A program made the translations under genes and the position numbers. A stretch of 54,506 bases of DNA. Source: Planctomycetota bacterium (GTDB lineage Bacteria > Planctomycetota > Planctomycetia > Planctomycetales > Planctomycetaceae). The notes below the pieces were generated by a model, which saw only the letters and a program-made list of their open reading frames with translations, was not told the DNA's origin and made no database searches. Where the stretch lies: assembly GCA_018242565.1 (NCBI GenBank), contig JAFEBR010000982.1, positions 1-54,506 of the forward strand, written 5' to 3'. Positions 1-54,506 of this stretch are shown one piece after another. Positions within the stretch are counted from its first letter, which is position 1. Every line of letters begins with the position of its first letter.

Positions 1-79
1 AAGACGAACTCCAGCGCCACCAGGAACGCCCGCCACCCAGAGACGAAAACCCGCCCGAGCCGCGCCCGTAAGGCCGATG

Positions 80-2608
80 TCACAGATACCGGCCGAAACC
101 TCGTTCTTCGAGCAGTTTCACCAGTTGTCGCAAGGCGGCTTCATCCCCCTGAGGCGCGACAAGAGTGGCATCGGGCGTATGGACCACGACGAAGTCTTCG
201 AGACCGATCGTGGCCACGAGATGGTCGCCCGTCGTGCGGATGACGCAGCGCTTCGTATTCACGACACAACTGGTTCCCAGAACGGCGTTCTCGTTGTCAT
301 CCACTCCCAGCGCCTTGGGCAGGGCCTGCCAACTGCCGACATCGTCCCAGTCGAACGTGGCCGACACCACGAAGACTTCGCTGCGAGTAGTCAACCGGCT
401 GACGAGCGGTTCCAGAACCCCATGGTCAATGGAAATCGAGGGCAACTGGGCAAACCCCTCGTCGATCGCGGCAGCCCAGCCGTTGACCCGAGCACGTTCC
501 GCAATTCGCGACAACCCTTCGTAAATTGCCGGCTGAAATTCGGCCAGCAACTCGAGAATCCGTGCGGCACGCCATACGAAAATCCCGGAATTCCAGAGAA
601 ATGTGCCGGCCGACAGAAATTCCCGGGCCGTTTCCACATCGGGCTTTTCACGAAAGCGTGCGACGCTCCAGGCCCCGGTCCCCTCTCCCGCCACCGCCGC
701 CCCCCGCTCGATATACCCGTAACCGGTCGCCGGGTACTGTGGCGGAATCCCGATCAGAACGCTCGCATCCGGTTGCTCGGTGACAAATTGCACGGCCCGT
801 TCCACGGTGGCCCGAAACGCTTGTTCCGGGCGAATCAAATGATCGGCCGGGGTAATCAACAGGATCGCATTCGGGTCGGCTTCCCGCACCTGCCAGGCGG
901 CCAGGCCGATGCAGGGGGCCGTGTTCCGCCCGCAAGGCTCGGCAATCACCTGCGCGGCCGTCAGTTGCGGCAATTGCCGCAGGGTCTCGGCCACATACGC
1001 GGCATTGGTGACCACGTGCATATTCCGGGAAGACACCCAGGAATGGCAACGGTCGGCCGCCTGCTGAATCAGGGAACGATCGCCCGCCAGTGTCAGGAAC
1101 TGTTTCGGCTTGGCGCGTCGGCTTTCTGGCCAGAAACGGGTGCCACTGCCTCCCGCCATGATGACCAGGTTCAGCAATCGCGACAGCGCCGGCTCGGTCG
1201 AAAGATACAGCGGGCTGTCAAAATTCTGGGTGCGGTCCACCCGGGCGGCCAGTTCTGCGGGATCGACCGCGAACAAGGGACTGATTTCCACCAGAGCGTC
1301 GCTGGCGATCTCGACCCCCGCGGCACGCAGCCAACTGGCGTGCAGCCGCGACAAGCTGGCCTGCACATGGGTCTGCGAAAAATCTCCCGTCTTGTTTTTG
1401 AGCGGACAGAACTCGTCTTCCCGCCGGGCTTCGTAAACCAGCGACTTTTCCGTCAAAGGCAATACGTCGAAAATGAACCGTTCGAATTTGACGGCATTCT
1501 CGTTCGCCGGCTGCACGTGCAGTCCCTGCTCATCCAGGTGCGGCACCTTCTTAATCGCGCGATGGAAGGGCAGTTCGATGCGATTGTCACGCAAACGAGT
1601 CAGAAAGTCCCGGCTGAATATATGAATCGCCGTATTTCCGGCCCAGAACTGCAGCCCTCCCTGCGAATCGACCTGCTCAGACACGTCCGCCGGCATATCG
1701 CTGTATTCGATAATCTGCGTGAGCCCATCGACCTCGACGATGACCCCCATGCGCTCGGCCGCCGACAACTTGGCCACGACTTTCGTCGATAACTCACTCC
1801 CCGTCTGGGCGTGATAGCCCAGAAACACCGGGTCGCAAACACGGGCCAGGGGGTTATCGACCTGGTGGTAGTACAAGTAGTCGACGCCCGCGTCGCACAT
1901 CTGATCGAGAATGTGTTCGCGATCGAGTGCCCGCAGGATCCCGCCATGTCCATCGGGGTTCAGGACCAGTTCGTGCTTCGAACCGAGCAGCAAACGGCCG
2001 GTGGTCAGGTCCACGGCCGGCATCGTCCCCTGCCGAAAGAAATGGACGTGCCGCGGATTCAGACCGAAGTACCGGTGCGTCAGAAAGAACTCGACCGTCT
2101 CATCATGAGTCGCATCGCTGGTCATGATGTAATAGGGGATGACGGCTCCCGCCTCGCGCGAGCGGGCGACCACCTGCTCGGCCAGCATCTGGAACAGCGA
2201 CTTATTGCTGACCGGGCCAATCGGAAACTGACCCTTGGGATGCGGAAATCCTAATCGTGAACCTTCGCCCCCCGCCACGAGGATGACCCCGACACGACCA
2301 CTCCGCAACAATTCCAGGCCGGCCTGATAAGCGGCTTGATGGGCCCGCCTGTCGGCCTCGGACTGCGGCACGCGAATGACCTGCCGGGGGGGGCGGGCCC
2401 GACGGGCGCGGTCCGCCGGCGATTCCTCGTCGACGGCCTCGCTGTTCTGCTGCCACAGTCGCGCCAACTGCTCGAAATCGACAGCCTGGAGTTGCCCGAC
2501 CAGGCTGTCTCTCTGGGTCGGAGTCAATTCGTTCCAGAAGCGGAGCAGGTGGTCCTGCCGGTGGACACGCAAACGTTCAACGAGATTCGTGGGCAAGGTC
2601 ATCGTCAT
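80..2608 (-). CDS. Fused UDP-N-acetylhexosamine pyrophosphorylase / mannose-1-phosphate guanylyltransferase
   Basis: This 842-residue protein carries two nucleotidyltransferase domains in one frame. Residues about 100-475 match the eukaryote-like UDPGP/UAP family: the glycine-rich loop VAGGEGSRLG (111-120) is followed by the Lys of HPKG, and NPDGHGG lies near 217-223. Residues about 479-842 form a short ManC domain with MAGGSGTRFWPESRR (484-498), KPKQF, EPCGRNTAP, PADH and FREKP; it lacks the cupin/isomerase domain of long ManC proteins. The expected products are UDP-GlcNAc/GalNAc and GDP-mannose, both cytoplasmic precursors of surface polysaccharide. The junction is abrupt: the second domain starts where a free ManC would have its initiator. 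The ATG at 2608 is preferred to an upstream in-frame TTG at 2638; neither has a strong Shine-Dalgarno. The exact sugar specificity of the first half is inferred. Confidence 0.88.
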   Translation of the reverse strand: MTMTLPTNLVERLRVHRQDHLLRFWNELTPTQRDSLVGQLQAVDFEQLARLWQQNSEAVDEESPADRARRARPPRQVIRVPQSEADRRAHQAAYQAGLELLRSGRVGVILVAGGEGSRLGFPHPKGQFPIGPVSNKSLFQMLAEQVVARSREAGAVIPYYIMTSDATHDETVEFFLTHRYFGLNPRHVHFFRQGTMPAVDLTTGRLLLGSKHELVLNPDGHGGILRALDREHILDQMCDAGVDYLYYHQVDNPLARVCDPVFLGYHAQTGSELSTKVVAKLSAAERMGVIVEVDGLTQIIEYSDMPADVSEQVDSQGGLQFWAGNTAIHIFSRDFLTRLRDNRIELPFHRAIKKVPHLDEQGLHVQPANENAVKFERFIFDVLPLTEKSLVYEARREDEFCPLKNKTGDFSQTHVQASLSRLHASWLRAAGVEIASDALVEISPLFAVDPAELAARVDRTQNFDSPLYLSTEPALSRLLNLVIMAGGSGTRFWPESRRAKPKQFLTLAGDRSLIQQAADRCHSWVSSRNMHVVTNAAYVAETLRQLPQLTAAQVIAEPCGRNTAPCIGLAAWQVREADPNAILLITPADHLIRPEQAFRATVERAVQFVTEQPDASVLIGIPPQYPATGYGYIERGAAVAGEGTGAWSVARFREKPDVETAREFLSAGTFLWNSGIFVWRAARILELLAEFQPAIYEGLSRIAERARVNGWAAAIDEGFAQLPSISIDHGVLEPLVSRLTTRSEVFVVSATFDWDDVGSWQALPKALGVDDNENAVLGTSCVVNTKRCVIRTTGDHLVATIGLEDFVVVHTPDATLVAPQGDEAALRQLVKLLEERGFGRYL

Positions 2609-2681
2609 GGATCGACAAGGGCGGAAACTGGGTACCAACCCTTATCATCCAATCTGCCACCTGAATCGGCAAGCCGACGCG

Positions 2682-3074
2682 CTACGAGTGCTGGCACATC
2701 AGCAGCAGGCTGTAGAGCACGACGCCACTGACCATGACGGTCGCGAAATACAGCACCCGGCGGGCCACGTGAATCTTACGCCGGGCGATGATCTGGCAGA
2801 TGATCGACACGATTGCCACCAACCCGAATTTGAAATAGGTCAGCCCCGGGGGGCCCCAACTGTCGAGAAAATAGCGGGCAATCGGGTTGCCTTCGACGTA
2901 CGACAGGCCCGTCGTCGCCGGTGTGTGCGTGATTAGATACCGAGTCAAATAGACGTCGAGGGCACTCGCCACAATAAATAACAGGGTCTCAACTTCCAGA
3001 GGCATTCGCTGACGAACTTTCATCCACAGTGAGCGAATCACCGTTGACCGTTCTCCATGAGACAACACGTTCAT
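2682..3074 (-). CDS. DUF5658-like small membrane protein
   Basis: The 130-residue protein has three or four hydrophobic segments. The first follows PLEVETLL and contains DVYLTRYLI; a NPIARYFLD motif then leads into GPPGLTYFKFGLV. The arrangement (D...T near the first helix, NP between helices, G..GL..FK before the next) is what I recall for DUF5658 proteins, whose function is unknown. The ATG at 3074 is chosen because an AAGG stretch lies about 9 bases upstream; the open frame extends further but without membrane features. It lies upstream of the pyrophosphorylase on the same strand, about 70 bases away, and could be co-transcribed with it. Confidence 0.7.
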   Translation of the reverse strand: MNVLSHGERSTVIRSLWMKVRQRMPLEVETLLFIVASALDVYLTRYLITHTPATTGLSYVEGNPIARYFLDSWGPPGLTYFKFGLVAIVSIICQIIARRKIHVARRVLYFATVMVSGVVLYSLLLMCQHS

Positions 3075-3660
3075 GGCGCGAGACCTTTCCCCAAAAAAAA
3101 TCGGGACAGGAATTAGTGAAGTGAGCTTTTCATATATATGCAGCTTCGACATTTCCTTCAACAGCAGTTCACGAATTCTTAACCAAGAATTCGCATTTCC
3201 GGAGACAATTCTTTGGCCGACACAGGGAGTGGTCCGTGGCGACTCGAATCTGAGGATCTGGGAATTCGAGACTTCATCGCCAGAGGACCAGCCACTTTTC
3301 CCCGCGGAGCGGCACTTCGCTCGGTCCACACCGGCAAGTGTTTGCGGTGTCGGGTGTCACTGGTTTCCTGACCTGCATCTGTCCGTGACGCTGCATGCAG
3401 TCAGCCCGCGCAGGTCCAGTTCGTTGGTCATTCTCTGCGCGACACTTTGGTTCGAGACCCAGCGCTTGCTGGCTCAGAATCAGAGGCAGCCGGGTGTCGT
3501 TTCGCGAATCGAGAGGAGCGGGTCGAGAGAACGAGGGGGCGGGGTCCGCGATCACCCTGAGCAGCGACAAACGGGCTGTGTGCCGGTGTTTCGCGTGCGA
3601 CATCAGTACCAGCCTCGAACTCGCATCGATTGCGACAGTCGCCGGGTGTAAACTGCCAGT
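3075..3660. other. Gene-free stretch (586 bp)
   Basis: This lies between divergent genes. Open frames here have atypical composition and no recognisable domain. An AT-rich patch around 3085-3215 probably holds the promoter of the minus-strand gene, but I cannot place clear -35/-10 boxes. Confidence 0.4.
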
Positions 3661-4314
3661 ATGTCTCTGCTGCCAGTTCATTCCGCTGAGATGCGCCCAG
3701 ACACGCCGCCTCACCCCAGGCGCCGTATCCCCTGGTCATTGCAGTTGTTTCTGGGTCTTTTGGCGCTCATCGCCATGTGCTCGGGATGGGTCGCGCTGCG
3801 TGGCTACCGCCAAATAACCGCCATCCGCGAGATCGAAGCGCTCGGCGGTTATGTAGCCCAAAAGCCGGTCGGCGCACCCTGGCTCCGCAAAATCATCGGC
3901 GAACGTCAAATGCGGATGTTTGACAAAGTGACGATGGTGTCATTCAACGGCCCCCAGGTGACGAACACCGGCATCCAGCATCTGCGTGGACTCTCCTCAC
4001 TCAAACAGCTTTCACTCAACCAAACCCAAGTGACTGACGCTGGCCTGCAGAATCTTTGCGGGCTGATTGCACTCGAATTTCTTAATCTGGATCAGACTCA
4101 AGTGACTGACGCCGGCTTGGAGCGGATCCGCAGCTTGACCGCACTCAGACACCTGACGCTCAAAAACACACAGGTGACCGATGCCGGCTTGCAGCATCTT
4201 CGCGGACTCTCCGCACTCGAAACCCTATGGCTCGACGACACGCAAGTGACCCACGTGGGAGTCACCCAATTGCAGCAGGCATTGCCCAATCTGGTAATTC
4301 GCCCGCAACGATGA
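3661..4314 (+). CDS. Membrane-anchored leucine-rich-repeat protein
   Basis: The 217-residue protein has a short basic N-terminus, one transmembrane helix at about residues 25-46 and a C-terminal leucine-rich-repeat array. The repeat phase is regular at 24 residues: QVT followed by a G four or five residues later begins near residues 99, 123, 147, 171 and 195, each with an L..L.L core, as in ribonuclease-inhibitor-like LRRs. Such repeats bind proteins; planctomycetes carry many. The helix orientation suggests the repeats are exposed outside the cytoplasm. The start is uncertain: the ATG at 3661 and the one at 3691 are both possible and neither has a clear ribosome binding site. The partner is unknown. 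Confidence 0.8.
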   Translation: MSLLPVHSAEMRPDTPPHPRRRIPWSLQLFLGLLALIAMCSGWVALRGYRQITAIREIEALGGYVAQKPVGAPWLRKIIGERQMRMFDKVTMVSFNGPQVTNTGIQHLRGLSSLKQLSLNQTQVTDAGLQNLCGLIALEFLNLDQTQVTDAGLERIRSLTALRHLTLKNTQVTDAGLQHLRGLSALETLWLDDTQVTHVGVTQLQQALPNLVIRPQR

Positions 4315-4424
4315 GACCGCGCCTTGCCAAAGTGCGGACACTGCAGCAAAAATAAGGTACAAGGGGATCTCGTCCCAACCGATCGCCCCAGCGGTCATTC
4401 CCGACAACTCTTCAGAATTTAGAC

Positions 4425-4982
4425 ATGTCCAGCACGCTCACCCGACATCGCTTCACCGTCGATCAGTACGAAGAGATGGGTCAGACGGGCATTCTTACCG
4501 AAAACGACCATGTCGAATTATTGCAGGGGGAGATCGTCGAAAAAATGACCATTGGCCCGGGGCATGCCGCGTGTGTGAATCGCATGAATCGCGTATTTCA
4601 GCAGCGATTCGGATCGGTCGCAATCATCGCGGTTCAGAATCCGATTCGAACCGCGGACAGCGAACCGGAGCCCGATGTCGCTGTCTTAAAGTTCGACGAA
4701 GATTTCTATGCCCGAGGAACGCCGCGTGGCGAAGATGTGCTGCTCGTCGTCGAAGTGTCTGATGTGACTCTCGAAACGGATCGTACACTGAAAAGCGAGA
4801 TTTACGCGCTGGCTGGAATTCCCGAGTATTGGATCATCAATCTGGTCGAGGAACGCCTGGAGGTCCTTCGTCGGCCATCTCCGGCCGGAAAGTACGCCAG
4901 CCTTCAATCATTCGACCGCACAGCGACCATCACGCCGTTGCTCTTTCCCGACTGCACCCTGAACGTCTCGGATTTATTTTAA
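4425..4982 (+). CDS. Uma2-family (DUF820) putative endonuclease
   Basis: The 185-residue protein has the full length and layout of the Uma2/DUF820 family, which has a PD-(D/E)XK nuclease fold. Visible elements are an N-terminal F(T)VDQYEEM segment, HVELLQGEIVE, an EPEPDVAVL strand carrying the first acidic residue, LLVVEVSD carrying the second, a Lys in LKSEIYA, and the family hallmark AGIPEYWIINL. Biological role and substrate are not established for most members, which are numerous in cyanobacteria and planctomycetes. It appears to be a single-gene unit. Confidence 0.88.
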   Translation: MSSTLTRHRFTVDQYEEMGQTGILTENDHVELLQGEIVEKMTIGPGHAACVNRMNRVFQQRFGSVAIIAVQNPIRTADSEPEPDVAVLKFDEDFYARGTPRGEDVLLVVEVSDVTLETDRTLKSEIYALAGIPEYWIINLVEERLEVLRRPSPAGKYASLQSFDRTATITPLLFPDCTLNVSDLF

Positions 4983-5168
4983 GCGAGACGGCAACGAGAC
5001 TGGTCATAATTCACGGAGCCGAGGCGGCCGAACAGGGCGACACACCCACCACGTCCGAAGCGTGATCCTGCCGCCATACAGGCGTCGCAGCCATCGGTGA
5101 ATTCCGTGCGGTTTCATGGACCTGTCCAGATTGAGGACGGTCAGTATCAGTCGGCAGACGTGCGTTGA

Positions 5169-5564
5169 TTAACGCGACTCGGCCGACGAGACATCCCAAC
5201 TGTGGCCGCATGAATCGCACTCGAAGCCAACCAACCGTCCCATTCCGGGAACGGCCAGCGAATTGCGATATGCGACCGCGGGTTGATCATCAACCGGAAC
5301 GACCGCCGCGCGATTGCAGACCGGGCAGCAGCGATTCTGATGCAGCAGACGTGCTCGAGCGAGTGGTTGTTCGGCAAGACAGGCGTCCGTCGGTCCAATT
5401 CGACCGGCAATGGCCCGATCACGACCGGGAAACTTAAGAATGACAGGCCCGTCGCCTGCATCATCTCTTTCGAGAGGCTCTTCGACGGTGGTGCCCCACT
5501 CCGAGCGACTGGGCGGGTAAATCGACAATGCCACCGGCGGCAAATGCAATTTCAAACAGCTCAT
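5169..5564 (-). CDS. Small zinc-ribbon protein
   Basis: The 131-residue protein ends with two CxxC pairs (CCPVCNR at about residues 79-85 and ECDSCGHSW near 114-122), spaced as in a zinc ribbon. The N-terminal half is hydrophilic and of no recognised family. The ATG at 5564 has a strong AGGGAGG about 6 bases upstream, which supports it as a real gene despite its size. A nucleic-acid or regulatory role is possible but would be a guess. Confidence 0.65.
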   Translation of the reverse strand: MSCLKLHLPPVALSIYPPSRSEWGTTVEEPLERDDAGDGPVILKFPGRDRAIAGRIGPTDACLAEQPLARARLLHQNRCCPVCNRAAVVPVDDQPAVAYRNSLAVPGMGRLVGFECDSCGHSWDVSSAESR

Positions 5565-5951
5565 CCGTGAGCCTCCCTGGTTGTGGCCATCTTGGCCGGG
5601 ATTGAAATTCCTACGCGACGGCGGGGAGAATAAATCGTGTGGCGCAGTCCTGCAAGGTGGGTCCGCAAAAAATCTCAGGAAATTTGTAACTTTTTCCCAA
5701 CACCGCGCGCCACACCCCAGAGGACGCCCTCACGCCCATTCATACCTCATCACAACCGGATGTCGGCTCGCCCCCTCGGTTGAGCCTGCCTGATGATTCT
5801 GGGACACTGAAACCCGCCCCGAAGCATCGGTCAGGCAAGTCGACGGGAAATCACTGGGCCTGTCGCACGCCGTCAGCGGGTCATTGCGAGCTTTCCTGAA
5901 TTGCCACAGATGCCATCTTCACCCCAGTCTCCCTGAAGCCCCAGAGACATC
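5565..5951. other. Gene-free stretch (387 bp)
   Basis: No convincing coding frame is present. A 6-bp inverted pair (CAACCG at 5753, CGGTTG at 5777) is too weak to call a terminator. The stretch presumably holds the promoters of the zinc-ribbon gene and the sulfatase. Confidence 0.4.
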
Positions 5952-7379
5952 ATGAAATTGCTACAGCGAATTGGCTGGCTGGTCGGATTGTGCCTCGGCT
6001 GGTCAACCATCCATGCTTATGCTGCTGAGCGGACCCCCAACATCGTGGTCGTTTTTACCGACGACCAAGGGTATGGCGACTTGGGCTGCTACGGGGCGCA
6101 TGGTTTCAAAACTCCGCATCTCGATCGACTGGCCCAGGAAGGCATCCGCTTCACCGACTTTTACGTGGCACAGGCTGTCTGTTCGGCGTCCCGCACGGCC
6201 CTGCTCACGGGGTGTTACCCCAATCGACTGGGAATTGTCGGTGCCCTCGGCCCCAAAGATCGACATGGAATTCATGCCGACGAAACGACCCTGGGCGAAT
6301 TGTGTCGCTCCCAGAAATACGCGACCTGCGCTGTCGGCAAATGGCATTTGGGACACCACCAGCCCTTCCTGCCTTTGCAACACGGGTTCGATGAATACCT
6401 CGGGCTCCCCTATTCCAACGACATGTGGCCGAAACACCCCACCGCCGGAGCCAATTTCCCGGACCTGCCCCTGATCTCCGGGAACGCAGTCATCGAAAAA
6501 GATCCCGATCAGACGCAACTCACGAAGCGCTATACCGAGCGGGCCGTGGACTTTATCAATCGGCATGCGTCGCAACCGTTTTTCCTGTACCTGGCCCATA
6601 ACATGCCCCACGTCCCCCTGTTCACCTCGGAAGAGTTCAAGGGGAAATCACTGCAGGGTCCATATGGCGACGTGATTGAGGAAATCGACTGGTCGGTGGG
6701 GCAGATTCTCTCGGCTCTCAAAAACAACAACATCGATCAGGAAACACTGGTGATCTTCACCTGCGACAATGGGCCCTGGTTAAGCTACGGAAGTCACGCT
6801 GGCTCGGCAGGCCCATTGCGGGAAGGCAAAGGGACGACATTCGAAGGCGGAGTCCGAGTTCCGTTTTTGGCCCGCTGGCCTGGAAAAATCCCCGCGGGTG
6901 CGGTTTGCCGAGAACCCGCCATGACGATTGACCTGTTTCCCACCATCGCCCGACTGATCGGTGCGCCGCTCGTCGACCACCAGGTCAACGGGCGCAAAAT
7001 CGATGGGCTCGACATCTGGCCTTTGCTCAGCGGCCAACCGCAGGCCCAGTCACCCCATGAAGTTCTCTATTTCTACTGGCTCAATCGGCTGGATGCTGTG
7101 CGCAGCGGTCGCTGGAAACTGCACGTGCCGCACGAATATCCCCGCGTGATCCAACCCGGCGCGGCTGGCAAACCGGGACAAATGGAGACGCGCCGGACCG
7201 AACTCGCGCTGTACGATCTCATAGAAGATCCTGGCGAGCGAAACAGTCTGGCCGGACCGCATCCCGATGTCGTGGCTCGCCTGCAAAGCTACGTGGAAAG
7301 TGCGCGGGCCGACCTGGGAGATTCCGCCACCCAGAGAACCGGAACCGGGGTCCGGCAGCCAGGTCGCTTGCCCGAATGA
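5952..7379 (+). CDS. Exported sulfatase (arylsulfatase A-like)
   Basis: The 475-residue type I sulfatase starts with a signal peptide (about residues 1-24, cleavage near AYA-AER). The metal-binding [13 protein letters not shown] follows. The active-site motif [11 protein letters not shown] has Cys77 as the residue converted to formylglycine. GKWHLGHH at about 134-141, the CDNG metal ligand motif, and a C-terminal sulfatase domain are also present. It hydrolyses sulfate esters, probably of sulfated polysaccharides in the periplasm; substrate cannot be read from sequence. Activity depends on a formylglycine-generating enzyme encoded elsewhere. Its stop codon overlaps the start of the following methyltransferase gene (ATGA), so the two are translationally coupled although no functional link is obvious. 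Confidence 0.93.
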
Positions 7380-8611
7380 CTCACATGGAGAGCGGATTGT
7401 TACCCCCCGACGAACCCCGGTGGCGCGAGGAATGGGACCTGCTGCACGAACTCCGACACGCGCCGGAGTTGCTCAGAATTGTCGCCGAGTCGAGCGGCAA
7501 CGAATTATCCCGGCAAACGCAACTTCGACGCGAGTATCCCGACCGACTCGTACGGGGCGCCTTTGCTCTGGGAGATTTGCGGCGCAAGGCAGCCGGCAAA
7601 TTCACCCGGGCCGCCGAGATGTGGTTTGATCGCCAGGGACTCGAACAATCGACCTCTGAGACCGTGGCCCGCTACAAAGCCCAACGGTTCGCGGGACCCG
7701 TTTTCGACTTCTGCTCGGGAATCGGCGGTGATGCTCTGGCACTCGCCCAACATGGTTCCGTCACGACGGTGGATGCGAATCCGGTCGCCGGATTGCGTGC
7801 CCTGTGGAATGCCGAGGCCTATGGCGTTGCCGACCGGGTGTCCCCGCAGTGTGCCGATGTGACGCAGATCGATCCGGGGACATCCCTGGTGCACATTGAC
7901 CCTGACCGCCGGGCGGGGGCCAGCCAGCGGGCGGTGCGGATTGAAGATTATGTGCCGGGCCTCGAATTTCTGCAGCAGTTGATTCGTACGGCCCGGGGGG
8001 GCGCGATCAAGCTCAGCCCCGCCTCGAACTTTGGCGGCAAGTTTCGCGACGTGGAAGTGGAATTGATCAGCCTGCACGGAGAATGCAAAGAGGCCACGAT
8101 CTGGTTCGGCGAACTCCGGGGCAGCGCCTCGTGCCGGGCGACGCTGCTCCCCACGGGTGAGTCGATCTGCGGCGAACCGCTCGACTACGCCGCGCCCCTT
8201 TCCGCGCCTTTGCGCTACGTGTTTGATCCCGATCCGGCGGTGGTCCGATCCGGGCTGGTGGATGCAGTTGCCACCCAGTTGGATTTGTGCCGACTGGATG
8301 CCGCCGAGGAGTACCTGACCGGCAGCGAAATTCCCAACAGCGGATTCGTGCAGGCCTTTGAGGTCCTGGCCGAGTTGTCCAACAATCCGGCCGAGATTCG
8401 CAAGTACTTTCGGTCCGCTCCGTACGGTCAGTTGGAAATCAAATGCCGGCACATTCCGATTGAGGCCGACAGCGTCCGCCGAAAGCTGCAGTTAAACGGC
8501 GACCAGGCCGGCGTGCTGATCTTCGCGCGCCTCGATGGGAAATCGCGGGCACTCGTCTGTCGCCGGGTCACCCGGGGCGTCGCATCGTCGCCGGACACGG
8601 CTGTGCCGTGA
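7376..8611 (+). CDS. Class I SAM-dependent methyltransferase, THUMP-like family
   Basis: The 411-residue protein has a Rossmann methyltransferase core: motif I is [15 protein letters not shown] (110-124), followed by an acidic end of strand 2 in VTTVDANP. The motif-IV region is HIDPDRRAG (173-181), characteristic of the bacterial family annotated as class I methyltransferase with a C-terminal THUMP-like domain. The C-terminal part holds the [14 protein letters not shown] segment of that domain. The substrate is probably RNA or protein, by analogy only. The gene starts inside the sulfatase stop (ATGA overlap); a second Met at codon 4 is an alternative start. Confidence 0.82.
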
Positions 8612-8648
8612 CCGATTTTGGGCCCACAGGGGCAGGCCACAGCCGCGA

Positions 8649-9530
8649 TTACCCGAGTTCCACAAAGAACCCCGCCGCCGTCCACTGGTGAAACCACTCT
8701 TGAAGTCGAACGGCGAGTTCGTCGTCGGTCAGTGACGATTCGCGGGTGGCACAGTCCAGTGCTGACCCCAGCGACGCACCTTCCTGCAAGGCTTCCAACA
8801 AGAGGTACTGCTCGCGCGACAGGACGAAACGTTGAACGCGGTAGTCGCGGCGGGTGATCGCCAGGTACGAGTCGGCCGCCTGAGGCAAGGCGATTGCAGT
8901 ACCACGGGCCGTCGCCGTGAAGAACTCGTTGAGGGGAAAGCTCAAGGCCAGCAATCGCAAACAGGGCGCCGGCACGAGCCGGGTGTGAATCCAGGCATCG
9001 GCCGGAATCTCGCGCAGCCGCGCGAGATCCAGCGTCTGCAGCCGTTCCACCCCCGGCCCATCGAACACCTCGTTGACGACGCGCTCCAGCCGGGCCAGAT
9101 CAATCATCAAGGCGGGCCAATCCAGAGCCGTGTCCGGGGCATCGTCCACGGCGGGGCGCGTCGCCCTCAGAAACTCGGGGAAATTCGCACCGAGCTGCCC
9201 CAGCGTGTAACTGGTCGAGGGGTGATCCTGCAGATAGCCAACGGCAAACGTATCGAACAGTTCATCTCCCAGCGCGCGGGCCAGGACCGAATACTCGGTC
9301 CGCAGGCAATCCAGCAGCCGGGCGTAATACGCGTGATAGTAAATCTCGAGCCGTTCGAGACTGGTCTGCGCGCGCGAGCGCGAAATGACCTGCTCCACCT
9401 GCCCCGGGCCGAGGGCGATCTGTTGCTTCGCCGTGGTTGATTCCAGCGCGGTCCGCGGGCCGGCCGGATGCGTAATGACCGCCTGCATCCAGCGTTGAAT
9501 CTCATCCAGGGTGTGGCGCGGTTCGCTCAT
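8649..9530 (-). CDS. DUF2063 (BufC/HvfC-like) partner protein of the MNIO enzyme
   Basis: The 293-residue protein has the DUF2063 N-terminal helical domain ([18 protein letters not shown] near 90-107, [12 protein letters not shown] further on). Its C-terminal part resembles the winged-helix peptide-recognition region seen in BufC/HvfC proteins. Family members bind the precursor peptide and present it to the DUF692 enzyme. It is the last gene of the putative operon, and its start overlaps the stop of the DUF692 gene by 4 bases. It ends 37 bases from the convergent methyltransferase gene, with no clear terminator between them. Confidence 0.85.
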
Positions 9531-10522
9531 TCGGCCGCCGCGACTAAGAACGAGACCGGATTGGACACCGCCAGCGGACGATCCACCGCCGTCACCGCCG
9601 CGATGGCGGGCAACTCCCGCTGCGGGACGAGCGCGCCCGGTGCGTGCAGGGGCACGTTGGGCCTCACCGACTCAGTGGACTCGGGCCCGGCGGTCGGCGT
9701 CAAATATCGCCGGGCCTTGAGGACTTCCGCATGCACGACCGAGAACTCAGGAATGGCGGCATCCCACTCGAGCAACGTGGAAACCGGGCCGGTCTGCCGC
9801 CGGGCGTGCGCGTACAGTTCCCAGACTGGGTCGATCACCGGGCCATCATGGGTATCAATGCAATGCGTGCCACAGTTCGTGTGCCCCGCCAGATGAAACT
9901 GTACGATTCGGCGATGCGGCACCGCGTCGATGTACTCCCGCGGATCGAAGTCGTGATTGATACTCGATACGTAAATGTTATTGACGTCGAGCAACAGACC
10001 GCAGTCCGCGTCTTCCGCCATGCGGGTCAGGAACTCCCATTCCGACAGCGTCGAATCGGCAAACGTCACGTAAGAACTCGGGTTCTCGAGCACAAACGGG
10101 CGCTCGAGCACATCCTGGACGATCCGCAGGCGGGCCACCACGTGCGCCAGCGTTTCTTCGTTCAGCGGAATGGGCAGCAGATCGTGCGTATTCCGCCCGG
10201 CGACTCCGGTCCAGCACAGGTGGTCCGAGATCCAGCGCGCCTGTGTCCATTCCGCCAGACGCTTGAGCTTGTGCAGGTAGGCCAGATCGAGAGGGTCCGT
10301 ACTGCCAATCGAGAGCGACACACCGTGCATTACGATGGGGTACCGCTCGGCGATCTGCTCGAGTACATACCGCGGCCGTCCCTGGGAATCGAGGAAGTTC
10401 TCGGAAATCACCTCGAACCAGTCGACGGCGGGCGATTCCCGCAGGATGTGCTGGAAGTGAACACTGCGCAGCCCGACGCCGAAACCCAGATCGGGATAGC
10501 CAAGGCGACTCTCGCGGAGCAT
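9527..10522 (-). CDS. MNIO / DUF692 family multinuclear iron oxidase (BufB/MbnB/TglH-like)
   Basis: The 331-residue protein has a TIM-barrel layout with the metal-ligand segments of DUF692 enzymes in order: [45 protein letters not shown] and LLEWD. Characterised relatives (MbnB, TglH, BufB) use two or three iron atoms and oxygen to modify cysteines of a ribosomal peptide, for example to oxazolone/thioamide or thiooxazole. About 63 bases upstream lies a gene for a peptide with nine core cysteines, the likely substrate, and the partner DUF2063 gene overlaps downstream. The ATG at 10522 is preferred; an in-frame GTG lies at 10531. The C-terminal tail of about 50 residues is Pro/Ala/Val-rich and outside the barrel. 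Confidence 0.92.
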
Positions 10523-10585
10523 ACACCACACCCAGATTCCGCGGCCTCGCCACGCGAATCCCTGCGCGACGACCGCTGAGCTCGA

Positions 10586-11086
10586 TTACTTCTTCTTCGG
10601 AGGCGTTCCCGCACCGAAGGTCTTGCCGTCGGCGGTCATTTTTTCTTCAAAATGCTTGCGGGCGGCTTTCCAGGCACCGGCCATCAAGGGGATATGGCAG
10701 GCCCCTTTTCCCTTGCAGTCGTTGAGGGTGGCGTTCGTCCCGCAGCCCCCTTGCCCCTTGCAGTCATTCTGGCCGCCGCACGTATGGTGCCAGGCCGCCG
10801 TAGCGCAATCCCCCTGGCCAGCACATTCGTTCTGACCACTGGCTCCCTGGTTTTTGCAGGCATTCAGCCCGCTGCACGCATGCGGTTCACCGGCAATTTC
10901 CCGACCTTTTTCACCGGCCGTCTCGGTTTTCCCGGAGGGGGGCGGGGTCTCAACCGGCGCATTCGACTGCGACGACGAAGGGGCCGAATTTCCACCACAG
11001 CCGGCGACGGCCCCCGTCAACACGCCACCCACAGCCGCCAGTGACAGTCGATGAAAATCTCTCCGATTCACTTCGGGCGAACTCAT
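10586..11086 (-). CDS. Cysteine-rich Tat-lipoprotein precursor, bufferin-like RiPP substrate
   Basis: The 166-residue protein begins with a twin-arginine signal (NRRDFHRLSLAAVGG, residues 7-21) that runs into a lipobox ending at Cys30 (GAVAGC). A Ser/Pro/Thr-rich linker follows (31-68), then a Gly/Asn/Gln-rich core with nine cysteines at 71, 77, 88, 94, 103, 109, 115, 124 and 130. Five pairs are spaced CX5C. The tail (131-166) is charged and ends PPKKK. Core pieces such as CGGQNDCKGQGGC and CKGKGAC resemble the CxGxNxC/KGxC signatures of bufferins, copper-binding RiPPs matured by DUF692 enzymes. Tat export fits a peptide modified in the cytoplasm before translocation. The ATG at 11086 has AGGAG 9 bases upstream; the in-frame TTG at 11104 is rejected. 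Modification and metal binding are inferred. Confidence 0.82.
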   Translation of the reverse strand: MSSPEVNRRDFHRLSLAAVGGVLTGAVAGCGGNSAPSSSQSNAPVETPPPSGKTETAGEKGREIAGEPHACSGLNACKNQGASGQNECAGQGDCATAAWHHTCGGQNDCKGQGGCGTNATLNDCKGKGACHIPLMAGAWKAARKHFEEKMTADGKTFGAGTPPKKK

Positions 11087-11249
11087 TTGCGACAGCTCCT
11101 GCAAGATTTCGACGGGGACGCTGCGTACAGACGACGAAACTCCCCCGGGATTCAGTCATTTCGGGTACAGTACCCCGTCCCCGGTGGGCTGTCCAGCAAG
11201 CCCTGCTGGACATCGGCTGGAGATCATGAAAGAGCCCGGCGGGAATGGC

Positions 11250-11278
11250 TTGATACCGGAGTCAGAAAATATAGCCAA
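11250..11278 (-). promoter_or_regulatory. Possible promoter of the RiPP operon
   Basis: On the minus strand TTGGCT (complement of 11273-11278) and TATCAA (complement of 11250-11255) are separated by 17 bases. The match to consensus is only moderate, and it would give a leader of about 155 bases before the ATG. Confidence 0.35.
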
Positions 11279-11306
11279 CGCCTTATCAGATATTTTCGTC
11301 TAAAAT
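11265..11306. promoter_or_regulatory. Inverted repeats between RiPP operon and Rrf2 gene (possible operator)
   Basis: GAAAATAT (11265-11272) and ATATTTTC (11290-11297) form a perfect 8-bp inverted repeat with a 17-bp spacer. The right arm also pairs with a second site as ATTTTCGTCTAAAAT (11292-11306). The left arm falls in the spacer of the proposed RiPP promoter, so a bound regulator would block it. The neighbouring Rrf2 protein is the obvious candidate; this is inference. Confidence 0.4.
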
Positions 11307-11380
11307 TCTGTACTCTGGCATCTGCGCGGTGATTTGGTCAGAATGTCAGCACGCTTGTTTCACCGTCTTGAGGATTTTTC

Positions 11381-11839
11381 GTGATTTCACAAACCGTCGA
11401 ATATGCCCTGCGCGCGGTCGTGCATCTGGCCAGCGAATCCCCCGCTGCGCTCACGACCGACGAAGTCGCCGAGGCGACTCGTGTCCCCCGCGCTTATCTG
11501 TCCAAAGTCCTGCAGAGTCTGGTCAAAGCGGGATTGGTCCGATCCCAGCGGGGCATCGGCGGCGGGATGACGCTGACCAAGTTGCCCGCAGACCTCACAA
11601 TCATCGAAGTGGTGAATGCGGTGGAACCGATTGAACGCATTCACACCTGTCCCCTGGGACTGGCGGCGCATGGCGTGCGACTGTGTCCCCTGCACCGCCG
11701 AGTGGACAACGCCATCGCCCTCGTGGAAGACGCTTTCACACACACCACGCTGGCCGAAGTGCTGGCCGAACCGACCCTCAGCGTCCCGCTGTGTCCATTC
11801 CCGCGAACGGGGCGGCGTCACAAAAAAGTGACCGAGTGA
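11381..11839 (+). CDS. Rrf2-family transcriptional regulator
   Basis: The 152-residue protein has the Rrf2 winged helix at residues 1-80: ISQTVEYALRAVVHLA, VPRAYLSKVLQSL and the GGGMTL wing. A dimerisation helix follows. Three cysteines (90, 102, 138) lie in the region that carries an Fe-S cluster in IscR/NsrR-like members, though spacing differs from IscR. It may sense redox state, NO or iron-sulfur status. The GTG at 11381 is the start: GAGGA lies 7 bases upstream and the next in-frame Met is far inside the domain. It is divergent from the RiPP operon, with inverted repeats between, so it is the likely regulator. Confidence 0.88.
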   Translation: MISQTVEYALRAVVHLASESPAALTTDEVAEATRVPRAYLSKVLQSLVKAGLVRSQRGIGGGMTLTKLPADLTIIEVVNAVEPIERIHTCPLGLAAHGVRLCPLHRRVDNAIALVEDAFTHTTLAEVLAEPTLSVPLCPFPRTGRRHKKVTE

Positions 11840-11981
11840 CAACAGGTCTCAACGCTGTGCCGGGCTGCGCGGGCCGGTACCGTTGGGCAGCAGGGCACGA
11901 CGGAATTCCCGGACTGCCATCTCAGGTTGACAGTTCACCCCCGACCGCATGACAATCAGGGAATCCCACAAGGACTGAACC

Positions 11982-12194
11982 ATGCACGCCCATCGCCGCC
12001 GAGGTCTGACTGCCGTCGAAGTGGTGGTGCTCATTAATGCCCTGTTGCTTGCGGCGGTGCTGGCACTGCAGGCCGTCGATCGGGCGCGGACGGCCGCCGC
12101 TAAAACCAAGTTTCAGGATAACCTGCGGCAGGTGGGCCAGGGACTGCAGGTTTATCATCAGACTTTTCGGTCGTTCCCCGCGGGCGGCCGCTGA
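11982..12194 (+). pseudogene. Truncated DUF1559-like prepilin remnant
   Basis: The frame encodes 70 residues with a prepilin peptidase site and helix: RRGLTAVEVVVL, with Glu at position +5 of the mature pilin. It continues with KFQDNLRQVGQGLQVYHQTF.SFPAGG, matching the N-terminal region of DUF1559 proteins (usually 250-350 residues). It then meets a TGA at 12192. In the +1 frame just after the stop, TFWVAILGI resembles the next conserved DUF1559 segment, which suggests a frameshift. A good AAGGA lies 7 bases before the ATG, so the short product may still be made. It could alternatively be a functional mini-pilin. Confidence 0.5.
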
Positions 12195-12686
12195 ACCTCG
12201 AGCCACATTTTGGGTGGCCATCCTGGGCATCCCCCGTGTGCTCGCGCCACAGGCCTGCGGCACACGAGCGCCACTGCAAACTCCTGACCGCGCAATCACA
12301 ACGCGACGCGGCCGGCACAGTCGCAGTCCGGTTGGGCCCGGTACGACTGATGAGTCGCCACGCCGGCCCGATCCCCAGCCACAAACGGGTCGGGCCACCC
12401 GATTTTGATTGGCTAACCTGACGCCACAGGACATCAGCCGCAGTTCATTCTTGTCCCTCACCCCGAAGTCACCACGCGGGCCCGAACCGCTTTCTCAGAG
12501 AAAATTGGCAGGGGTCCGGAGATTTCACAGTTTCCCTATTGACGGTTTTTGGAAACTCTGCCATATAGCCCGTCCACTTCCTCACTCTCCCTCTCAAAAT
12601 CCTATCCCCACAGTTCAGCGCCGTTCCCCAACGGCACGCCCGCGATTCGTTCGCGCTCGGCGATCGGTCGTGTTCTGACCAGGAGT
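12195..12686. other. Gene-poor stretch (492 bp), partly decayed pilin-like sequence
   Basis: The first 100 bases may be the remains of the DUF1559-like gene. The last 150 bases hold a plausible promoter for the downstream chaperone gene. No other frame looks coding. Confidence 0.4.
12539..12567 (+). promoter_or_regulatory. Possible promoter of the Skp/OmpH gene
   Basis: TTGACG (12539-12544) is followed after 17 bases by CATATA (12562-12567). The -35 is good and the -10 weak. Confidence 0.35.
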
Positions 12687-13397
12687 ATGTTTTCCGTGAA
12701 ACACTGGCTATTGATTTCCGCGGTTCTGGTGGCCTGCAGTGGTGCCCTGGCGTTGACGCTTCCGCAACACGGCTGGGCCGATAATCCGGCGGCCCGCGAT
12801 CCACGCCGGTCGCTCAAGATCGCCGTCGTCGACATGATGCAGATCCTCGAGAACTACAAGAAGACGGAAGCGATCCGCGAAGACGTCAAAGCCGCGATCG
12901 AAAATCGGAACCATAAGTTGCAGGAAATGTCCACCAAAGGGCAGGACCTCATGAAAGAACTGCAGACGGGCGAACTCGACCCCGCCAGCAAGGAATACAA
13001 AGACCGCGAAGCCAAACTGTTTCAGCTCGACAGTTATGCCAAGGTGTATCGCTCGTCTGCCGAGAAGGAAATTCAACGGCAGAACATGAAGATCATGGTT
13101 GAACTCAACAATGACATTCAGGACGTGGTCAAACTGTTTTGTGAAAAGAATGGCTTTACGATTGTGATGCGCGTCGACAACGGGGCCCGGTCGGTGACTG
13201 ATCCCGCCGCGGCTGGTCGCGTGGTCAATCAGGATGTGCTGTATCACAAAGCCAGTGAAGACATTACGGCCCCCGTGCTGGCCTATCTGAATAAGCGTTA
13301 CGAAGCGTCCGCCGCCAAGGCCGACGCCGAAAAAGCTTCTCCCGCGACCGATTCCCCCGCTGCCCCCACTGCGACCAAGGGGAAGAAGTCCAAATAA
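12687..13397 (+). CDS. Periplasmic chaperone of the Skp/OmpH family
   Basis: The protein has about 236 residues. An N-terminal signal peptide (KHWLLISAVLVACSGALAL) is followed by an OmpH/Skp domain: IAVVDMMQILENYKK, then a long charged coiled-coil arm, then DIQDVVKLFCEKNGFTIVM. The C-terminus is Ala/Lys-rich and low in complexity. Skp holds unfolded outer-membrane proteins in the periplasm. The next gene encodes a large protein with a predicted outer-membrane barrel, which makes the pairing meaningful though not proof of a dedicated chaperone. The start is ambiguous: the ATG at 12687 sits directly against AGGAG, whereas the in-frame GTG at 12696 has ideal 10-base spacing and gives a neater signal peptide. 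Confidence 0.85.
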   Translation: MFSVKHWLLISAVLVACSGALALTLPQHGWADNPAARDPRRSLKIAVVDMMQILENYKKTEAIREDVKAAIENRNHKLQEMSTKGQDLMKELQTGELDPASKEYKDREAKLFQLDSYAKVYRSSAEKEIQRQNMKIMVELNNDIQDVVKLFCEKNGFTIVMRVDNGARSVTDPAAAGRVVNQDVLYHKASEDITAPVLAYLNKRYEASAAKADAEKASPATDSPAAPTATKGKKSK

Positions 13398-13741
13398 TCC
13401 CTACCGTATCGTTGCAGTTTCGCGTTATGCCCTGGCACCTGGCATGATCGCCAGGCCCGCCCGAGCTCCCCGCTCTGGCGACAAATGACACGCCCCAGAC
13501 TTCCCACCTCATTCATCTCCTCGCTGACACACCCCTGAAACGACATACGGCGCCCGCACGATCGGCAAATTCCGAAAACTCGGGCAAATCTTCCCAGTCT
13601 CACTAATCCACAGCGTCCTGTTTTTCCGAAAACTCAATACGAGCGAATTCCTCCGCAGTGCGCTGTGGATTGCGCCCGTGCCCCAATTTCAGAACGAATT
13701 TGATTATGGTTGGTCCTTCTGGCATCCGGTTGGAGCAGTAC
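13398..13741. promoter_or_regulatory. Repeat-bearing leader upstream of the autotransporter gene
   Basis: This is a gene-free stretch of 344 bp. It contains a 12-bp direct repeat TTCCGAAAACTC at 13570-13581 and 13624-13635, and a perfect 10-bp inverted repeat, ATCCACAGCG at 13606-13615 and CGCTGTGGAT at 13661-13670. Such an arrangement suggests regulator binding or a structured leader; nothing identifies the regulator. Confidence 0.4.
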
Positions 13742-16700
13742 ATGAAGACGGCTAGAGTTTCTCTCTGCCTGGCGGCTTGGCTTGCATGCGCCCTCGCTAG
13801 CCCCGCAATGGCTCAACAAGCGCTTCCTGCAGGCCAGGCTGGCCCGTCGTATGGCGGAGGAGCCTTCAGCGGTTGGCCCGAATCGATGGAGGCGGGCACC
13901 GACGATGTCCATACCCGCAGCATCTTCGATAACCGCAACATCATGTTGCGGACCGATGCCGGGGATGGAGTCGGGTACATCCGCGGGTACCAAACCTTCG
14001 CGGCCTTCCAGCCCATTCAGATTGTTCCCGACGAGTTCATCCTCTGGATGAGCCCCCGAGGGTACATCACCTTCAACTCGGGGAGTTTCGCCGGGAACCT
14101 GGGTACCGGTTTCCGCTGGCTCGACCGCGACACCAACCGCATCTTCGGTGCCGGTGCCTGGTGGGACCACGATAACAACGGCACGAACAACTACGATCAG
14201 TTGGGTGCCAGCGTCGAATGGCTCGGCAAGTACCTCGACCTGCGGGCCAACGCGTACATTCCCACCAACCAGAATGTGCACGTCATTTCCCAATTCCTGA
14301 ACAACAACAACGTCTTCATCGGGAACAACATCGGCGTCGGCCAGACGACAATCACCAACACGGCTCTGCGAGGCGGTGACTTCGAAGCGGGCGGTGCCCT
14401 GCCGGGCATCGGCGACCTCGGTGTCCGCACCTATGCCGGTGGTTACTATTACCAGGGCCCCACCAGCGGTGGCGGCATCTACGGTGTGCGGGCCCGCGCC
14501 GAAGCCCTGGTCACTCAGGACATGTGGGGCTCGGTCATCTGGCAGCACGATCGCGTGTTCGGCACCACGGTCACTGCCGCGGCGACCTTCTACCTGTTCA
14601 CCGGCAATGAACAACACTGGTTCCGTCGGATTCCCATGGAAACCCGTCTGTACCAGCAACAGGAACGTCAGTACCGGGTCGCTGTCGAACAAAATGTGCA
14701 GAACGACACGCTGCTGGCTCTGCGTAATGGCGGTACCGGCGGGTCGGGCGGCCCGGTCGGAACTCCGATCTTCGTGCTGCATGTCGACAACACAGCCGCC
14801 GCTGGCGGCGACGGATCTGTCGAACGTCCGCTGAACCATCTGCCCACCTCGACGGCCACCAACGTCGATATCGTCTTCGTCCACAGCGGCAACGGCCTCT
14901 CGACCAATATGGATCAGGGCATCACGCTGAACAACTGGGAACGCCTGCTGGGTGCCGGCATCCCCCATATGTTCACCGACACGCTGGGAACGTACCAGTT
15001 GCCAGGTTATACGCCAGGCCAGGCGACCCCGACGATCACCAACGTCAATCCGGGTGGCGCAGCCGTCACGCTGGCCAGCCACAACGAAGTGTCTTCGTTC
15101 AAGATTCCGTTTAACACAGCGGGTCAGACGAACCAGGGAATCGTGGGTACGGGAATCACCGACTTCAACATCAACAACGTGACCATCACCGGTGCCGGCA
15201 ACAGCACGCTGCTGCCGATTCCCACGGTGGGCGCCATCAACCTGACCGACGCGACCGGCACCGGCATCATCGCGTCCTCGAAATTCCTCAACAACATCAA
15301 CGCCGACGGTATCCGGATCAACAACTCGTCTGGCACCCTCGACCTGGCGGTCACGAAGACGCAGTCCAGCAACAACCTGAACGGTATGGAACTGATCGCC
15401 GACAATGCCACAATCAATCCGACCGTTTCGCAGTTCACTGCGACCAACAACACACGTGACGGTATCGCCGTCGGCCTGACAAGCGGTTCGTCGATGACCG
15501 GCACGTTCGACCAGATCGTTGCCAGCCAGAACGGCAATTCGACGACCGGCCCCTTGGGCTTTGGCAACGGGTTCACCTACAACTCCGCCAGTTCATCGGG
15601 CAACATCGGCATCACCCGCAGCGCCTTCTCGCAGAACGTGCTCAACGGTGTGAACTTCACCACCACCGACAACTCGGTCCTGACGGCCGCGTTGCTCAAT
15701 AACACCCCCACCATCGCCAGTGCCGGACTGGGGATGAGCAACAACACCCAGGCGGGTGTGAACTTCAACAGCACCGACAGCCAGGTGACGGCCACGCTGC
15801 TCAACAACACGATCAGCAACAACGGCGGCTTCGGTATCGGAGTCGCTGCCAAGGGAACCGGGGCCTTCGCCTCGTCGTTCGACCTGGTCGCGGGTGGATA
15901 CCTGACCCAGGACATCAACAAGAACGGCACACTTGATCCGGGTGAAGACCAGGTCACGATCGCCAGCCTGGGGTCATCGATCCTCGGGAACGGCGTGATC
16001 GACCGGGAAGGTAACACGCTCATCTCCAACCACGGTGCCGGCATCTCGTACAACCTGATCGATCAGGCCACGGGAACGTCGAACATTATCGGCAACACGA
16101 TCCAGAGCACACTGGCCGGACAGTTGCCGCAAGACACGACGACCTACATCGGTCAGGGCATCGACGTCCGCCTCAGCGGTTCGTCGGTGGCCGGCACCGC
16201 CACCGCCAGCTTGACGGGCGGAATCATCGACAACAACACCATCGGCAGCCTGACCGACGCGACCAAGGGGAACGCGGGCTCCGGTATTGTGATCTCCACG
16301 GCCCAGGACACCTCGCTGCAGAACTTGAGCATCGGTACGGTGGGCATCGGCAACATCATCGGCCGCAACCTGGGTGACGGTATCACCGTCGTCCGTGCCA
16401 ACACTTCGCACCTGGGTGACAGCACTCCGCTGTTAATCACCGACAACACGATTCAGGCGAACGGGTCGGCGACTCCCGCCACCAACCCCGCCACCGGCCT
16501 GCTGTTCGGTCAGGGTATTTCGATTGCCGCCCTCAACAGCTTTGATAACACTGTCACCGGAATCATCGTGCAGAATAACACGATCGGCAGCACCACCGAC
16601 GCGACCCGCGGGAACCTGCAGAACGGTATGCTGATTCACGTCGAGGCCGATGCCCAGGTTGATGTGGACATCCTCAACAACATCATCTCGAACAACCGGC

Positions 16701-18196
16701 TCACCGGTATCACCACCAGCGAACTGGCGGGCTCGCCGGGCGACCTGCGAGGTGTCGGCGGTTCGTGGAGTGGCAACACCATCACCAAGAACGGCTTCGG
16801 CGGCACAACGGCCGGCACCGACAACGGCATCTGGCTGACGGCGGCTTCGGGAACCTCGCTCCAGAACCTGCTGATCGGTGACCTGGTGGCCCCTGCCGAT
16901 GGCGTCTCGAACCTGATTCAAGGGAACGCCGGCCACGGTATCCTGATCGAAAGTGCAGGCAACGTCGATATGGCCTACAACACGATCGACACCAACGGTA
17001 CCGGTGGTATCTACCTGAACGCTCTCGTTACCGCCCTGTTCACGATCGACCACAACGTGATCACGAACAACGGCAACTTCAATGCGGCAGCCGGCGTCGA
17101 TGGTGGCGACGGTATCCAGGTCGTCAACCAGGGAAATTCCGGCACGATCGGGATTCCCAACTACAACGTCGTGATCACGTCCAACACGATTCGCAACAAT
17201 GCGGGTCGCGGCATCAACATCCTCAACCAGGTGTTCGGACAGACCTCGGTCAACATCGACACGAACCTGATTGCCAACAACAAGCTGGAAGGGATCTACG
17301 TGGTCAACACGGCCTCGGCCACCCAATCAGCAAACGTCACGGGTGAAGTCGCCCTGAATGCCGACGGCAGTGTGTTCGCCGCCCCGCGGTTGGACCTGGT
17401 CGTCAACAACAACGACATCGAAGGCAACGGCCTGAACAGCCTGCTGACCGCGACGGGCCTGGTGGTTCGTGTCGGCACCAGCGATGGTGGCAGCTTCGCA
17501 CCGTTCTCTGACGACGGCGGATTCTACAACGACTCGGTCAGCGGTCCTCGCGGTGGCGTGGGCGCTACGGTGACGAACAATACGCTGCACGGTAACCTGG
17601 GCGACGACTTCTCGTTCTCGTCGTTCACCTCGACCGTCGATCCGGCTGGCAGTGCGGGCACCCGCGACGCCACCCAGTTGTCCTTCACCGGTTACCAGAC
17701 CGATCCCCTCGCTCGACTGGACCTGAGCTTCCACAACAACACGTTCGATTCGACCCCGCAGAACGTCGGCAACGTCGTGAACAACACGAACTCCGGCAAC
17801 CTGACGACCAACCAGGTCACCGCCGGTTACTCGAACAGCGACGCCTTCAAGTCGCCACTGTTCAGCGATACGCTGCCTGGTCCGTATGTCTCGAACACAC
17901 GTATCCGCAACGCGGAACGCCTGGCCGGCCGCTTCCTGGGCAGCCTGCCTCCGTTCGGTCCGCAACCCTTCGGCTATCCGTTCTATCTGTACCCGGGCAT
18001 GGGACAGAGCACGTTCCGCCTGATGGGTGCCACGACGGCGGCCGATGTGGCGGCCGCGGGATTCATCACCGATGTCGCCCCCTACACGAATCCGGGCGAT
18101 GCGAACGGTGTGTTCCGAGCCGGTGCCACGGTTGACGAAATGCCCACGGGTTGGACGTTCCTGAACGGTGCAGCCGCTCCGGGGCAACCCCAATAA
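13742..18196 (+). CDS. Inverse-autotransporter-like surface protein with beta-helix passenger
   Basis: The 1484-residue protein has a signal peptide (1-24, AMA-QQ). Residues about 60-300 resemble the intimin/invasin inverse-autotransporter barrel: GTGFRWLDRDTNRIFGAGAW, WWDHDNNGTNNYDQLGASVEW and KYLDLRANAYIPTN follow the family order. A linker is followed by an N-cap (VDNTAAAGGDGSVERPLNHL) and then a long Asn/Thr/Gly-rich right-handed beta-helix to about 1400 with many NNTI, NTI and SNN turns. There is no C-terminal barrel. The likely role is an adhesin or surface enzyme scaffold anchored in the outer membrane. The ATG at 13742 has GGAG 6 bases upstream and opens a perfect signal peptide; the 28 codons before it are non-coding in character. 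Skp-like gene upstream, strong terminator downstream. Confidence 0.8.
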   Translation: MKTARVSLCLAAWLACALASPAMAQQALPAGQAGPSYGGGAFSGWPESMEAGTDDVHTRSIFDNRNIMLRTDAGDGVGYIRGYQTFAAFQPIQIVPDEFILWMSPRGYITFNSGSFAGNLGTGFRWLDRDTNRIFGAGAWWDHDNNGTNNYDQLGASVEWLGKYLDLRANAYIPTNQNVHVISQFLNNNNVFIGNNIGVGQTTITNTALRGGDFEAGGALPGIGDLGVRTYAGGYYYQGPTSGGGIYGVRARAEALVTQDMWGSVIWQHDRVFGTTVTAAATFYLFTGNEQHWFRRIPMETRLYQQQERQYRVAVEQNVQNDTLLALRNGGTGGSGGPVGTPIFVLHVDNTAAAGGDGSVERPLNHLPTSTATNVDIVFVHSGNGLSTNMDQGITLNNWERLLGAGIPHMFTDTLGTYQLPGYTPGQATPTITNVNPGGAAVTLASHNEVSSFKIPFNTAGQTNQGIVGTGITDFNINNVTITGAGNSTLLPIPTVGAINLTDATGTGIIASSKFLNNINADGIRINNSSGTLDLAVTKTQSSNNLNGMELIADNATINPTVSQFTATNNTRDGIAVGLTSGSSMTGTFDQIVASQNGNSTTGPLGFGNGFTYNSASSSGNIGITRSAFSQNVLNGVNFTTTDNSVLTAALLNNTPTIASAGLGMSNNTQAGVNFNSTDSQVTATLLNNTISNNGGFGIGVAAKGTGAFASSFDLVAGGYLTQDINKNGTLDPGEDQVTIASLGSSILGNGVIDREGNTLISNHGAGISYNLIDQATGTSNIIGNTIQSTLAGQLPQDTTTYIGQGIDVRLSGSSVAGTATASLTGGIIDNNTIGSLTDATKGNAGSGIVISTAQDTSLQNLSIGTVGIGNIIGRNLGDGITVVRANTSHLGDSTPLLITDNTIQANGSATPATNPATGLLFGQGISIAALNSFDNTVTGIIVQNNTIGSTTDATRGNLQNGMLIHVEADAQVDVDILNNIISNNRLTGITTSELAGSPGDLRGVGGSWSGNTITKNGFGGTTAGTDNGIWLTAASGTSLQNLLIGDLVAPADGVSNLIQGNAGHGILIESAGNVDMAYNTIDTNGTGGIYLNALVTALFTIDHNVITNNGNFNAAAGVDGGDGIQVVNQGNSGTIGIPNYNVVITSNTIRNNAGRGINILNQVFGQTSVNIDTNLIANNKLEGIYVVNTASATQSANVTGEVALNADGSVFAAPRLDLVVNNNDIEGNGLNSLLTATGLVVRVGTSDGGSFAPFSDDGGFYNDSVSGPRGGVGATVTNNTLHGNLGDDFSFSSFTSTVDPAGSAGTRDATQLSFTGYQTDPLARLDLSFHNNTFDSTPQNVGNVVNNTNSGNLTTNQVTAGYSNSDAFKSPLFSDTLPGPYVSNTRIRNAERLAGRFLGSLPPFGPQPFGYPFYLYPGMGQSTFRLMGATTAADVAAAGFITDVAPYTNPGDANGVFRAGATVDEMPTGWTFLNGAAAPGQPQ

Positions 18197-18218
18197 GGTT
18201 GAGTGGGCTCTAGAAAAC

Positions 18219-18250
18219 ACAACACCCCGCGTTCGCGGGGTGTTGTCGTT
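18219..18250. terminator. Bidirectional intrinsic terminator
   Basis: A perfect 12-bp stem (18219-18230 with 18235-18246) with a GTTC loop is followed by a T-run on the plus strand. An A-run lies upstream, which becomes a T-run on the minus strand. It separates two convergent genes. Confidence 0.93.
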
Positions 18251-18286
18251 TTTAGGCTGCCACCTGAGGAACAATCCCCAGTCGAA

Positions 18287-19732
18287 TTAATGATGCACAC
18301 CCGCCGTGGCCGCGGGCAGGCGGAAGGTCCGGCGCAAGTTGACGTGCTGCCCCGACACCACATAGTGCCCGTTGCCCGTGGACACGAAAACGGCCGGTTT
18401 CGAGGAGTGGTTCGACGGCGTGTTGTTCGAGGTCGAACTGGTTGAATTGACCAGTGCAGAAGAAACTCGAGCCGCCGCCAGGCCGGGGAACAGGCTGCCA
18501 CTCGACAGCGAGGGCGAATTCGAGGTCGTCGGCCCGTCGTAGGCCTGCACGAAGTACGACTTCGCAGCGGGCACCGTAAACGATGTCGTGCCAACAGCCA
18601 CCGTCCCCAACAGAGATTGCACACCGTTGGTCACGCCGAAAATTCGGAATCCTTGAGTCAATGGCGAATTGTTGGTCCAGGTCAGGGTTGCCGTCGTTCC
18701 CGTGGATCCCGACAGGCGCAGATTCGAGGGAGCCTTCAACGTGTGTGTGACCACTCCCGGGTTGATCAATTCGTTATTCTTGTTCTCGACCAACTGCAAC
18801 ACAAACCCCTGGTTGATCGTCAGGAAGCCGGCCGACAGATCGGCGACTTCCCCATTGTTGGTCAGGTCGTACCAGCCGAGATAACTTAAGTCACCGGTGT
18901 CGATTGCGAGTTGCACATCCGGGTCGGTGATGGCTTCGGCCAGTTCGTGCGACGCAGTCGTCGTCAGCGAATTCAAAGCCGTTGCAATCACCTGGGTTGT
19001 GCCACCGTACAGCGAATTGGGAAAGCCCGGAAACGGCATGACGGCATAACGGATGTTGACCGAAGCGCCTTCCGAAGTCGTCCCCATGAAGGAACTATGG
19101 AATCCGTAATAGTCGACGACGCTGTTGGCCCCATCCGCCGACGTGACAATGACTCCTGGTTCGACGTACACCATGTAGAGACTGTTCGCATTGGGTTGCT
19201 GGACGGTGCCAGCATTGATCATGGTCTGCAGCAGCCCCTGAACCGAGTTCGAGAAACCGGTTTGGGTGGTCGAGTCGGCCAAGCCACCCGTAAACGAGGA
19301 CGTGTCAACCAGATAGTAACCGTTGATGTAGCCGGTTGTCGGATACGACTTATCGAGCGTAAAATTCCCGACCACCGAAGAAGTGGTTGTACCTCGGTAC
19401 ACATTGTAACCCGCAGCCGTCAGACCATCGATTTCAATGCCTCCGACCATTTTGGTCAGGAAGGTATCGAGCTTCGCTTCGAGTTTTTGCAAAGCGACAT
19501 TGCTGCTCCAATCGCTGCCCAGGTAGACGTTTTGGGCTTCCACATTGGTGATCAGATTTCCGCCGTGGTAGGTGAAGGCCAACAGGGCCCGGCTTTCCAA
19601 TGCCTCGACATCGGCAGCCATGACGGGCGACATGAACCGCTCCCGCGGGGCACCACGACCAGTTTTCCGGGAACCCCAGACTGAAAACACTCCTGCCCCT
19701 AAACGACGCCAGAATTGAGACGAGGTCAACAT
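18287..19732 (-). CDS. Exported EXORDIUM-like protein with LEPR-XLL signal and fibronectin III domain
   Basis: The 481-residue protein has VEALESRALLA at residues 42-52, the LEPR-XLL-type N-terminal signal typical of planctomycete secreted proteins. Residues about 53-325 resemble the plant phosphate-induced/EXORDIUM family: TYHGG at the start, YGFHSSF, NIRYAVMPFPG, SHELAEAITDP (261-271), GEVADLS and a final VLQLVENKNN. The HELAE segment recalls a metal site but lacks the second His of HExxH. A fibronectin type III domain follows (about 334-420), then a Ser/Thr/Asn-rich tail. Function is unknown; in plants the family acts in the cell wall. The ATG at 19732 has AGGTG upstream. Confidence 0.72.
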   Translation of the reverse strand: MLTSSQFWRRLGAGVFSVWGSRKTGRGAPRERFMSPVMAADVEALESRALLAFTYHGGNLITNVEAQNVYLGSDWSSNVALQKLEAKLDTFLTKMVGGIEIDGLTAAGYNVYRGTTTSSVVGNFTLDKSYPTTGYINGYYLVDTSSFTGGLADSTTQTGFSNSVQGLLQTMINAGTVQQPNANSLYMVYVEPGVIVTSADGANSVVDYYGFHSSFMGTTSEGASVNIRYAVMPFPGFPNSLYGGTTQVIATALNSLTTTASHELAEAITDPDVQLAIDTGDLSYLGWYDLTNNGEVADLSAGFLTINQGFVLQLVENKNNELINPGVVTHTLKAPSNLRLSGSTGTTATLTWTNNSPLTQGFRIFGVTNGVQSLLGTVAVGTTSFTVPAAKSYFVQAYDGPTTSNSPSLSSGSLFPGLAAARVSSALVNSTSSTSNNTPSNHSSKPAVFVSTGNGHYVVSGQHVNLRRTFRLPAATAGVHH

Positions 19733-20157
19733 TGGGATTGGCACCTGCAAGCGTAACAAATGACGGCGGAACGGAACCTGGGGAATCCCAGGAAAAGAAC
19801 GTATGTTAAAGAAGATAAGCAAGATTCCGCCGCAGTCAAACTAAAACTGTGCTGACTGGGCGGGATTTTGCGGTTCATCGACAGCCCAGCCGTTCCGGTC
19901 GTACCTGCCCATAGCCGCTGCCATTTTGGCGGAAGCCAGGTCCCCGCGGCCCTGCCAATGACGGATCTGGCAGCGAACGGCAAACCTTGGCAATCCACAA
20001 GTCATTGCCATTCAGAAGTTTGCAACTTCACCGCCACATGGCACGACGTTCGCATAGGGTGGGGCCCCAACAAGGTCTCTCAACATTGTGCGGACAGGTT
20101 CTGTCTGCCAACACGTACGTCTTATCGCAACACCGGAGTATTTGAGGAGCTCATTCG
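19733..20157. other. Divergent promoter region (425 bp)
   Basis: This lies between the EXORDIUM-like gene and groES. I find no coding frame, no CIRCE element (TTAGCACTC-N9-GAGTGCTAA) and no convincing heat-shock sigma promoter. Confidence 0.4.
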
Positions 20158-20472
20158 ATGGCGAAGAAGGGTAGCAGCAGTAGCGCAACCAAGATCATTC
20201 CCTTGTACGATCGCGTGGTTTTGAAGCGTGACGATGCGGAATCAAAAACGGCCGGGGGAATCGTGCTCCCCGACACAGCCAAAGACAAGCCGCAAAAGGG
20301 GACCGTCATTTCGGTGGGCGATGGCCACGTCTCCCGCGAAGGCAAGCGCAACCCGCTGACTTTGAAAGCCGGCGACCGGGTCATTTTCAGTTCGTACGCC
20401 GGAGACGAGATCTCGGTCGGTGAAGAAACCTACCTGTTGCTCCGCGAAAGCGACGTTCTGGCCGTCTTCTAA
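20158..20472 (+). CDS. groES: Co-chaperonin GroES
   Basis: The 104-residue GroES has IIPLYDRVVLKRDDAESKTA near the N-terminus, the mobile-loop segment TAGGIVLPD, GTVISVGDG, the roof-loop region and a final LLLRESDVLAVF. It caps the GroEL ring during ATP-dependent folding in the cytoplasm. A Ser-rich N-terminal extension of about 10 residues precedes the conserved start. GAGGAG lies 8 bases before the ATG. groEL follows after 99 bases, in the usual groES-groEL order. Confidence 0.97.
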   Translation: MAKKGSSSSATKIIPLYDRVVLKRDDAESKTAGGIVLPDTAKDKPQKGTVISVGDGHVSREGKRNPLTLKAGDRVIFSSYAGDEISVGEETYLLLRESDVLAVF

Positions 20473-20571
20473 TCCGGCAGGTCGGCCCCGGCGCAGCTCG
20501 TCCCGTACGCCCGGCCCGCTCGGAAATCTCGTTCATTAATCCACACCATAGAATTCAGGAGAGAGTTTCCC

Positions 20572-22185
20572 ATGGCAAAAATGATCGCCTTTGATCAGGA
20601 AGCGCAAGACAAGATTCGCGCCGGCGTGAGCAAGCTGGCCAAAGCCGTCCGCGTGACCCTCGGGCCCCGTGGCCGTAACGTCATTCTGCAGAAGAGCTTC
20701 GGTTCGCCCACCGTCACCAAGGACGGCGTGACCGTGGCCCGCGAAATCGAATTGGCTGACAAATTCGAAGACATGGGCGCCCGCATGGTCAAGGAAGTTG
20801 CCAGCAAGACGTCTGACGTCGCCGGCGACGGCACCACCACCGCCACCATCATGGCGGAAGCCATCTACATCGAAGGTCTCCGCGCGGTCACGTCCGGCGT
20901 CAATCCGGTCGAAATGAAGCGTGGCATGGACAAAGCCGTCGAAGACATCGTCGAAAAGCTCCGCGGCATGTCGATCGAATGTCGTAACAAGAAGTCGATC
21001 GCCCAGGTCGCCACCGTGGCCGCCAACGGCGATGAACAAATCGGCAGCATCCTGTCCGACGCGATGGAACAAGTCGGTAAAGACGGCGTCATCACCGTCG
21101 AAGAAGGCAAGAGCCTGACCACCGACAAGGAAATCGTGGAAGGGATGCAGTTCGACCGTGGCTACCTGTCGCCGTACTTCGTCACCGATCCACAGACCAT
21201 GGAAGCGGTGCTCGAAGACGCCTACGTCCTGATCCACGAGAAGAAGATCTCCAACATCAAGGATCTGGTCCCCGTTCTCGAAAAGGTCGTGAACGCTGGC
21301 AAGCCCCTGCTGATCGTCGCCGAAGAAGTTGAAGGCGAAGCCCTGGCGACGCTGGTCATCAACAAGCTGCGTGGCACCTTCAAGTGCGTGGCCGTCAAGG
21401 CTCCGGGATACGGCGATCGTCGCAAGGCGATGCTGCAGGACCTGGCGATCATGGTCGGTGGCCAGGCGATCTTCGAAGACCTGGGCATCCAGCTCGAAAA
21501 CGTCCAGTTGTCGGAACTCGGTCGCGCCAAGCAGATCAAGATCGACAAGGACAACACGACGATCATCGAAGGTGCCGGCAAAACCGCCGACATCAAGGCC
21601 CGTATCGACCAGATCCGCAAGGAACGCGAAAACTCGACGAGCGATTACGACAAGGAAAAGCTCGACGAACGCATTGCCAAGCTGTCGGGTGGCGTCGCCA
21701 AGATCAACGTGGGTGCCGCAACCGAAAGCGAAATGAAGGAAAAGAAGGCCCGCGTCGAAGACGCGCTGCACGCCACCCGTGCCGCGGTCGCCGAAGGGAT
21801 TCTGCCCGGCGGTGGCGTGGCCCTCTTGCGAGCCTCGTCGTCGTGCAAGCCCAAGGATCTGTCGGATGACTGTGTCACCGGCTACAACATCATCCTCCGC
21901 GCCTGCCGCGCTCCGCTGACCCAGATCGCCAACAATGCCGGCGTCGACGGCGGCGTGATCTGCGAAAAGGTTTCGGAAGGCTCGGGTAACTTCGGTTACA
22001 ACGCTGCCACCGGCAAGTTCGAAGACATGGTGAAGTCGGGAATCATCGACCCGACCAAGGTCACCCGCAGTGCGTTGCAGAACGCGGCCAGCGTGGCCAC
22101 CCTGCTGCTCACCAGCGAAGCCCTGATCGCCGAACTGCCTAAGGAAGACAAGAAGAAGGGTGGCGGCGACCACGACATGTACTAA
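20572..22185 (+). CDS. groEL: Chaperonin GroEL
   Basis: The 537-residue Hsp60 has [10 protein letters not shown] and the ATP-binding [11 protein letters not shown] near residues 80-90, with [18 protein letters not shown] before it. The apical domain contains [17 protein letters not shown], and GGGVALLR lies near 410. It forms the folding chamber with GroES. The C-terminus ends in GGGDHDMY rather than the flexible GGM repeats of the Escherichia coli protein, so the in-cavity tail is short; this is common among extra GroEL copies in bacteria with several. GGAGAG precedes the ATG. A strong terminator follows. Confidence 0.97.
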
Positions 22186-22229
22186 CATGTCCGGCCGCTG
22201 GCCGAGGCTCTGATTCTCACGTGTTTTGC

Positions 22230-22265
22230 AAACCCCGATGCCTCCCTGGCATCGGGGTTTGTTCG
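22230..22265 (+). terminator. Intrinsic terminator after groEL
   Basis: A 13-bp stem (22230-22242 with 22248-22260) and a TCCCT loop are followed by a T-containing stretch. Confidence 0.88.
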
Positions 22266-22531
22266 TTTTCGTTCCCGCCGGCCACGCCCCGAAACGTGCC
22301 AGCCATACAGAAAATCCGCCCGAGCGAACGCCAGCCGATCAAACTGCGTTCGCTCGCGGTGTTTTCGCCTCACACGCGACCCGGCTTGTACCAGAAGCAG
22401 GCCTCGGCACCGGCTCCACCGGTCGGCCAGCAAGGCCCGGCCAACTTGCGCATCTGCGAGAAACAGGGAAACTGTCCCCCACAATTTGCGGGATTGGTTC
22501 CGTGGAACTTTGAAAAAATGACAAATTCGCC

Positions 22532-22560
22532 TTGACGACTTTCGGCGGGCCTGATAGCAA
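22532..22560 (+). promoter_or_regulatory. Promoter-like boxes before the putative small RNA
   Basis: TTGACG (22532-22537) is followed after 17 bases by TAGCAA (22555-22560), which predicts initiation near 22567. The -35 is close to consensus and the -10 is weak. Confidence 0.4.
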
Positions 22561-22566
22561 TAAGTT

Positions 22567-22658
22567 CAACACTGGAAACACTCGTGACGGGTGCTTCCGA
22601 ATGCAGGCTATGAAAGCCCTCAGTTTGTGCGATCGCATGAATTGGAGGGCTTTTTTTC
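22567..22658 (+). ncRNA. Putative structured small RNA between groEL and csrA
   Basis: The stretch lies after the groEL terminator and has no coding frame of its own. It starts just downstream of promoter-like boxes. It contains a hairpin at 22574-22598: GGAA and TTCC outside one A-C mismatch, then CACTCG with CGGGTG around a TGA loop. It ends in an intrinsic terminator. Two GGA trinucleotides are present (22574 and 22644), one in a stem base, which is few for a CsrA-titrating RNA. It could instead be a leader or attenuator for csrA, whose start lies 165 bases further on. Existence as a discrete RNA is inferred. Confidence 0.4.
22613..22658 (+). terminator. Intrinsic terminator of the putative small RNA
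   Basis: AAAGCCCTC (22613-22621) pairs with GAGGGCTTT (22645-22653), followed by more T residues. The 23-base loop contains its own palindrome TGCGATCGCA. Confidence 0.75.
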
Positions 22659-22822
22659 GGCCTGCAGCTCGCGACGAGCAGCGGTAAACGGCCCGGCAGA
22701 GGCCGCACTGCCCTGGAGTGGATGACTCTGGAGTAGTCACCTGTTTTTACCTGGTGAATCGGCAATCGACCCAGAAATGTGCCGCTTCACACCCGTCTCT
22801 ATCGAGCAAAGGAATGCGTATC

Positions 22823-23041
22823 ATGTTGGTTCTGTCCCGCAAAGTGAATGAAGAAATCGTCATTGGCAACAACATCCGCGTGTCGGTTGTCCGGATTTCG
22901 GGTAATCGCATTCGGCTGGGAATCTCGGCTCCCGACAACGTCTCGATCCGACGGGCGGAAGTCGCTTTTGAAACCCATGAGTTGCCCTGTGATTTGCACC
23001 ACGAAGAACTCGCCGAGATTGCAGAATTTGTACTCAGCTGA
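22823..23041 (+). CDS. csrA: Carbon storage regulator CsrA
   Basis: The 72-residue RNA-binding protein begins MLVLSRKVNEEIVIG and carries NIRVSVVRISGNRIRLGISAP and the conserved IRRAEV, all CsrA/RsmA hallmarks. It binds GGA motifs in mRNA leaders to control translation and stability. The ATG at 22823 is chosen because it gives the canonical MLVLSRK N-terminus and has AAAGGA 9 bases upstream; that GGA is itself a possible autoregulatory site. The in-frame ATG at 22814 would overlap the ribosome binding site. A terminator separates it from the signalling operon. The length is slightly longer than E. coli CsrA (61 residues). Confidence 0.95.
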   Translation: MLVLSRKVNEEIVIGNNIRVSVVRISGNRIRLGISAPDNVSIRRAEVAFETHELPCDLHHEELAEIAEFVLS

Positions 23042-23101
23042 GGTCCCGCGCGATACTCCGCAATCAGATTCCCGATCGAAACCGAGTGACGTTTTTCGCC
23101 A

Positions 23102-23133
23102 GCCGGGTGAGCCGTGCTCACCCGGCCTTTTTT
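23102..23133 (+). terminator. Intrinsic terminator between csrA and the globin kinase operon
   Basis: A perfect 11-bp stem (23102-23112 with 23116-23126) and a CGT loop are followed by C and six T residues. It ends only about 17 bases before the start codon of the next gene. Confidence 0.93.
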
Positions 23134-23149
23134 GTGACAAGTTGGCTGA

Positions 23150-24328
23150 ATGAACGAAACTCAGCAGTATCAGCGCTACCAGGAATTGCAGCAGTGGGTC
23201 GGCTGGACCGATGAAGACGGTCTGCGTGTGGCCGAGGCGGGACAGCTCGTGCGTCCCGCGCTCCCCGCCTTGATCGACGATTTCTATGATGAAATTGCCC
23301 GCCACCCTGACGCGCGGCAGGTGATCACCGGGGGCCAGCCTCAGATCGAACGCCTGAAAGCGACACTGCACACGTGGGTGACCGAGCTGTTTTCAGGTGT
23401 TTACGACGAAGACTACGTCGCCAAACGCTGGCGCGTCGGACACCGGCATGTCGAAATCGGCCTGAATCAGGTGTACGCCAATGCCGCGCTGGGCCGCCTC
23501 CGCCGCGGACTCGAAGCCGTGCTCGCCACGCAATTGAGCCACGATGCGGCGCGCCTGAATGCCTTGCGGCAGTCATTGATGACGCTGCTCGACCTCGACC
23601 TGGCCATCATCGGCGATGCCTATCAGTCGGAATTCACCGCCAAGCAGCAGCGCATGGAGCGTCTCGCCACCATCGGCCAGGTCGCCGGCGGCGTGGCGCA
23701 CGAACTGCGGAATCCCCTGAACGTCGTCAAGACCTCGGTGTATTACCTGCAGCACATTAAGCCGGCCAATCCGGAAAAAACCCGTGACCACCTGGAACGA
23801 ATCAGCCGACAGGTGGAAGTCGCCGACAACGTCATCTCGGCTTTGTCAGATTTCGCCAAACTGCCGATGCCGAACAAGCGCCCCACACAACTGGCTGCCT
23901 GCATCGACCAGGTCCTGAGCGCCGAGACCTTTCCCGAGAATGTCGAAGTCACAGTCTCGTGCCCGGCCAATCTGCCACTTGTGCTGGTGGATGACAAACA
24001 GTTGCGGATTGCGGTATCCAACCTGGTTCGCAACGCGCGTGAAGCCATGCCCGATGGCGGCCAACTGACGATCGAATGCCGTCAGTCGGATGGTTACGTG
24101 GAGATTTCGGTCTCGGATACCGGCGTGGGCATCGCCCCCGAGCACATTACCAAGATTCTGCAGCCATTCTTTTCCACCAAGGCGCGGGGCATCGGCCTGG
24201 GACTTGCATTGACCCGCGCGATCCTCGATAAAAACAGTGGCACGCTCAAGGTCGACAGTGAACTGGGCCGAGGCAGCACGTTTGTGGTGCGGTTGCTGCC
24301 GGCCCCGCCGGGTGCACTGGACACGTAG
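23150..24328 (+). CDS. Globin-coupled sensor histidine kinase
   Basis: The 392-residue soluble kinase has an N-terminal protoglobin sensor (about 15-155). RWRVGHRHVEIGLNQVYANA carries the presumed proximal haem His at about residue 100. The dimerisation helix has the phosphoacceptor His184 in GGVAHELRNPLNV. The ATPase domain contains NLVRNAREA, DTGVGIAPEH, FFSTKARGIGLGLALT and GRGSTFVV. There is no membrane segment, so it should sense diatomic gas (O2, NO or CO) through haem in the cytoplasm. It is the first gene of a four-gene operon; the next starts 13 bases downstream. No clear Shine-Dalgarno precedes the ATG, which lies right behind a terminator. Confidence 0.9.
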   Translation: MNETQQYQRYQELQQWVGWTDEDGLRVAEAGQLVRPALPALIDDFYDEIARHPDARQVITGGQPQIERLKATLHTWVTELFSGVYDEDYVAKRWRVGHRHVEIGLNQVYANAALGRLRRGLEAVLATQLSHDAARLNALRQSLMTLLDLDLAIIGDAYQSEFTAKQQRMERLATIGQVAGGVAHELRNPLNVVKTSVYYLQHIKPANPEKTRDHLERISRQVEVADNVISALSDFAKLPMPNKRPTQLAACIDQVLSAETFPENVEVTVSCPANLPLVLVDDKQLRIAVSNLVRNAREAMPDGGQLTIECRQSDGYVEISVSDTGVGIAPEHITKILQPFFSTKARGIGLGLALTRAILDKNSGTLKVDSELGRGSTFVVRLLPAPPGALDT

Positions 24329-24341
24329 CGTGAGGGAGTGT

Positions 24342-25121
24342 ATGGCAACGTCGAATCCTGAGATTCTCGTGGTCGACGACGACCTCGATACCTGCGAAAA
24401 TCTGCGCGACATTCTCTGCGATCTGGGCTACACCGTGCAGACAGCCCAGAGCGGGCCCGAGGCACTGGAACTGGTACGACAGACCAGTTTTGATCTGGCC
24501 TTGCTCGATTTCCGGATGCCGGGGATGGACGGCCTGGTGCTGTACCGCGAAATCAAACGCCTCAGCCCTTCGACTGTGGCCATCATCATGAGTGCGTTTC
24601 TGACGGCCGATACGATCGACGAGGCCCATGGCGCCGGGACCTGGAAAGTCTTGTCGAAACCGATTGACCTGGGGGTGGTGCTGCCACTGCTGGAAGAGGC
24701 CCTGTCCTGGCCGACGATCCTGCTGGTCGATGACGACCGGGATCTGTGCGCCAATCTCTGGGACGTGCTGCATGACCGGGGCTATCGCTGCAGCCTGGCC
24801 CACTCAGTACCAGCCAGCACACGTCTGATTCAAGAACGGCAGTTCGACGTGGTGCTGCTCGATCTGAAACTCCCCGAAGGGTCGGCTCAAGACGTCTTGC
24901 GCGCCCTGCACGGGGCCTATCCCGAAGCGAAAGTCGTGTTGATGACCGGCTTCCGGTCCGAGTTACAAACGTTGATTTCCGATGCACTCGCCGGCAGTGC
25001 TGACGCGGTCTGTTACAAACCGTTCGATGTCGACCACCTGCTGGGAACCATCACACAACTCATCAGCAGTTCCCGCGAACCGGAACCAGCGTCCCAGCCA
25101 GACCCCGCACCGGAATCATGA
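24342..25121 (+). CDS. Double-receiver response regulator without output domain
   Basis: The 259-residue protein has two receiver domains in tandem. The first (about 6-122) has acidic VVDDD, phospho-acceptor Asp56 in LLDFRMPG and Lys in LSKPID. The second (about 125-245) has LLVDDDRD, Asp174 in LLDLKLPEG and Lys in CYKPFD. There is no DNA-binding or enzymatic domain, so it probably relays or buffers phosphoryl groups between the operon's kinases and the ANTAR protein. The ATG at 24342 follows GAGGGAG; the longer frame overlapping the kinase gene is rejected. It overlaps the next gene by ATGA. Confidence 0.9.
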   Translation: MATSNPEILVVDDDLDTCENLRDILCDLGYTVQTAQSGPEALELVRQTSFDLALLDFRMPGMDGLVLYREIKRLSPSTVAIIMSAFLTADTIDEAHGAGTWKVLSKPIDLGVVLPLLEEALSWPTILLVDDDRDLCANLWDVLHDRGYRCSLAHSVPASTRLIQERQFDVVLLDLKLPEGSAQDVLRALHGAYPEAKVVLMTGFRSELQTLISDALAGSADAVCYKPFDVDHLLGTITQLISSSREPEPASQPDPAPES

Positions 25122-26227
25122 CGGCTTCTATCGCCCAGTCTGTGTTGATCATCGAAGACGATGACGACACGAGCCAGAACCTGGTCGACATCCTGGAACT
25201 CGATGGCTACACCGCCCGCACGGCCTCTTCGTTCGCGGCCGCCGTTGAGCACGCCGACTGGCATGACCTGCTGGCCATCGTTCTCGACCGCCGACTTCCC
25301 GACGGCAGTGCCGATGCGTTTCTGCCGCAGTTGCAAAGCCTGGCCCCGAGTGTCCCGATTATCATCATCACGGGGTCGGCCGACGTCGAGGGGACGATTG
25401 CCGCACTGCGCGCGGGAGCGCAGGATTACCTGATCAAGCCGATTGACCCGGACTTGCTGCGCGCCCGCCTGGCACGGATCGCCGAAAGCCGGCGCGACAA
25501 AGAGGAATTGAAACTCGCCCAGGAACGACTCCTGCAGTCCGAACGTCTGGCGGCGATCGGGCAGATGATGACGGGGCTGGCCCACGAAAGTCGCAACGCG
25601 CTGCAGCGCAGCCAGGCCTGCCTGGAAATGCTGAAACTGGAAGTAGAGGCACAACCGGTGGTTCTCGACCTGATTGCCCGCATTCAAAAGGCGCAGGACC
25701 ACCTGCACCAGTTGTACGAAGAGGTTCGGGACTACGCCGCCCCCATCCGCCTGAAACGCGAACTCCACGACTTGCAGGCAATTCTGCACGACACCTGGGA
25801 TCACATTTCCGCACTGCGAAAGTCGCGCGACGTGCACCTCGAATTCCACGCTTCCGAAGCCCACAGCTACTGCAGCGTCGACCGCTTTGCCATCGAGCAG
25901 GTGTTTCGCAATATCCTTGAGAATTCGCTCAGTGCATGCACTGACCCGGTCCGCATTCGGGCGACGTTCCAAACCACGTCACTGGATGGTGAGCCGGCTT
26001 GCAAGATTTCGTTGGCTGACAATGGACCGGGACTGTCTCCGACCGCCCGCGACAAGATCTTTGAGCCGTTTTTTACGACGAAAACCAAAGGGACCGGATT
26101 GGGCATGGCCATTGTCCGCCGGATCGTCGAAACACATTTGGGTCGGATTACGGTCGGCAGCGCTGGCCCCGGGGCAGAAATACTGATTATACTGCCTGCC
26201 CGGGAGTTACCAGGACAAAGATCATGA
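25118..26227 (+). CDS. Receiver-histidine kinase hybrid
   Basis: The 369-residue protein starts with a receiver domain (about 7-125; VLIIEDDDD, Asp57 in VLDRRLPDG, Lys107 in LIKPID). A short coiled coil then leads into a histidine kinase: His156 in GLAHESRNALQ, a NILENSLSAC N-box, DNGPGLSP, FFTTKTKGTGLGMAIV and a final GAEILIILPA. The receiver in front of the kinase suggests it is controlled by phosphorylation from another kinase, plausibly the globin kinase. There is no transmembrane segment. It is coupled by 4-base ATGA overlaps on both sides. Confidence 0.9.
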   Translation: MTASIAQSVLIIEDDDDTSQNLVDILELDGYTARTASSFAAAVEHADWHDLLAIVLDRRLPDGSADAFLPQLQSLAPSVPIIIITGSADVEGTIAALRAGAQDYLIKPIDPDLLRARLARIAESRRDKEELKLAQERLLQSERLAAIGQMMTGLAHESRNALQRSQACLEMLKLEVEAQPVVLDLIARIQKAQDHLHQLYEEVRDYAAPIRLKRELHDLQAILHDTWDHISALRKSRDVHLEFHASEAHSYCSVDRFAIEQVFRNILENSLSACTDPVRIRATFQTTSLDGEPACKISLADNGPGLSPTARDKIFEPFFTTKTKGTGLGMAIVRRIVETHLGRITVGSAGPGAEILIILPARELPGQRS

Positions 26228-26814
26228 GCCACAACCTTCGAATTGCCGTCGCCGACGACGAACCCGACATGCGGGAATACTTCCAGCGCATTTTGCCGAC
26301 GCTGGGACACAGCGTTGTTTCAGCCGCGAAGACCGGCAAGGAACTCGTCGCGGATTGCTTATCCCACCACCCCGATCTGGTCATCAGTGACGTCAAAATG
26401 CCGGAAATGGATGGCATTGACGCGGCCAGCGAGATTTATCGGCAAAATCCGGTCCCGGTGATTCTGGTCTCGGCGTACCACGATCCGGAACTGATCGCCC
26501 GGGCCGAGGCTGACCACGTCATGGCGTATCTGGTCAAACCCATCAAGAACGCAGACCTGGAGCCCGCGATCAATCTGGCCATGCGGCGGTTCGCCCAGTT
26601 CCAGGATCTGCGCAAAGAAGCCGCCGACCTGCGGCAGGCGCTGGCCGATCGCAAAATCATCGAACGCGCCAAAGGGGTGCTGATGAAGCGTGCGAATCTC
26701 GACGAGCAGGATGCGTTTCGCCGACTCCAGAAGCTCGCCAGCGAAAAGAACCGCAAACTGGTCGATATTGCCTCGATGATCGTGACGGCCGACGAAGCGC
26801 TCGACTTGAAATAA
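26224..26814 (+). CDS. Response regulator with ANTAR RNA-binding domain
   Basis: The 196-residue protein has a receiver domain (about 5-120; VADDEPD, Asp56 in VISDVKMPEMDG, Lys in LVKPI). A coiled-coil linker and an ANTAR domain (about 130-188; LRQALADRKIIERAKGVLMKR and DEQDAFRRLQKLASEKNRKL, residues split by the linker) follow. ANTAR proteins such as NasR, AmiR and EutV dimerise on phosphorylation and bind paired hexaloop hairpins to prevent transcription termination. It is the only output-bearing member of this operon, so the system should act through RNA. It starts in the stop of the hybrid kinase gene (ATGA). Confidence 0.93.
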   Translation: MSHNLRIAVADDEPDMREYFQRILPTLGHSVVSAAKTGKELVADCLSHHPDLVISDVKMPEMDGIDAASEIYRQNPVPVILVSAYHDPELIARAEADHVMAYLVKPIKNADLEPAINLAMRRFAQFQDLRKEAADLRQALADRKIIERAKGVLMKRANLDEQDAFRRLQKLASEKNRKLVDIASMIVTADEALDLK

Positions 26815-26882
26815 CCTGACCGCCGAGGTCCGATTGTGCACCCGGGGGCAGGCCGAATCGCTGGCCAACACGCGAGCAGAAC

Positions 26883-27527
26883 TTACAGCTCGCCCCGCCG
26901 TTCGAGCTGTTTGTAGCGCACGAGCGAAAACCCGACGGTTCCCAGCGAGCAGATCAGGATGAGCGCAATGGGGATCCAGATCGTTAATCCCAGGAGGGTC
27001 GCCACCAACCCGAGCACTCCCGTCGCCACAAACAGCCGGGCGCCCAGGCGATGCGTTTCGGTCCAGACACGCTCACTGGCCAATGTCCAGGGAGTCCGCA
27101 CCCCCACGAAGAAATTCCGCTGCACCTTGCCCAGCACATTCCCCAGCAGCATGAAGAACACCATCATCGCCGACATGATGAGCTTGTTGAACGCGACCTG
27201 AATGTTCAGCGCCGGCAGCAGCGTCAGGATGTGGATGAATCCCATGAACACCAGGATTAGCGCGACGATGAACGCGTAAGTGCCCCGAAACGTATCGACC
27301 TCGAACTGCTTGGGGGAGAGCCACGGAATCACACTCAACAGCCCCAGCAGGCCGAACATCACGCCGGGCATCACAAACGACATCGGCTTGGAACCCCAGC
27401 CGTCGATTTCGCCAGCGGCGTTCCAGTGCGTCGGAATACGTTCCGGCAACGACGGATAAATCGCCACGGTCACCAGCAAGGTGATCACCGGCAGCGAACA
27501 AGCCAGTATCCAATGAAAGCGGTTCAT
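26883..27527 (-). CDS. SdpI-family membrane protein (DUF1648)
   Basis: The 214-residue protein has about six transmembrane segments. After helix 1 comes the DUF1648 signature LPERIPTHWNAAGEIDGWGSK split around residues 28-48, and later the SdpI-type motif FFVGVRTPWTLASERVW with THRLGAR. In Bacillus subtilis SdpI confers immunity to the SdpC toxin and sequesters the repressor SdpR. Here no toxin gene is seen, so the name describes family only. The ATG at 27527 follows AAGGGAG and overlaps the ArsR-type gene stop by 4 bases, giving a repressor-membrane protein operon as in sdpRI. Confidence 0.88.
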   Translation of the reverse strand: MNRFHWILACSLPVITLLVTVAIYPSLPERIPTHWNAAGEIDGWGSKPMSFVMPGVMFGLLGLLSVIPWLSPKQFEVDTFRGTYAFIVALILVFMGFIHILTLLPALNIQVAFNKLIMSAMMVFFMLLGNVLGKVQRNFFVGVRTPWTLASERVWTETHRLGARLFVATGVLGLVATLLGLTIWIPIALILICSLGTVGFSLVRYKQLERRGEL

Positions 27528-27814
27528 CGAGAGTCTCCCTTGGCAGCCGGTGGCGGTCCAAACAGATCCCACATCCACGTCAGGATGTCTTGCGCCACGG
27601 TCGTATTCAGCGAATACACAATCTTCTGTCCGTCACGTCGACTGCGGATCAGGTCGGCTTCTTTCAACACGGCGAAATGATGCGACACGGATGGCTTGGC
27701 CATATCGAACCGTTCCGCCAGCTCCCCGGCCGTCTGCTCGCCAATTGTCAACTGTCGCAGAATCTCGCGACGCGTCGGATCGGCCAGAGCCTTGAAAACG
27801 AGGTTGTACGACAT
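27524..27814 (-). CDS. ArsR/SdpR-family repressor
   Basis: The 96-residue winged-helix protein has FKALADPTRREILRQL, a recognition helix in MAKPSVSHHFAVLKEADLI and a wing RRDGQKIVYSL. No Cys or His cluster for metal sensing is visible, which agrees with an SdpR-like autorepressor rather than a metal sensor. The ATG at 27814 starts the conserved N-terminus. It is the first gene of the pair with the SdpI-like gene, behind a near-consensus promoter that carries a perfect palindrome. Confidence 0.9.
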   Translation of the reverse strand: MSYNLVFKALADPTRREILRQLTIGEQTAGELAERFDMAKPSVSHHFAVLKEADLIRSRRDGQKIVYSLNTTVAQDILTWMWDLFGPPPAAKGDSR

Positions 27815-27874
27815 CACTCCACCCAGCCGATCACGGCCACCACACACCAGGTCGCACCGAGCAGGACCAGTTAT

Positions 27875-27890
27875 TTAGACATCTGTCTAA
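27875..27890 (-). promoter_or_regulatory. Operator palindrome of the ArsR/SdpI operon
   Basis: The site on the plus strand reads TTAGACATCTGTCTAA: perfect 7-bp arms with a 2-bp centre. It lies over the expected transcription start of the operon, immediately downstream of its -10 box, so binding there should repress. Binding by the ArsR-type protein is inferred. Confidence 0.8.
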
Positions 27891-27891
27891 C

Positions 27892-27919
27892 ATTATCGCC
27901 GCGAAGGCCGTGTTGTCAA
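27892..27919 (-). promoter_or_regulatory. Sigma-70-type promoter of the ArsR/SdpI operon
   Basis: On the minus strand TTGACA (complement of 27914-27919) and GATAAT (complement of 27892-27897) are separated by 16 bases, a near-consensus promoter. Confidence 0.8.
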
Positions 27920-27963
27920 GCACCGGTAGACCGGCGCTGCCTCCTGCGGCGTTGCTGACCGTT

Positions 27964-28467
27964 TTACTGGTCGGCGGTGAAGAGCACAAAACGCTCTTCC
28001 TGGGCGGCACGCAGCCAGAACTCACGCACGTGCTGAAACCAGTGCCAGGTGTAGCCGCAATCTTCTTCGGACAGTTCCATGCCATACTCGTCGGGATCGA
28101 TGGCAAAGTACCGGGACCGCAGGTCGGCTTCACTGATGCCCGGCAGCACGGCGGCGACATCGCGCACCTGGTCCGGCGTTTTCAGGACCATGATGAAATC
28201 CGATTCCGTGCAGAGGAGTTCACCCCCCAGGATCACATGGTTAAGCGGGTACTCGCCTCCATCCCAGCTTAAATGCCCGTCGGAGAGGGCGCGGTGCATG
28301 GCATCCCACGCCTTATCACTCTCGGCCAGGCGGTCAGGATGCTTCTCAAAATACTCTTCTTCCAGCGTTTCGTGCAGATAATCGACCCGGTCCGCCTCGT
28401 CGTCGAATCCGCGGAGCGTTTCGACCTCCTCAGCCGACAACGAAAAGTGTAAACCCAGGCAACCCAT
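27964..28467 (-). CDS. DUF1877-family protein
   Basis: The 167-residue protein starts MGCLGLHFSLS and has DKAWDAMHRALSDG, NHVILGGELL, VLKTPDQVRDVA and YFAIDPDEYG, the typical order of DUF1877 (YfbM-like) proteins, whose function is unknown. The ATG at 28467 has AGGAG 8 bases upstream. The final residues are the aromatic-rich HWFQHVREFWLRAAQ segment. Confidence 0.85.
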   Translation of the reverse strand: MGCLGLHFSLSAEEVETLRGFDDEADRVDYLHETLEEEYFEKHPDRLAESDKAWDAMHRALSDGHLSWDGGEYPLNHVILGGELLCTESDFIMVLKTPDQVRDVAAVLPGISEADLRSRYFAIDPDEYGMELSEEDCGYTWHWFQHVREFWLRAAQEERFVLFTADQ

Positions 28468-28749
28468 ACGCTGTCTCCTGCATTCAAATTGGCGGACGCG
28501 TGACATGTTCCGGGGCCCATACCGAAACGTGAGCCATAACCCACCCAGAAAATATCGCCCCACGTCGTGCGGATACAACCCCACCGGGCACAATCTGGGG
28601 CAGGCCATCAGGTCTTATATTCGGTTCCCCACGGGGCGTTACCCGAGGAGACGTCGCCTGACCAAAAACGAACGTGGCGCCCACGCAAGTCGCCTCACAA
28701 TCACCGGCCTGGAATACAACAAGGCCGCGACAACTGCCGCGGTGTTCGC

Positions 28750-30006
28750 CTAGAATCGGTCAGGCGAAAACGGCGTCGCGTCGATGCAAGTCTGTTCGCC
28801 ATTGAGCATCTCGGCGATCAACCGGCCCGTGGCAGGGGCCAGGCTCATGCCCAGCATGTTATGGCCGGTGGCGAGGTAGGCATTCGGCAAATGACGCAGC
28901 GGACCGATGATCGGCAAGCTGTCCCAGGTCATGGGACGCCACCCATACCATTTTTCCTCGGCAGCCCCGTCCACCGACGCCACCAGGTACGAACGAGCCG
29001 AGTCTCGCAATTGTTGAATGCGTGTCTCGGGAATCGACTGGTCATACCCCACGAACTCCATCATCGACCCCAACCGCAGTCCCTCAGCAAAAGGCGAAAC
29101 TCCGACCTTCCGCTCGGGAAACAGCATCGGGTAACTCGGACTGTTCTCGGGACGTGCCATCGTCACCGAATACCCCTTCCCCGGCTGAATAGGAATGCGG
29201 CATCCCAGTTGTTGAGACCACTGCGCACTCCAGGCCCCCATGGCGAACACGTAGCGGCCCGCCGAGAGTTCGCCCCGAGACGTCTGCAAGGCCACCAGTT
29301 GCCCCGCTTCGACTCGCACTCCCCGCAGTGCACAATTCTCGATGAATTCCACACCACCAGCGCGCAATTGCCGGACCCATTCGGCATTGAGCAGGTCCGG
29401 ACGGACTGACGCATCCCCCGGATAATGAAACGCTCCGTACAACCCGTCCTGCAGGCCAGGTTCGAATTCTCGCAATTCCGATCCAGGAATGCGGCGAGCG
29501 GCGACTCCAAAATGCTCGGTCAGCATCTGATCGTTTTGCGCAAATTCCTCAAAGGCATGTTCCGTCCGAAAGACGTACAACAGGCCCTTTTCTTCCCACT
29601 CACAGGCCAACGGCGTGCGGGCCAGAATCTGACGGTACTCAGCGATCGAGGCATCGAGGATCGCCTGCAGGTGCTTCCCGGCCCATAACACCTGCTGATG
29701 AGTGCACCGCCGGGCAAACTGCCAGAACCAGTGCAACACCGCCGGGTTCAGCGTGGGCTTCACTCGAAAGGGAGATTGCGGATTAAACAGCGACTTCAGT
29801 GCCACCCGAGTGGCCCCTGGTTCTGTCAGCGGCGGGATATGACTGGGGCAAATGTAACCACAATTCGCATGGGAACACGCGCCCGCCAGGGTCCCCTGAT
29901 CAATGACCGTGACCTTCCAGCCCGACTGCGACAAGTAATGCGCACAGGCAATTCCGATAATCCCGCCACCCACGACGATTGCCGACTGATTTGCCGTCGC
30001 ATTCAT
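28750..30006 (-). CDS. FAD-dependent D-amino acid dehydrogenase, probably D-hydroxyproline dehydrogenase
   Basis: The 418-residue DAO/DadA-type flavoprotein has the N-terminal FAD-binding IVVGGGIIGIACAHYL (10-25) with VTVIDQG. It continues with GKGYSVTM, EKWYGWRPMTWDSLPIIG and a C-terminal ATGHNMLGMSLAPATG. In hydroxyproline catabolism such an enzyme oxidises cis-4-hydroxy-D-proline to pyrroline-4-hydroxy-2-carboxylate. That role is inferred from the two upstream genes, an epimerase and a DapA-type lyase on the same strand; general D-amino acid oxidation is the alternative. A 208-base gap separates it from the epimerase gene. The ATG at 30006 is preceded by AGGTG. Confidence 0.82.
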   Translation of the reverse strand: MNATANQSAIVVGGGIIGIACAHYLSQSGWKVTVIDQGTLAGACSHANCGYICPSHIPPLTEPGATRVALKSLFNPQSPFRVKPTLNPAVLHWFWQFARRCTHQQVLWAGKHLQAILDASIAEYRQILARTPLACEWEEKGLLYVFRTEHAFEEFAQNDQMLTEHFGVAARRIPGSELREFEPGLQDGLYGAFHYPGDASVRPDLLNAEWVRQLRAGGVEFIENCALRGVRVEAGQLVALQTSRGELSAGRYVFAMGAWSAQWSQQLGCRIPIQPGKGYSVTMARPENSPSYPMLFPERKVGVSPFAEGLRLGSMMEFVGYDQSIPETRIQQLRDSARSYLVASVDGAAEEKWYGWRPMTWDSLPIIGPLRHLPNAYLATGHNMLGMSLAPATGRLIAEMLNGEQTCIDATPFSPDRF

Positions 30007-30214
30007 AATCACCTGCTCTCTTCCTGCACCTGTCACCGCATCGCCGGTTTCCGGAGCGACTGCCGTGCGACGCCTGCGAGCGATCGCCAAACCGCCATCG
30101 CGAGTTCAACCGGTGCTGCCCGTTGAACCCGCCCCCTGTCCTGCGCACCCGGCGTTGCGTGCCGCGATCACAACTCGTGCACATCGCGACTACAGAACCA
30201 CCGGGGGCCGGAGC

Positions 30215-31168
30215 TTACCCGGGTACGATTCCATTGCGAAATGGATCGTTGTCCTGCCGCAGCAGCCAGCCTTCCGTACAGACGTAGGCGGCCCCCTCAA
30301 TTCGAGGAATCACCTTCCCGGACGGATCGAGCCGATACGAGGCGGTAAACCGACTGCCAATTACGCTTTCCTGCACCCAGATTTCACCCGGCTTCAATTT
30401 GCCATCCGCCGCCAGGCAGGCGACCTTGGCACTGGTGCCCGTCCCACAGGGAGATCGGTCATACGCTCCGCCGGGGCAGTACACGAAATTCCGACTCTGG
30501 GCATCCGCGGTCTGGGCCGGGCCGAAGAACTCGACATGGTCGATCTCGGCTCCCTCGGTTCCGGTCACCCCCTGATCCCACAGCGCCCGCCGGACCTTGT
30601 CTGCCGCCTCGGTGAGCTCTTTGACGTTCACCAGCCCCAGGGGAAACGGCGAACTCTCGATCAGGAAGAACCAGTTGCCTCCCCAGGCGACATCACCCAC
30701 CACCCGACCCAACCCCTCGACCGTGATTTCCACTCGCTGTCGCAGGCGGTAACTGGCCACGTTTTCGATCGCGACCAGGTTTGGGCCCAACACATCGACC
30801 TGCACCACCCCCACCGGCGTATCGAACGCATGTCGCCCCAAGCCAATTCGTCCGAGGTGGTGCAAGGTCACCGCCAGGCCAATCGCTCCGTGGCCGCACA
30901 TACCCAGGTAGCCGGTGTTGTTGATGAAAATCACGCCCGCGGCACAACCGGGCTCATGCGGTTCACACAGCACCGCCCCCACCACCGCATCCGATCCTCG
31001 CGGTTCGAGGATGACACTCTGCCGAAACCAGTCTTGTGCGCGGAGACGCGCCAGCCGATCGCGAATGGGTCCGGCCCCCAGATCGGGAGCGCCTGCCACA
31101 ATCACCCGCGTGGGCTCGCCGGCCGTATGAGAATCGATGAATTGGATCCGCTCGGTTGTCTGGCTCAT
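30215..31168 (-). CDS. Proline racemase family: 4-hydroxyproline 2-epimerase
   Basis: The 317-residue protein has both catalytic cysteines of the family: Cys91 in MCGHGAIG and Cys241 in DRSPCGTGTSA. IDSHTAGEPTRV lies near the N-terminus. Having two Cys separates it from the Thr/Cys dehydratases, so it should interconvert trans-4-hydroxy-L-proline and cis-4-hydroxy-D-proline; proline racemase activity cannot be excluded. The ATG at 31168 overlaps the stop of the DapA-like gene (ATGA), which supports one operon. The protein is cytoplasmic. Confidence 0.88.
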   Translation of the reverse strand: MSQTTERIQFIDSHTAGEPTRVIVAGAPDLGAGPIRDRLARLRAQDWFRQSVILEPRGSDAVVGAVLCEPHEPGCAAGVIFINNTGYLGMCGHGAIGLAVTLHHLGRIGLGRHAFDTPVGVVQVDVLGPNLVAIENVASYRLRQRVEITVEGLGRVVGDVAWGGNWFFLIESSPFPLGLVNVKELTEAADKVRRALWDQGVTGTEGAEIDHVEFFGPAQTADAQSRNFVYCPGGAYDRSPCGTGTSAKVACLAADGKLKPGEIWVQESVIGSRFTASYRLDPSGKVIPRIEGAAYVCTEGWLLRQDNDPFRNGIVPG

Positions 31169-32100
31169 CCCGTTTTCCCCGGCCAATTTTTCCACCAGGT
31201 GCGAAACTGCTTCCACTGCTGTTCCAGATACGCCAGTTGCGACGTGCTCAGACGGTCGGTGCTGTTGAAATGGTGCTGGTATTCCGGATTCCCCTCGAGC
31301 ACCATCAGGTGTTTGTAATACAGCACCAGGTCGGCCCCTTCGTCATACGACGACAGAACGGCCAGCGCGTCGTCGAGTTCTTCGGCCAGACGCCGGGCCG
31401 TGGCATCCCCCGCCGCCGCTCGCCGACACAGTTCAAGCAGTCGCAGCACTTCGCGCGGCAAGGCGTTACCGACACCAGTGATCGCCCCGACTGCACCGCA
31501 GCGCACGATGCCATGAAAGACCTGGGTATCGACACCGACCATCAGTGAGAGTTCCGGGTGCCCCGTCGTGATGTGCTCGGCCGCGTAAGTCAGTGACGCA
31601 GCGCCGCCAAACTCTTTGAACCCGACCAGATTCGGGAACTCGGCACGCAGATCGAAAAACAGATCGGCCTTGGTCTCGAAGCCGTAATACGGACTGTTGT
31701 AAATCACAGCGGGCAGACCATTGGCGGCCCGCAGAATGCCGGCGAAGTGATGCCGTTGTGCCGCGCGAGACGTTCCGCGTGACAGCACGCGGGGGATGAC
31801 CATCAACCCGGCCGCCCCGACGTGGCGGGCATGGGCCGCGTGTTCCGCCGCCAGACGAGGATTCTGGGCCCCGGTCCCCACGATGACCGGCACACCCGCC
31901 TCGACCAGGCGTCGCACCCCTTCTTGTCGCTGCGCATCGGTCAACAGGGGCCAATCCCCCATCGAACCGCAATAGACTACCCCGCGCATCCCGATCGCGA
32001 CCAGTTCTTTGGCCTTGGCGACGAGCGCATCGAAAATCGGTTCCCCTGCCGGACTGCAGGGAGTCATCAAAGCCGGAACGCAGCCTTCAAAAATGTTCAT
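31165..32100 (-). CDS. DapA-superfamily lyase, probable 1-pyrroline-4-hydroxy-2-carboxylate deaminase
   Basis: The 311-residue aldolase-fold protein has the Schiff-base Lys162 (VGFKEFGG), Tyr134 in VIYNSPYYG and YCGSMGDWPLL near 43-53. The GSMGDW segment differs from the GTTGE of dihydrodipicolinate synthase, so lysine synthesis is unlikely. Beside a hydroxyproline epimerase, the fitting reaction is deamination of pyrroline-4-hydroxy-2-carboxylate to alpha-ketoglutarate semialdehyde. It is the first gene of the operon. Start ATG 32100. Confidence 0.83.
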   Translation of the reverse strand: MNIFEGCVPALMTPCSPAGEPIFDALVAKAKELVAIGMRGVVYCGSMGDWPLLTDAQRQEGVRRLVEAGVPVIVGTGAQNPRLAAEHAAHARHVGAAGLMVIPRVLSRGTSRAAQRHHFAGILRAANGLPAVIYNSPYYGFETKADLFFDLRAEFPNLVGFKEFGGAASLTYAAEHITTGHPELSLMVGVDTQVFHGIVRCGAVGAITGVGNALPREVLRLLELCRRAAAGDATARRLAEELDDALAVLSSYDEGADLVLYYKHLMVLEGNPEYQHHFNSTDRLSTSQLAYLEQQWKQFRTWWKNWPGKTG

Positions 32101-32150
32101 TGTGATCCCACCAGAACTGTGCCGGAAATAGTGCCATCCGCGAGTCTCCC

Positions 32151-32179
32151 AGTGTACTCCGAGAGCACAGAGTTGTCTT
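32151..32179 (-). promoter_or_regulatory. Possible promoter of the hydroxyproline operon
   Basis: On the minus strand AAGACA (complement of 32174-32179) and TACACT (complement of 32151-32156) lie 17 bases apart. An activator-dependent weak promoter would fit the divergent AraC-type gene. Confidence 0.35.
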
Positions 32180-32188
32180 GCCCGCTCG

Positions 32189-32217
32189 TTGACAAGAAAC
32201 TTGAAAATGCGCATAGT
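32189..32217 (+). promoter_or_regulatory. Promoter of the PAS-AraC regulator gene
   Basis: TTGACA (32189-32194) and CATAGT (32212-32217) are separated by 17 bases. The leader would be only about 12 bases and contains AGGGAGG. Confidence 0.5.
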
Positions 32218-32235
32218 CCCCGCCAGGGAGGTCAC

Positions 32236-32970
32236 ATGCTTGCCGAGTTTCTCAGCCAGATCGTCCCGCCTTTAACCGGCGAGGAATTGTTCGACCATCT
32301 GGCCGATGTCGTGTACTTCATCAAAGATGCCCAGGGAGCGTACCTGGTTGTCAATCAGACGCTGGTCACACGCTGCGGAGTCGCCGACAAGCAGGCACTG
32401 CTGGGCCGCACGCCCGTGGAAGTCCTTCGCCCCCCGCTGGGACAGCAGTTCGCCGAGCAGGACCAGCACGTGCTCCGCACCGGGACTCCCCTGATCGGGC
32501 AACTCGAACTGCACATCCACCCCACGGGTCATGTTGGCTGGTGCCTGACGACAAAACTCCCGCTGCGCAATCGGCACAAACGCGTCATCGGACTGGTGGG
32601 AGTTTCGCAGGATCTGCGATTACCCGACGTCCAGACGGCGGAATACCGGCAGGTCGCCGCGGCGATCGAATTCGCCGAGAAACAAATCGACGCCCCACCA
32701 TCCGTCAGCCAGCTCGCCTCTCTGGCCCGCATGTCGCGCTATCAACTCGACCGCCGCATGCGTCTGATCTTCGGCCTCACCACCGGCCAATGGCTGGTCA
32801 AGATCCGGCTCGATGCCGCACAGCGGTTGCTGCGGGACACCGATTTGTCGATTGCCGCCATCGCCCAGGAAGCCGGGTACGGCGATCAGAGCGCCTTCAC
32901 CCGGCAGTTCCGTCAGGCTACCGGCCTGCCCCCGGGAGAATACCGTACCGCCCATCGAAGGACGCCGTGA
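32236..32970 (+). CDS. AraC-family regulator with N-terminal PAS domain
   Basis: The 244-residue protein has a PAS-like domain (about 10-125; DVVYFIKDAQGAYLVVN and a VIGLVGVSQDL end) and an AraC double helix-turn-helix (about 145-240). SVSQLASLARMSRYQLDRR marks the first helix pair and IAAIAQEAGYGDQSAFTRQF the second. It is transcribed divergently from the hydroxyproline operon, with 135 bases between the starts, and is probably its activator. The ligand may be bound in the PAS domain. AGGGAGG lies 5 bases before the ATG; the longer frame reading back into the lyase gene is rejected. Confidence 0.9.
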   Translation: MLAEFLSQIVPPLTGEELFDHLADVVYFIKDAQGAYLVVNQTLVTRCGVADKQALLGRTPVEVLRPPLGQQFAEQDQHVLRTGTPLIGQLELHIHPTGHVGWCLTTKLPLRNRHKRVIGLVGVSQDLRLPDVQTAEYRQVAAAIEFAEKQIDAPPSVSQLASLARMSRYQLDRRMRLIFGLTTGQWLVKIRLDAAQRLLRDTDLSIAAIAQEAGYGDQSAFTRQFRQATGLPPGEYRTAHRRTP

Positions 32971-33090
32971 TCTGACCGTTCGCCCAACGCAACCAGATTC
33001 AACGGAACCGTTCCGGGCGAGCCAGTAGGCAGCTCAAATCCCAAATGCCCGGCACGGTGTCGCGCAGACGCGCGTGCAAAGGCCAGCGTC

Positions 33091-34098
33091 TCAGCCAGTC
33101 TGTTGACCTGCATGCCATTCGAGCACCCGCAGGGCTTTCAGGGTCAACCAACGACTGGGTTCGCCAACCGCGGCTTCGATCGGTACAGGCATCTCCCCGT
33201 TGTATTCAATTTCGACTCGCCAGCGTCCCTGCGGATCGCGTTTCGAGGAGAGCAAACGGACCGCCTCGTCGACACGCTCGTCAGGCGGGACACCGGCGCG
33301 CCGCAGATAATCGAGACCACGCAGCAGGTCATAATGCCACCACGTGGGAAACGCCAGACGTGTCCACGCCGGATGGCCGGCCAGACCGGCTGGACCGAAC
33401 TTGCGGTCGTATTCGATCAACTGCCCCGTCGAGCGCCGACGAAACAGCCGCCGCTCGAGCAAATAGTCCTCGCCGCGCTGCCGGGCCTGTGTCACCGCAG
33501 AGTTGTTCCCCAACCTCTGCTCATATTCCAGCAACGCCTCCAGCACACAGATCGTGGTATTGAACGATGACCGTGTCGAGCCGCGGTCGGCTTCGCAATT
33601 CCAGCCCCCATCAGGCAATTGTTCGGCCAATAACCGATCCACCAGACGGCACACGTCCACACCGAAATAGGCTCCTGAGGCGGCGACCTGTCCGTTGATG
33701 CAGGGCTCGACTTCTCCGGTGAAGAAGGCCCGCCCTTCGAAAACCGGATCTCCCTGCCAGGTCACCTGCTGGTGGACTTTGTGCACGGCCCGCCGCGCCG
33801 CATCACAATCCGGGTCGAGCCCCAACTCCCGCAGCAGACTCAGCACATGCATGGTCGAGTTCCAGCCATGATTCCAGGCCACGCCGCCCCATGTGCCATC
33901 CGCCTGTTGCAGCGCCAGCAGTTGTGAGCCCCACCCGGTCGGAGCCATGCGGGCCCGCTCGGCATGCACCTCGGCCGGACTCGCGCGTACTAGATCGCGC
34001 AGCACTTGCCAGCGAATTCCCGGATCGGAATCGAGCAGCCAGTCGATCAGAGCATGCGAAACCAAAGGAGCATCGGTCAGGAATTGATCACGGGACAT
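33091..34098 (-). CDS. Terpenoid-cyclase/prenyltransferase-fold protein
   Basis: The 335-residue protein has repeated alpha-barrel motifs of the squalene-cyclase/protein-prenyltransferase superfamily: LQQADGTWGG, LPDGGWNCEADRGSTRSSF, WWHYDLLRGLDYL and KRDPQGRW. It lacks a clear DxDD or other cyclase catalytic motif, so a role in sterol/hopanoid synthesis is not supported. Related stand-alone proteins are uncharacterised. There is no signal peptide. It is convergent with the AraC gene. Start at ATG 34098; the ribosome binding site is modest. Confidence 0.75.
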   Translation of the reverse strand: MSRDQFLTDAPLVSHALIDWLLDSDPGIRWQVLRDLVRASPAEVHAERARMAPTGWGSQLLALQQADGTWGGVAWNHGWNSTMHVLSLLRELGLDPDCDAARRAVHKVHQQVTWQGDPVFEGRAFFTGEVEPCINGQVAASGAYFGVDVCRLVDRLLAEQLPDGGWNCEADRGSTRSSFNTTICVLEALLEYEQRLGNNSAVTQARQRGEDYLLERRLFRRRSTGQLIEYDRKFGPAGLAGHPAWTRLAFPTWWHYDLLRGLDYLRRAGVPPDERVDEAVRLLSSKRDPQGRWRVEIEYNGEMPVPIEAAVGEPSRWLTLKALRVLEWHAGQQTG

Positions 34099-34259
34099 AG
34101 GCAGGCCTGGACGGGTTTGATCTCTGAGTTATGGAACGAATTGTCCGCCAACAGGTGCTCTGTCGAACACGCTGCGGCGAAGTCGCGGGGAGTATTCAGT
34201 ACACCTTTTGCAGAATCGCTCATACGTCCCCTGCCAGCCAGAACCACGCCGACAGAGGC

Positions 34260-34682
34260 TCACAGCTTCTGCCGCAGGATTATTAACATGGCGAGTTCCA
34301 GCACGGGGCAAACGATCGCCCCCACCAACCACCAGACGGTCCCCTGGAACCGCCAGGTGTTCCAGGCGGCATAGACCGCCACCAGGTCACCGATGAGGGC
34401 CGCCAGTCCCAGGCACAGGCTGATCCCGACGACGATCATTCCCCGCGAATCGCCCCCCGATCCGAAACTGAAGTTGGCAAAATAAACCGCGATCCCGAGA
34501 ACCCCCAATCCGATCGCGAGAGCCGTCAATCCCCGGCAGATAAAAAAGGTCCACTTGGTCCGCCGTCGCCAGTCTCTCTGGGTCGCGCGGTCGTCTTTCC
34601 TCTCGGGCGATTCCACGGGCATTTCGGAAACCATGTTCAAAAGTGTTTGGCGGAAAAACTCACCAAGTGCCAGCCCGATCAT
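34260..34682 (-). CDS. Small membrane protein, function unknown
   Basis: The frame encodes up to 140 residues with about three transmembrane helices (FICRGLTALAIGLGVLGIAVY, GMIVVGISLCLGLAALIGDLV, GTVWWLVGAIVCPVLELAMLI, each broken by short polar turns). A charged N-terminal region precedes them. Starts at 34682, 34634 and 34622 are all possible and none has a convincing Shine-Dalgarno, so the N-terminus is open. I do not recognise the family. The neighbouring upstream gene encodes another small four-helix protein, perhaps in one transcript. Confidence 0.55.
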   Translation of the reverse strand: MIGLALGEFFRQTLLNMVSEMPVESPERKDDRATQRDWRRRTKWTFFICRGLTALAIGLGVLGIAVYFANFSFGSGGDSRGMIVVGISLCLGLAALIGDLVAVYAAWNTWRFQGTVWWLVGAIVCPVLELAMLIILRQKL

Positions 34683-34755
34683 AAGACAATCGCCGGCGGA
34701 CGGTCGACCATCCGGCAGAGCAACAGGGGGTGCCTGCCAGTTCCACCGCTCGGAA

Positions 34756-35130
34756 TTAGGTTTTAACGACGATCGCCGTCAGCAATAGCAGGCCGATTAA
34801 CGAATAACCCAGGGCATGATGATTCCCGGACCCGATCAACAGCATGATCCCCGTCGCCACGAGTGCGCCCCCCTGGATCAGCAACGCCACGCGGGAAACA
34901 GGCAGCCCCTGCCAGGAGCGCACCGCCTCAACCAGAATCGTGGCACTCAAAACGGCGAGCGCGACACCCCCTAATTGCAACGATGAGTTGATCGCTCCGA
35001 CCAGTCGCGGCCGGACAGAAATCTCGACCAGATCCTCGATGAGGTGCGGCGACAACTGCAAAGCGTACATCCACGTCGCCCACCCCAGAATCAACCCGGC
35101 CACAAACAGGATCAGCGATTGACTCTTCAT
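34756..35130 (-). CDS. Small four-helix membrane protein, function unknown
   Basis: The 124-residue protein has four predicted transmembrane segments: the first begins at SLILFVAGLILGW, and the last ends IGLLLLTAIVVKT. A loop holds HLIEDLVEISVRPRLV. The ATG at 35130 follows GGAG by 7 bases. The family is not recognised. It is upstream of, and 73 bases from, the other small membrane protein on the same strand. Confidence 0.6.
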   Translation of the reverse strand: MKSQSLILFVAGLILGWATWMYALQLSPHLIEDLVEISVRPRLVGAINSSLQLGGVALAVLSATILVEAVRSWQGLPVSRVALLIQGGALVATGIMLLIGSGNHHALGYSLIGLLLLTAIVVKT

Positions 35131-35425
35131 GAGTGACTCCGACTCTGCCGCCGTCCAGTTGCCCGGGGTCACAGCGGCGTTCGATGTTCATGATAGGGTT
35201 CTCTGCCGACAAGCCTCCACGGGCAAATCAGAGTCCTCGGGGCGAGATCAACCCGCCTAAGCGAGAGACCTGCCACCGAGCGAGCAGTTTTACAGGCCAT
35301 CGCGCGAGCGAGTCAACGACCGATAAATTCTCGGGACGCCCCGGGCCTCGACGGCGGCCCCTCAGCACGCCTGCTGGTGACGGGAGTTTGCCTGCCGGGA
35401 AGCCCGACATCCGTGGCCGAGTGGG

Positions 35426-38400
35426 TTACTTCGGGGCCGGTTGATCGTGCCGCTGCAATTTCCAGATGATGCGCGGCTGAGCCAGCACGGCTTCACTGGT
35501 CCGGACACTCGTATCCGCCACGGCCAGCCACAGTTCGCCGTTTGGTCGAAACTCAAAACGGGCATCGATCACGCCTCCGGTGAGTTGTCCCTGCGTGTCG
35601 CGGTTTTGCATCAGCAGGCGAGGTGGCCAGATCGACTCATCCAGCTCGATGGTTCCCGTGACAACGACTCGCTCCCGCTCCAGAATGGAATAGCCCTGGT
35701 CAGAAAAAGCAAAAACCTTCGCTTCCGTGGCAGGTATGTCACGATTCACTTGCGGTTGATTCGTGCTCACAAGTTTCCAGTGCCCCAGCAACTGCGAGCG
35801 TGCCGAGCGCTTGTCGTTTTTCGCGGGTGAATCCGGCGTCAATGCCGCCGGTTGCCGCCGGTCGGCTTTCAAACTGACTCGATGCGGCACCCCGCGCTCC
35901 CGCTGGGTTTTCCCGAAGGACACCAGTTGTTCCACGCTGGCATCCGCCGGCAGGTGCCAGAGGTCAATCAAAGCGTAACGACTGCTTTCGCGGAGCGATC
36001 CTCGCGAATCGAGCCCATGCGGACATTGCCACAAACTGCCGTCAATGCCGAACGGATTCGGGGATGCCTGAGCCAACAACCATTCGAACCCCGCGCTTTC
36101 GCCCAGTTCGGCCAACCCGACGGCGGCAATGAATTTCGCATCTGTCCAATGCCCTCCCAGGCCATCCTTCCAACGGATGTGCTGAACCGATTCCTGCGAC
36201 GTATCGGATTTTCGAAGATCTGCTGGCTTGGGCGGGGACACGCCTTTGGTCTGCGGTCTCGACGAATCTGCGGGCGGGCTCGTCAGCGGGTCGCCCGCCG
36301 AGCCGGCCTGAGTCAGCACGTCTGCCAAAAACTGACGACCGTCCACCAGATGCAATTGGCGGATCGCCAGTGCAAACAGGTCGATATCGAACCGGTCTGC
36401 ATGGCGCCCCTGCTGCATGAGCACTGCGAGAATGCGCTTGTCGAGTTCCAGATTCCCTGTCGGTCGGACCTGTTGCGGCACATTGTTCGGATTGGCTGTC
36501 TGGCCCACCTCTTCCCAGCGCTGGCGACCACGAATCGCGCAGATTTGCGCGAGCAGAGCCAGCAACTTTCGCCGGATGAACTGGCCAGTGTGATCGCCGT
36601 CCACAACCTGCCGTTCAAACTCGCCCAGCAACACGTCAATGAACTGACGGTCCTGCGCTCCACGCGAAGCCAACAGGGCCACGGCCGATTCAATTTCATC
36701 GGTCGGAATCTTTCCCCCTCGCAGGACATATTGCTGCAACAGCAGGTATTTGACATCTCCCACAGCGCCCTGGTGCAGGTCGGTAGAACCCTCGGCTTGG
36801 ACAGCGGCAGCCGGTTTCGCAGGGGAAGGGGCTGGCTGTGTCTCTGGCGCGAGCAGCGCTTCGGGATGCGTCAGTTCCACCGGAATTGTGCCAAAGGTGC
36901 CAACCCAGACACGAATCGAGATCAGGCCTGGCCCCGGGTCGGTCAATGTCGGGCCGGCTTTGACCTGCGGCCCCTGGTGCCGATACCAGAGCCCTTCCCG
37001 AATCCAGTCCAGCCACTCCACATCGAGTGTTCCAGTCTGACCGTCTGGAATCGTCAGCGCCTTAAATGGCTCGGGGTCTATCGACCGCCATTGAGGCGCC
37101 AGACTCCACAGGGGTTCGGAACGACTCGTGCCGCACTCGAGAGCGATGTCGGCGTTGGAGACCCGCAACTCCGCGCCGGTCCGATTGCTGATGACGAGTC
37201 GCAGCACTTCACTGCCGCTTGGGTTTCGTGCCGCGCTGGCCGTTATCGACAGGTTGTCTGTCAGCGGTTTCATGCCGGCCACCACAGTGCGACGAACACG
37301 TGCCGGCTCGCTTCGCCGTGGTACCGCCACGGCGGCGCGTGGCGACTGCGTCACCAGCCACTCGACAGATCTCGGGAGGTCAGACAGTGGCACGAGACCT
37401 TCTGCATCCGTCTGGCGATGCCACTCGGGCACGTCCACCCGTGAAAACCCTTTCACGGCGGCGAGAATCTGCTGGACGCGGAGAGGCTTGCCGACGGCAT
37501 CCACCAACTGACAGAACTCGCCTGTACGTCGGACACCCCGGGGAGTTCCCGCAGTTCGTTTCGCGTCGTCCTGCGAGACGGCGCCCGCCTCGGTCTGCTG
37601 TGGAGCGACAAACTCGACATCCCCCGGGTGCAAAGGCAGGTTCGGGGGCAGCGGACGATCACGCGCTTGCAAAAGCAAATCGCTACCCTGACTCAATTTG
37701 ACTCTGAACACCACAAACTTCGCCGCCTGGGTTTTGAGGACAAACGTGGGGAGTTGTTGCGACAGGCGATCGACGTCTTCCGCAGCGACACCCCGTGTCT
37801 GGGGCTTCAGAGATCCCAACGAAACGGCATCCGTGCCGGCTTCCCGCATCCGCCTGTGCAATTCCGCCAGTGACAGGCGGTCCACCTGATACCACTCCCG
37901 CACAGGAAGGGCCAATAATTTCGCTCCCCGCAACCCCAGCAATTGATTTGCCTGCGAATCATAGGCCAGATCTCCGGGCAACTCCGATTGTTCTGCCACC
38001 TGCAGGCGACCGGTCCACGGTACCGGAATCCGCCGTTCCGCATCGTAGAGTCTCCATGTGTCCGCGTCAGAGCCAATCTGCACACTGACGATCCCGGACC
38101 GGTTGGCCGAAAAGTCAAAATCGGTGACGTCCGTGACACTGCGTCCACCTGTGGGGAATCCGGGGGGCCAGCGCCGCTGCAAATTTTCCAGCCGCGATTC
38201 CACGGCGGCGAAATACAACCAGGCGGGGGCATGCACCAGCGCATTGGTCAACGGTTTTGTATCAATCACCGTTCCCGCATCTTCCGGTTCGCCGCTGTCG
38301 CGCGACCGTACGGATCTGCGGTCATAGACCCGATCGCGAGCCACTTTTCGGAACCGGGCAAATTCCACATCAGACATAGGTTCATGAAAAAACAGACTGA

Positions 38401-40099
38401 AAACGTTGTCAAAGACCTTCGTTTCCAACTCTCGCAGCCGGCCCGCGTGCGTCCAATCGGGAATCCGATGGCCCGACTGCGCCTCGGGGAGCTGGCGGAT
38501 AAAATCTCGCATCCAGGCGCGCTGTTCCTCGCGCCGCGCCAGATCAGCAGGACTCAACTCCGGGCGCTCGGTCGCTGTCCAGATCCGCCATTTCAACATG
38601 TCAAAGTTGCCCCGGAACGCCAGGTAACTCTCGGGGCCGGTCAAATGCCGACTCACGTACCTGTCGATTTCATGCAGGATCGACGACCGTAATTCCGTCG
38701 GAATCTGGGGAGGCAACCGCCCCCCCAGGTATTCGTGAAGCTCGGTCCGCAACTCGACGAGCTGGTTTGCATCCAGATAGGGTAAGTTCCGGCGTTCAAT
38801 CGCACGGAGGACCCGATCCGTCAACGCGTCAACCACCGATCCTGCGAGGTCGTCGTCTGCAACGGGCGCGGGGGCATTCCGGGTGTCCACTGCCGCGGGT
38901 CTCTGTCGTGGCCCCAGGACCTGCAACGTCAAGGCCACCATCAATGCGCCACCCAGGGCGGCGACCGTCAGTCGGCCCGGCTGCCAAACCCGCATGGGGG
39001 GGTGCCCCAGAATCGTCAACACGCGGCGTTTGAATTCCGTGGCCGAGGTTCCGGTTGCCGCCATTCCCGTCCCGGGCCAAGTGTGCCCCCCTCCCGTCAG
39101 CTCCAGGGAGATTTCCGCCATGCGGACCAGGGCATCGGCATATCGCGAACGTTCCTGCCCGCTGGATAAGACGAGTTCATCGCATGCCAGTTCTCGTTCG
39201 CTGCTGATTTGCCGGCTGATCCACCAGACCGCCGGATGGAAAAACAGGACCGCTTCCACGAGATACTGCAGCAGATTCACCGCCAGGTCGCAGCGGCGGA
39301 CGTGGGCCAGTTCATGCGCAATCACCGCCTCCAACTGTTCCATCGACAACCCATTGGCCACCGCGGTGGGCAGCAGAATCAGCGGGCGCACGACGCCAAT
39401 CACTACCGGAACGGTGACGTGTACACTCCACCTGAGCGGGGGCAGCACGCGCAACCCCAGCCGTTTCGCGACAACGCGGACTCGCTGTACAAGCTCCCGG
39501 TCGTGCAACTCTGACGACAGCCTGCGCAGCCGTTGACACCTCCAGGTGCCGCCCACCAACCGCAACAGCAACAACGCCACCCCCAACAAATAGGCCAGTG
39601 CGATCCATGGTGCCCACCGCGCGAGTTCCGGGCGTGGTTCCCCCCTGGCCGACGCATCTGACACGGTCAAGGCCGATTCGGCCAGGCCCGACGCGCCGGT
39701 AGAGGCGGCGGCACTGGGCCCCGACGGAACCGTGACCGGATCCGCCCCGCTGGGAGTCACGGGAGGGGACGAGGGACCGTCGTGAGAGTCCTGTTGGACG
39801 GCGAGGTCGCCCGTCGGCACGACCATTGAAACCGGGGTGTCTGGCAGCACGACACGATCTACGTGGGCTGATCCGACTGAGGCCCAGTCGTCCTTCGCCA
39901 CCGTGGCGAAGGTCAGGCCCACACACAACGGCGTGGCGACCAGCGCCCCGACGAGCGTCAGGTAGCGAGTCTGGGCGCGCACATGGCCCGCGAGTTTACG
40001 CGCCAGGACCACGATCAGAAAGATAACCGTCCCCTGCCACAGGAAGTGCAGCAACGCGACGGTCAACGGCACAGCCAACGCAAAATCGAACTCCGGCAT
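35426..40099 (-). CDS. M56 (BlaR1-like) metallopeptidase with very long C-terminal extension and TIGR03067-like domain
   Basis: The 1557-residue protein has an N-terminal membrane part with helices near 10-35, 45-65 and 165-185. The M56 peptidase has HELAH (262-266) as zinc ligands and ERELACDE (301-308) carrying the third ligand, then a fourth helix near 370-390. A Pro/Ser/Thr-rich loop lies at about 90-155. Residues 400-1440 form a long extracytoplasmic region without a clear domain. The last 110 or so (HWKLVSTN...IIWKLQRHD) look like TIGR03067, a planctomycete-specific domain. BlaR1-type proteins sense an external signal and cleave a BlaI repressor; the BlaI-like gene lies 41 bases upstream. 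The ligand is unknown. Confidence 0.87.
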   Translation of the reverse strand: MPEFDFALAVPLTVALLHFLWQGTVIFLIVVLARKLAGHVRAQTRYLTLVGALVATPLCVGLTFATVAKDDWASVGSAHVDRVVLPDTPVSMVVPTGDLAVQQDSHDGPSSPPVTPSGADPVTVPSGPSAAASTGASGLAESALTVSDASARGEPRPELARWAPWIALAYLLGVALLLLRLVGGTWRCQRLRRLSSELHDRELVQRVRVVAKRLGLRVLPPLRWSVHVTVPVVIGVVRPLILLPTAVANGLSMEQLEAVIAHELAHVRRCDLAVNLLQYLVEAVLFFHPAVWWISRQISSERELACDELVLSSGQERSRYADALVRMAEISLELTGGGHTWPGTGMAATGTSATEFKRRVLTILGHPPMRVWQPGRLTVAALGGALMVALTLQVLGPRQRPAAVDTRNAPAPVADDDLAGSVVDALTDRVLRAIERRNLPYLDANQLVELRTELHEYLGGRLPPQIPTELRSSILHEIDRYVSRHLTGPESYLAFRGNFDMLKWRIWTATERPELSPADLARREEQRAWMRDFIRQLPEAQSGHRIPDWTHAGRLRELETKVFDNVFSLFFHEPMSDVEFARFRKVARDRVYDRRSVRSRDSGEPEDAGTVIDTKPLTNALVHAPAWLYFAAVESRLENLQRRWPPGFPTGGRSVTDVTDFDFSANRSGIVSVQIGSDADTWRLYDAERRIPVPWTGRLQVAEQSELPGDLAYDSQANQLLGLRGAKLLALPVREWYQVDRLSLAELHRRMREAGTDAVSLGSLKPQTRGVAAEDVDRLSQQLPTFVLKTQAAKFVVFRVKLSQGSDLLLQARDRPLPPNLPLHPGDVEFVAPQQTEAGAVSQDDAKRTAGTPRGVRRTGEFCQLVDAVGKPLRVQQILAAVKGFSRVDVPEWHRQTDAEGLVPLSDLPRSVEWLVTQSPRAAVAVPRRSEPARVRRTVVAGMKPLTDNLSITASAARNPSGSEVLRLVISNRTGAELRVSNADIALECGTSRSEPLWSLAPQWRSIDPEPFKALTIPDGQTGTLDVEWLDWIREGLWYRHQGPQVKAGPTLTDPGPGLISIRVWVGTFGTIPVELTHPEALLAPETQPAPSPAKPAAAVQAEGSTDLHQGAVGDVKYLLLQQYVLRGGKIPTDEIESAVALLASRGAQDRQFIDVLLGEFERQVVDGDHTGQFIRRKLLALLAQICAIRGRQRWEEVGQTANPNNVPQQVRPTGNLELDKRILAVLMQQGRHADRFDIDLFALAIRQLHLVDGRQFLADVLTQAGSAGDPLTSPPADSSRPQTKGVSPPKPADLRKSDTSQESVQHIRWKDGLGGHWTDAKFIAAVGLAELGESAGFEWLLAQASPNPFGIDGSLWQCPHGLDSRGSLRESSRYALIDLWHLPADASVEQLVSFGKTQRERGVPHRVSLKADRRQPAALTPDSPAKNDKRSARSQLLGHWKLVSTNQPQVNRDIPATEAKVFAFSDQGYSILERERVVVTGTIELDESIWPPRLLMQNRDTQGQLTGGVIDARFEFRPNGELWLAVADTSVRTSEAVLAQPRIIWKLQRHDQPAPK

Positions 40100-40140
40100 G
40101 ACCAGGTCTCCCAGGCAGTCACAGAAAAATGCGACGAGGT

Positions 40141-40533
40141 TCAGTTCGGTTCCTTGAGTTTCCGGTCAATCAGGTCGCGTAATTCACGCAACTCGTCTTT
40201 ATCAAGCTCAGCGGCATCGAATAACCGCAGCATGACGGCCGAAGTGGCGCCATTGAAGACTCGTCCCACCACATCGTCCAGGACGCGGTTGGCCACCTGA
40301 TCTTCGGTGATCCGTGGCCGAAACAGATAGGTATTCCCCTGTTTCTTCCGGGCCAGATAATGCTTTCCCACCATGGTATTCAACGTGGTAATCACCGAAG
40401 TCTTGGCGAGACCGCGTCCCTCGCGCTCCAGCGTCTCCTGAACCTGGCGGGCCAGCAATGGTGACTCACGCCACAAGATCTTCAAGATCTGCAATTCCAG
40501 CTCTGTGGGATACTTCGACACCGGTCGCGACAT
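40141..40533 (-). CDS. BlaI/MecI-family repressor
   Basis: The 130-residue winged-helix protein contains LELQILKILWRESPLLARQV, then LAKTSVITTLNTMVGKHYL as recognition and wing region, and KKQGNTYLFRP, all BlaI/MecI/CopY hallmarks. The C-terminal half is the dimerisation part and probable cleavage substrate of the co-transcribed M56 protease. A near-palindrome sits just upstream and is the likely autoregulatory operator. It is the first gene of the pair. Confidence 0.92.
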   Translation of the reverse strand: MSRPVSKYPTELELQILKILWRESPLLARQVQETLEREGRGLAKTSVITTLNTMVGKHYLARKKQGNTYLFRPRITEDQVANRVLDDVVGRVFNGATSAVMLRLFDAAELDKDELRELRDLIDRKLKEPN

Positions 40534-40565
40534 CTCACTTGTCTCCGTCTGTTTCCGAAACCATT

Positions 40566-40583
40566 CGTCTAGTTAACTCGACG
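40566..40583 (-). promoter_or_regulatory. Probable BlaI-type operator
   Basis: CGTCTAGTTAACTCGACG is an 18-bp palindrome with a single mismatched pair, located 33 bases before the BlaI start. Its centre GTTAAC is fully symmetric. Binding by the BlaI-like protein is inferred from position. Confidence 0.6.
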
Positions 40584-40821
40584 TTACACCGACACGCCGC
40601 TGACCGCAAGAGCAATGTCTATGGAACTCGACATTTTTTTAGCAGTTCGAGACCGCGTCGTGGCCGGCGGACCGCGCCGATGCCGCGCCGGTCGGCACAT
40701 TCCCCATGGCCAGCCACTCCCTTCAACCGCTTCACACCCGTCGGCTTCCTTGACGGGTCCGCGGGTCAGCGCAAGAATGACTGCCGAACGCACAGATCCA
40801 CTTCGTACCCGACACGTCACC

Positions 40822-42483
40822 ATGTCGCGCCACAAACAGCCCCCGCATCAGGAACCGCCCACGCAAAGTCGTGAGCACCGGTTGCCCACAGGGGTTGTGG
40901 CGCTGTTCCTCGTCGCCCTGACGGTTCTCGCTTACTGGCAGACGTTCGACAACGGCTTCGCTTTTTTTGACGACGACGGTTACGTGGTCGAGAACCCGGC
41001 GGTCCGCCAAGGTCTGACCGGCCCATCACTGAAATACGCCTGGACCACGTTTGACCTGGGGAACTGGATTCCCCTGACCTGGATGTCCTATGAGCTCGAC
41101 GTGTCGTTGTGGGGTCTCCGCCCGTTGGCATTTCACGCGGTCGACCTGGCGCTGCACGCCATCAGCGTGTTGTTGCTGTTCTACCTCATGCTCACCTGCT
41201 CGGGCGCTCGTGGACGCAGCGCGATTGTCGCCGCGTTCTGGGCTGTACACCCACTGCATGTTGAGTCAGTGGCCTGGATTGCCGAACGGAAAGATGTGCT
41301 CAGCACCGTGTTTCTATTGCTGGCGTTGATCTGTTATGCCCGATACGCGAGCCGACTGCAGCGCCGGTGGTACATCGCCACCGTCGTCGCGTTCGTGCTT
41401 GGCATGCTCTCGAAACCCATGCTCGTAACGTTGCCAGTGCTGTTGTTGGCCTTTGATCTGTGGCCCCTGCGCCGTGGGCCGATCACCAGCCAACAGTCCA
41501 CGGAGACGAAATTCCCGACGCAAACCCTGCGACGGTTGTTGCTCGAAAAACTGCCGCTGCTGGCGGTGTCGGCCGTCTTCGCCGTGATCATGCTTGCCGC
41601 TCAGCGTTCCCATGCGGCGTTAGTCAGCATCGAAGCCGCGCCGTTGTCACTGCGTCTGGGAAATGTTCTCGATTCCTACGTCTGGTATCTCTTCAAGACG
41701 CTGGTACCGACCGACCTCAGCCCGTTTTACCCGCTCTGGTCTGAACCCATTTCCGGCCGGGCCTGGCTGGTCGGCCTGGCAGTCATCGGCGGCCTTTCGT
41801 ACTGGGTGCTACGAGGCTGGCGCACTCGTCCCTGGCTGGCTTCGGGCTGGCTGTGGTTTCTGGTGTCGCTGCTGCCCGTCATCGGCCTCGTGCAACTGGG
41901 AGGGGCCGCTCACGCCGACCGCTACAGTTATGTCCCGCATCTGGGCCTGCTGGCTTTGCTCGTTTGGGAACTCCAGCACTGGTTCGACTATCTCCCACGG
42001 GGCCGGGCGGTCGGTGCCCTACTCGCTACGGTGTTGTTGCTGTTCTGCACCATGCTGACCTCCCTGCAGGTCGAATACTGGTATCTGCCCCAGAGCCTCT
42101 GGCACCATGCCCTGCACGTCGACAGCCAAAACTGGATGGCCCACATGCACCTGGGGCGAGACAGCCTGCGCCGCAATGACGCCCAAACGGCCGTCGCCCA
42201 TTTCCAATCCACAATTCAACTGCATCCAGGTTATACCGACGCGTATCTGATGCTGGCGGCGCTGTATCAGCATCAGAAACAGTGGGAACTCGCCGAGAAG
42301 CACTACCTGGCTGCCCTGCAGGTCGATCCGCAGAACTTCGTCGCCCTGTTGAACCTGGGGATCATCTGCCGTCAGACTGACCGCATTCCCGACGCCCGCG
42401 ACTACCTGCAGCGCTGTCTGACGATTGACCCGCAGGCTCCTCGCGCCCTGGCAGAATTGAAACTGCTGGATTCGCCCGAGTAG
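40822..42483 (+). CDS. Polytopic membrane protein with C-terminal TPR repeats (TMTC/PMT-like)
   Basis: The 553-residue protein has about ten transmembrane helices followed by about three tetratricopeptide repeats (from about residue 430). The N-terminal NGFAFFDDDGYVVENP contains the acidic DDD motif in the first loop of the GT-C/O-mannosyltransferase-like family. HPLHVESVAWIAERKDVLS follows the next helices, and HADRYSYVPHLGL comes later; these segments define the bacterial and eukaryotic TMTC-type proteins. A glycosyltransferase role is plausible but not shown. The ATG at 40822 is chosen for the N-terminal layout; an earlier in-frame ATG at 40780 is possible. It is divergent from blaI. Confidence 0.83.
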   Translation: MSRHKQPPHQEPPTQSREHRLPTGVVALFLVALTVLAYWQTFDNGFAFFDDDGYVVENPAVRQGLTGPSLKYAWTTFDLGNWIPLTWMSYELDVSLWGLRPLAFHAVDLALHAISVLLLFYLMLTCSGARGRSAIVAAFWAVHPLHVESVAWIAERKDVLSTVFLLLALICYARYASRLQRRWYIATVVAFVLGMLSKPMLVTLPVLLLAFDLWPLRRGPITSQQSTETKFPTQTLRRLLLEKLPLLAVSAVFAVIMLAAQRSHAALVSIEAAPLSLRLGNVLDSYVWYLFKTLVPTDLSPFYPLWSEPISGRAWLVGLAVIGGLSYWVLRGWRTRPWLASGWLWFLVSLLPVIGLVQLGGAAHADRYSYVPHLGLLALLVWELQHWFDYLPRGRAVGALLATVLLLFCTMLTSLQVEYWYLPQSLWHHALHVDSQNWMAHMHLGRDSLRRNDAQTAVAHFQSTIQLHPGYTDAYLMLAALYQHQKQWELAEKHYLAALQVDPQNFVALLNLGIICRQTDRIPDARDYLQRCLTIDPQAPRALAELKLLDSPE

Positions 42484-42506
42484 CCGGCACCGTCCCCCGG
42501 GCCGCA

Positions 42507-44432
42507 TCAGGGAGGACTGGCAAATCGGGCGTTCAAGTCGTCAAGCAGTCTCGGAACATAGGGGCTGTAGCGCTCATGCGGCAACTTCGGCTGCCGGGGT
42601 AAAGCGGCAATCGGAACGGCGACGGCTCGAGCGATCTCACCCAGTTCATCGAGACTCGTCAGAGCCGCGATCGATACAAAAACATTTTGCCGCGAGCAAT
42701 CCGACAGGCCCAACAACAGTTCGAGACATTCGGTTCGTTCCTGATCCGAACCGAAAGTTGCCAAAGCCTGAGCGGCCACAATCCTTACGTAAGGGGAACG
42801 GTCTTGCAGTGCCCCCTGCAGTTCCGCGCGAGCCCCGGCCACCCCCGGCCCTTTCTGCATCGCAATCCCCATCACGGCCCAGTACCGCACCGCACTGTCG
42901 TCGTCTTTCATCAGCCGGATCAGCTCCGGTAATGAGGCAGGTTTTCGCCACGAGGCCAGTTCCGCAGCCTTCCAAATCCGCTCAAAGGGATAACGCCGTG
43001 CGTCATGCCCGAAATCATAAACAGCATCTCCCGACGCCCGCGCCAGACGTTCACCCTCGGGGACAAATCCCACATCGCGAATCGTTGCCATCCACTGCTG
43101 TACACCGCGCCGCAAGCGTTCCAAAATCGGCTGATGGTCGGCGGATTCGGCCAGGTTCTGCACTTCGTCGGGATCTTGCTCCAGATCATAGAGTTCTTCA
43201 CTGGGCTTCTCGCTCCAGAACTGAGCCTGGGCCGCCGAGAGCTGCCCGGCATCATGCAACTTTTTCCAGACTCGAGTCGTGGGCGTCTGAAACATGTAGT
43301 CCAGGTGCTGCCCGGCCGGGAGGTGCGGCAGATAATTTCGCAGGTACACGTAACGACCGTCAGTCGCACTGCGAACCAGATCGTATCGCTCATCCATCCG
43401 TCCCCGAAAACCAAATGCCAAAGGTGCCGGCGCCAAACTGTGTTTTCCCAGAAAAGCCTGCCCCGGCAGCGACTCGGGAGGCTTAATTCCCGCGAGACTC
43501 AGCAGTGTGGGAGCAAAATCAACAAAGCTCACGAGCCGCTCGGAACTGCCGCCCGTCGCGTATTCCGGGGGACGCAACGCCTCAAACCGCTCGGGAATGT
43601 ACACAATCAATGGCACCTGCAGCCCTGAATTGCAGGCAGACCGTTTGTTTCGCGGCATTCCCGAACCATGGTCGGCGAAATAAAAGACGATAGTCTGATC
43701 GAGCAACCCCGCGTCTTCCAATTCCTGCAAGCGGCGTCCCGCATCGGCGTCGGCCTGGGTGACGCAATCGTAATACTGTGCCCAGTCCTGCCGCACCTCG
43801 GGTGTGTCGGGATGATACGCCGGGACCCGTACTCGGGCCGGGTCGTGCAGTGGCTGATGTGGCCGCACGCGAATTTGACTCTCGTGGCTTTTTTCTGAAT
43901 TGAAAACAGCAAAGAAGGGTTGGCCCGGCTGACGGTGGCTCCAATGAGCCTGTCGCGACGAAGCGTCCCAGACCTGACCAGGCTGAGCGACGTTGTAGTC
44001 TTCTTTGGCGTTATTCGTGCAGTAATATCCAGCGTCCCGCAACCACTGCGGCGCCATCTTCAGTCCCCGTGGAAAAGGGACAAAGCTCCGCATGTGCTCG
44101 GCCCCCAGCGACGTCGCGTAGAGTCCTGAGATCAACGTCGTGCGGGCTGGTGCGCACACCGGAGCATTCGACCAGCAATGCCGATACCGCAACCCCCGAC
44201 TGGCCAGGCGATCCATGTTCGGCGTCGTCGCGAATCGATCACCATAACAGCCCATGTGTGGTCCGTGATCTTCACTGACCAGCCACACAATATTGGGCCG
44301 CACTGTGTCAGCGCAGACGATCGACCAGCAACCCATGCTGATCAGCATCAACACCACAGCAAAGCCACAGGGCAGACATCGCCGGTTGAATAACCTGGCG
44401 ACGATCGGTCGCGCTGAAAATCGAAATTCCAT
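42507..44432 (-). CDS. Exported sulfatase with C-terminal HEAT-like repeats
   Basis: The 641-residue protein has a signal peptide (about 1-41), then RPNIVWLVSEDHGPHMGCYG. The active-site motif is CAPARTTLISG with Cys93 as the formylglycine precursor, and FYFADHGSGMP carries metal ligands. The overall look is heparan-N-sulfatase/sulfoglucosamine-hydrolase-like. After the sulfatase domain (about to 490), a region with VRYWAVMGIAMQKG and YVRIVAAQALATFG shows two or three HEAT-like helical repeats, which may bind a partner or substrate. Start ATG 44432; an in-frame GTG exists at 44453. It is convergent with the TPR gene. Confidence 0.92.
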   Translation of the reverse strand: MEFRFSARPIVARLFNRRCLPCGFAVVLMLISMGCWSIVCADTVRPNIVWLVSEDHGPHMGCYGDRFATTPNMDRLASRGLRYRHCWSNAPVCAPARTTLISGLYATSLGAEHMRSFVPFPRGLKMAPQWLRDAGYYCTNNAKEDYNVAQPGQVWDASSRQAHWSHRQPGQPFFAVFNSEKSHESQIRVRPHQPLHDPARVRVPAYHPDTPEVRQDWAQYYDCVTQADADAGRRLQELEDAGLLDQTIVFYFADHGSGMPRNKRSACNSGLQVPLIVYIPERFEALRPPEYATGGSSERLVSFVDFAPTLLSLAGIKPPESLPGQAFLGKHSLAPAPLAFGFRGRMDERYDLVRSATDGRYVYLRNYLPHLPAGQHLDYMFQTPTTRVWKKLHDAGQLSAAQAQFWSEKPSEELYDLEQDPDEVQNLAESADHQPILERLRRGVQQWMATIRDVGFVPEGERLARASGDAVYDFGHDARRYPFERIWKAAELASWRKPASLPELIRLMKDDDSAVRYWAVMGIAMQKGPGVAGARAELQGALQDRSPYVRIVAAQALATFGSDQERTECLELLLGLSDCSRQNVFVSIAALTSLDELGEIARAVAVPIAALPRQPKLPHERYSPYVPRLLDDLNARFASPP

Positions 44433-44593
44433 GCCGATGCGATCCCCCAGCACCTCTGGAACCCACCTGCGTGCCAGACTCCGTCATTCCGTCCCGGCGA
44501 GTTCCTCATCGTTTTCGCAGGCAGACCACACTTTTTGCCCGAACTCGAACAACTCAATCGCGACTGGAACTGCTGGCACCTGCTGGCAGCTCA

Positions 44594-45487
44594 TCAATGA
44601 GCACACGAAGCCGCCGCTAAAGACGGTTTGCGGCGCCTGCCCAAGCACGCGATGCCAATCAAAGAGATTCCAAACACGGCCAGACTGCCTGGCTCAGGCA
44701 CCGCCACGTCAGCCAGACCAAAGACGTCGTAGCCGCGCCACGTCCCCCCCGCCACATCAACAACAAAGACCAGTCCGTTGGCGTAACTCAGGCTGAAATT
44801 CGAATCAAACGAATTCCCGGCATCGTTCAGCACGGTCATGCCGACAACGTTCCCCGAAAAATCCCAGGCTGACAGTGTTTGGCCGTAACCGTCATACGTC
44901 AGCCAGTAATCTCGCGCGGCGGCCAGCCCCCGATTTTGGGGATACCCCGCCTCGTTACCCACAGAGCCAAAATTCACAAGGGCTACCGTACCGAGTGCAT
45001 TCCCGTCGAGATCCCAACGACTGACAACCCCGGAGAACATGGCGACATACTCAGTGCCAGGTCCATTCAACACGACCGCCGATTGATCGTTTAAGGCATT
45101 CGGAGCCAACACCACCCCCGAACTCACAAACACGCCCGGCGACGTCTGACGATAAATGGTCGCATCATCGAACGCTCGGACATAAACGTTTCCAGAGCCA
45201 TCGGTGAACACAGACCGCAAATCCAGTTGGGGGTTGTAAGTATTGATGAGCACTCCGGCACCGGTGTACTGAGCAAATTCTACGGCATCGGCGTACCCGC
45301 CCGCCGCGGACCAGTAATGCGTACCGTCGAAGGCGATCCCCATCGTGGTGGCGCCACCGGTCGTCATGCTCCCCAGCGCATCGGGAAGTGTCACAGCAGC
45401 ACTGTAACTGTTGCCGAAAATTCCACCCGCCCAAGCCTCTCCGGCCGCCAGCCAGAGCACCGCCAACACCCAAGACACACGTTTCAT
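44594..45487 (-). CDS. PEP-CTERM exported protein
   Basis: The 297-residue protein has an N-terminal signal peptide (KRVSWVLAVLWLAAGEAWAG). Its C-terminus is VPEPGSLAVFGISLIGIACL followed by GRRRK: the PEP motif, a hydrophobic helix and a basic cluster recognised by exosortase. The middle contains several WD/NHL-like strands (LDLRSVFTDGSGNVYVRAF, DLDGNALGTVALVNFG) suggesting a beta-propeller. PEP-CTERM proteins are sorted to the cell surface, often with exopolysaccharide. The exosortase gene is not in the window. Start ATG 45487. Confidence 0.85.
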   Translation of the reverse strand: MKRVSWVLAVLWLAAGEAWAGGIFGNSYSAAVTLPDALGSMTTGGATTMGIAFDGTHYWSAAGGYADAVEFAQYTGAGVLINTYNPQLDLRSVFTDGSGNVYVRAFDDATIYRQTSPGVFVSSGVVLAPNALNDQSAVVLNGPGTEYVAMFSGVVSRWDLDGNALGTVALVNFGSVGNEAGYPQNRGLAAARDYWLTYDGYGQTLSAWDFSGNVVGMTVLNDAGNSFDSNFSLSYANGLVFVVDVAGGTWRGYDVFGLADVAVPEPGSLAVFGISLIGIACLGRRRKPSLAAASCAH

Positions 45488-45725
45488 AATCTCATCTCTG
45501 CAGAAACTTACGCCAAACTCAACCGGGCACGAACTTCCGCTGCCCGTACCCGCACATCGCTCAAACCGTAACAAGCCGTGAAAAACACTGTCAATATCGC
45601 GTCGGTATTTCCTGCACCCTACGGTGTCCAGGCCGACGGGCACTTCGACGGTCCCAATCGGCTCAACCGCAGCGTCATCCAGTCGGTGCAGCACATCCGC
45701 CGAGTACCGCCGCCCGCCCTGCCGA

Positions 45726-47462
45726 TCACTGGGCCGTGAAGATCGGATTTCCTTCCTTGATCGTCTGCCGCACCTGAATGTCTTTGATCTCCAATGGTTT
45801 CACCTTCAGGGGATTCCGATCGAGAATTACCAGGTCCGCCAGTTTGCCAACTTCCAGTGAGCCTTTCCGATCCTCTTCGCCATACTGTTCCGCCCCCCAG
45901 ATCGTCATGGCCTTCAAGCCTTCCAGCGGGGTGATTTTCTGGTCGAGGCCGATGGGGGCGCCCGCGCGCGAAATTCGGTTCACGGCGGTCCACAGCATGA
46001 ACAACTGATCCAGCGGCACGACCGGCGCATCGGTGTGGTTCGTGGGGTGCAAACCGCCATCAATGGCGTCGCGCATCGGGCTGATATACATCGCCTGCCG
46101 CTCGCCCCGGTTCGCAATATGGGCCTCGGCGAAGTAATAGGTGTGCAGCGTGAAAAACGAGGGTCGAATTTTGTATTTCTTATAGACCGGGATGTGGTCT
46201 TTCCGCAGGAACTGAGAATGGACGGCGGTCACGTTGCGATACCGTGTGGGATCATCGGCCGCCGCAAATTCGTGAGCCTGGATCAACGAGTCAATCGCCG
46301 CGTCGCCGTTCACGTGAAACGTGACAGGAACATGCAGTTCATACACCTTTTTGAGGCCCTGGTTGATATACGACTGGGGGGCGAACAACTCCCCTTTCCA
46401 GTCCTGCTCACCAGCGGGCCCTCCCGTCAGGTACGGCGTCGTGAACGCCGCGGTGCGTCCCTGCGGCGAACCATCGATGGTGATCTTCACGCCGCCAATC
46501 TTGAACCGGTCGTAATACTTCAACCAGCGCTCCGTGGGATATTCTTTGAGGATCCGCTCGAGGTCGGTAATGAACGGATACGCGATCACATCGATACTGT
46601 AAGCGCCCGCTGCCGCCGTCCGCTGCAGAGCCTGGATCTGCCCCAGATGGGTGGCCCCTTCTTGAGCCGTGGTGATGCCGGCCGCGGCGTACATGCGATG
46701 CGCCGCGTGCGTCCCGGCGATTTCCTGCGCCGGTGTGAGAGGCGGGGTCTTTTCAAAGATCGGCAAGAACGCCGTCTCCATGATTAACCCCCACGGTTCT
46801 TCCGTCCCGGGTTTTCGCACAATGATCCCGCCGGGTGGCGTTTTCGTCTCGGCGCTGTAACCGAATTTTTTCAGAGCCAGGCTGTTGAGCACGGCTCCGT
46901 GCATTGAGACATGGTCGATGCGCACCGGATTGTCCGGGAACGCGGCGTCGAGATCGTCACGATTCAGCAAGCGGCCTTCCGGCATGACGGTGTCGTCGTA
47001 ACCAAAACCGGTGATCATTTCCCCTTTGGGAATCTGATGCTCCGCCACAAATTTCCGGATCTCGGCGATGATACTGTCCACATCTTTTCCCGGTCCGGCC
47101 GGTGGTGGATACAGCTTCACCTGCTGGGCCAGTGTCAGCGTATTGACGTAGTGCGAATGCGCGTCGATGAAGGCGGGCAGCAATGTGCGTCCCGCCAGTT
47201 CGACGACTCGCGTGTCTTTTCCTTTCAGGCGGGCGATTTCACTTTTCTTCCCCACGGCCAGAATCTTGCCGTCTTTGACGGCCAGCGCTTCGACCACCGG
47301 TTGCGCATCATTGATGGTGACAATGTCGCCCCCCCAATAAATCGAGTCAGCGACCTGCGCCGACGCGGTTCGCGCCATTCCACCGGCGAGCAGGCCCAGC
47401 CAGACGGCAGTCCCGAATGAAAGACGAGACAGAGTTTTCGAGAACCACCCACAATGATGCAT
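45726..47462 (-). CDS. Exported YtcJ-like amidohydrolase
   Basis: The 578-residue protein has a signal peptide (about 1-34, ending TASAQ) and the amidohydrolase_3 layout. VADSIYWGGDIVTIND and VKDGKILAVGKKSEI form the N-terminal beta-sandwich. FIDAHSHYVNT carries the HxH metal site, GVKITIDGSPQGRTA the next conserved block, and HVNGDAAID and NHTDAPVVP metal-binding His/Asp residues. The C-terminal LEGLKAMTIWGAEQYGEEDRKGS is the sandwich return. It is the last gene of a four-gene operon of exported enzymes. The substrate (an amide, carbamate or ester) cannot be read. AGGA precedes the ATG at 47462. Confidence 0.88.
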   Translation of the reverse strand: MHHCGWFSKTLSRLSFGTAVWLGLLAGGMARTASAQVADSIYWGGDIVTINDAQPVVEALAVKDGKILAVGKKSEIARLKGKDTRVVELAGRTLLPAFIDAHSHYVNTLTLAQQVKLYPPPAGPGKDVDSIIAEIRKFVAEHQIPKGEMITGFGYDDTVMPEGRLLNRDDLDAAFPDNPVRIDHVSMHGAVLNSLALKKFGYSAETKTPPGGIIVRKPGTEEPWGLIMETAFLPIFEKTPPLTPAQEIAGTHAAHRMYAAAGITTAQEGATHLGQIQALQRTAAAGAYSIDVIAYPFITDLERILKEYPTERWLKYYDRFKIGGVKITIDGSPQGRTAAFTTPYLTGGPAGEQDWKGELFAPQSYINQGLKKVYELHVPVTFHVNGDAAIDSLIQAHEFAAADDPTRYRNVTAVHSQFLRKDHIPVYKKYKIRPSFFTLHTYYFAEAHIANRGERQAMYISPMRDAIDGGLHPTNHTDAPVVPLDQLFMLWTAVNRISRAGAPIGLDQKITPLEGLKAMTIWGAEQYGEEDRKGSLEVGKLADLVILDRNPLKVKPLEIKDIQVRQTIKEGNPIFTAQ

Positions 47463-47499
47463 ATCGTCGATCCTGATCAACAGCCACAAAAAATGAATA

Positions 47500-48258
47500 T
47501 CAGTCGAGAAATCGTACCGTCCCGGTTGCCAACTCATAGACCGCACCGACGAGGGTGACGGTCTTGTCTTCCAGGCGTTGCTTCCCTTCCGGACTCGCGA
47601 TGAGTTGCCGCATCGACCACCGGACATTGGCCTCAACGGCCTGATGCACGCGGTCGGCACCGTTCACATTCTCGGGAATCCCGGCCAGTCCCGGTTTGAT
47701 GCGATCGATCAGCAGGTTGATGTACCGGGGCTCGGTCCCTTGGCCCGACAGGCTTTCCAGCGTCGCCGTCACGGCACCGCACCCCTCATGTCCCATGATC
47801 ACCAGCAGCGGCGTTCGCAGATGCATCAAGGCGTACTGAATACTCCCCAAGACATCCGAGGCGATCAAATTGCCCGCGACGCGAATCACAAACAGATCGC
47901 CAAAGCCCTGGTCAAACACCAGTTCGGGGGGCACCCGCGAATCACTGCATGCCAGAATCGTTGCAAATGGCTGCTGACCGGCCGTCAGGTGGTCGCGCCA
48001 TACCGCGGCCTGGTGCGCATGCCGGACGGTCCCCTCGGCGAACCGCCGATTTCCCTCTTTGAGCCGCCGCAGGGCTTCGGCGGCATCCTTGGGCGGTGGC
48101 GGCACTTCACTGGGCGCAGCGGTCACTCCCGAAGGATTCAGCATCCAGGGGAGAGTCAGCCCCGCGACTCCCAGGAGGCACTCACGGCGGGTATTTCGAG
48201 GCGTCTCATCCACAGTACGGTTCCTGATGACGGTCAGACATGAAGATTTCATCATCAT
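47500..48258 (-). CDS. Exported beta-class carbonic anhydrase
   Basis: The 252-residue protein has zinc ligands in ACSDSRVPPE (Cys and Asp) and HEGCGAV (His and Cys), FVIRVAGNL and GSIQYAL, all of beta-carbonic anhydrase. The N-terminus NTRRECLLGVAGLTLPW resembles a Tat signal, so the folded zinc enzyme is probably exported to the periplasm. It interconverts CO2 and bicarbonate. It lies between two exported amidohydrolase genes with spacings of 46 and 37 bases; CO2 release from a carbamate product would be one reason. Three consecutive ATGs (48258, 48255, 48252) leave the start uncertain by two codons. Confidence 0.92.
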   Translation of the reverse strand: MMMKSSCLTVIRNRTVDETPRNTRRECLLGVAGLTLPWMLNPSGVTAAPSEVPPPPKDAAEALRRLKEGNRRFAEGTVRHAHQAAVWRDHLTAGQQPFATILACSDSRVPPELVFDQGFGDLFVIRVAGNLIASDVLGSIQYALMHLRTPLLVIMGHEGCGAVTATLESLSGQGTEPRYINLLIDRIKPGLAGIPENVNGADRVHQAVEANVRWSMRQLIASPEGKQRLEDKTVTLVGAVYELATGTVRFLD

Positions 48259-48304
48259 CGCGCGAGTCGCGACTCACTTGCAAGCGCCCCGCCCTGACCT
48301 CGGA

Positions 48305-50308
48305 TTAATGTCCGAGCCGCGCTTCGCGATCTGACTCTTGTTGGATTGCCAGCCATTGAGCGAACCGTTCACCAACACGGCAGCCACAGCCGGGCCCGCA
48401 CGACTGCAATCCGGTCTGCGGTGCCGCGGCCCCCAGCAGGCCCCGTTGCCTTGGCTCATCATCAAACCACCGGCCGCGAAATTTCTGCGATTGAGTCACT
48501 TCAGACTCTGCCGGAATTCGAGTCGTCGCCGCCGTTTTGCGATTGGGAACCGGCTGCATGCGGCCTTCGAGCATCGTGCCCCAGATGGCCACGTCTCTCA
48601 GGTCGCGCGGGGGCACCTCATAGGGGTCTTTCTCCAGCACCGTCAGATTCGCACGTTTCCCGACCTCGATGGAGCCGATCTCTTTTTCCTGCCTGATGGA
48701 ATACGCCGCGTTGATGGTGATCGCGCGTAACGCGACATCGAGTGGCACCCGATGTTCCGGTCCCGCGACCGGCCCTTCCAGTGTCAGTCGATTCACACCC
48801 GACCAAAGCAATTGCAGCGGCTTCGCCGGTGCCATCGGCATGTCTGAATGAAACGACAGCGAACCCCCGTGGTCAAGGACATATTTGTGTGGCGCGATGT
48901 TGCGGGCACGGTCCGGTCCCAGACCGATCTTTTCATACGGCCCGGCGAGTGCCGTGACGTAGTACGGATTCGAACTCACGATGCCCCCCAGCTCGATCCA
49001 GGCCTGCGTTTGCTGCGGCTGGGCGAACCCGAAATGCACAATCGTCGTGCGATGATCATTCCGCGGGGCACGTTGCATCGCCTTCTGCAATTCACCCAGC
49101 ACAACCTCGAAACCGGCATCTCCGTTGGTGTGAATATGGATCTGATACCCCGCATCCCAATATCCCTGAAAGGCATAGCCGAACACGGGGGGATCCATCA
49201 ACCAGGCCCCCTGATGTCCGTCAGTGTAACCCTCTTTCATCATCATCAACTGACTGTAGATCGCTCCGTCACAGAACAGCTTCACCTGCTTCGGCAGGTA
49301 CGCCGTGCGCCCCTGCCCCCAGTTCAGGACCTGCTCACTTTCGGCCACCATCGCGCGCGGATCCTGCGGATTTCGAGCGGCCAGCGTCTTGCCATCGACG
49401 AGGAAATAGTGGTTAAACGGCGTCGCATCGACGCCGTAGACCTCATTGATCATGTCCTGCAGCGTTTTCGAAAAGAAACCGCCCGGCTCGCAGCAACTCG
49501 TGAGACCGTTCTGGTGGTAGTACCGCACTGTGTATTCCAACCCCTCCCGAAAGCGGGCCGGTGTCGCCACTTCCGGCGCGAGTTGGTTCAACACCGCCAG
49601 CGCTCCCTGTTCGAAAAAATGGCCCGCCTCCAGATCGATCTGTGCCTGCGCGCTGCGCGGCAACTTCGCGACAAGCGCCGCGTCGAGGCCCGTTTTCCGC
49701 AACGCCAGACTGTTCAGATAAAACTCGTGGCACGAACGATGCCACACGATCACGGGGAAGTCGGGGGCCAACTGGTCGAGCCGTTTCCGCGACAGCGGCC
49801 CATGCAGATAGTGGTGATAACCCCAGGTGATAAATGTCTGCGAGCGATCGGTGTGCTCGCGCAACGCCTGCTCCAGCCGGGATTGATACGTCTTCGCGTC
49901 TCGCACGCCCGGCGAGAATCCCGCGATGGCCTCCCAGTCTTCGATCGCAATCACCCGGGTATTCATGGTGAGCGCGGCGAGGACGGGATGCACGTGCTGA
50001 TCGATGAAACCGGCGCTGACAATTTTGTCGGCCAAGGTGCGGTCCACCCGCGCTTCCTGACCGACGGCAGCCCGCACCTCAGCCAAAGTACCGACGGCGA
50101 CGAAGCGCCCATCGCGTACCGCCACGGCCTCGGCCCGCGGCTTCCGCGCATCCATCGTGATGATCGATTTCGCCACGTAAACCGTCGTGACACTGCGGCG
50201 TGCCAGCAGGCTGCCAACATCCTGCAGGGACGGAGACTGCGCGCTGGCAACATCTGCCAGGACGAGCGCCAGTAATACAGTCCACGTGAACCCGCGAGCC
50301 CAATACAT
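48305..50308 (-). CDS. Exported YtcJ-like amidohydrolase, second copy
   Basis: The 667-residue protein has a signal peptide (about 1-24, VASAQS). VYVAKSIITMDARKPRAEAV opens the sandwich. The metal site is FIDQHVHPV, and HIHTNGDAG and SFHSDMPM follow. The C-terminal EIGSIEVGKRANLTVLEKDP closes the family domain. Beyond it lies an extra tail of about 70 residues with SCGPGCGC near the end, absent from the other copy in the operon. AGGAG lies 9 bases before the ATG at 50308. It is the second gene of the operon, 29 bases after the HAD gene. Confidence 0.88.
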   Translation of the reverse strand: MYWARGFTWTVLLALVLADVASAQSPSLQDVGSLLARRSVTTVYVAKSIITMDARKPRAEAVAVRDGRFVAVGTLAEVRAAVGQEARVDRTLADKIVSAGFIDQHVHPVLAALTMNTRVIAIEDWEAIAGFSPGVRDAKTYQSRLEQALREHTDRSQTFITWGYHHYLHGPLSRKRLDQLAPDFPVIVWHRSCHEFYLNSLALRKTGLDAALVAKLPRSAQAQIDLEAGHFFEQGALAVLNQLAPEVATPARFREGLEYTVRYYHQNGLTSCCEPGGFFSKTLQDMINEVYGVDATPFNHYFLVDGKTLAARNPQDPRAMVAESEQVLNWGQGRTAYLPKQVKLFCDGAIYSQLMMMKEGYTDGHQGAWLMDPPVFGYAFQGYWDAGYQIHIHTNGDAGFEVVLGELQKAMQRAPRNDHRTTIVHFGFAQPQQTQAWIELGGIVSSNPYYVTALAGPYEKIGLGPDRARNIAPHKYVLDHGGSLSFHSDMPMAPAKPLQLLWSGVNRLTLEGPVAGPEHRVPLDVALRAITINAAYSIRQEKEIGSIEVGKRANLTVLEKDPYEVPPRDLRDVAIWGTMLEGRMQPVPNRKTAATTRIPAESEVTQSQKFRGRWFDDEPRQRGLLGAAAPQTGLQSCGPGCGCRVGERFAQWLAIQQESDREARLGH

Positions 50309-50337
50309 GAGGGAATACTCCTGCGACCGTGAAGTCA

Positions 50338-51345
50338 TCATGGCTTTTCAATAACGCGATAAATCGTCTTCCAGTCGTCTTTCATGTTCACGATGGTCCA
50401 GCCTCGGGACTGGGCTTCGTCCAACCCCTTGTCGAGCTTGCCAAACAGTGACTGACGGTCGTAGGCCCACTCGCGGACGGCGTCCGTATGATGCACGTAC
50501 AAACAGAAGCGGGGCCCGGAACCGGCAGCGGTCCATTGCAACATCGGCAGGTCACCATCGGAGTTTCCGAAGGCAGCAATCGGCCGACGGCCGATATGCA
50601 GGTTGATGCCCACCGGTTTGCCCGCCTTGTCGTCGAAAAAGTTCAACTCGGGCAACCGCACCAACACCGGTTGGCCCTCTCGGAACTCCAGTTTCGTCTT
50701 AACGCTGCTGCCAATGACCTGTTCGGGGGGAATTCCGTAAACCGCCTCGGTCCAGGGACGCATGAATTCAATACCGCCCCCCGAAACAATGTAAGTTTTA
50801 AAGCCCTGTGCACGAAAGAAGGCCAGCACCTCGAGCATCGGTTGATAGACCATGTCGGTGTAGCGACGACGGGTGATCGGATGCTTCGCCGTGGCGATCC
50901 AATCTTTGACGATCTTTTCAAACTCATCGGTCGTCATGCCCGAATGACTCGCCATCACCAGGGCATACAGCGACTGTTCGCCACCGGCCAGCGCGGTTTT
51001 CAGGTCGCCTCTGAGCACAGACGCAAAGGGTTCTTGATCCTTCCACTCGGGGTGCTGCGGCAAGAGCTGGCGGATCCGGTCGAGCGCGAAAAACGCCTGC
51101 ACGTACATGGGCTGCTCAGCCCAAAGCGTACCGTCATTATCGAAGACGGCAATCCGCTCGGGCACCGGTACAAAATCGGGCGAGCCGGTTGTTGTCACCT
51201 TCGCGACGAAATCCAGAATCGCCGTCTTCGCTGGGCCGTCGTTCCACGATGGCAACGGATCATCCGCCCGCGCACGGGGAGCGACCTGAAAGAGCGCAAC
51301 GAACAGCAGGAAAGTCACACACGCGGGTCTGCGTTTGAATGCCAT
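50338..51345 (-). CDS. Exported HAD-superfamily hydrolase
   Basis: The 335-residue protein has a signal peptide (about 1-27, RARAD). The HAD motif I is VFDNDGTLWAEQP with nucleophile Asp and the second Asp two residues on. Motif II is YIVSGGG, and motif IV is FGNSDGDLPML. The cap region resembles phosphoserine-phosphatase-like HADs. It probably dephosphorylates a small molecule in the periplasm; the substrate is unknown. It is the first gene of the exported-enzyme operon. Upstream lie the 180-bp repeats, so the promoter must be in 51346-51459 or among the repeats. Confidence 0.85.
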   Translation of the reverse strand: MAFKRRPACVTFLLFVALFQVAPRARADDPLPSWNDGPAKTAILDFVAKVTTTGSPDFVPVPERIAVFDNDGTLWAEQPMYVQAFFALDRIRQLLPQHPEWKDQEPFASVLRGDLKTALAGGEQSLYALVMASHSGMTTDEFEKIVKDWIATAKHPITRRRYTDMVYQPMLEVLAFFRAQGFKTYIVSGGGIEFMRPWTEAVYGIPPEQVIGSSVKTKLEFREGQPVLVRLPELNFFDDKAGKPVGINLHIGRRPIAAFGNSDGDLPMLQWTAAGSGPRFCLYVHHTDAVREWAYDRQSLFGKLDKGLDEAQSRGWTIVNMKDDWKTIYRVIEKP

Positions 51346-51459
51346 GATCGTAGTATGTATCGCGAGGATTGTTTTCGGCGGTTGCCAACCACCGCATTAT
51401 TGCGGATTGTGGCGCCCGGGCAAATGGCGGCAAGACAGCACGCTGACACGAATTCAGCC

Positions 51460-51639
51460 CAGCGAGCCGTTGGGTTGACCCCAACGGTTTCAACGTGAAC
51501 TTGGATTTGATTACCGACAACAGACAGTCCTTCGCAGGGAACCGCCCAGCGCATGACAATACGAGGACGGCAGAACCAATGTGATCGCCCTGTTCCCACC
51601 GTACGGGATACCGCCGGGATAAACCCGGGCGGCTCGCTG
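51460..51639. repeat. Tandem 180-bp unit, copy 1
   Basis: The unit begins CAGCGAGCCG and ends CGGCTCGCTG, a perfect 10-bp terminal inverted repeat. Near its left end is a GC-rich hairpin (CCGTTGGGTT with CCCAACGG). Near its right end is a CCGCCGGG...CCCGGGCGG hairpin. A 14-bp spacer separates it from copy 2, so the period is 194 bp. Confidence 0.92.
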
Positions 51640-51653
51640 ACATCAATTCAGCC

Positions 51654-51833
51654 CAGCGAGCCGTTGCGTTGATCCCAACGGTTTCAACGTGAACCTGGAC
51701 TTGCTGACGGACAACTGGCAGTCCTTCGCAGGGAACCGGGTAACGCGCGACAATATGCGGACGGCACAACCAAGGTGATCGCCCTATCCCCACCGGACGG
51801 GATCCCGCCGGGATAAACCCGGGCGGCTCGCTG
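51654..51833. repeat. Tandem 180-bp unit, copy 2
   Basis: Same length and ends as copy 1. Substitutions in the left hairpin (GCGTTGATCC) are partly compensated. Another 14-bp spacer follows. Confidence 0.92.
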
Positions 51834-51847
51834 ACATCAATTCAGCC

Positions 51848-52027
51848 CAGCGAGCCGTTGGGTTTAACCCAACGGTTTCAACGTGAACTTGGATTTGCTG
51901 ACGGACAACTGACAGTCCTTCGCAGGGAACCGGGTAACGCGCGACAATACGAGGACGGCAGAACTAATGTGACCGCCCTGTTCCCATCGCACGGGATCCC
52001 GCCGGGGTAAACCCGGGCGGCTCGCCG
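51848..52027. repeat. Tandem 180-bp unit, copy 3
   Basis: Same length; the right end reads CGGCTCGCCG, one base from the other copies. The left hairpin (TTGGGTTTAACCCAA) is the most symmetric. Confidence 0.92.
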
Positions 52028-52262
52028 GTATGCGTCGTGTATCCCGACAGCCTTCTGAACCGTTGCGCACACGTCAGATCAACGTTGCCAAATTGCAGCG
52101 TCGGTTTGTTTCGGGCTGATTTTGTCGTTTCTCACCCAAAACCCGGAAGTCCCCTGCGGACTCCTTGTTTTTTGTCTGGCACTCACTTAAACACGTTGCT
52201 TAAGCCGTCGTGTTGCACATGATCGCATATCCACATTCATTTTGACCCCGCGGAGCAAACTG

Positions 52263-52931
52263 ATGCGAGTTTGGACGAATGTCTTTGTTTCGATCTGCCT
52301 CGTGGCGGTCTCGGCCAGTTCGGTCCACGCCGATCTCATTGCGGGGAACTTCGGCCCCGGCGATTCGTACCAAACTGGCGGCGGCAATTCCTGGGGAGTC
52401 GGATATGATTTTTCCGTGCCCCCCAGTTACTACTCGATCGCCGTTGCGTTTACCAACACCAGCAGCACCACCTACAGTCTCGATCAGTTCCGGTTCGCCG
52501 CGAATTATTACTCGGGGACCAATTCGCTGACCGCAACTTTCTACGGTGGCTCAAGCGATCTGAACAGTGCGACTCTGCTGGAATCGTTCACCTTCTCGGC
52601 ACCAACTCCGTACGATCAATACATCTATGTCGCAAGTTCGACCGTGCACCCCTGGCTGCTGCCCGGCGAAACTTATTTCATCACCTTGTCAGTCCCCCAG
52701 GACAGTGAAACTCTTTGGGGCTGGCAGTTTAATGATCAAGGACAGACGGGCGGCTGGCTGACACAGATCAACAGTGATCCCTGGTACGAGCTGACGTATG
52801 TCACTCCGGTGTTCGACGTGCATGCCTCGCCTGTCCCCGAACCCTCGACCCTGATCATGTTTTCGTTGCTGATGGTGACGTTGGGCACGGTTGGTGCCTG
52901 CAGTCGGCGAAAACAGACGGTGTCGGCCTGA
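52263..52931 (+). CDS. PEP-CTERM exported protein
   Basis: The 222-residue protein has a signal peptide (about 1-24, SSVHAD). A beta-rich central domain contains GNSWGVGYDFSVPPSYYSI and many aromatic strands. The C-terminus is VPEPSTLIMFSLLMVTLGTV followed by a basic cluster (SRRK): the PEP-CTERM sorting signal. The central region resembles choice-of-anchor R type PEP-CTERM proteins, but that is a loose match. GGAG lies 8 bases before the ATG at 52263. It appears to be monocistronic with a terminator. Confidence 0.85.
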   Translation: MRVWTNVFVSICLVAVSASSVHADLIAGNFGPGDSYQTGGGNSWGVGYDFSVPPSYYSIAVAFTNTSSTTYSLDQFRFAANYYSGTNSLTATFYGGSSDLNSATLLESFTFSAPTPYDQYIYVASSTVHPWLLPGETYFITLSVPQDSETLWGWQFNDQGQTGGWLTQINSDPWYELTYVTPVFDVHASPVPEPSTLIMFSLLMVTLGTVGACSRRKQTVSA

Positions 52932-52966
52932 GCAAGCAGCGATATTCGACCACTTCGCACACAACA

Positions 52967-53000
52967 CCCCGTCAGGCTCCGCCGGCGGGGCGCTTTTTTT
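52967..53000 (+). terminator. Intrinsic terminator after the PEP-CTERM gene
   Basis: A 7-bp stem CCCCGTC (52967-52973) with GGCGGGG (52984-52990), one G-T pair, is followed by CGC and seven T residues. Confidence 0.7.
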
Positions 53001-53386
53001 CACAGACACTTAGAAACGTCTCGTACGAAGCGCGTGACTCGGGCACGGCAGGACTCGACCTCACGACAGCCCCGGAGAGCCGTTTCAATCCCCGTCTTCC
53101 GAAAGGGATCGAGGCCCTGATTTGCCGTGGTATTGCTGCGACTGCCCGTTCATGGGGAAACAGGACCTGACTCTGGGCCAGCACTCAACAGCACGGACAA
53201 TCGGCCAGTTTCGAGGTGCCTGTCCCCCTTTTGCAGCACTCTGCTAGACTGACGGAACGAATTTTCCACAGAAGATGTCGCGATCCATCAGTCCCCAGCG
53301 GCCTTGAGTGGTGTTTAACCTGCAGACCCACTGTCCCGTGGTTCTGTCGGTCAGACCGATCGGACGACATCGACTCGGAGTATTGG
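53001..53386. other. Gene-free stretch (386 bp)
   Basis: No supported frame is seen on either strand. The last part presumably contains the promoter of the CotH-like gene; I see no clear boxes. Confidence 0.4.
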
Positions 53387-54506
53387 ATGAAAATTATAAA
53401 CAACCTGTTCTGCCTGACACTTTTCGTGGCACTCACTTCCGGCACCGTGTCGGCTGCGGATCAACAGCCGGAAAGTGCCCCGCCAGACGCCGAGGCCCTG
53501 TTCAACCTGACGCAGGTCTGGAAGTTTCACCTGAAATTCGCCGCCGATCAGTGGCAGGCGATTGAACCGAAACGGAATCCCAACGCCGGTGGTTTCGGCC
53601 GCGGTCCGAACGACGCCCGCAATCCGTCCCGTGCGGCCGAATTACTGGCTCCGGTCTTGATGAGTCAGGCTGATCGCGACCGCAATGGAACACTCTCGGC
53701 GGAGGAATTCGCGACCCTCGGGCGATCCTGGTTTCAAAATTGGGACAAAACAGGCGCTGGCACCCTGACCCAATCACAATTCTCTGCCGGCTTCAATGCG
53801 ATCCGCAGTCCGATCGGGGGAGGCCTGCCGTTAGTCGGAGCAGAGGGAAAGCGCAACGGTATCGCATCCGTGATTGGATTTGAGTTTGATTACGTACACG
53901 CGGACCTGGAAATCGCCGGTAAGACGATCGCGGATGTCGCCGTGCGCTATAAAGGCAACGGGACCTTTCTCGAACTGGGCGATAACCCGAAACGATCCCT
54001 GAAGATTGCTTTTGACAAATTCCAAAAGGGACAAAAACTGGCGGGGGTCACGACCCTGAATCTGCAGAACAACGTCACCGACGTCAGCTACATGAATGAG
54101 GTCCTGGCCTATCGCCTGTTTCGCGACGCAGGAGTCCCGGCCCCGCGCACGACCTACGCCCAAGTCTACATTACGGTCGCTGGCCAATTCGAGCAGCGTT
54201 ACTTCGGACTGTATTCGGTGACCGAAAACGTTGACTCCGATTTTGCGAACAGCCGGTTCGCTCCTTCACAAAAGGGAGTCTTTTTTAAACCCGTCACGCC
54301 CCAGATCTTTGCCGACCTCGGCGCCGATTGGGCGCCCTACAATCAGCTGTACGACCCCAAATCGAAGCCCACCGACGAACAGAAACGGGCTATCACCGAA
54401 TTGTGTCGTCTGGCCACCCAGGCCGACGACCGCGAGTTTACCAGCCGCATCGGCCAGTTCATCGACTTACCCGAATTGGCCCGCTACATGGCAGTCCTGG
54501 TGTATC
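53387..54506 (+). CDS. CotH-like spore-coat kinase family protein with EF-hand, 3' end cut by window
   Basis: The frame runs open from the ATG to the last base, giving 373 residues and no stop. A signal peptide (about 1-23, TVSAAD) is followed by a CotH N-terminal strand (VWKFHLKFAADQWQAIEP). An inserted calcium-binding EF-hand (DRDRNGTLSAEEF) has a degenerate second copy (WDKTGAGTLTQSQF). The CotH core follows: VRYKGNGTFLEL, KRSLKIAFDKF, LNLQNNVTDVSYMNEVLAYRL split over two strands, and YFGLYSVTENVD. CotH proteins are atypical protein kinases or structural proteins; extracellular planctomycete versions often carry EF-hands. The catalytic Asp region lies beyond or near the window end. Confidence 0.85.
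   Translation, partial: MKIINNLFCLTLFVALTSGTVSAADQQPESAPPDAEALFNLTQVWKFHLKFAADQWQAIEPKRNPNAGGFGRGPNDARNPSRAAELLAPVLMSQADRDRNGTLSAEEFATLGRSWFQNWDKTGAGTLTQSQFSAGFNAIRSPIGGGLPLVGAEGKRNGIASVIGFEFDYVHADLEIAGKTIADVAVRYKGNGTFLELGDNPKRSLKIAFDKFQKGQKLAGVTTLNLQNNVTDVSYMNEVLAYRLFRDAGVPAPRTTYAQVYITVAGQFEQRYFGLYSVTENVDSDFANSRFAPSQKGVFFKPVTPQIFADLGADWAPYNQLYDPKSKPTDEQKRAITELCRLATQADDREFTSRIGQFIDLPELARYMAVLVY

Follow-up and report, generated by a model that had tools for sequence, protein, structure and literature searches.

A planctomycete operon that may couple a haem-globin oxygen sensor to an RNA-binding ANTAR regulator

A four-gene operon of kinases and receivers

The window, that is, the whole stretch of 54,506 nucleotides that was analysed (Planctomycetota assembly GCA_018242565.1, contig JAFEBR010000982.1), contains four genes on the same strand that encode a globin-coupled histidine kinase, a double receiver, a hybrid kinase and an output response regulator of the REC-ANTAR type (Table 1). 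The first three are of the types known as NmpU, NmpT and NmpS, respectively, in the soil myxobacterium Myxococcus xanthus. The junctions between the genes are, in order, +13, -4 and -4 nt, with both -4 junctions formed by ATGA overlaps. Upstream of the operon lie groES-groEL, followed by csrA; the first gene downstream is on the opposite strand. The four genes form a real, tightly packed operon, and their order is not due to chance because the same order is found in seven genomes (see below). Together, the products comprise six signalling modules, four REC and two HK, with the phosphoacceptor Asp present in all four receivers and the H-box His in both kinases. No DNA-binding domain was detected by Pfam in any of the four proteins, and no Rfam matches were found within the window. 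The coordinates, gene order, strand and junctions given in an earlier note on this DNA are accurate, and its domain assignments, including the lack of a DNA-binding domain and the occurrence of a haem-globin kinase and an ANTAR regulator in one operon, are supported by Pfam and the gene layout; its count of five receiver/kinase modules falls one short.

Table 1. Genes, protein domains and a terminator-like hairpin at the locus (window positions)
Feature	Positions	Strand	Basis and details
csrA, RNA-binding regulator gene directly 5' of the operon	22823-23041	+	Pfam CsrA, 8.5e-22
Intrinsic-terminator-like hairpin between csrA and the globin kinase gene	23102-23133	+	11-bp stem, 3-nt loop, T-rich tail
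Globin-coupled histidine kinase gene (NmpU/AfGcHK type)	23150-24328	+	
Protoglobin domain of globin kinase	23168-23632	+	Pfam, 7.6e-37
HisKA of globin kinase	about 23675-23863	+	Pfam
HATPase_c of globin kinase	about 23990-24295	+	Pfam
Double receiver gene (NmpT type)	24342-25121	+	
REC1 of double receiver	24363-24674	+	PF00072; phospho-Asp56
REC2 of double receiver	24717-25052	+	PF00072; phospho-Asp174
Hybrid kinase gene (NmpS type)	25118-26227	+	
REC of hybrid kinase	25142-25471	+	Pfam; phospho-Asp57
HisKA of hybrid kinase	about 25559-25738	+	His156, H-box HESRNALQ; alignment of relatives
HATPase_c of hybrid kinase	about 25880-26203	+	Pfam
Output response regulator gene, REC-ANTAR	26224-26814	+	
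REC of output regulator	26242-26571	+	Pfam; phospho-Asp56
ANTAR RNA-binding domain of output regulator	26623-26784	+	Pfam, 6.1e-21

The globin domain of the first kinase aligns without gaps to the globin structure of AfGcHK (5OHE; residues 10-160 on 9-159). The haem ligand His99, distal Tyr45 and phospho-His183 of AfGcHK (PMC8697598) correspond, with an offset of one, to His100, Tyr46 and His184 of the window kinase, and the alignment of relatives, which shows 11 globin kinases, has the haem ligand and the distal Tyr in every one of them. One further protoglobin place was found in the 9.3 Mb assembly. The plasmid collection yielded no match to the globin kinase. The double receiver consists of two Response_reg domains and lacks an output domain according to Pfam. 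The HisKA domain of the hybrid kinase scores 25.9 bits in Pfam, slightly below the 26.9 cut-off, with the H-box His in place.

The REC-ANTAR protein, the sole ANTAR place found in the 9.3 Mb genome, is co-linear from end to end with EutV (6WSH) and with PdtaR (1S8N), its closest solved structure, and on the strength of these alignments, it likely binds RNA. With a phosphorylatable Asp in its REC and the ANTAR domain behind it, it has the make-up of response regulators of the PdtaR/EutV type. In Anaerovibrio/Selenomonadaceae (L087, L094, L098, L100, L102, L103), a REC-ANTAR gene is located directly 5' of groES-groEL.

The distance between csrA and the globin kinase gene is about 1.1 kb or less not only in the window but also in L141, L143 (where the two genes overlap), L169, L170, L225, L230 and L231, that is, in about 8 of 30 loci, representing five lineages. 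With 5 to 16 csrA copies per genome, the chance expectation of such proximity is well under one, and 20 other csrA copies have no adjoining kinase. The csrA product may be a second RNA-binding protein belonging to the circuit. The hairpin between csrA and the globin kinase gene ends 16 nt upstream of the kinase ATG; in the same-genus genome G395, its stem is identical and its loop is changed, and in both genomes it is single-copy. It was considered as an ANTAR target and rejected, having a 3-nt loop and no hexaloop; no dual hairpin is present in the gap between csrA and the globin kinase gene.

Distribution of the operon and search for RNA targets

The complete four-gene operon is represented in seven genomes (the window; L141; L143, also L063; L148; L149; L066; L233), of which L141 belongs to the genus of the window and L233 to another family of the same class. 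Conservation of the gene order, which the earlier note had proposed to check, thus extends over two families and is not confined to a single strain. Close homologs of the globin kinase are encoded in 32 of the 170 genomes of the family (18 of 58 genera) and in 3 of the 392 genomes of a phylum-wide sample.

The link between the globin kinase and ANTAR is modular rather than obligate because in many genomes of the family no ANTAR gene adjoins the NmpU-T-S or U-S genes (for example, L222, L226, L228 and L232), and ANTAR-kinase pairs without NmpU also occur among the relatives. Other inputs of the ANTAR-partner kinases include REC-PAS, PAS and MASE1-PAS. In L142, L144, L065 and L069, protoglobin-PAS or protoglobin-GAF is fused to the ANTAR-partner kinase, next to the REC-ANTAR gene; these loci lack a separate NmpU/NmpT pair, and one distant double receiver is encoded elsewhere in the genome of L069. 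In the phylogenetic tree, the ANTAR-partner kinases cluster together, separate from the globin kinases (100/100). Given the four-gene operon on the one hand and these fusions on the other, globin sensing and ANTAR output appear to have been connected in two independent ways, through the NmpUTS circuit and by direct fusion. Beside nmpU in L230 (7487-7906; genus g307), there is a receiver that is most similar to the REC of the ANTAR protein (61-64%) and lacks an ANTAR domain; an ortholog in G454 (L055) likewise ends early.

The canonical paired-hexaloop target (A1, G4) was not detected by a dual-hexaloop scan in the window or in the loci of its relatives. Across 1.7 Mb, the scan produced two matches, both in L092, and none in planctomycetes. 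The recovery of these two motifs of the L092 ANTAR locus indicates that the scan works. This locus is deltaproteobacterial, and the motifs (L092:7514-7558 and L092:11904-11945) are perfect paired hexaloops, the second one overlapping a terminator. No canonical target was found in 1.19 Mb of G426, which carries the four-gene operon; a single weak match in this genome was judged to be due to chance. A covariance model (R1) built from synthetic seeds missed both L092 motifs, which served as the positive control, and its matches in the genome, at chance level (E 1.5 to 7.6), are therefore uninformative.

Receiver specificity and the predicted circuit

Six receiver specificity positions, from the HK853-RR468 interface, were placed via the TM0468 receiver. 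At all six, REC1 of the double receiver has the same residue as the hybrid REC (DTNLDI in both), despite an overall identity of just 31%, and REC2 reads DLNLDV. The REC of the ANTAR protein (DMYFRI) is unlike REC1 and the hybrid REC at four of the six positions. Other receivers sampled from the same genome match this pair at three of the six positions at most. In most loci of the relatives, REC1 shares 4 to 6 of these positions with the hybrid REC of its own locus; in L067, L163 and L221, the number is 3. The hybrid RECs of NmpU-bearing genomes conform to the pattern [DE][TA]NLD[IVL], with no exception among the relatives. In genus g284, in a genome without NmpU, these residues have drifted (NAHVEI, DTNMEI), and another kinase must therefore supply the input. 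The respective g284 loci, L145 and L147, encode a REC-PAS-kinase and an ANTAR protein, with neither NmpU nor NmpT in the genome. From the specificity pattern, the globin kinase is predicted to phosphorylate REC1 and the hybrid REC, and the hybrid kinase to phosphorylate the ANTAR REC; conservation of the hybrid REC pattern in the presence of NmpU, and its drift in the absence of NmpU, count in favour of the wiring between the globin kinase and the hybrid.

A precedent is offered by NmpRSTU of M. xanthus, in which the protoglobin kinase NmpU, the double receiver NmpT and the REC-kinase NmpS are combined with NmpR, a DNA-binding regulator resembling NtrC (PMC6211767, PMC11841059). Phosphotransfer has been measured from NmpU to NmpT REC1 and to the NmpS REC, and from NmpS to NmpR only; NmpT serves as a sink for the haem-globin NmpU (PMC6211767, PMC11841059). 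The authors explain this fidelity by the specificity residues, which are nearly identical in NmpT REC1 and the NmpS REC and different in NmpR, and they model NmpU and NmpS as reciprocal, with NmpR active at low oxygen (PMC6211767, PMC11841059).

Both the specificity residues and the precedent of NmpU and NmpS favour a circuit that is predicted to be branched and inverted rather than a linear relay. We consider it probable that the operon encodes a planctomycete oxygen-sensing circuit of the NmpUTS type, in which an RNA-binding ANTAR output replaces the NtrC-like regulator. In the presence of O2 or with ferric haem, the globin kinase would autophosphorylate and pass the phosphate both to REC1 of the double receiver, acting as a sink, and to the hybrid REC, keeping the hybrid kinase off. 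When O2 drops, the globin kinase would stop, and the hybrid would autophosphorylate at His156 and phosphorylate Asp56 of the REC-ANTAR protein. By analogy with PdtaR and EutV, the phosphorylated protein would then dimerise and bind paired hexaloop hairpins in target mRNAs, altering termination or translation of low-oxygen genes. The sign of the response, with activity at low O2, follows that of the Nmp system and could differ. For the broader proposal, namely, that a haem-globin oxygen sensor acts here at the RNA level, with O2 depletion freeing the REC-kinase to activate an ANTAR antiterminator or RNA-binding protein, with csrA as a possible second arm, and with globin and ANTAR wired in at least two ways, we put the chances at about even.

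A linear multi-step relay from the globin kinase to the ANTAR receiver, as advanced in the earlier note, is probably wrong. Every component that such a relay involves is encoded within the one operon, and in the four loci with fused kinases, the globin sits on the ANTAR-partner kinase itself, so that AfGcHK-like behaviour would render ANTAR active with O2. However, no HPt or comparable domain is present to carry the phosphate on from a REC to the following His, the receiver of the hybrid precedes its kinase part (REC-HK, not HK-REC), the ANTAR REC diverges from REC1 and the hybrid REC in its specificity residues, and NmpU and NmpS work in a reciprocal manner in the homologue that has been studied.

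About equally unlikely, in our estimate, is that the wiring is as proposed and the signal read by the globin domain is NO, CO or the haem redox state instead of O2. AfGcHK also shows activity in its Fe(III) and Fe(II)-CO forms (PMC8697598), and PdtaS is inhibited by the gas NO, such that NO sensing is already coupled to an ANTAR regulator (PMC8131098), but PdtaS relies on a GAF dicysteine and not on haem, and the distal Tyr for O2 recognition is retained in the window kinase. Two separate pathways that are neighbours by accident, one consisting of the globin kinase and the double receiver and the other of the hybrid and ANTAR responding to a different signal, appear still less plausible: relatives do have NmpU/NmpT lacking ANTAR, as well as HK-ANTAR pairs that have PAS inputs and lack NmpU, but the hybrid REC matches REC1 at every specificity position, with the residues conserved where NmpU is present and drifting where it is missing, seven genomes keep the four genes closely spaced, and other relatives carry a fusion of globin to the ANTAR kinase.

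Relationship to known sensory systems

The haem-based oxygen sensors described so far work, to our knowledge, through DNA-binding regulators, c-di-GMP, chemotaxis or stressosomes. The earlier note had regarded haem gas sensing coupled to antitermination through a relay as an arrangement not previously described. This holds for the ANTAR output and for the direct globin-ANTAR kinases, which are undescribed as far as the open-access library searched shows (no paper in it mentions both 'ANTAR' and 'protoglobin'), but not for the system as a whole, which is already represented, with an NtrC output, by NmpRSTU. Under the circuit that we favour, oxygen may control gene expression after the start of transcription, and several genera would have connected the sensor part of an experimentally characterised relay to an output that binds RNA, in two different ways. 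The outputs of multi-kinase circuits would then be swappable while receiver specificity remains fixed, and the system offers a ready test of oxygen control via ANTAR.

PdtaS/PdtaR of Mycobacterium tuberculosis resembles the window system in that a cytosolic kinase governs a REC-ANTAR regulator, and differs in its sensor, a GAF dicysteine in place of a haem globin, and in operating in one step, without a REC-kinase intermediate (PMC8131098). EutV/EutW of Enterococcus shares the REC-ANTAR output, aligned end to end with 6WSH, and differs in being a two-component system that responds to ethanolamine and has known paired-hairpin targets (PMC3369931); no such target was found for the window system. 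AfGcHK of Anaeromyxobacter sp. Fw109-5 is similar in its gapless globin alignment and matching His/Tyr/His residues, and in both systems a two-receiver protein comes after the kinase; however, AfGcHK is known mainly as a kinase/receiver pair, and the gene for its NmpR homologue, an NtrC-like protein, runs in the opposite direction.

The closest counterpart is NmpRSTU. The first three window genes follow the nmpU-nmpT-nmpS architecture and order: a protoglobin-HisKA-HATPase kinase with the proximal haem-ligand His is adjoined by a protein of two receivers only, and the hybrid combines an N-terminal REC with a C-terminal HisKA/HATPase. As in NmpRSTU, REC1 and the hybrid REC are alike in specificity residues and the output REC is unlike them. 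The differences are the output, which is REC-ANTAR and putatively RNA-binding in the window versus NtrC-like in NmpRSTU, the arrangement of all four window genes in a single co-directional operon, and the proximity of csrA. Homologues of nmpSTU in Planctomycetes have been noted already by the Nmp authors (PMC6211767, PMC11841059). By its architecture, its gene order and this published statement, the window system classifies as a variant of NmpRSTU, and as a variant rather than NmpRSTU itself because its output is REC-ANTAR instead of NtrC-like. The system is, accordingly, not categorically new: it is a known sensor relay, with the output swapped for an RNA-binding one.

Follow-up and report, generated by a model that had tools for sequence, protein, structure and literature searches.

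BIMEs of Escherichia coli consist of REPs that are inverted and clustered. The accessible part of PMC6006769 likewise reports inverted orientation and clustering for BIMEs, and TnpA-REP proteins are thought to move REP doublets via single-stranded hairpins with a guide foot (PMC6006769, PMC3116915, both in their accessible parts). Ordered tandem clusters of REPINs, flanks included, are known from Pseudomonas fluorescens SBW25, for which the accessible text counts 16 such clusters, adjoining RAYT genes and reaching four units over 700 bp in the largest, and gives 93% of 430 doublets as inverted (PMC3116915). Class 3 TnpA-Y1 proteins, found mainly in Planctomycetes, Acidobacteria and Proteobacteria, share an HUH motif, W[TA] and an extended N-terminal conservation, and their genes are flanked by atypical hairpins that are possibly numerous in the genome (PMC6006769, accessible part). 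The GTAG and CGTC superfamilies of REPs, with Planctomycetes among their hosts, are short extragenic palindromes with a constant unpaired end tag, often arranged as inverted pairs (PMC3733652, accessible part). The GTGGCGAG-type REPs of Pseudomonas (PF6, PF7, PF17 / Pflu2) carry GCGAG directly before the palindrome, their conserved tag being GTGG in front of CGAG (PMC3686654, PMC2817692, accessible parts). In the accessible portions of this literature, little is said about the hairpin systems of planctomycetes.

The window analysed here, a stretch of 54,506 nucleotides from a Planctomycetota bacterium, holds an array that we read, with a probability of roughly 0.85, as a tandem cluster of three REPINs, i.e. 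REP doublets whose foot is AGCGAG, or GGCGAG in the last copy, and whose 8-bp stem covaries. It shares with the SBW25 clusters the inverted REP doublet as its unit, but belongs to another phylum, has a different foot and comes from a draft genome in which no matching RAYT was found; from the BIMEs of E. coli it differs in REP sequence, tag and transposase lineage. The features of the locus are the following:

51441..52027, no strand: probable ordered tandem cluster of three REPINs with a 194-bp period, from TRF and unit comparison; its left edge is a 19-bp remnant
51441..51459, no strand: remnant left of unit 1, made up of 5 unit-end bases and a stretch that matches the spacer at 12 of 14 positions
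51460..51639, plus strand: REPIN unit 1, from unit comparison
51461..51487, plus strand: left REP of unit 1, AGCGAG foot and 8-bp stem CCGTTGGG/CCCAACGG
51611..51638, minus strand: right REP of unit 1, inverted, AGCGAGCCGCCCGGGTTTATCCCGGCGG
51640..51653, no strand: spacer 1, 14 bp, ACATCAATTCAGCC
51654..51833, plus strand: REPIN unit 2, from unit comparison
51655..51681, plus strand: left REP of unit 2, one stem pair broken
51805..51832, minus strand: right REP of unit 2, inverted
51834..51847, no strand: spacer 2, 14 bp, identical to spacer 1
51848..52027, plus strand: REPIN unit 3, right end with one mismatch, from unit comparison
51849..51875, plus strand: left REP of unit 3
51999..52026, minus strand: right REP of unit 3, inverted, GGCGAG foot
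50338..51345, minus strand: HAD-like hydrolase gene (Pfam HAD, E 3.9e-12), left neighbour, reading away from the array
52242..52931, plus strand: right-neighbour ORF with the look of a secreted protein, reading away from the array

TRF placed the array at 51441-52025 with a period of 194, 3.0 copies and a score of 946, against a best score of 58 among the three other rows that it returned for the window. As the original prediction held, three tandem 180-bp units follow one another at an exact 194-bp period: they align without gaps, their starts lie 194 and again 194 bp apart, and they are 87.2, 89.4 and 90.0% identical in pairs (23, 19 and 18 differences of 180). The 10-bp inverted ends that it described (CAGCGAGCCG/CGGCTCGCTG) are free of mismatches in copies 1 and 2 and have one at the right end of copy 3, and its constant 14-bp spacer is borne out by two spacers identical to each other; the 14 bases 3' of copy 3 bear no resemblance to them. 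The two hairpins per unit that it had placed in the interior are real but sit at the unit ends, their stems starting with the last three bases of the 10-mers. Partly compensated hairpin substitutions, which it had also suspected, are not seen among the three copies, whose hairpins differ instead in their loops and by one pair-breaking stem change in copy 2, yet compensated changes are strong across the wider hairpin family. The array sits between two divergent genes, and a scan of 51300-52300 returned one weak promoter-like and three terminator-like sites, none of them inside the array. The right-hand ORF has no Pfam match at E 0.001 and ends in what we take, by eye, to be a PEP-CTERM-like tail. 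Elsewhere in the window, a carbonic anhydrase gene flanked by two Amidohydro_3 genes occupies 45726-50341 on the minus strand.

Hairpins of this kind are dispersed through the genome, which is available as a 9.3 Mb draft in 1252 contigs. The REP search motif AGCGAGCYRN{2,4}GGGTTBAHCC has 97 matches on 47 contigs, compared with 0 for the reversed pattern that served as control, and the REPs are 27-28 nt long. BLAST of the unit against the draft returned at least 72 matches (40 of 79 first-look candidates scored); among the 40 scored, full-length matches (181-194 bases) are the three array copies only, the others cover query positions 1-47 or 135-194, which are the unit ends, and the 130-bp linker was not found elsewhere. 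The genome-wide count called for by the original prediction thus yields many copies of the end motif, but, within the same scored candidates, no further copy of the whole unit. Neighbouring motif matches spanning at most 450 bp make up 40 pairs, of which 34 are inverted: 22 have their feet outward, 18 of these spanning 210-226 bp, and 12 inward, while 4 + 2 point in the same direction, one of the two '--' pairs being the window itself, where the exact motif misses 2 of the 6 hairpins. Placement is mainly extragenic, since ORFs of at least 250 aa contain 4 of 62 REPs though they cover 66.9% of the DNA examined, and those of at least 200 aa contain 8 of 62 with a coverage of 73.3%. The window hairpins thus have the traits by which REPs are recognised, namely many copies, a mainly extragenic location and a constant foot with a variable paired stem, and each of the three units consists of two inverted REPs, as expected of a REPIN.

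The stem is also conserved as a structure. In a set of 31 different hairpins taken from genomes within the taxonomic family, 98.8% of the pair cells are paired and 4 of the 8 stem pairs have changes on both sides; cells with changes on both sides number 27 against a shuffled mean of 6.1, with 0 of 500 shuffles as high and sliding controls far lower, in a set where the search pattern fixes the foot AGCGAG and the inner stem and leaves five outer pairs free on their 3' side, one of which never varies. The covariation anticipated for the array is strong across the family and absent within the array itself. Of the 170 family genomes, only 6 contain the exact motif. One genome (G101) has 74 matches, including 15 doublets of 63-64 bp. 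Scanning 84,980 species, each represented by one genome, gave at least 115 motif stretches, and the 80 among the matches listed all carry planctomycete names (we take Alienimonas and Lacipirellula to be planctomycetes); in these 80 loci, pairs closer than 450 bp are foot-outward in 19 of 19 cases. One of the listed records seems to be G101, its coordinates being equal, so that the two counts overlap. A GCGAG-hairpin tandem array much like that of the window, with a 149-bp period and 3.6 copies, was seen in another genome directly after a class-3-like TnpA gene (G014, L144 1430-1965).

The foot recurs beside TnpA genes. Class-3-like TnpA relatives were detected at E 1e-5 in 71 of the 170 family genomes with one query and in 87 with another. 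At the loci of the best 50 genes, a GCGAG-foot hairpin lies within 500 bp in 29 cases, and such hairpins number 81 in the 46.0 kb near the genes (at most 500 bp) versus 12 in the 70.7 kb farther away, counts that include a few weak or chance hairpins. With a stricter hairpin rule that left the foot free, GCGAG came out as the top pentamer (56 hairpins at 22 of 54 class-3-like loci), the strict GCGAG hairpin being absent near the other 32. By comparison, among 31 other Y1 loci, drawn from five genomes, feet with GTAG are the most frequent (29 hairpins, 7 loci), and GCGAG was found within 500 bp at 2 loci (2 hairpins; C866, L081). The first of these, C866, is an ordinary Y1 gene of the window's own genome and lies about 200 bp from a REPIN like those of the window, so class-3-like genes are not the only Y1 genes with such hairpins nearby. 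The own genome has 7 Pfam Y1_Tnp genes, which we rejected as partners: C866 alone has a REPIN of this kind, and hairpins of other kinds lie nearer to it. ORFs lying between REPs on contigs C588 and C489 were also set aside as candidates, with no Pfam or NCBIfam match at E 0.01. At one further locus, a gene for a TnpA of class 3 type is accompanied on both sides by many GCGCCAGCGAGGCCG-type copies, perhaps another type of foot or hairpin (G149, L207 900-2550).

A closer tie exists for the loop type. In one TnpA clade (support 100/97), each of the four members found has REPs of the GGGTTTA type, which is that of the window, close to its gene. This places the window's hairpin type next to an HUH/Y1 TnpA clade in four other planctomycete genomes, an arrangement of same-type REPs beside tnpA as in a REPtron; the loop type of these four was read by eye from the hairpins. 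One member (G101 C163) has inverted pairs of 168 and 179 bp, one on either side, and a second (G005 C160) has GGGTTTA-type REPs beside the gene, while the other two came from the 80 REP-selected loci and one of them (L276) is readable on one side only. With automatic loop labels, the 4 TTTA rows need 3 changes on the tree, and 23 of 500 shuffles are as low; these labels do not fall into one clade because a chance hairpin gave L189 its label and L159 came out as 'both'. We also noted, next to the gene for a TnpA of the matching clade, 40-bp tandem repeats in 5.7 copies that resemble REP halves (L221 5897-6122).

All four clade members carry HxH, WWT and Y-x-x-x-Q, the last as YVAEQ, YTADQ, YIREQ and YIRNQ. 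They have the NHVH-like HUH motif and the WT/WA of class 3, but the Q standing four residues after the Y does not follow the printed YV[VI][AENY]EQ, and the foot is GCGAG where CnGA is printed (PMC6006769, accessible part); we therefore do not file the linked TnpA under class 3. In the two members scanned, NCBIfam REP_Tyr_transpos gives a weak match below its cut-off and Pfam Y1_Tnp gives none. The clade profile aligns at 99.9% probability with a sister clade that Pfam does detect, and at 99.5% with a protein of the stricter class 3 kind. In sequence searches of the PDB, 2f4f was matched weakly by the clade profile (E 0.079) and at E 1.6e-4 by that of the sister clade, a single clade protein retrieving nothing useful; the predicted structure of one TnpA (two sequences) had a mean pLDDT of 37.7, too poor for a structure search. 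A TnpA of the matching clade was found neither in the window's draft genome of 1252 contigs, which thus departs from a REPtron in this respect, nor in its genus-mate. The only class-3-like TnpA of the own genome is a partial gene cut by a contig end (C586), which falls in with the other loop type and lacks a GCGAG hairpin on its readable side. The matching gene could sit in an assembly gap, since several hairpin copies lie near contig ends (e.g., C140, C153, C374, C508, C575), or it could have been lost, and the doublets of this genome may now be orphans or relics.

By analogy with TnpA-REP, a TnpA of this clade would recognise the hairpin in single-stranded DNA with GCGAG as its guide, and would cut and join at the REPs, so that the doublet would be the moving unit and could spread without target duplications. 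At the window, one REPIN probably arrived first, and the 194-bp block of REPIN and 14-bp flank would then have been duplicated on the spot, whether by slippage, by unequal recombination or through a TnpA; we infer this local step because the linker was not found elsewhere in the genome. As for an empty site, none emerged from the comparison with the genus-mate, where the left-hand gene is without an ortholog at E 1e-40, and a second REPIN locus is only half syntenic. Taken as REP doublets, the units make both the missing target duplications and the tandem clustering, which had been considered odd, unsurprising. A protein-binding array, one of the alternatives raised at the outset, is compatible with the REPIN reading, the predicted binder being an HUH transposase acting on single-stranded DNA.

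The array might also be a local tandem duplication whose hairpins are kept for a host function, such as protein binding or protection of mRNA ends, with no mobility now. The restriction of the linker to the array and the failure to find a matching TnpA in the assembly speak for it, and REPs are reported to bind IHF, Pol I and gyrase (PMC6006769, accessible part). It leaves unexplained, however, the 97 dispersed motif matches with their inverted pairing and the TnpA linkage in four genomes. As a full account we consider it improbable, although a host function could hold for the present state of the array alongside its origin as REPINs.

Equally improbable, and not supported by the data, is a classical MITE, i.e. 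a non-autonomous DNA transposon with TIRs, moved by a DDE enzyme and here nested or tandemly duplicated. The 10-bp inverted ends of each unit would suit it, as would the other elements of the genome: 15 of 18 paired elements that we aligned are 212-228 bp long, the linkers of most look homologous by eye, and some have 34-35-nt inverted arms that are 94% complementary. But the linker of the window unit is not homologous to theirs and only its ends are in common with them; no target duplication is seen, spacer sequence being present to the left of the array and none to the right; and unpaired hairpins exist in the own genome, as do doublets of 63-64 bp in G101. Each end is, moreover, itself a covarying hairpin, and the linked gene is HUH/Y1-like. 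The original prediction was thus right about the kind of element, a non-autonomous one, as the dispersed matches in inverted pairs indicate, and a REPIN fits it better than a TIR element or MITE.

A structured-RNA reading, with every unit transcribed as a non-coding RNA or a riboswitch-like element, was the other alternative raised at the outset; it is very unlikely and likewise not supported. The units do fold better than their own shuffles (z -3.3, -3.7 and -3.1), as does unit 2 on its minus strand (z -2.7), but Rfam has no match in the window at gathering scores and none in the array at E up to 1, the three copies have different MFE structures, the array is bounded by divergent genes, and the covariation is that of the REP stem common to dispersed copies, with none inside the array.

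With the array read as three REPINs, the population to which it belongs is of a known kind, and what is new is a tag outside the printed GTAG, CGTC and CnGA sets. The hairpins resemble the GTAG and CGTC superfamilies in their general build, yet their tag GCGAG is neither of the two and they are not members (PMC3733652, accessible part). GCGAG before a palindrome is not unheard of, since the Pseudomonas GTGGCGAG REPs have it; the GT of their tag is missing here, GTG preceding GCGAG in 0 of 61 hairpins at class-3-like loci, 1 of 82 in the own genome and 1 of 155 on named contigs. The accessible part of the open-access literature contains no REP family tagged GCGAG alone, and the supplement of PMC6006769, which tabulates the class 3 hairpins, may hold a match. 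We tentatively put forward, at slightly less than even odds, that GCGAG REPs form a third REP superfamily, largely planctomycete, with its own deep HUH TnpA lineage partly below Pfam detection, whose subclades would have co-diversified with the loops (GGGTTTA versus GTNA). If this were true, a loop and foot recognition code of the TnpA enzymes would be directly testable. An odd tandem repeat is in this way assigned to a probably mobile system of hairpins, in which a tag outside the printed sets is linked to a transposase clade that escapes the standard Pfam model, and the natural pairs of TnpA clade and loop type offer a ready comparison of how single-strand transposases read hairpins.

Several other repeats came to light in the own genome. 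A second long-period hairpin array, with a 347-bp period and 2.4 copies, lies on contig C101 (L163 974-1787). A Y1 transposase gene (C754, L057 ~900-2220) stands amid several TCATCTCGGCGGAGCGAGATGA-like palindromes of either orientation, which seem to form another REP family of this genome and have similar copies in the genus-mate (L084). Around 90 bp from single REPs we found, on several contigs, a shared hairpin, GTGG-GACAAGTTTnCAACTTGTC (L038 4662 and 5774, L047 4071, L049 7846). A C7/G7 hairpin (CCCCCCCTTTCGAAGGGGGGG-like) recurs beside 215-bp REPINs on four contigs (C296, C489, C42 and C508; L033, L031, L035 and L032), and on C296 the whole block repeats with a 391-bp period.
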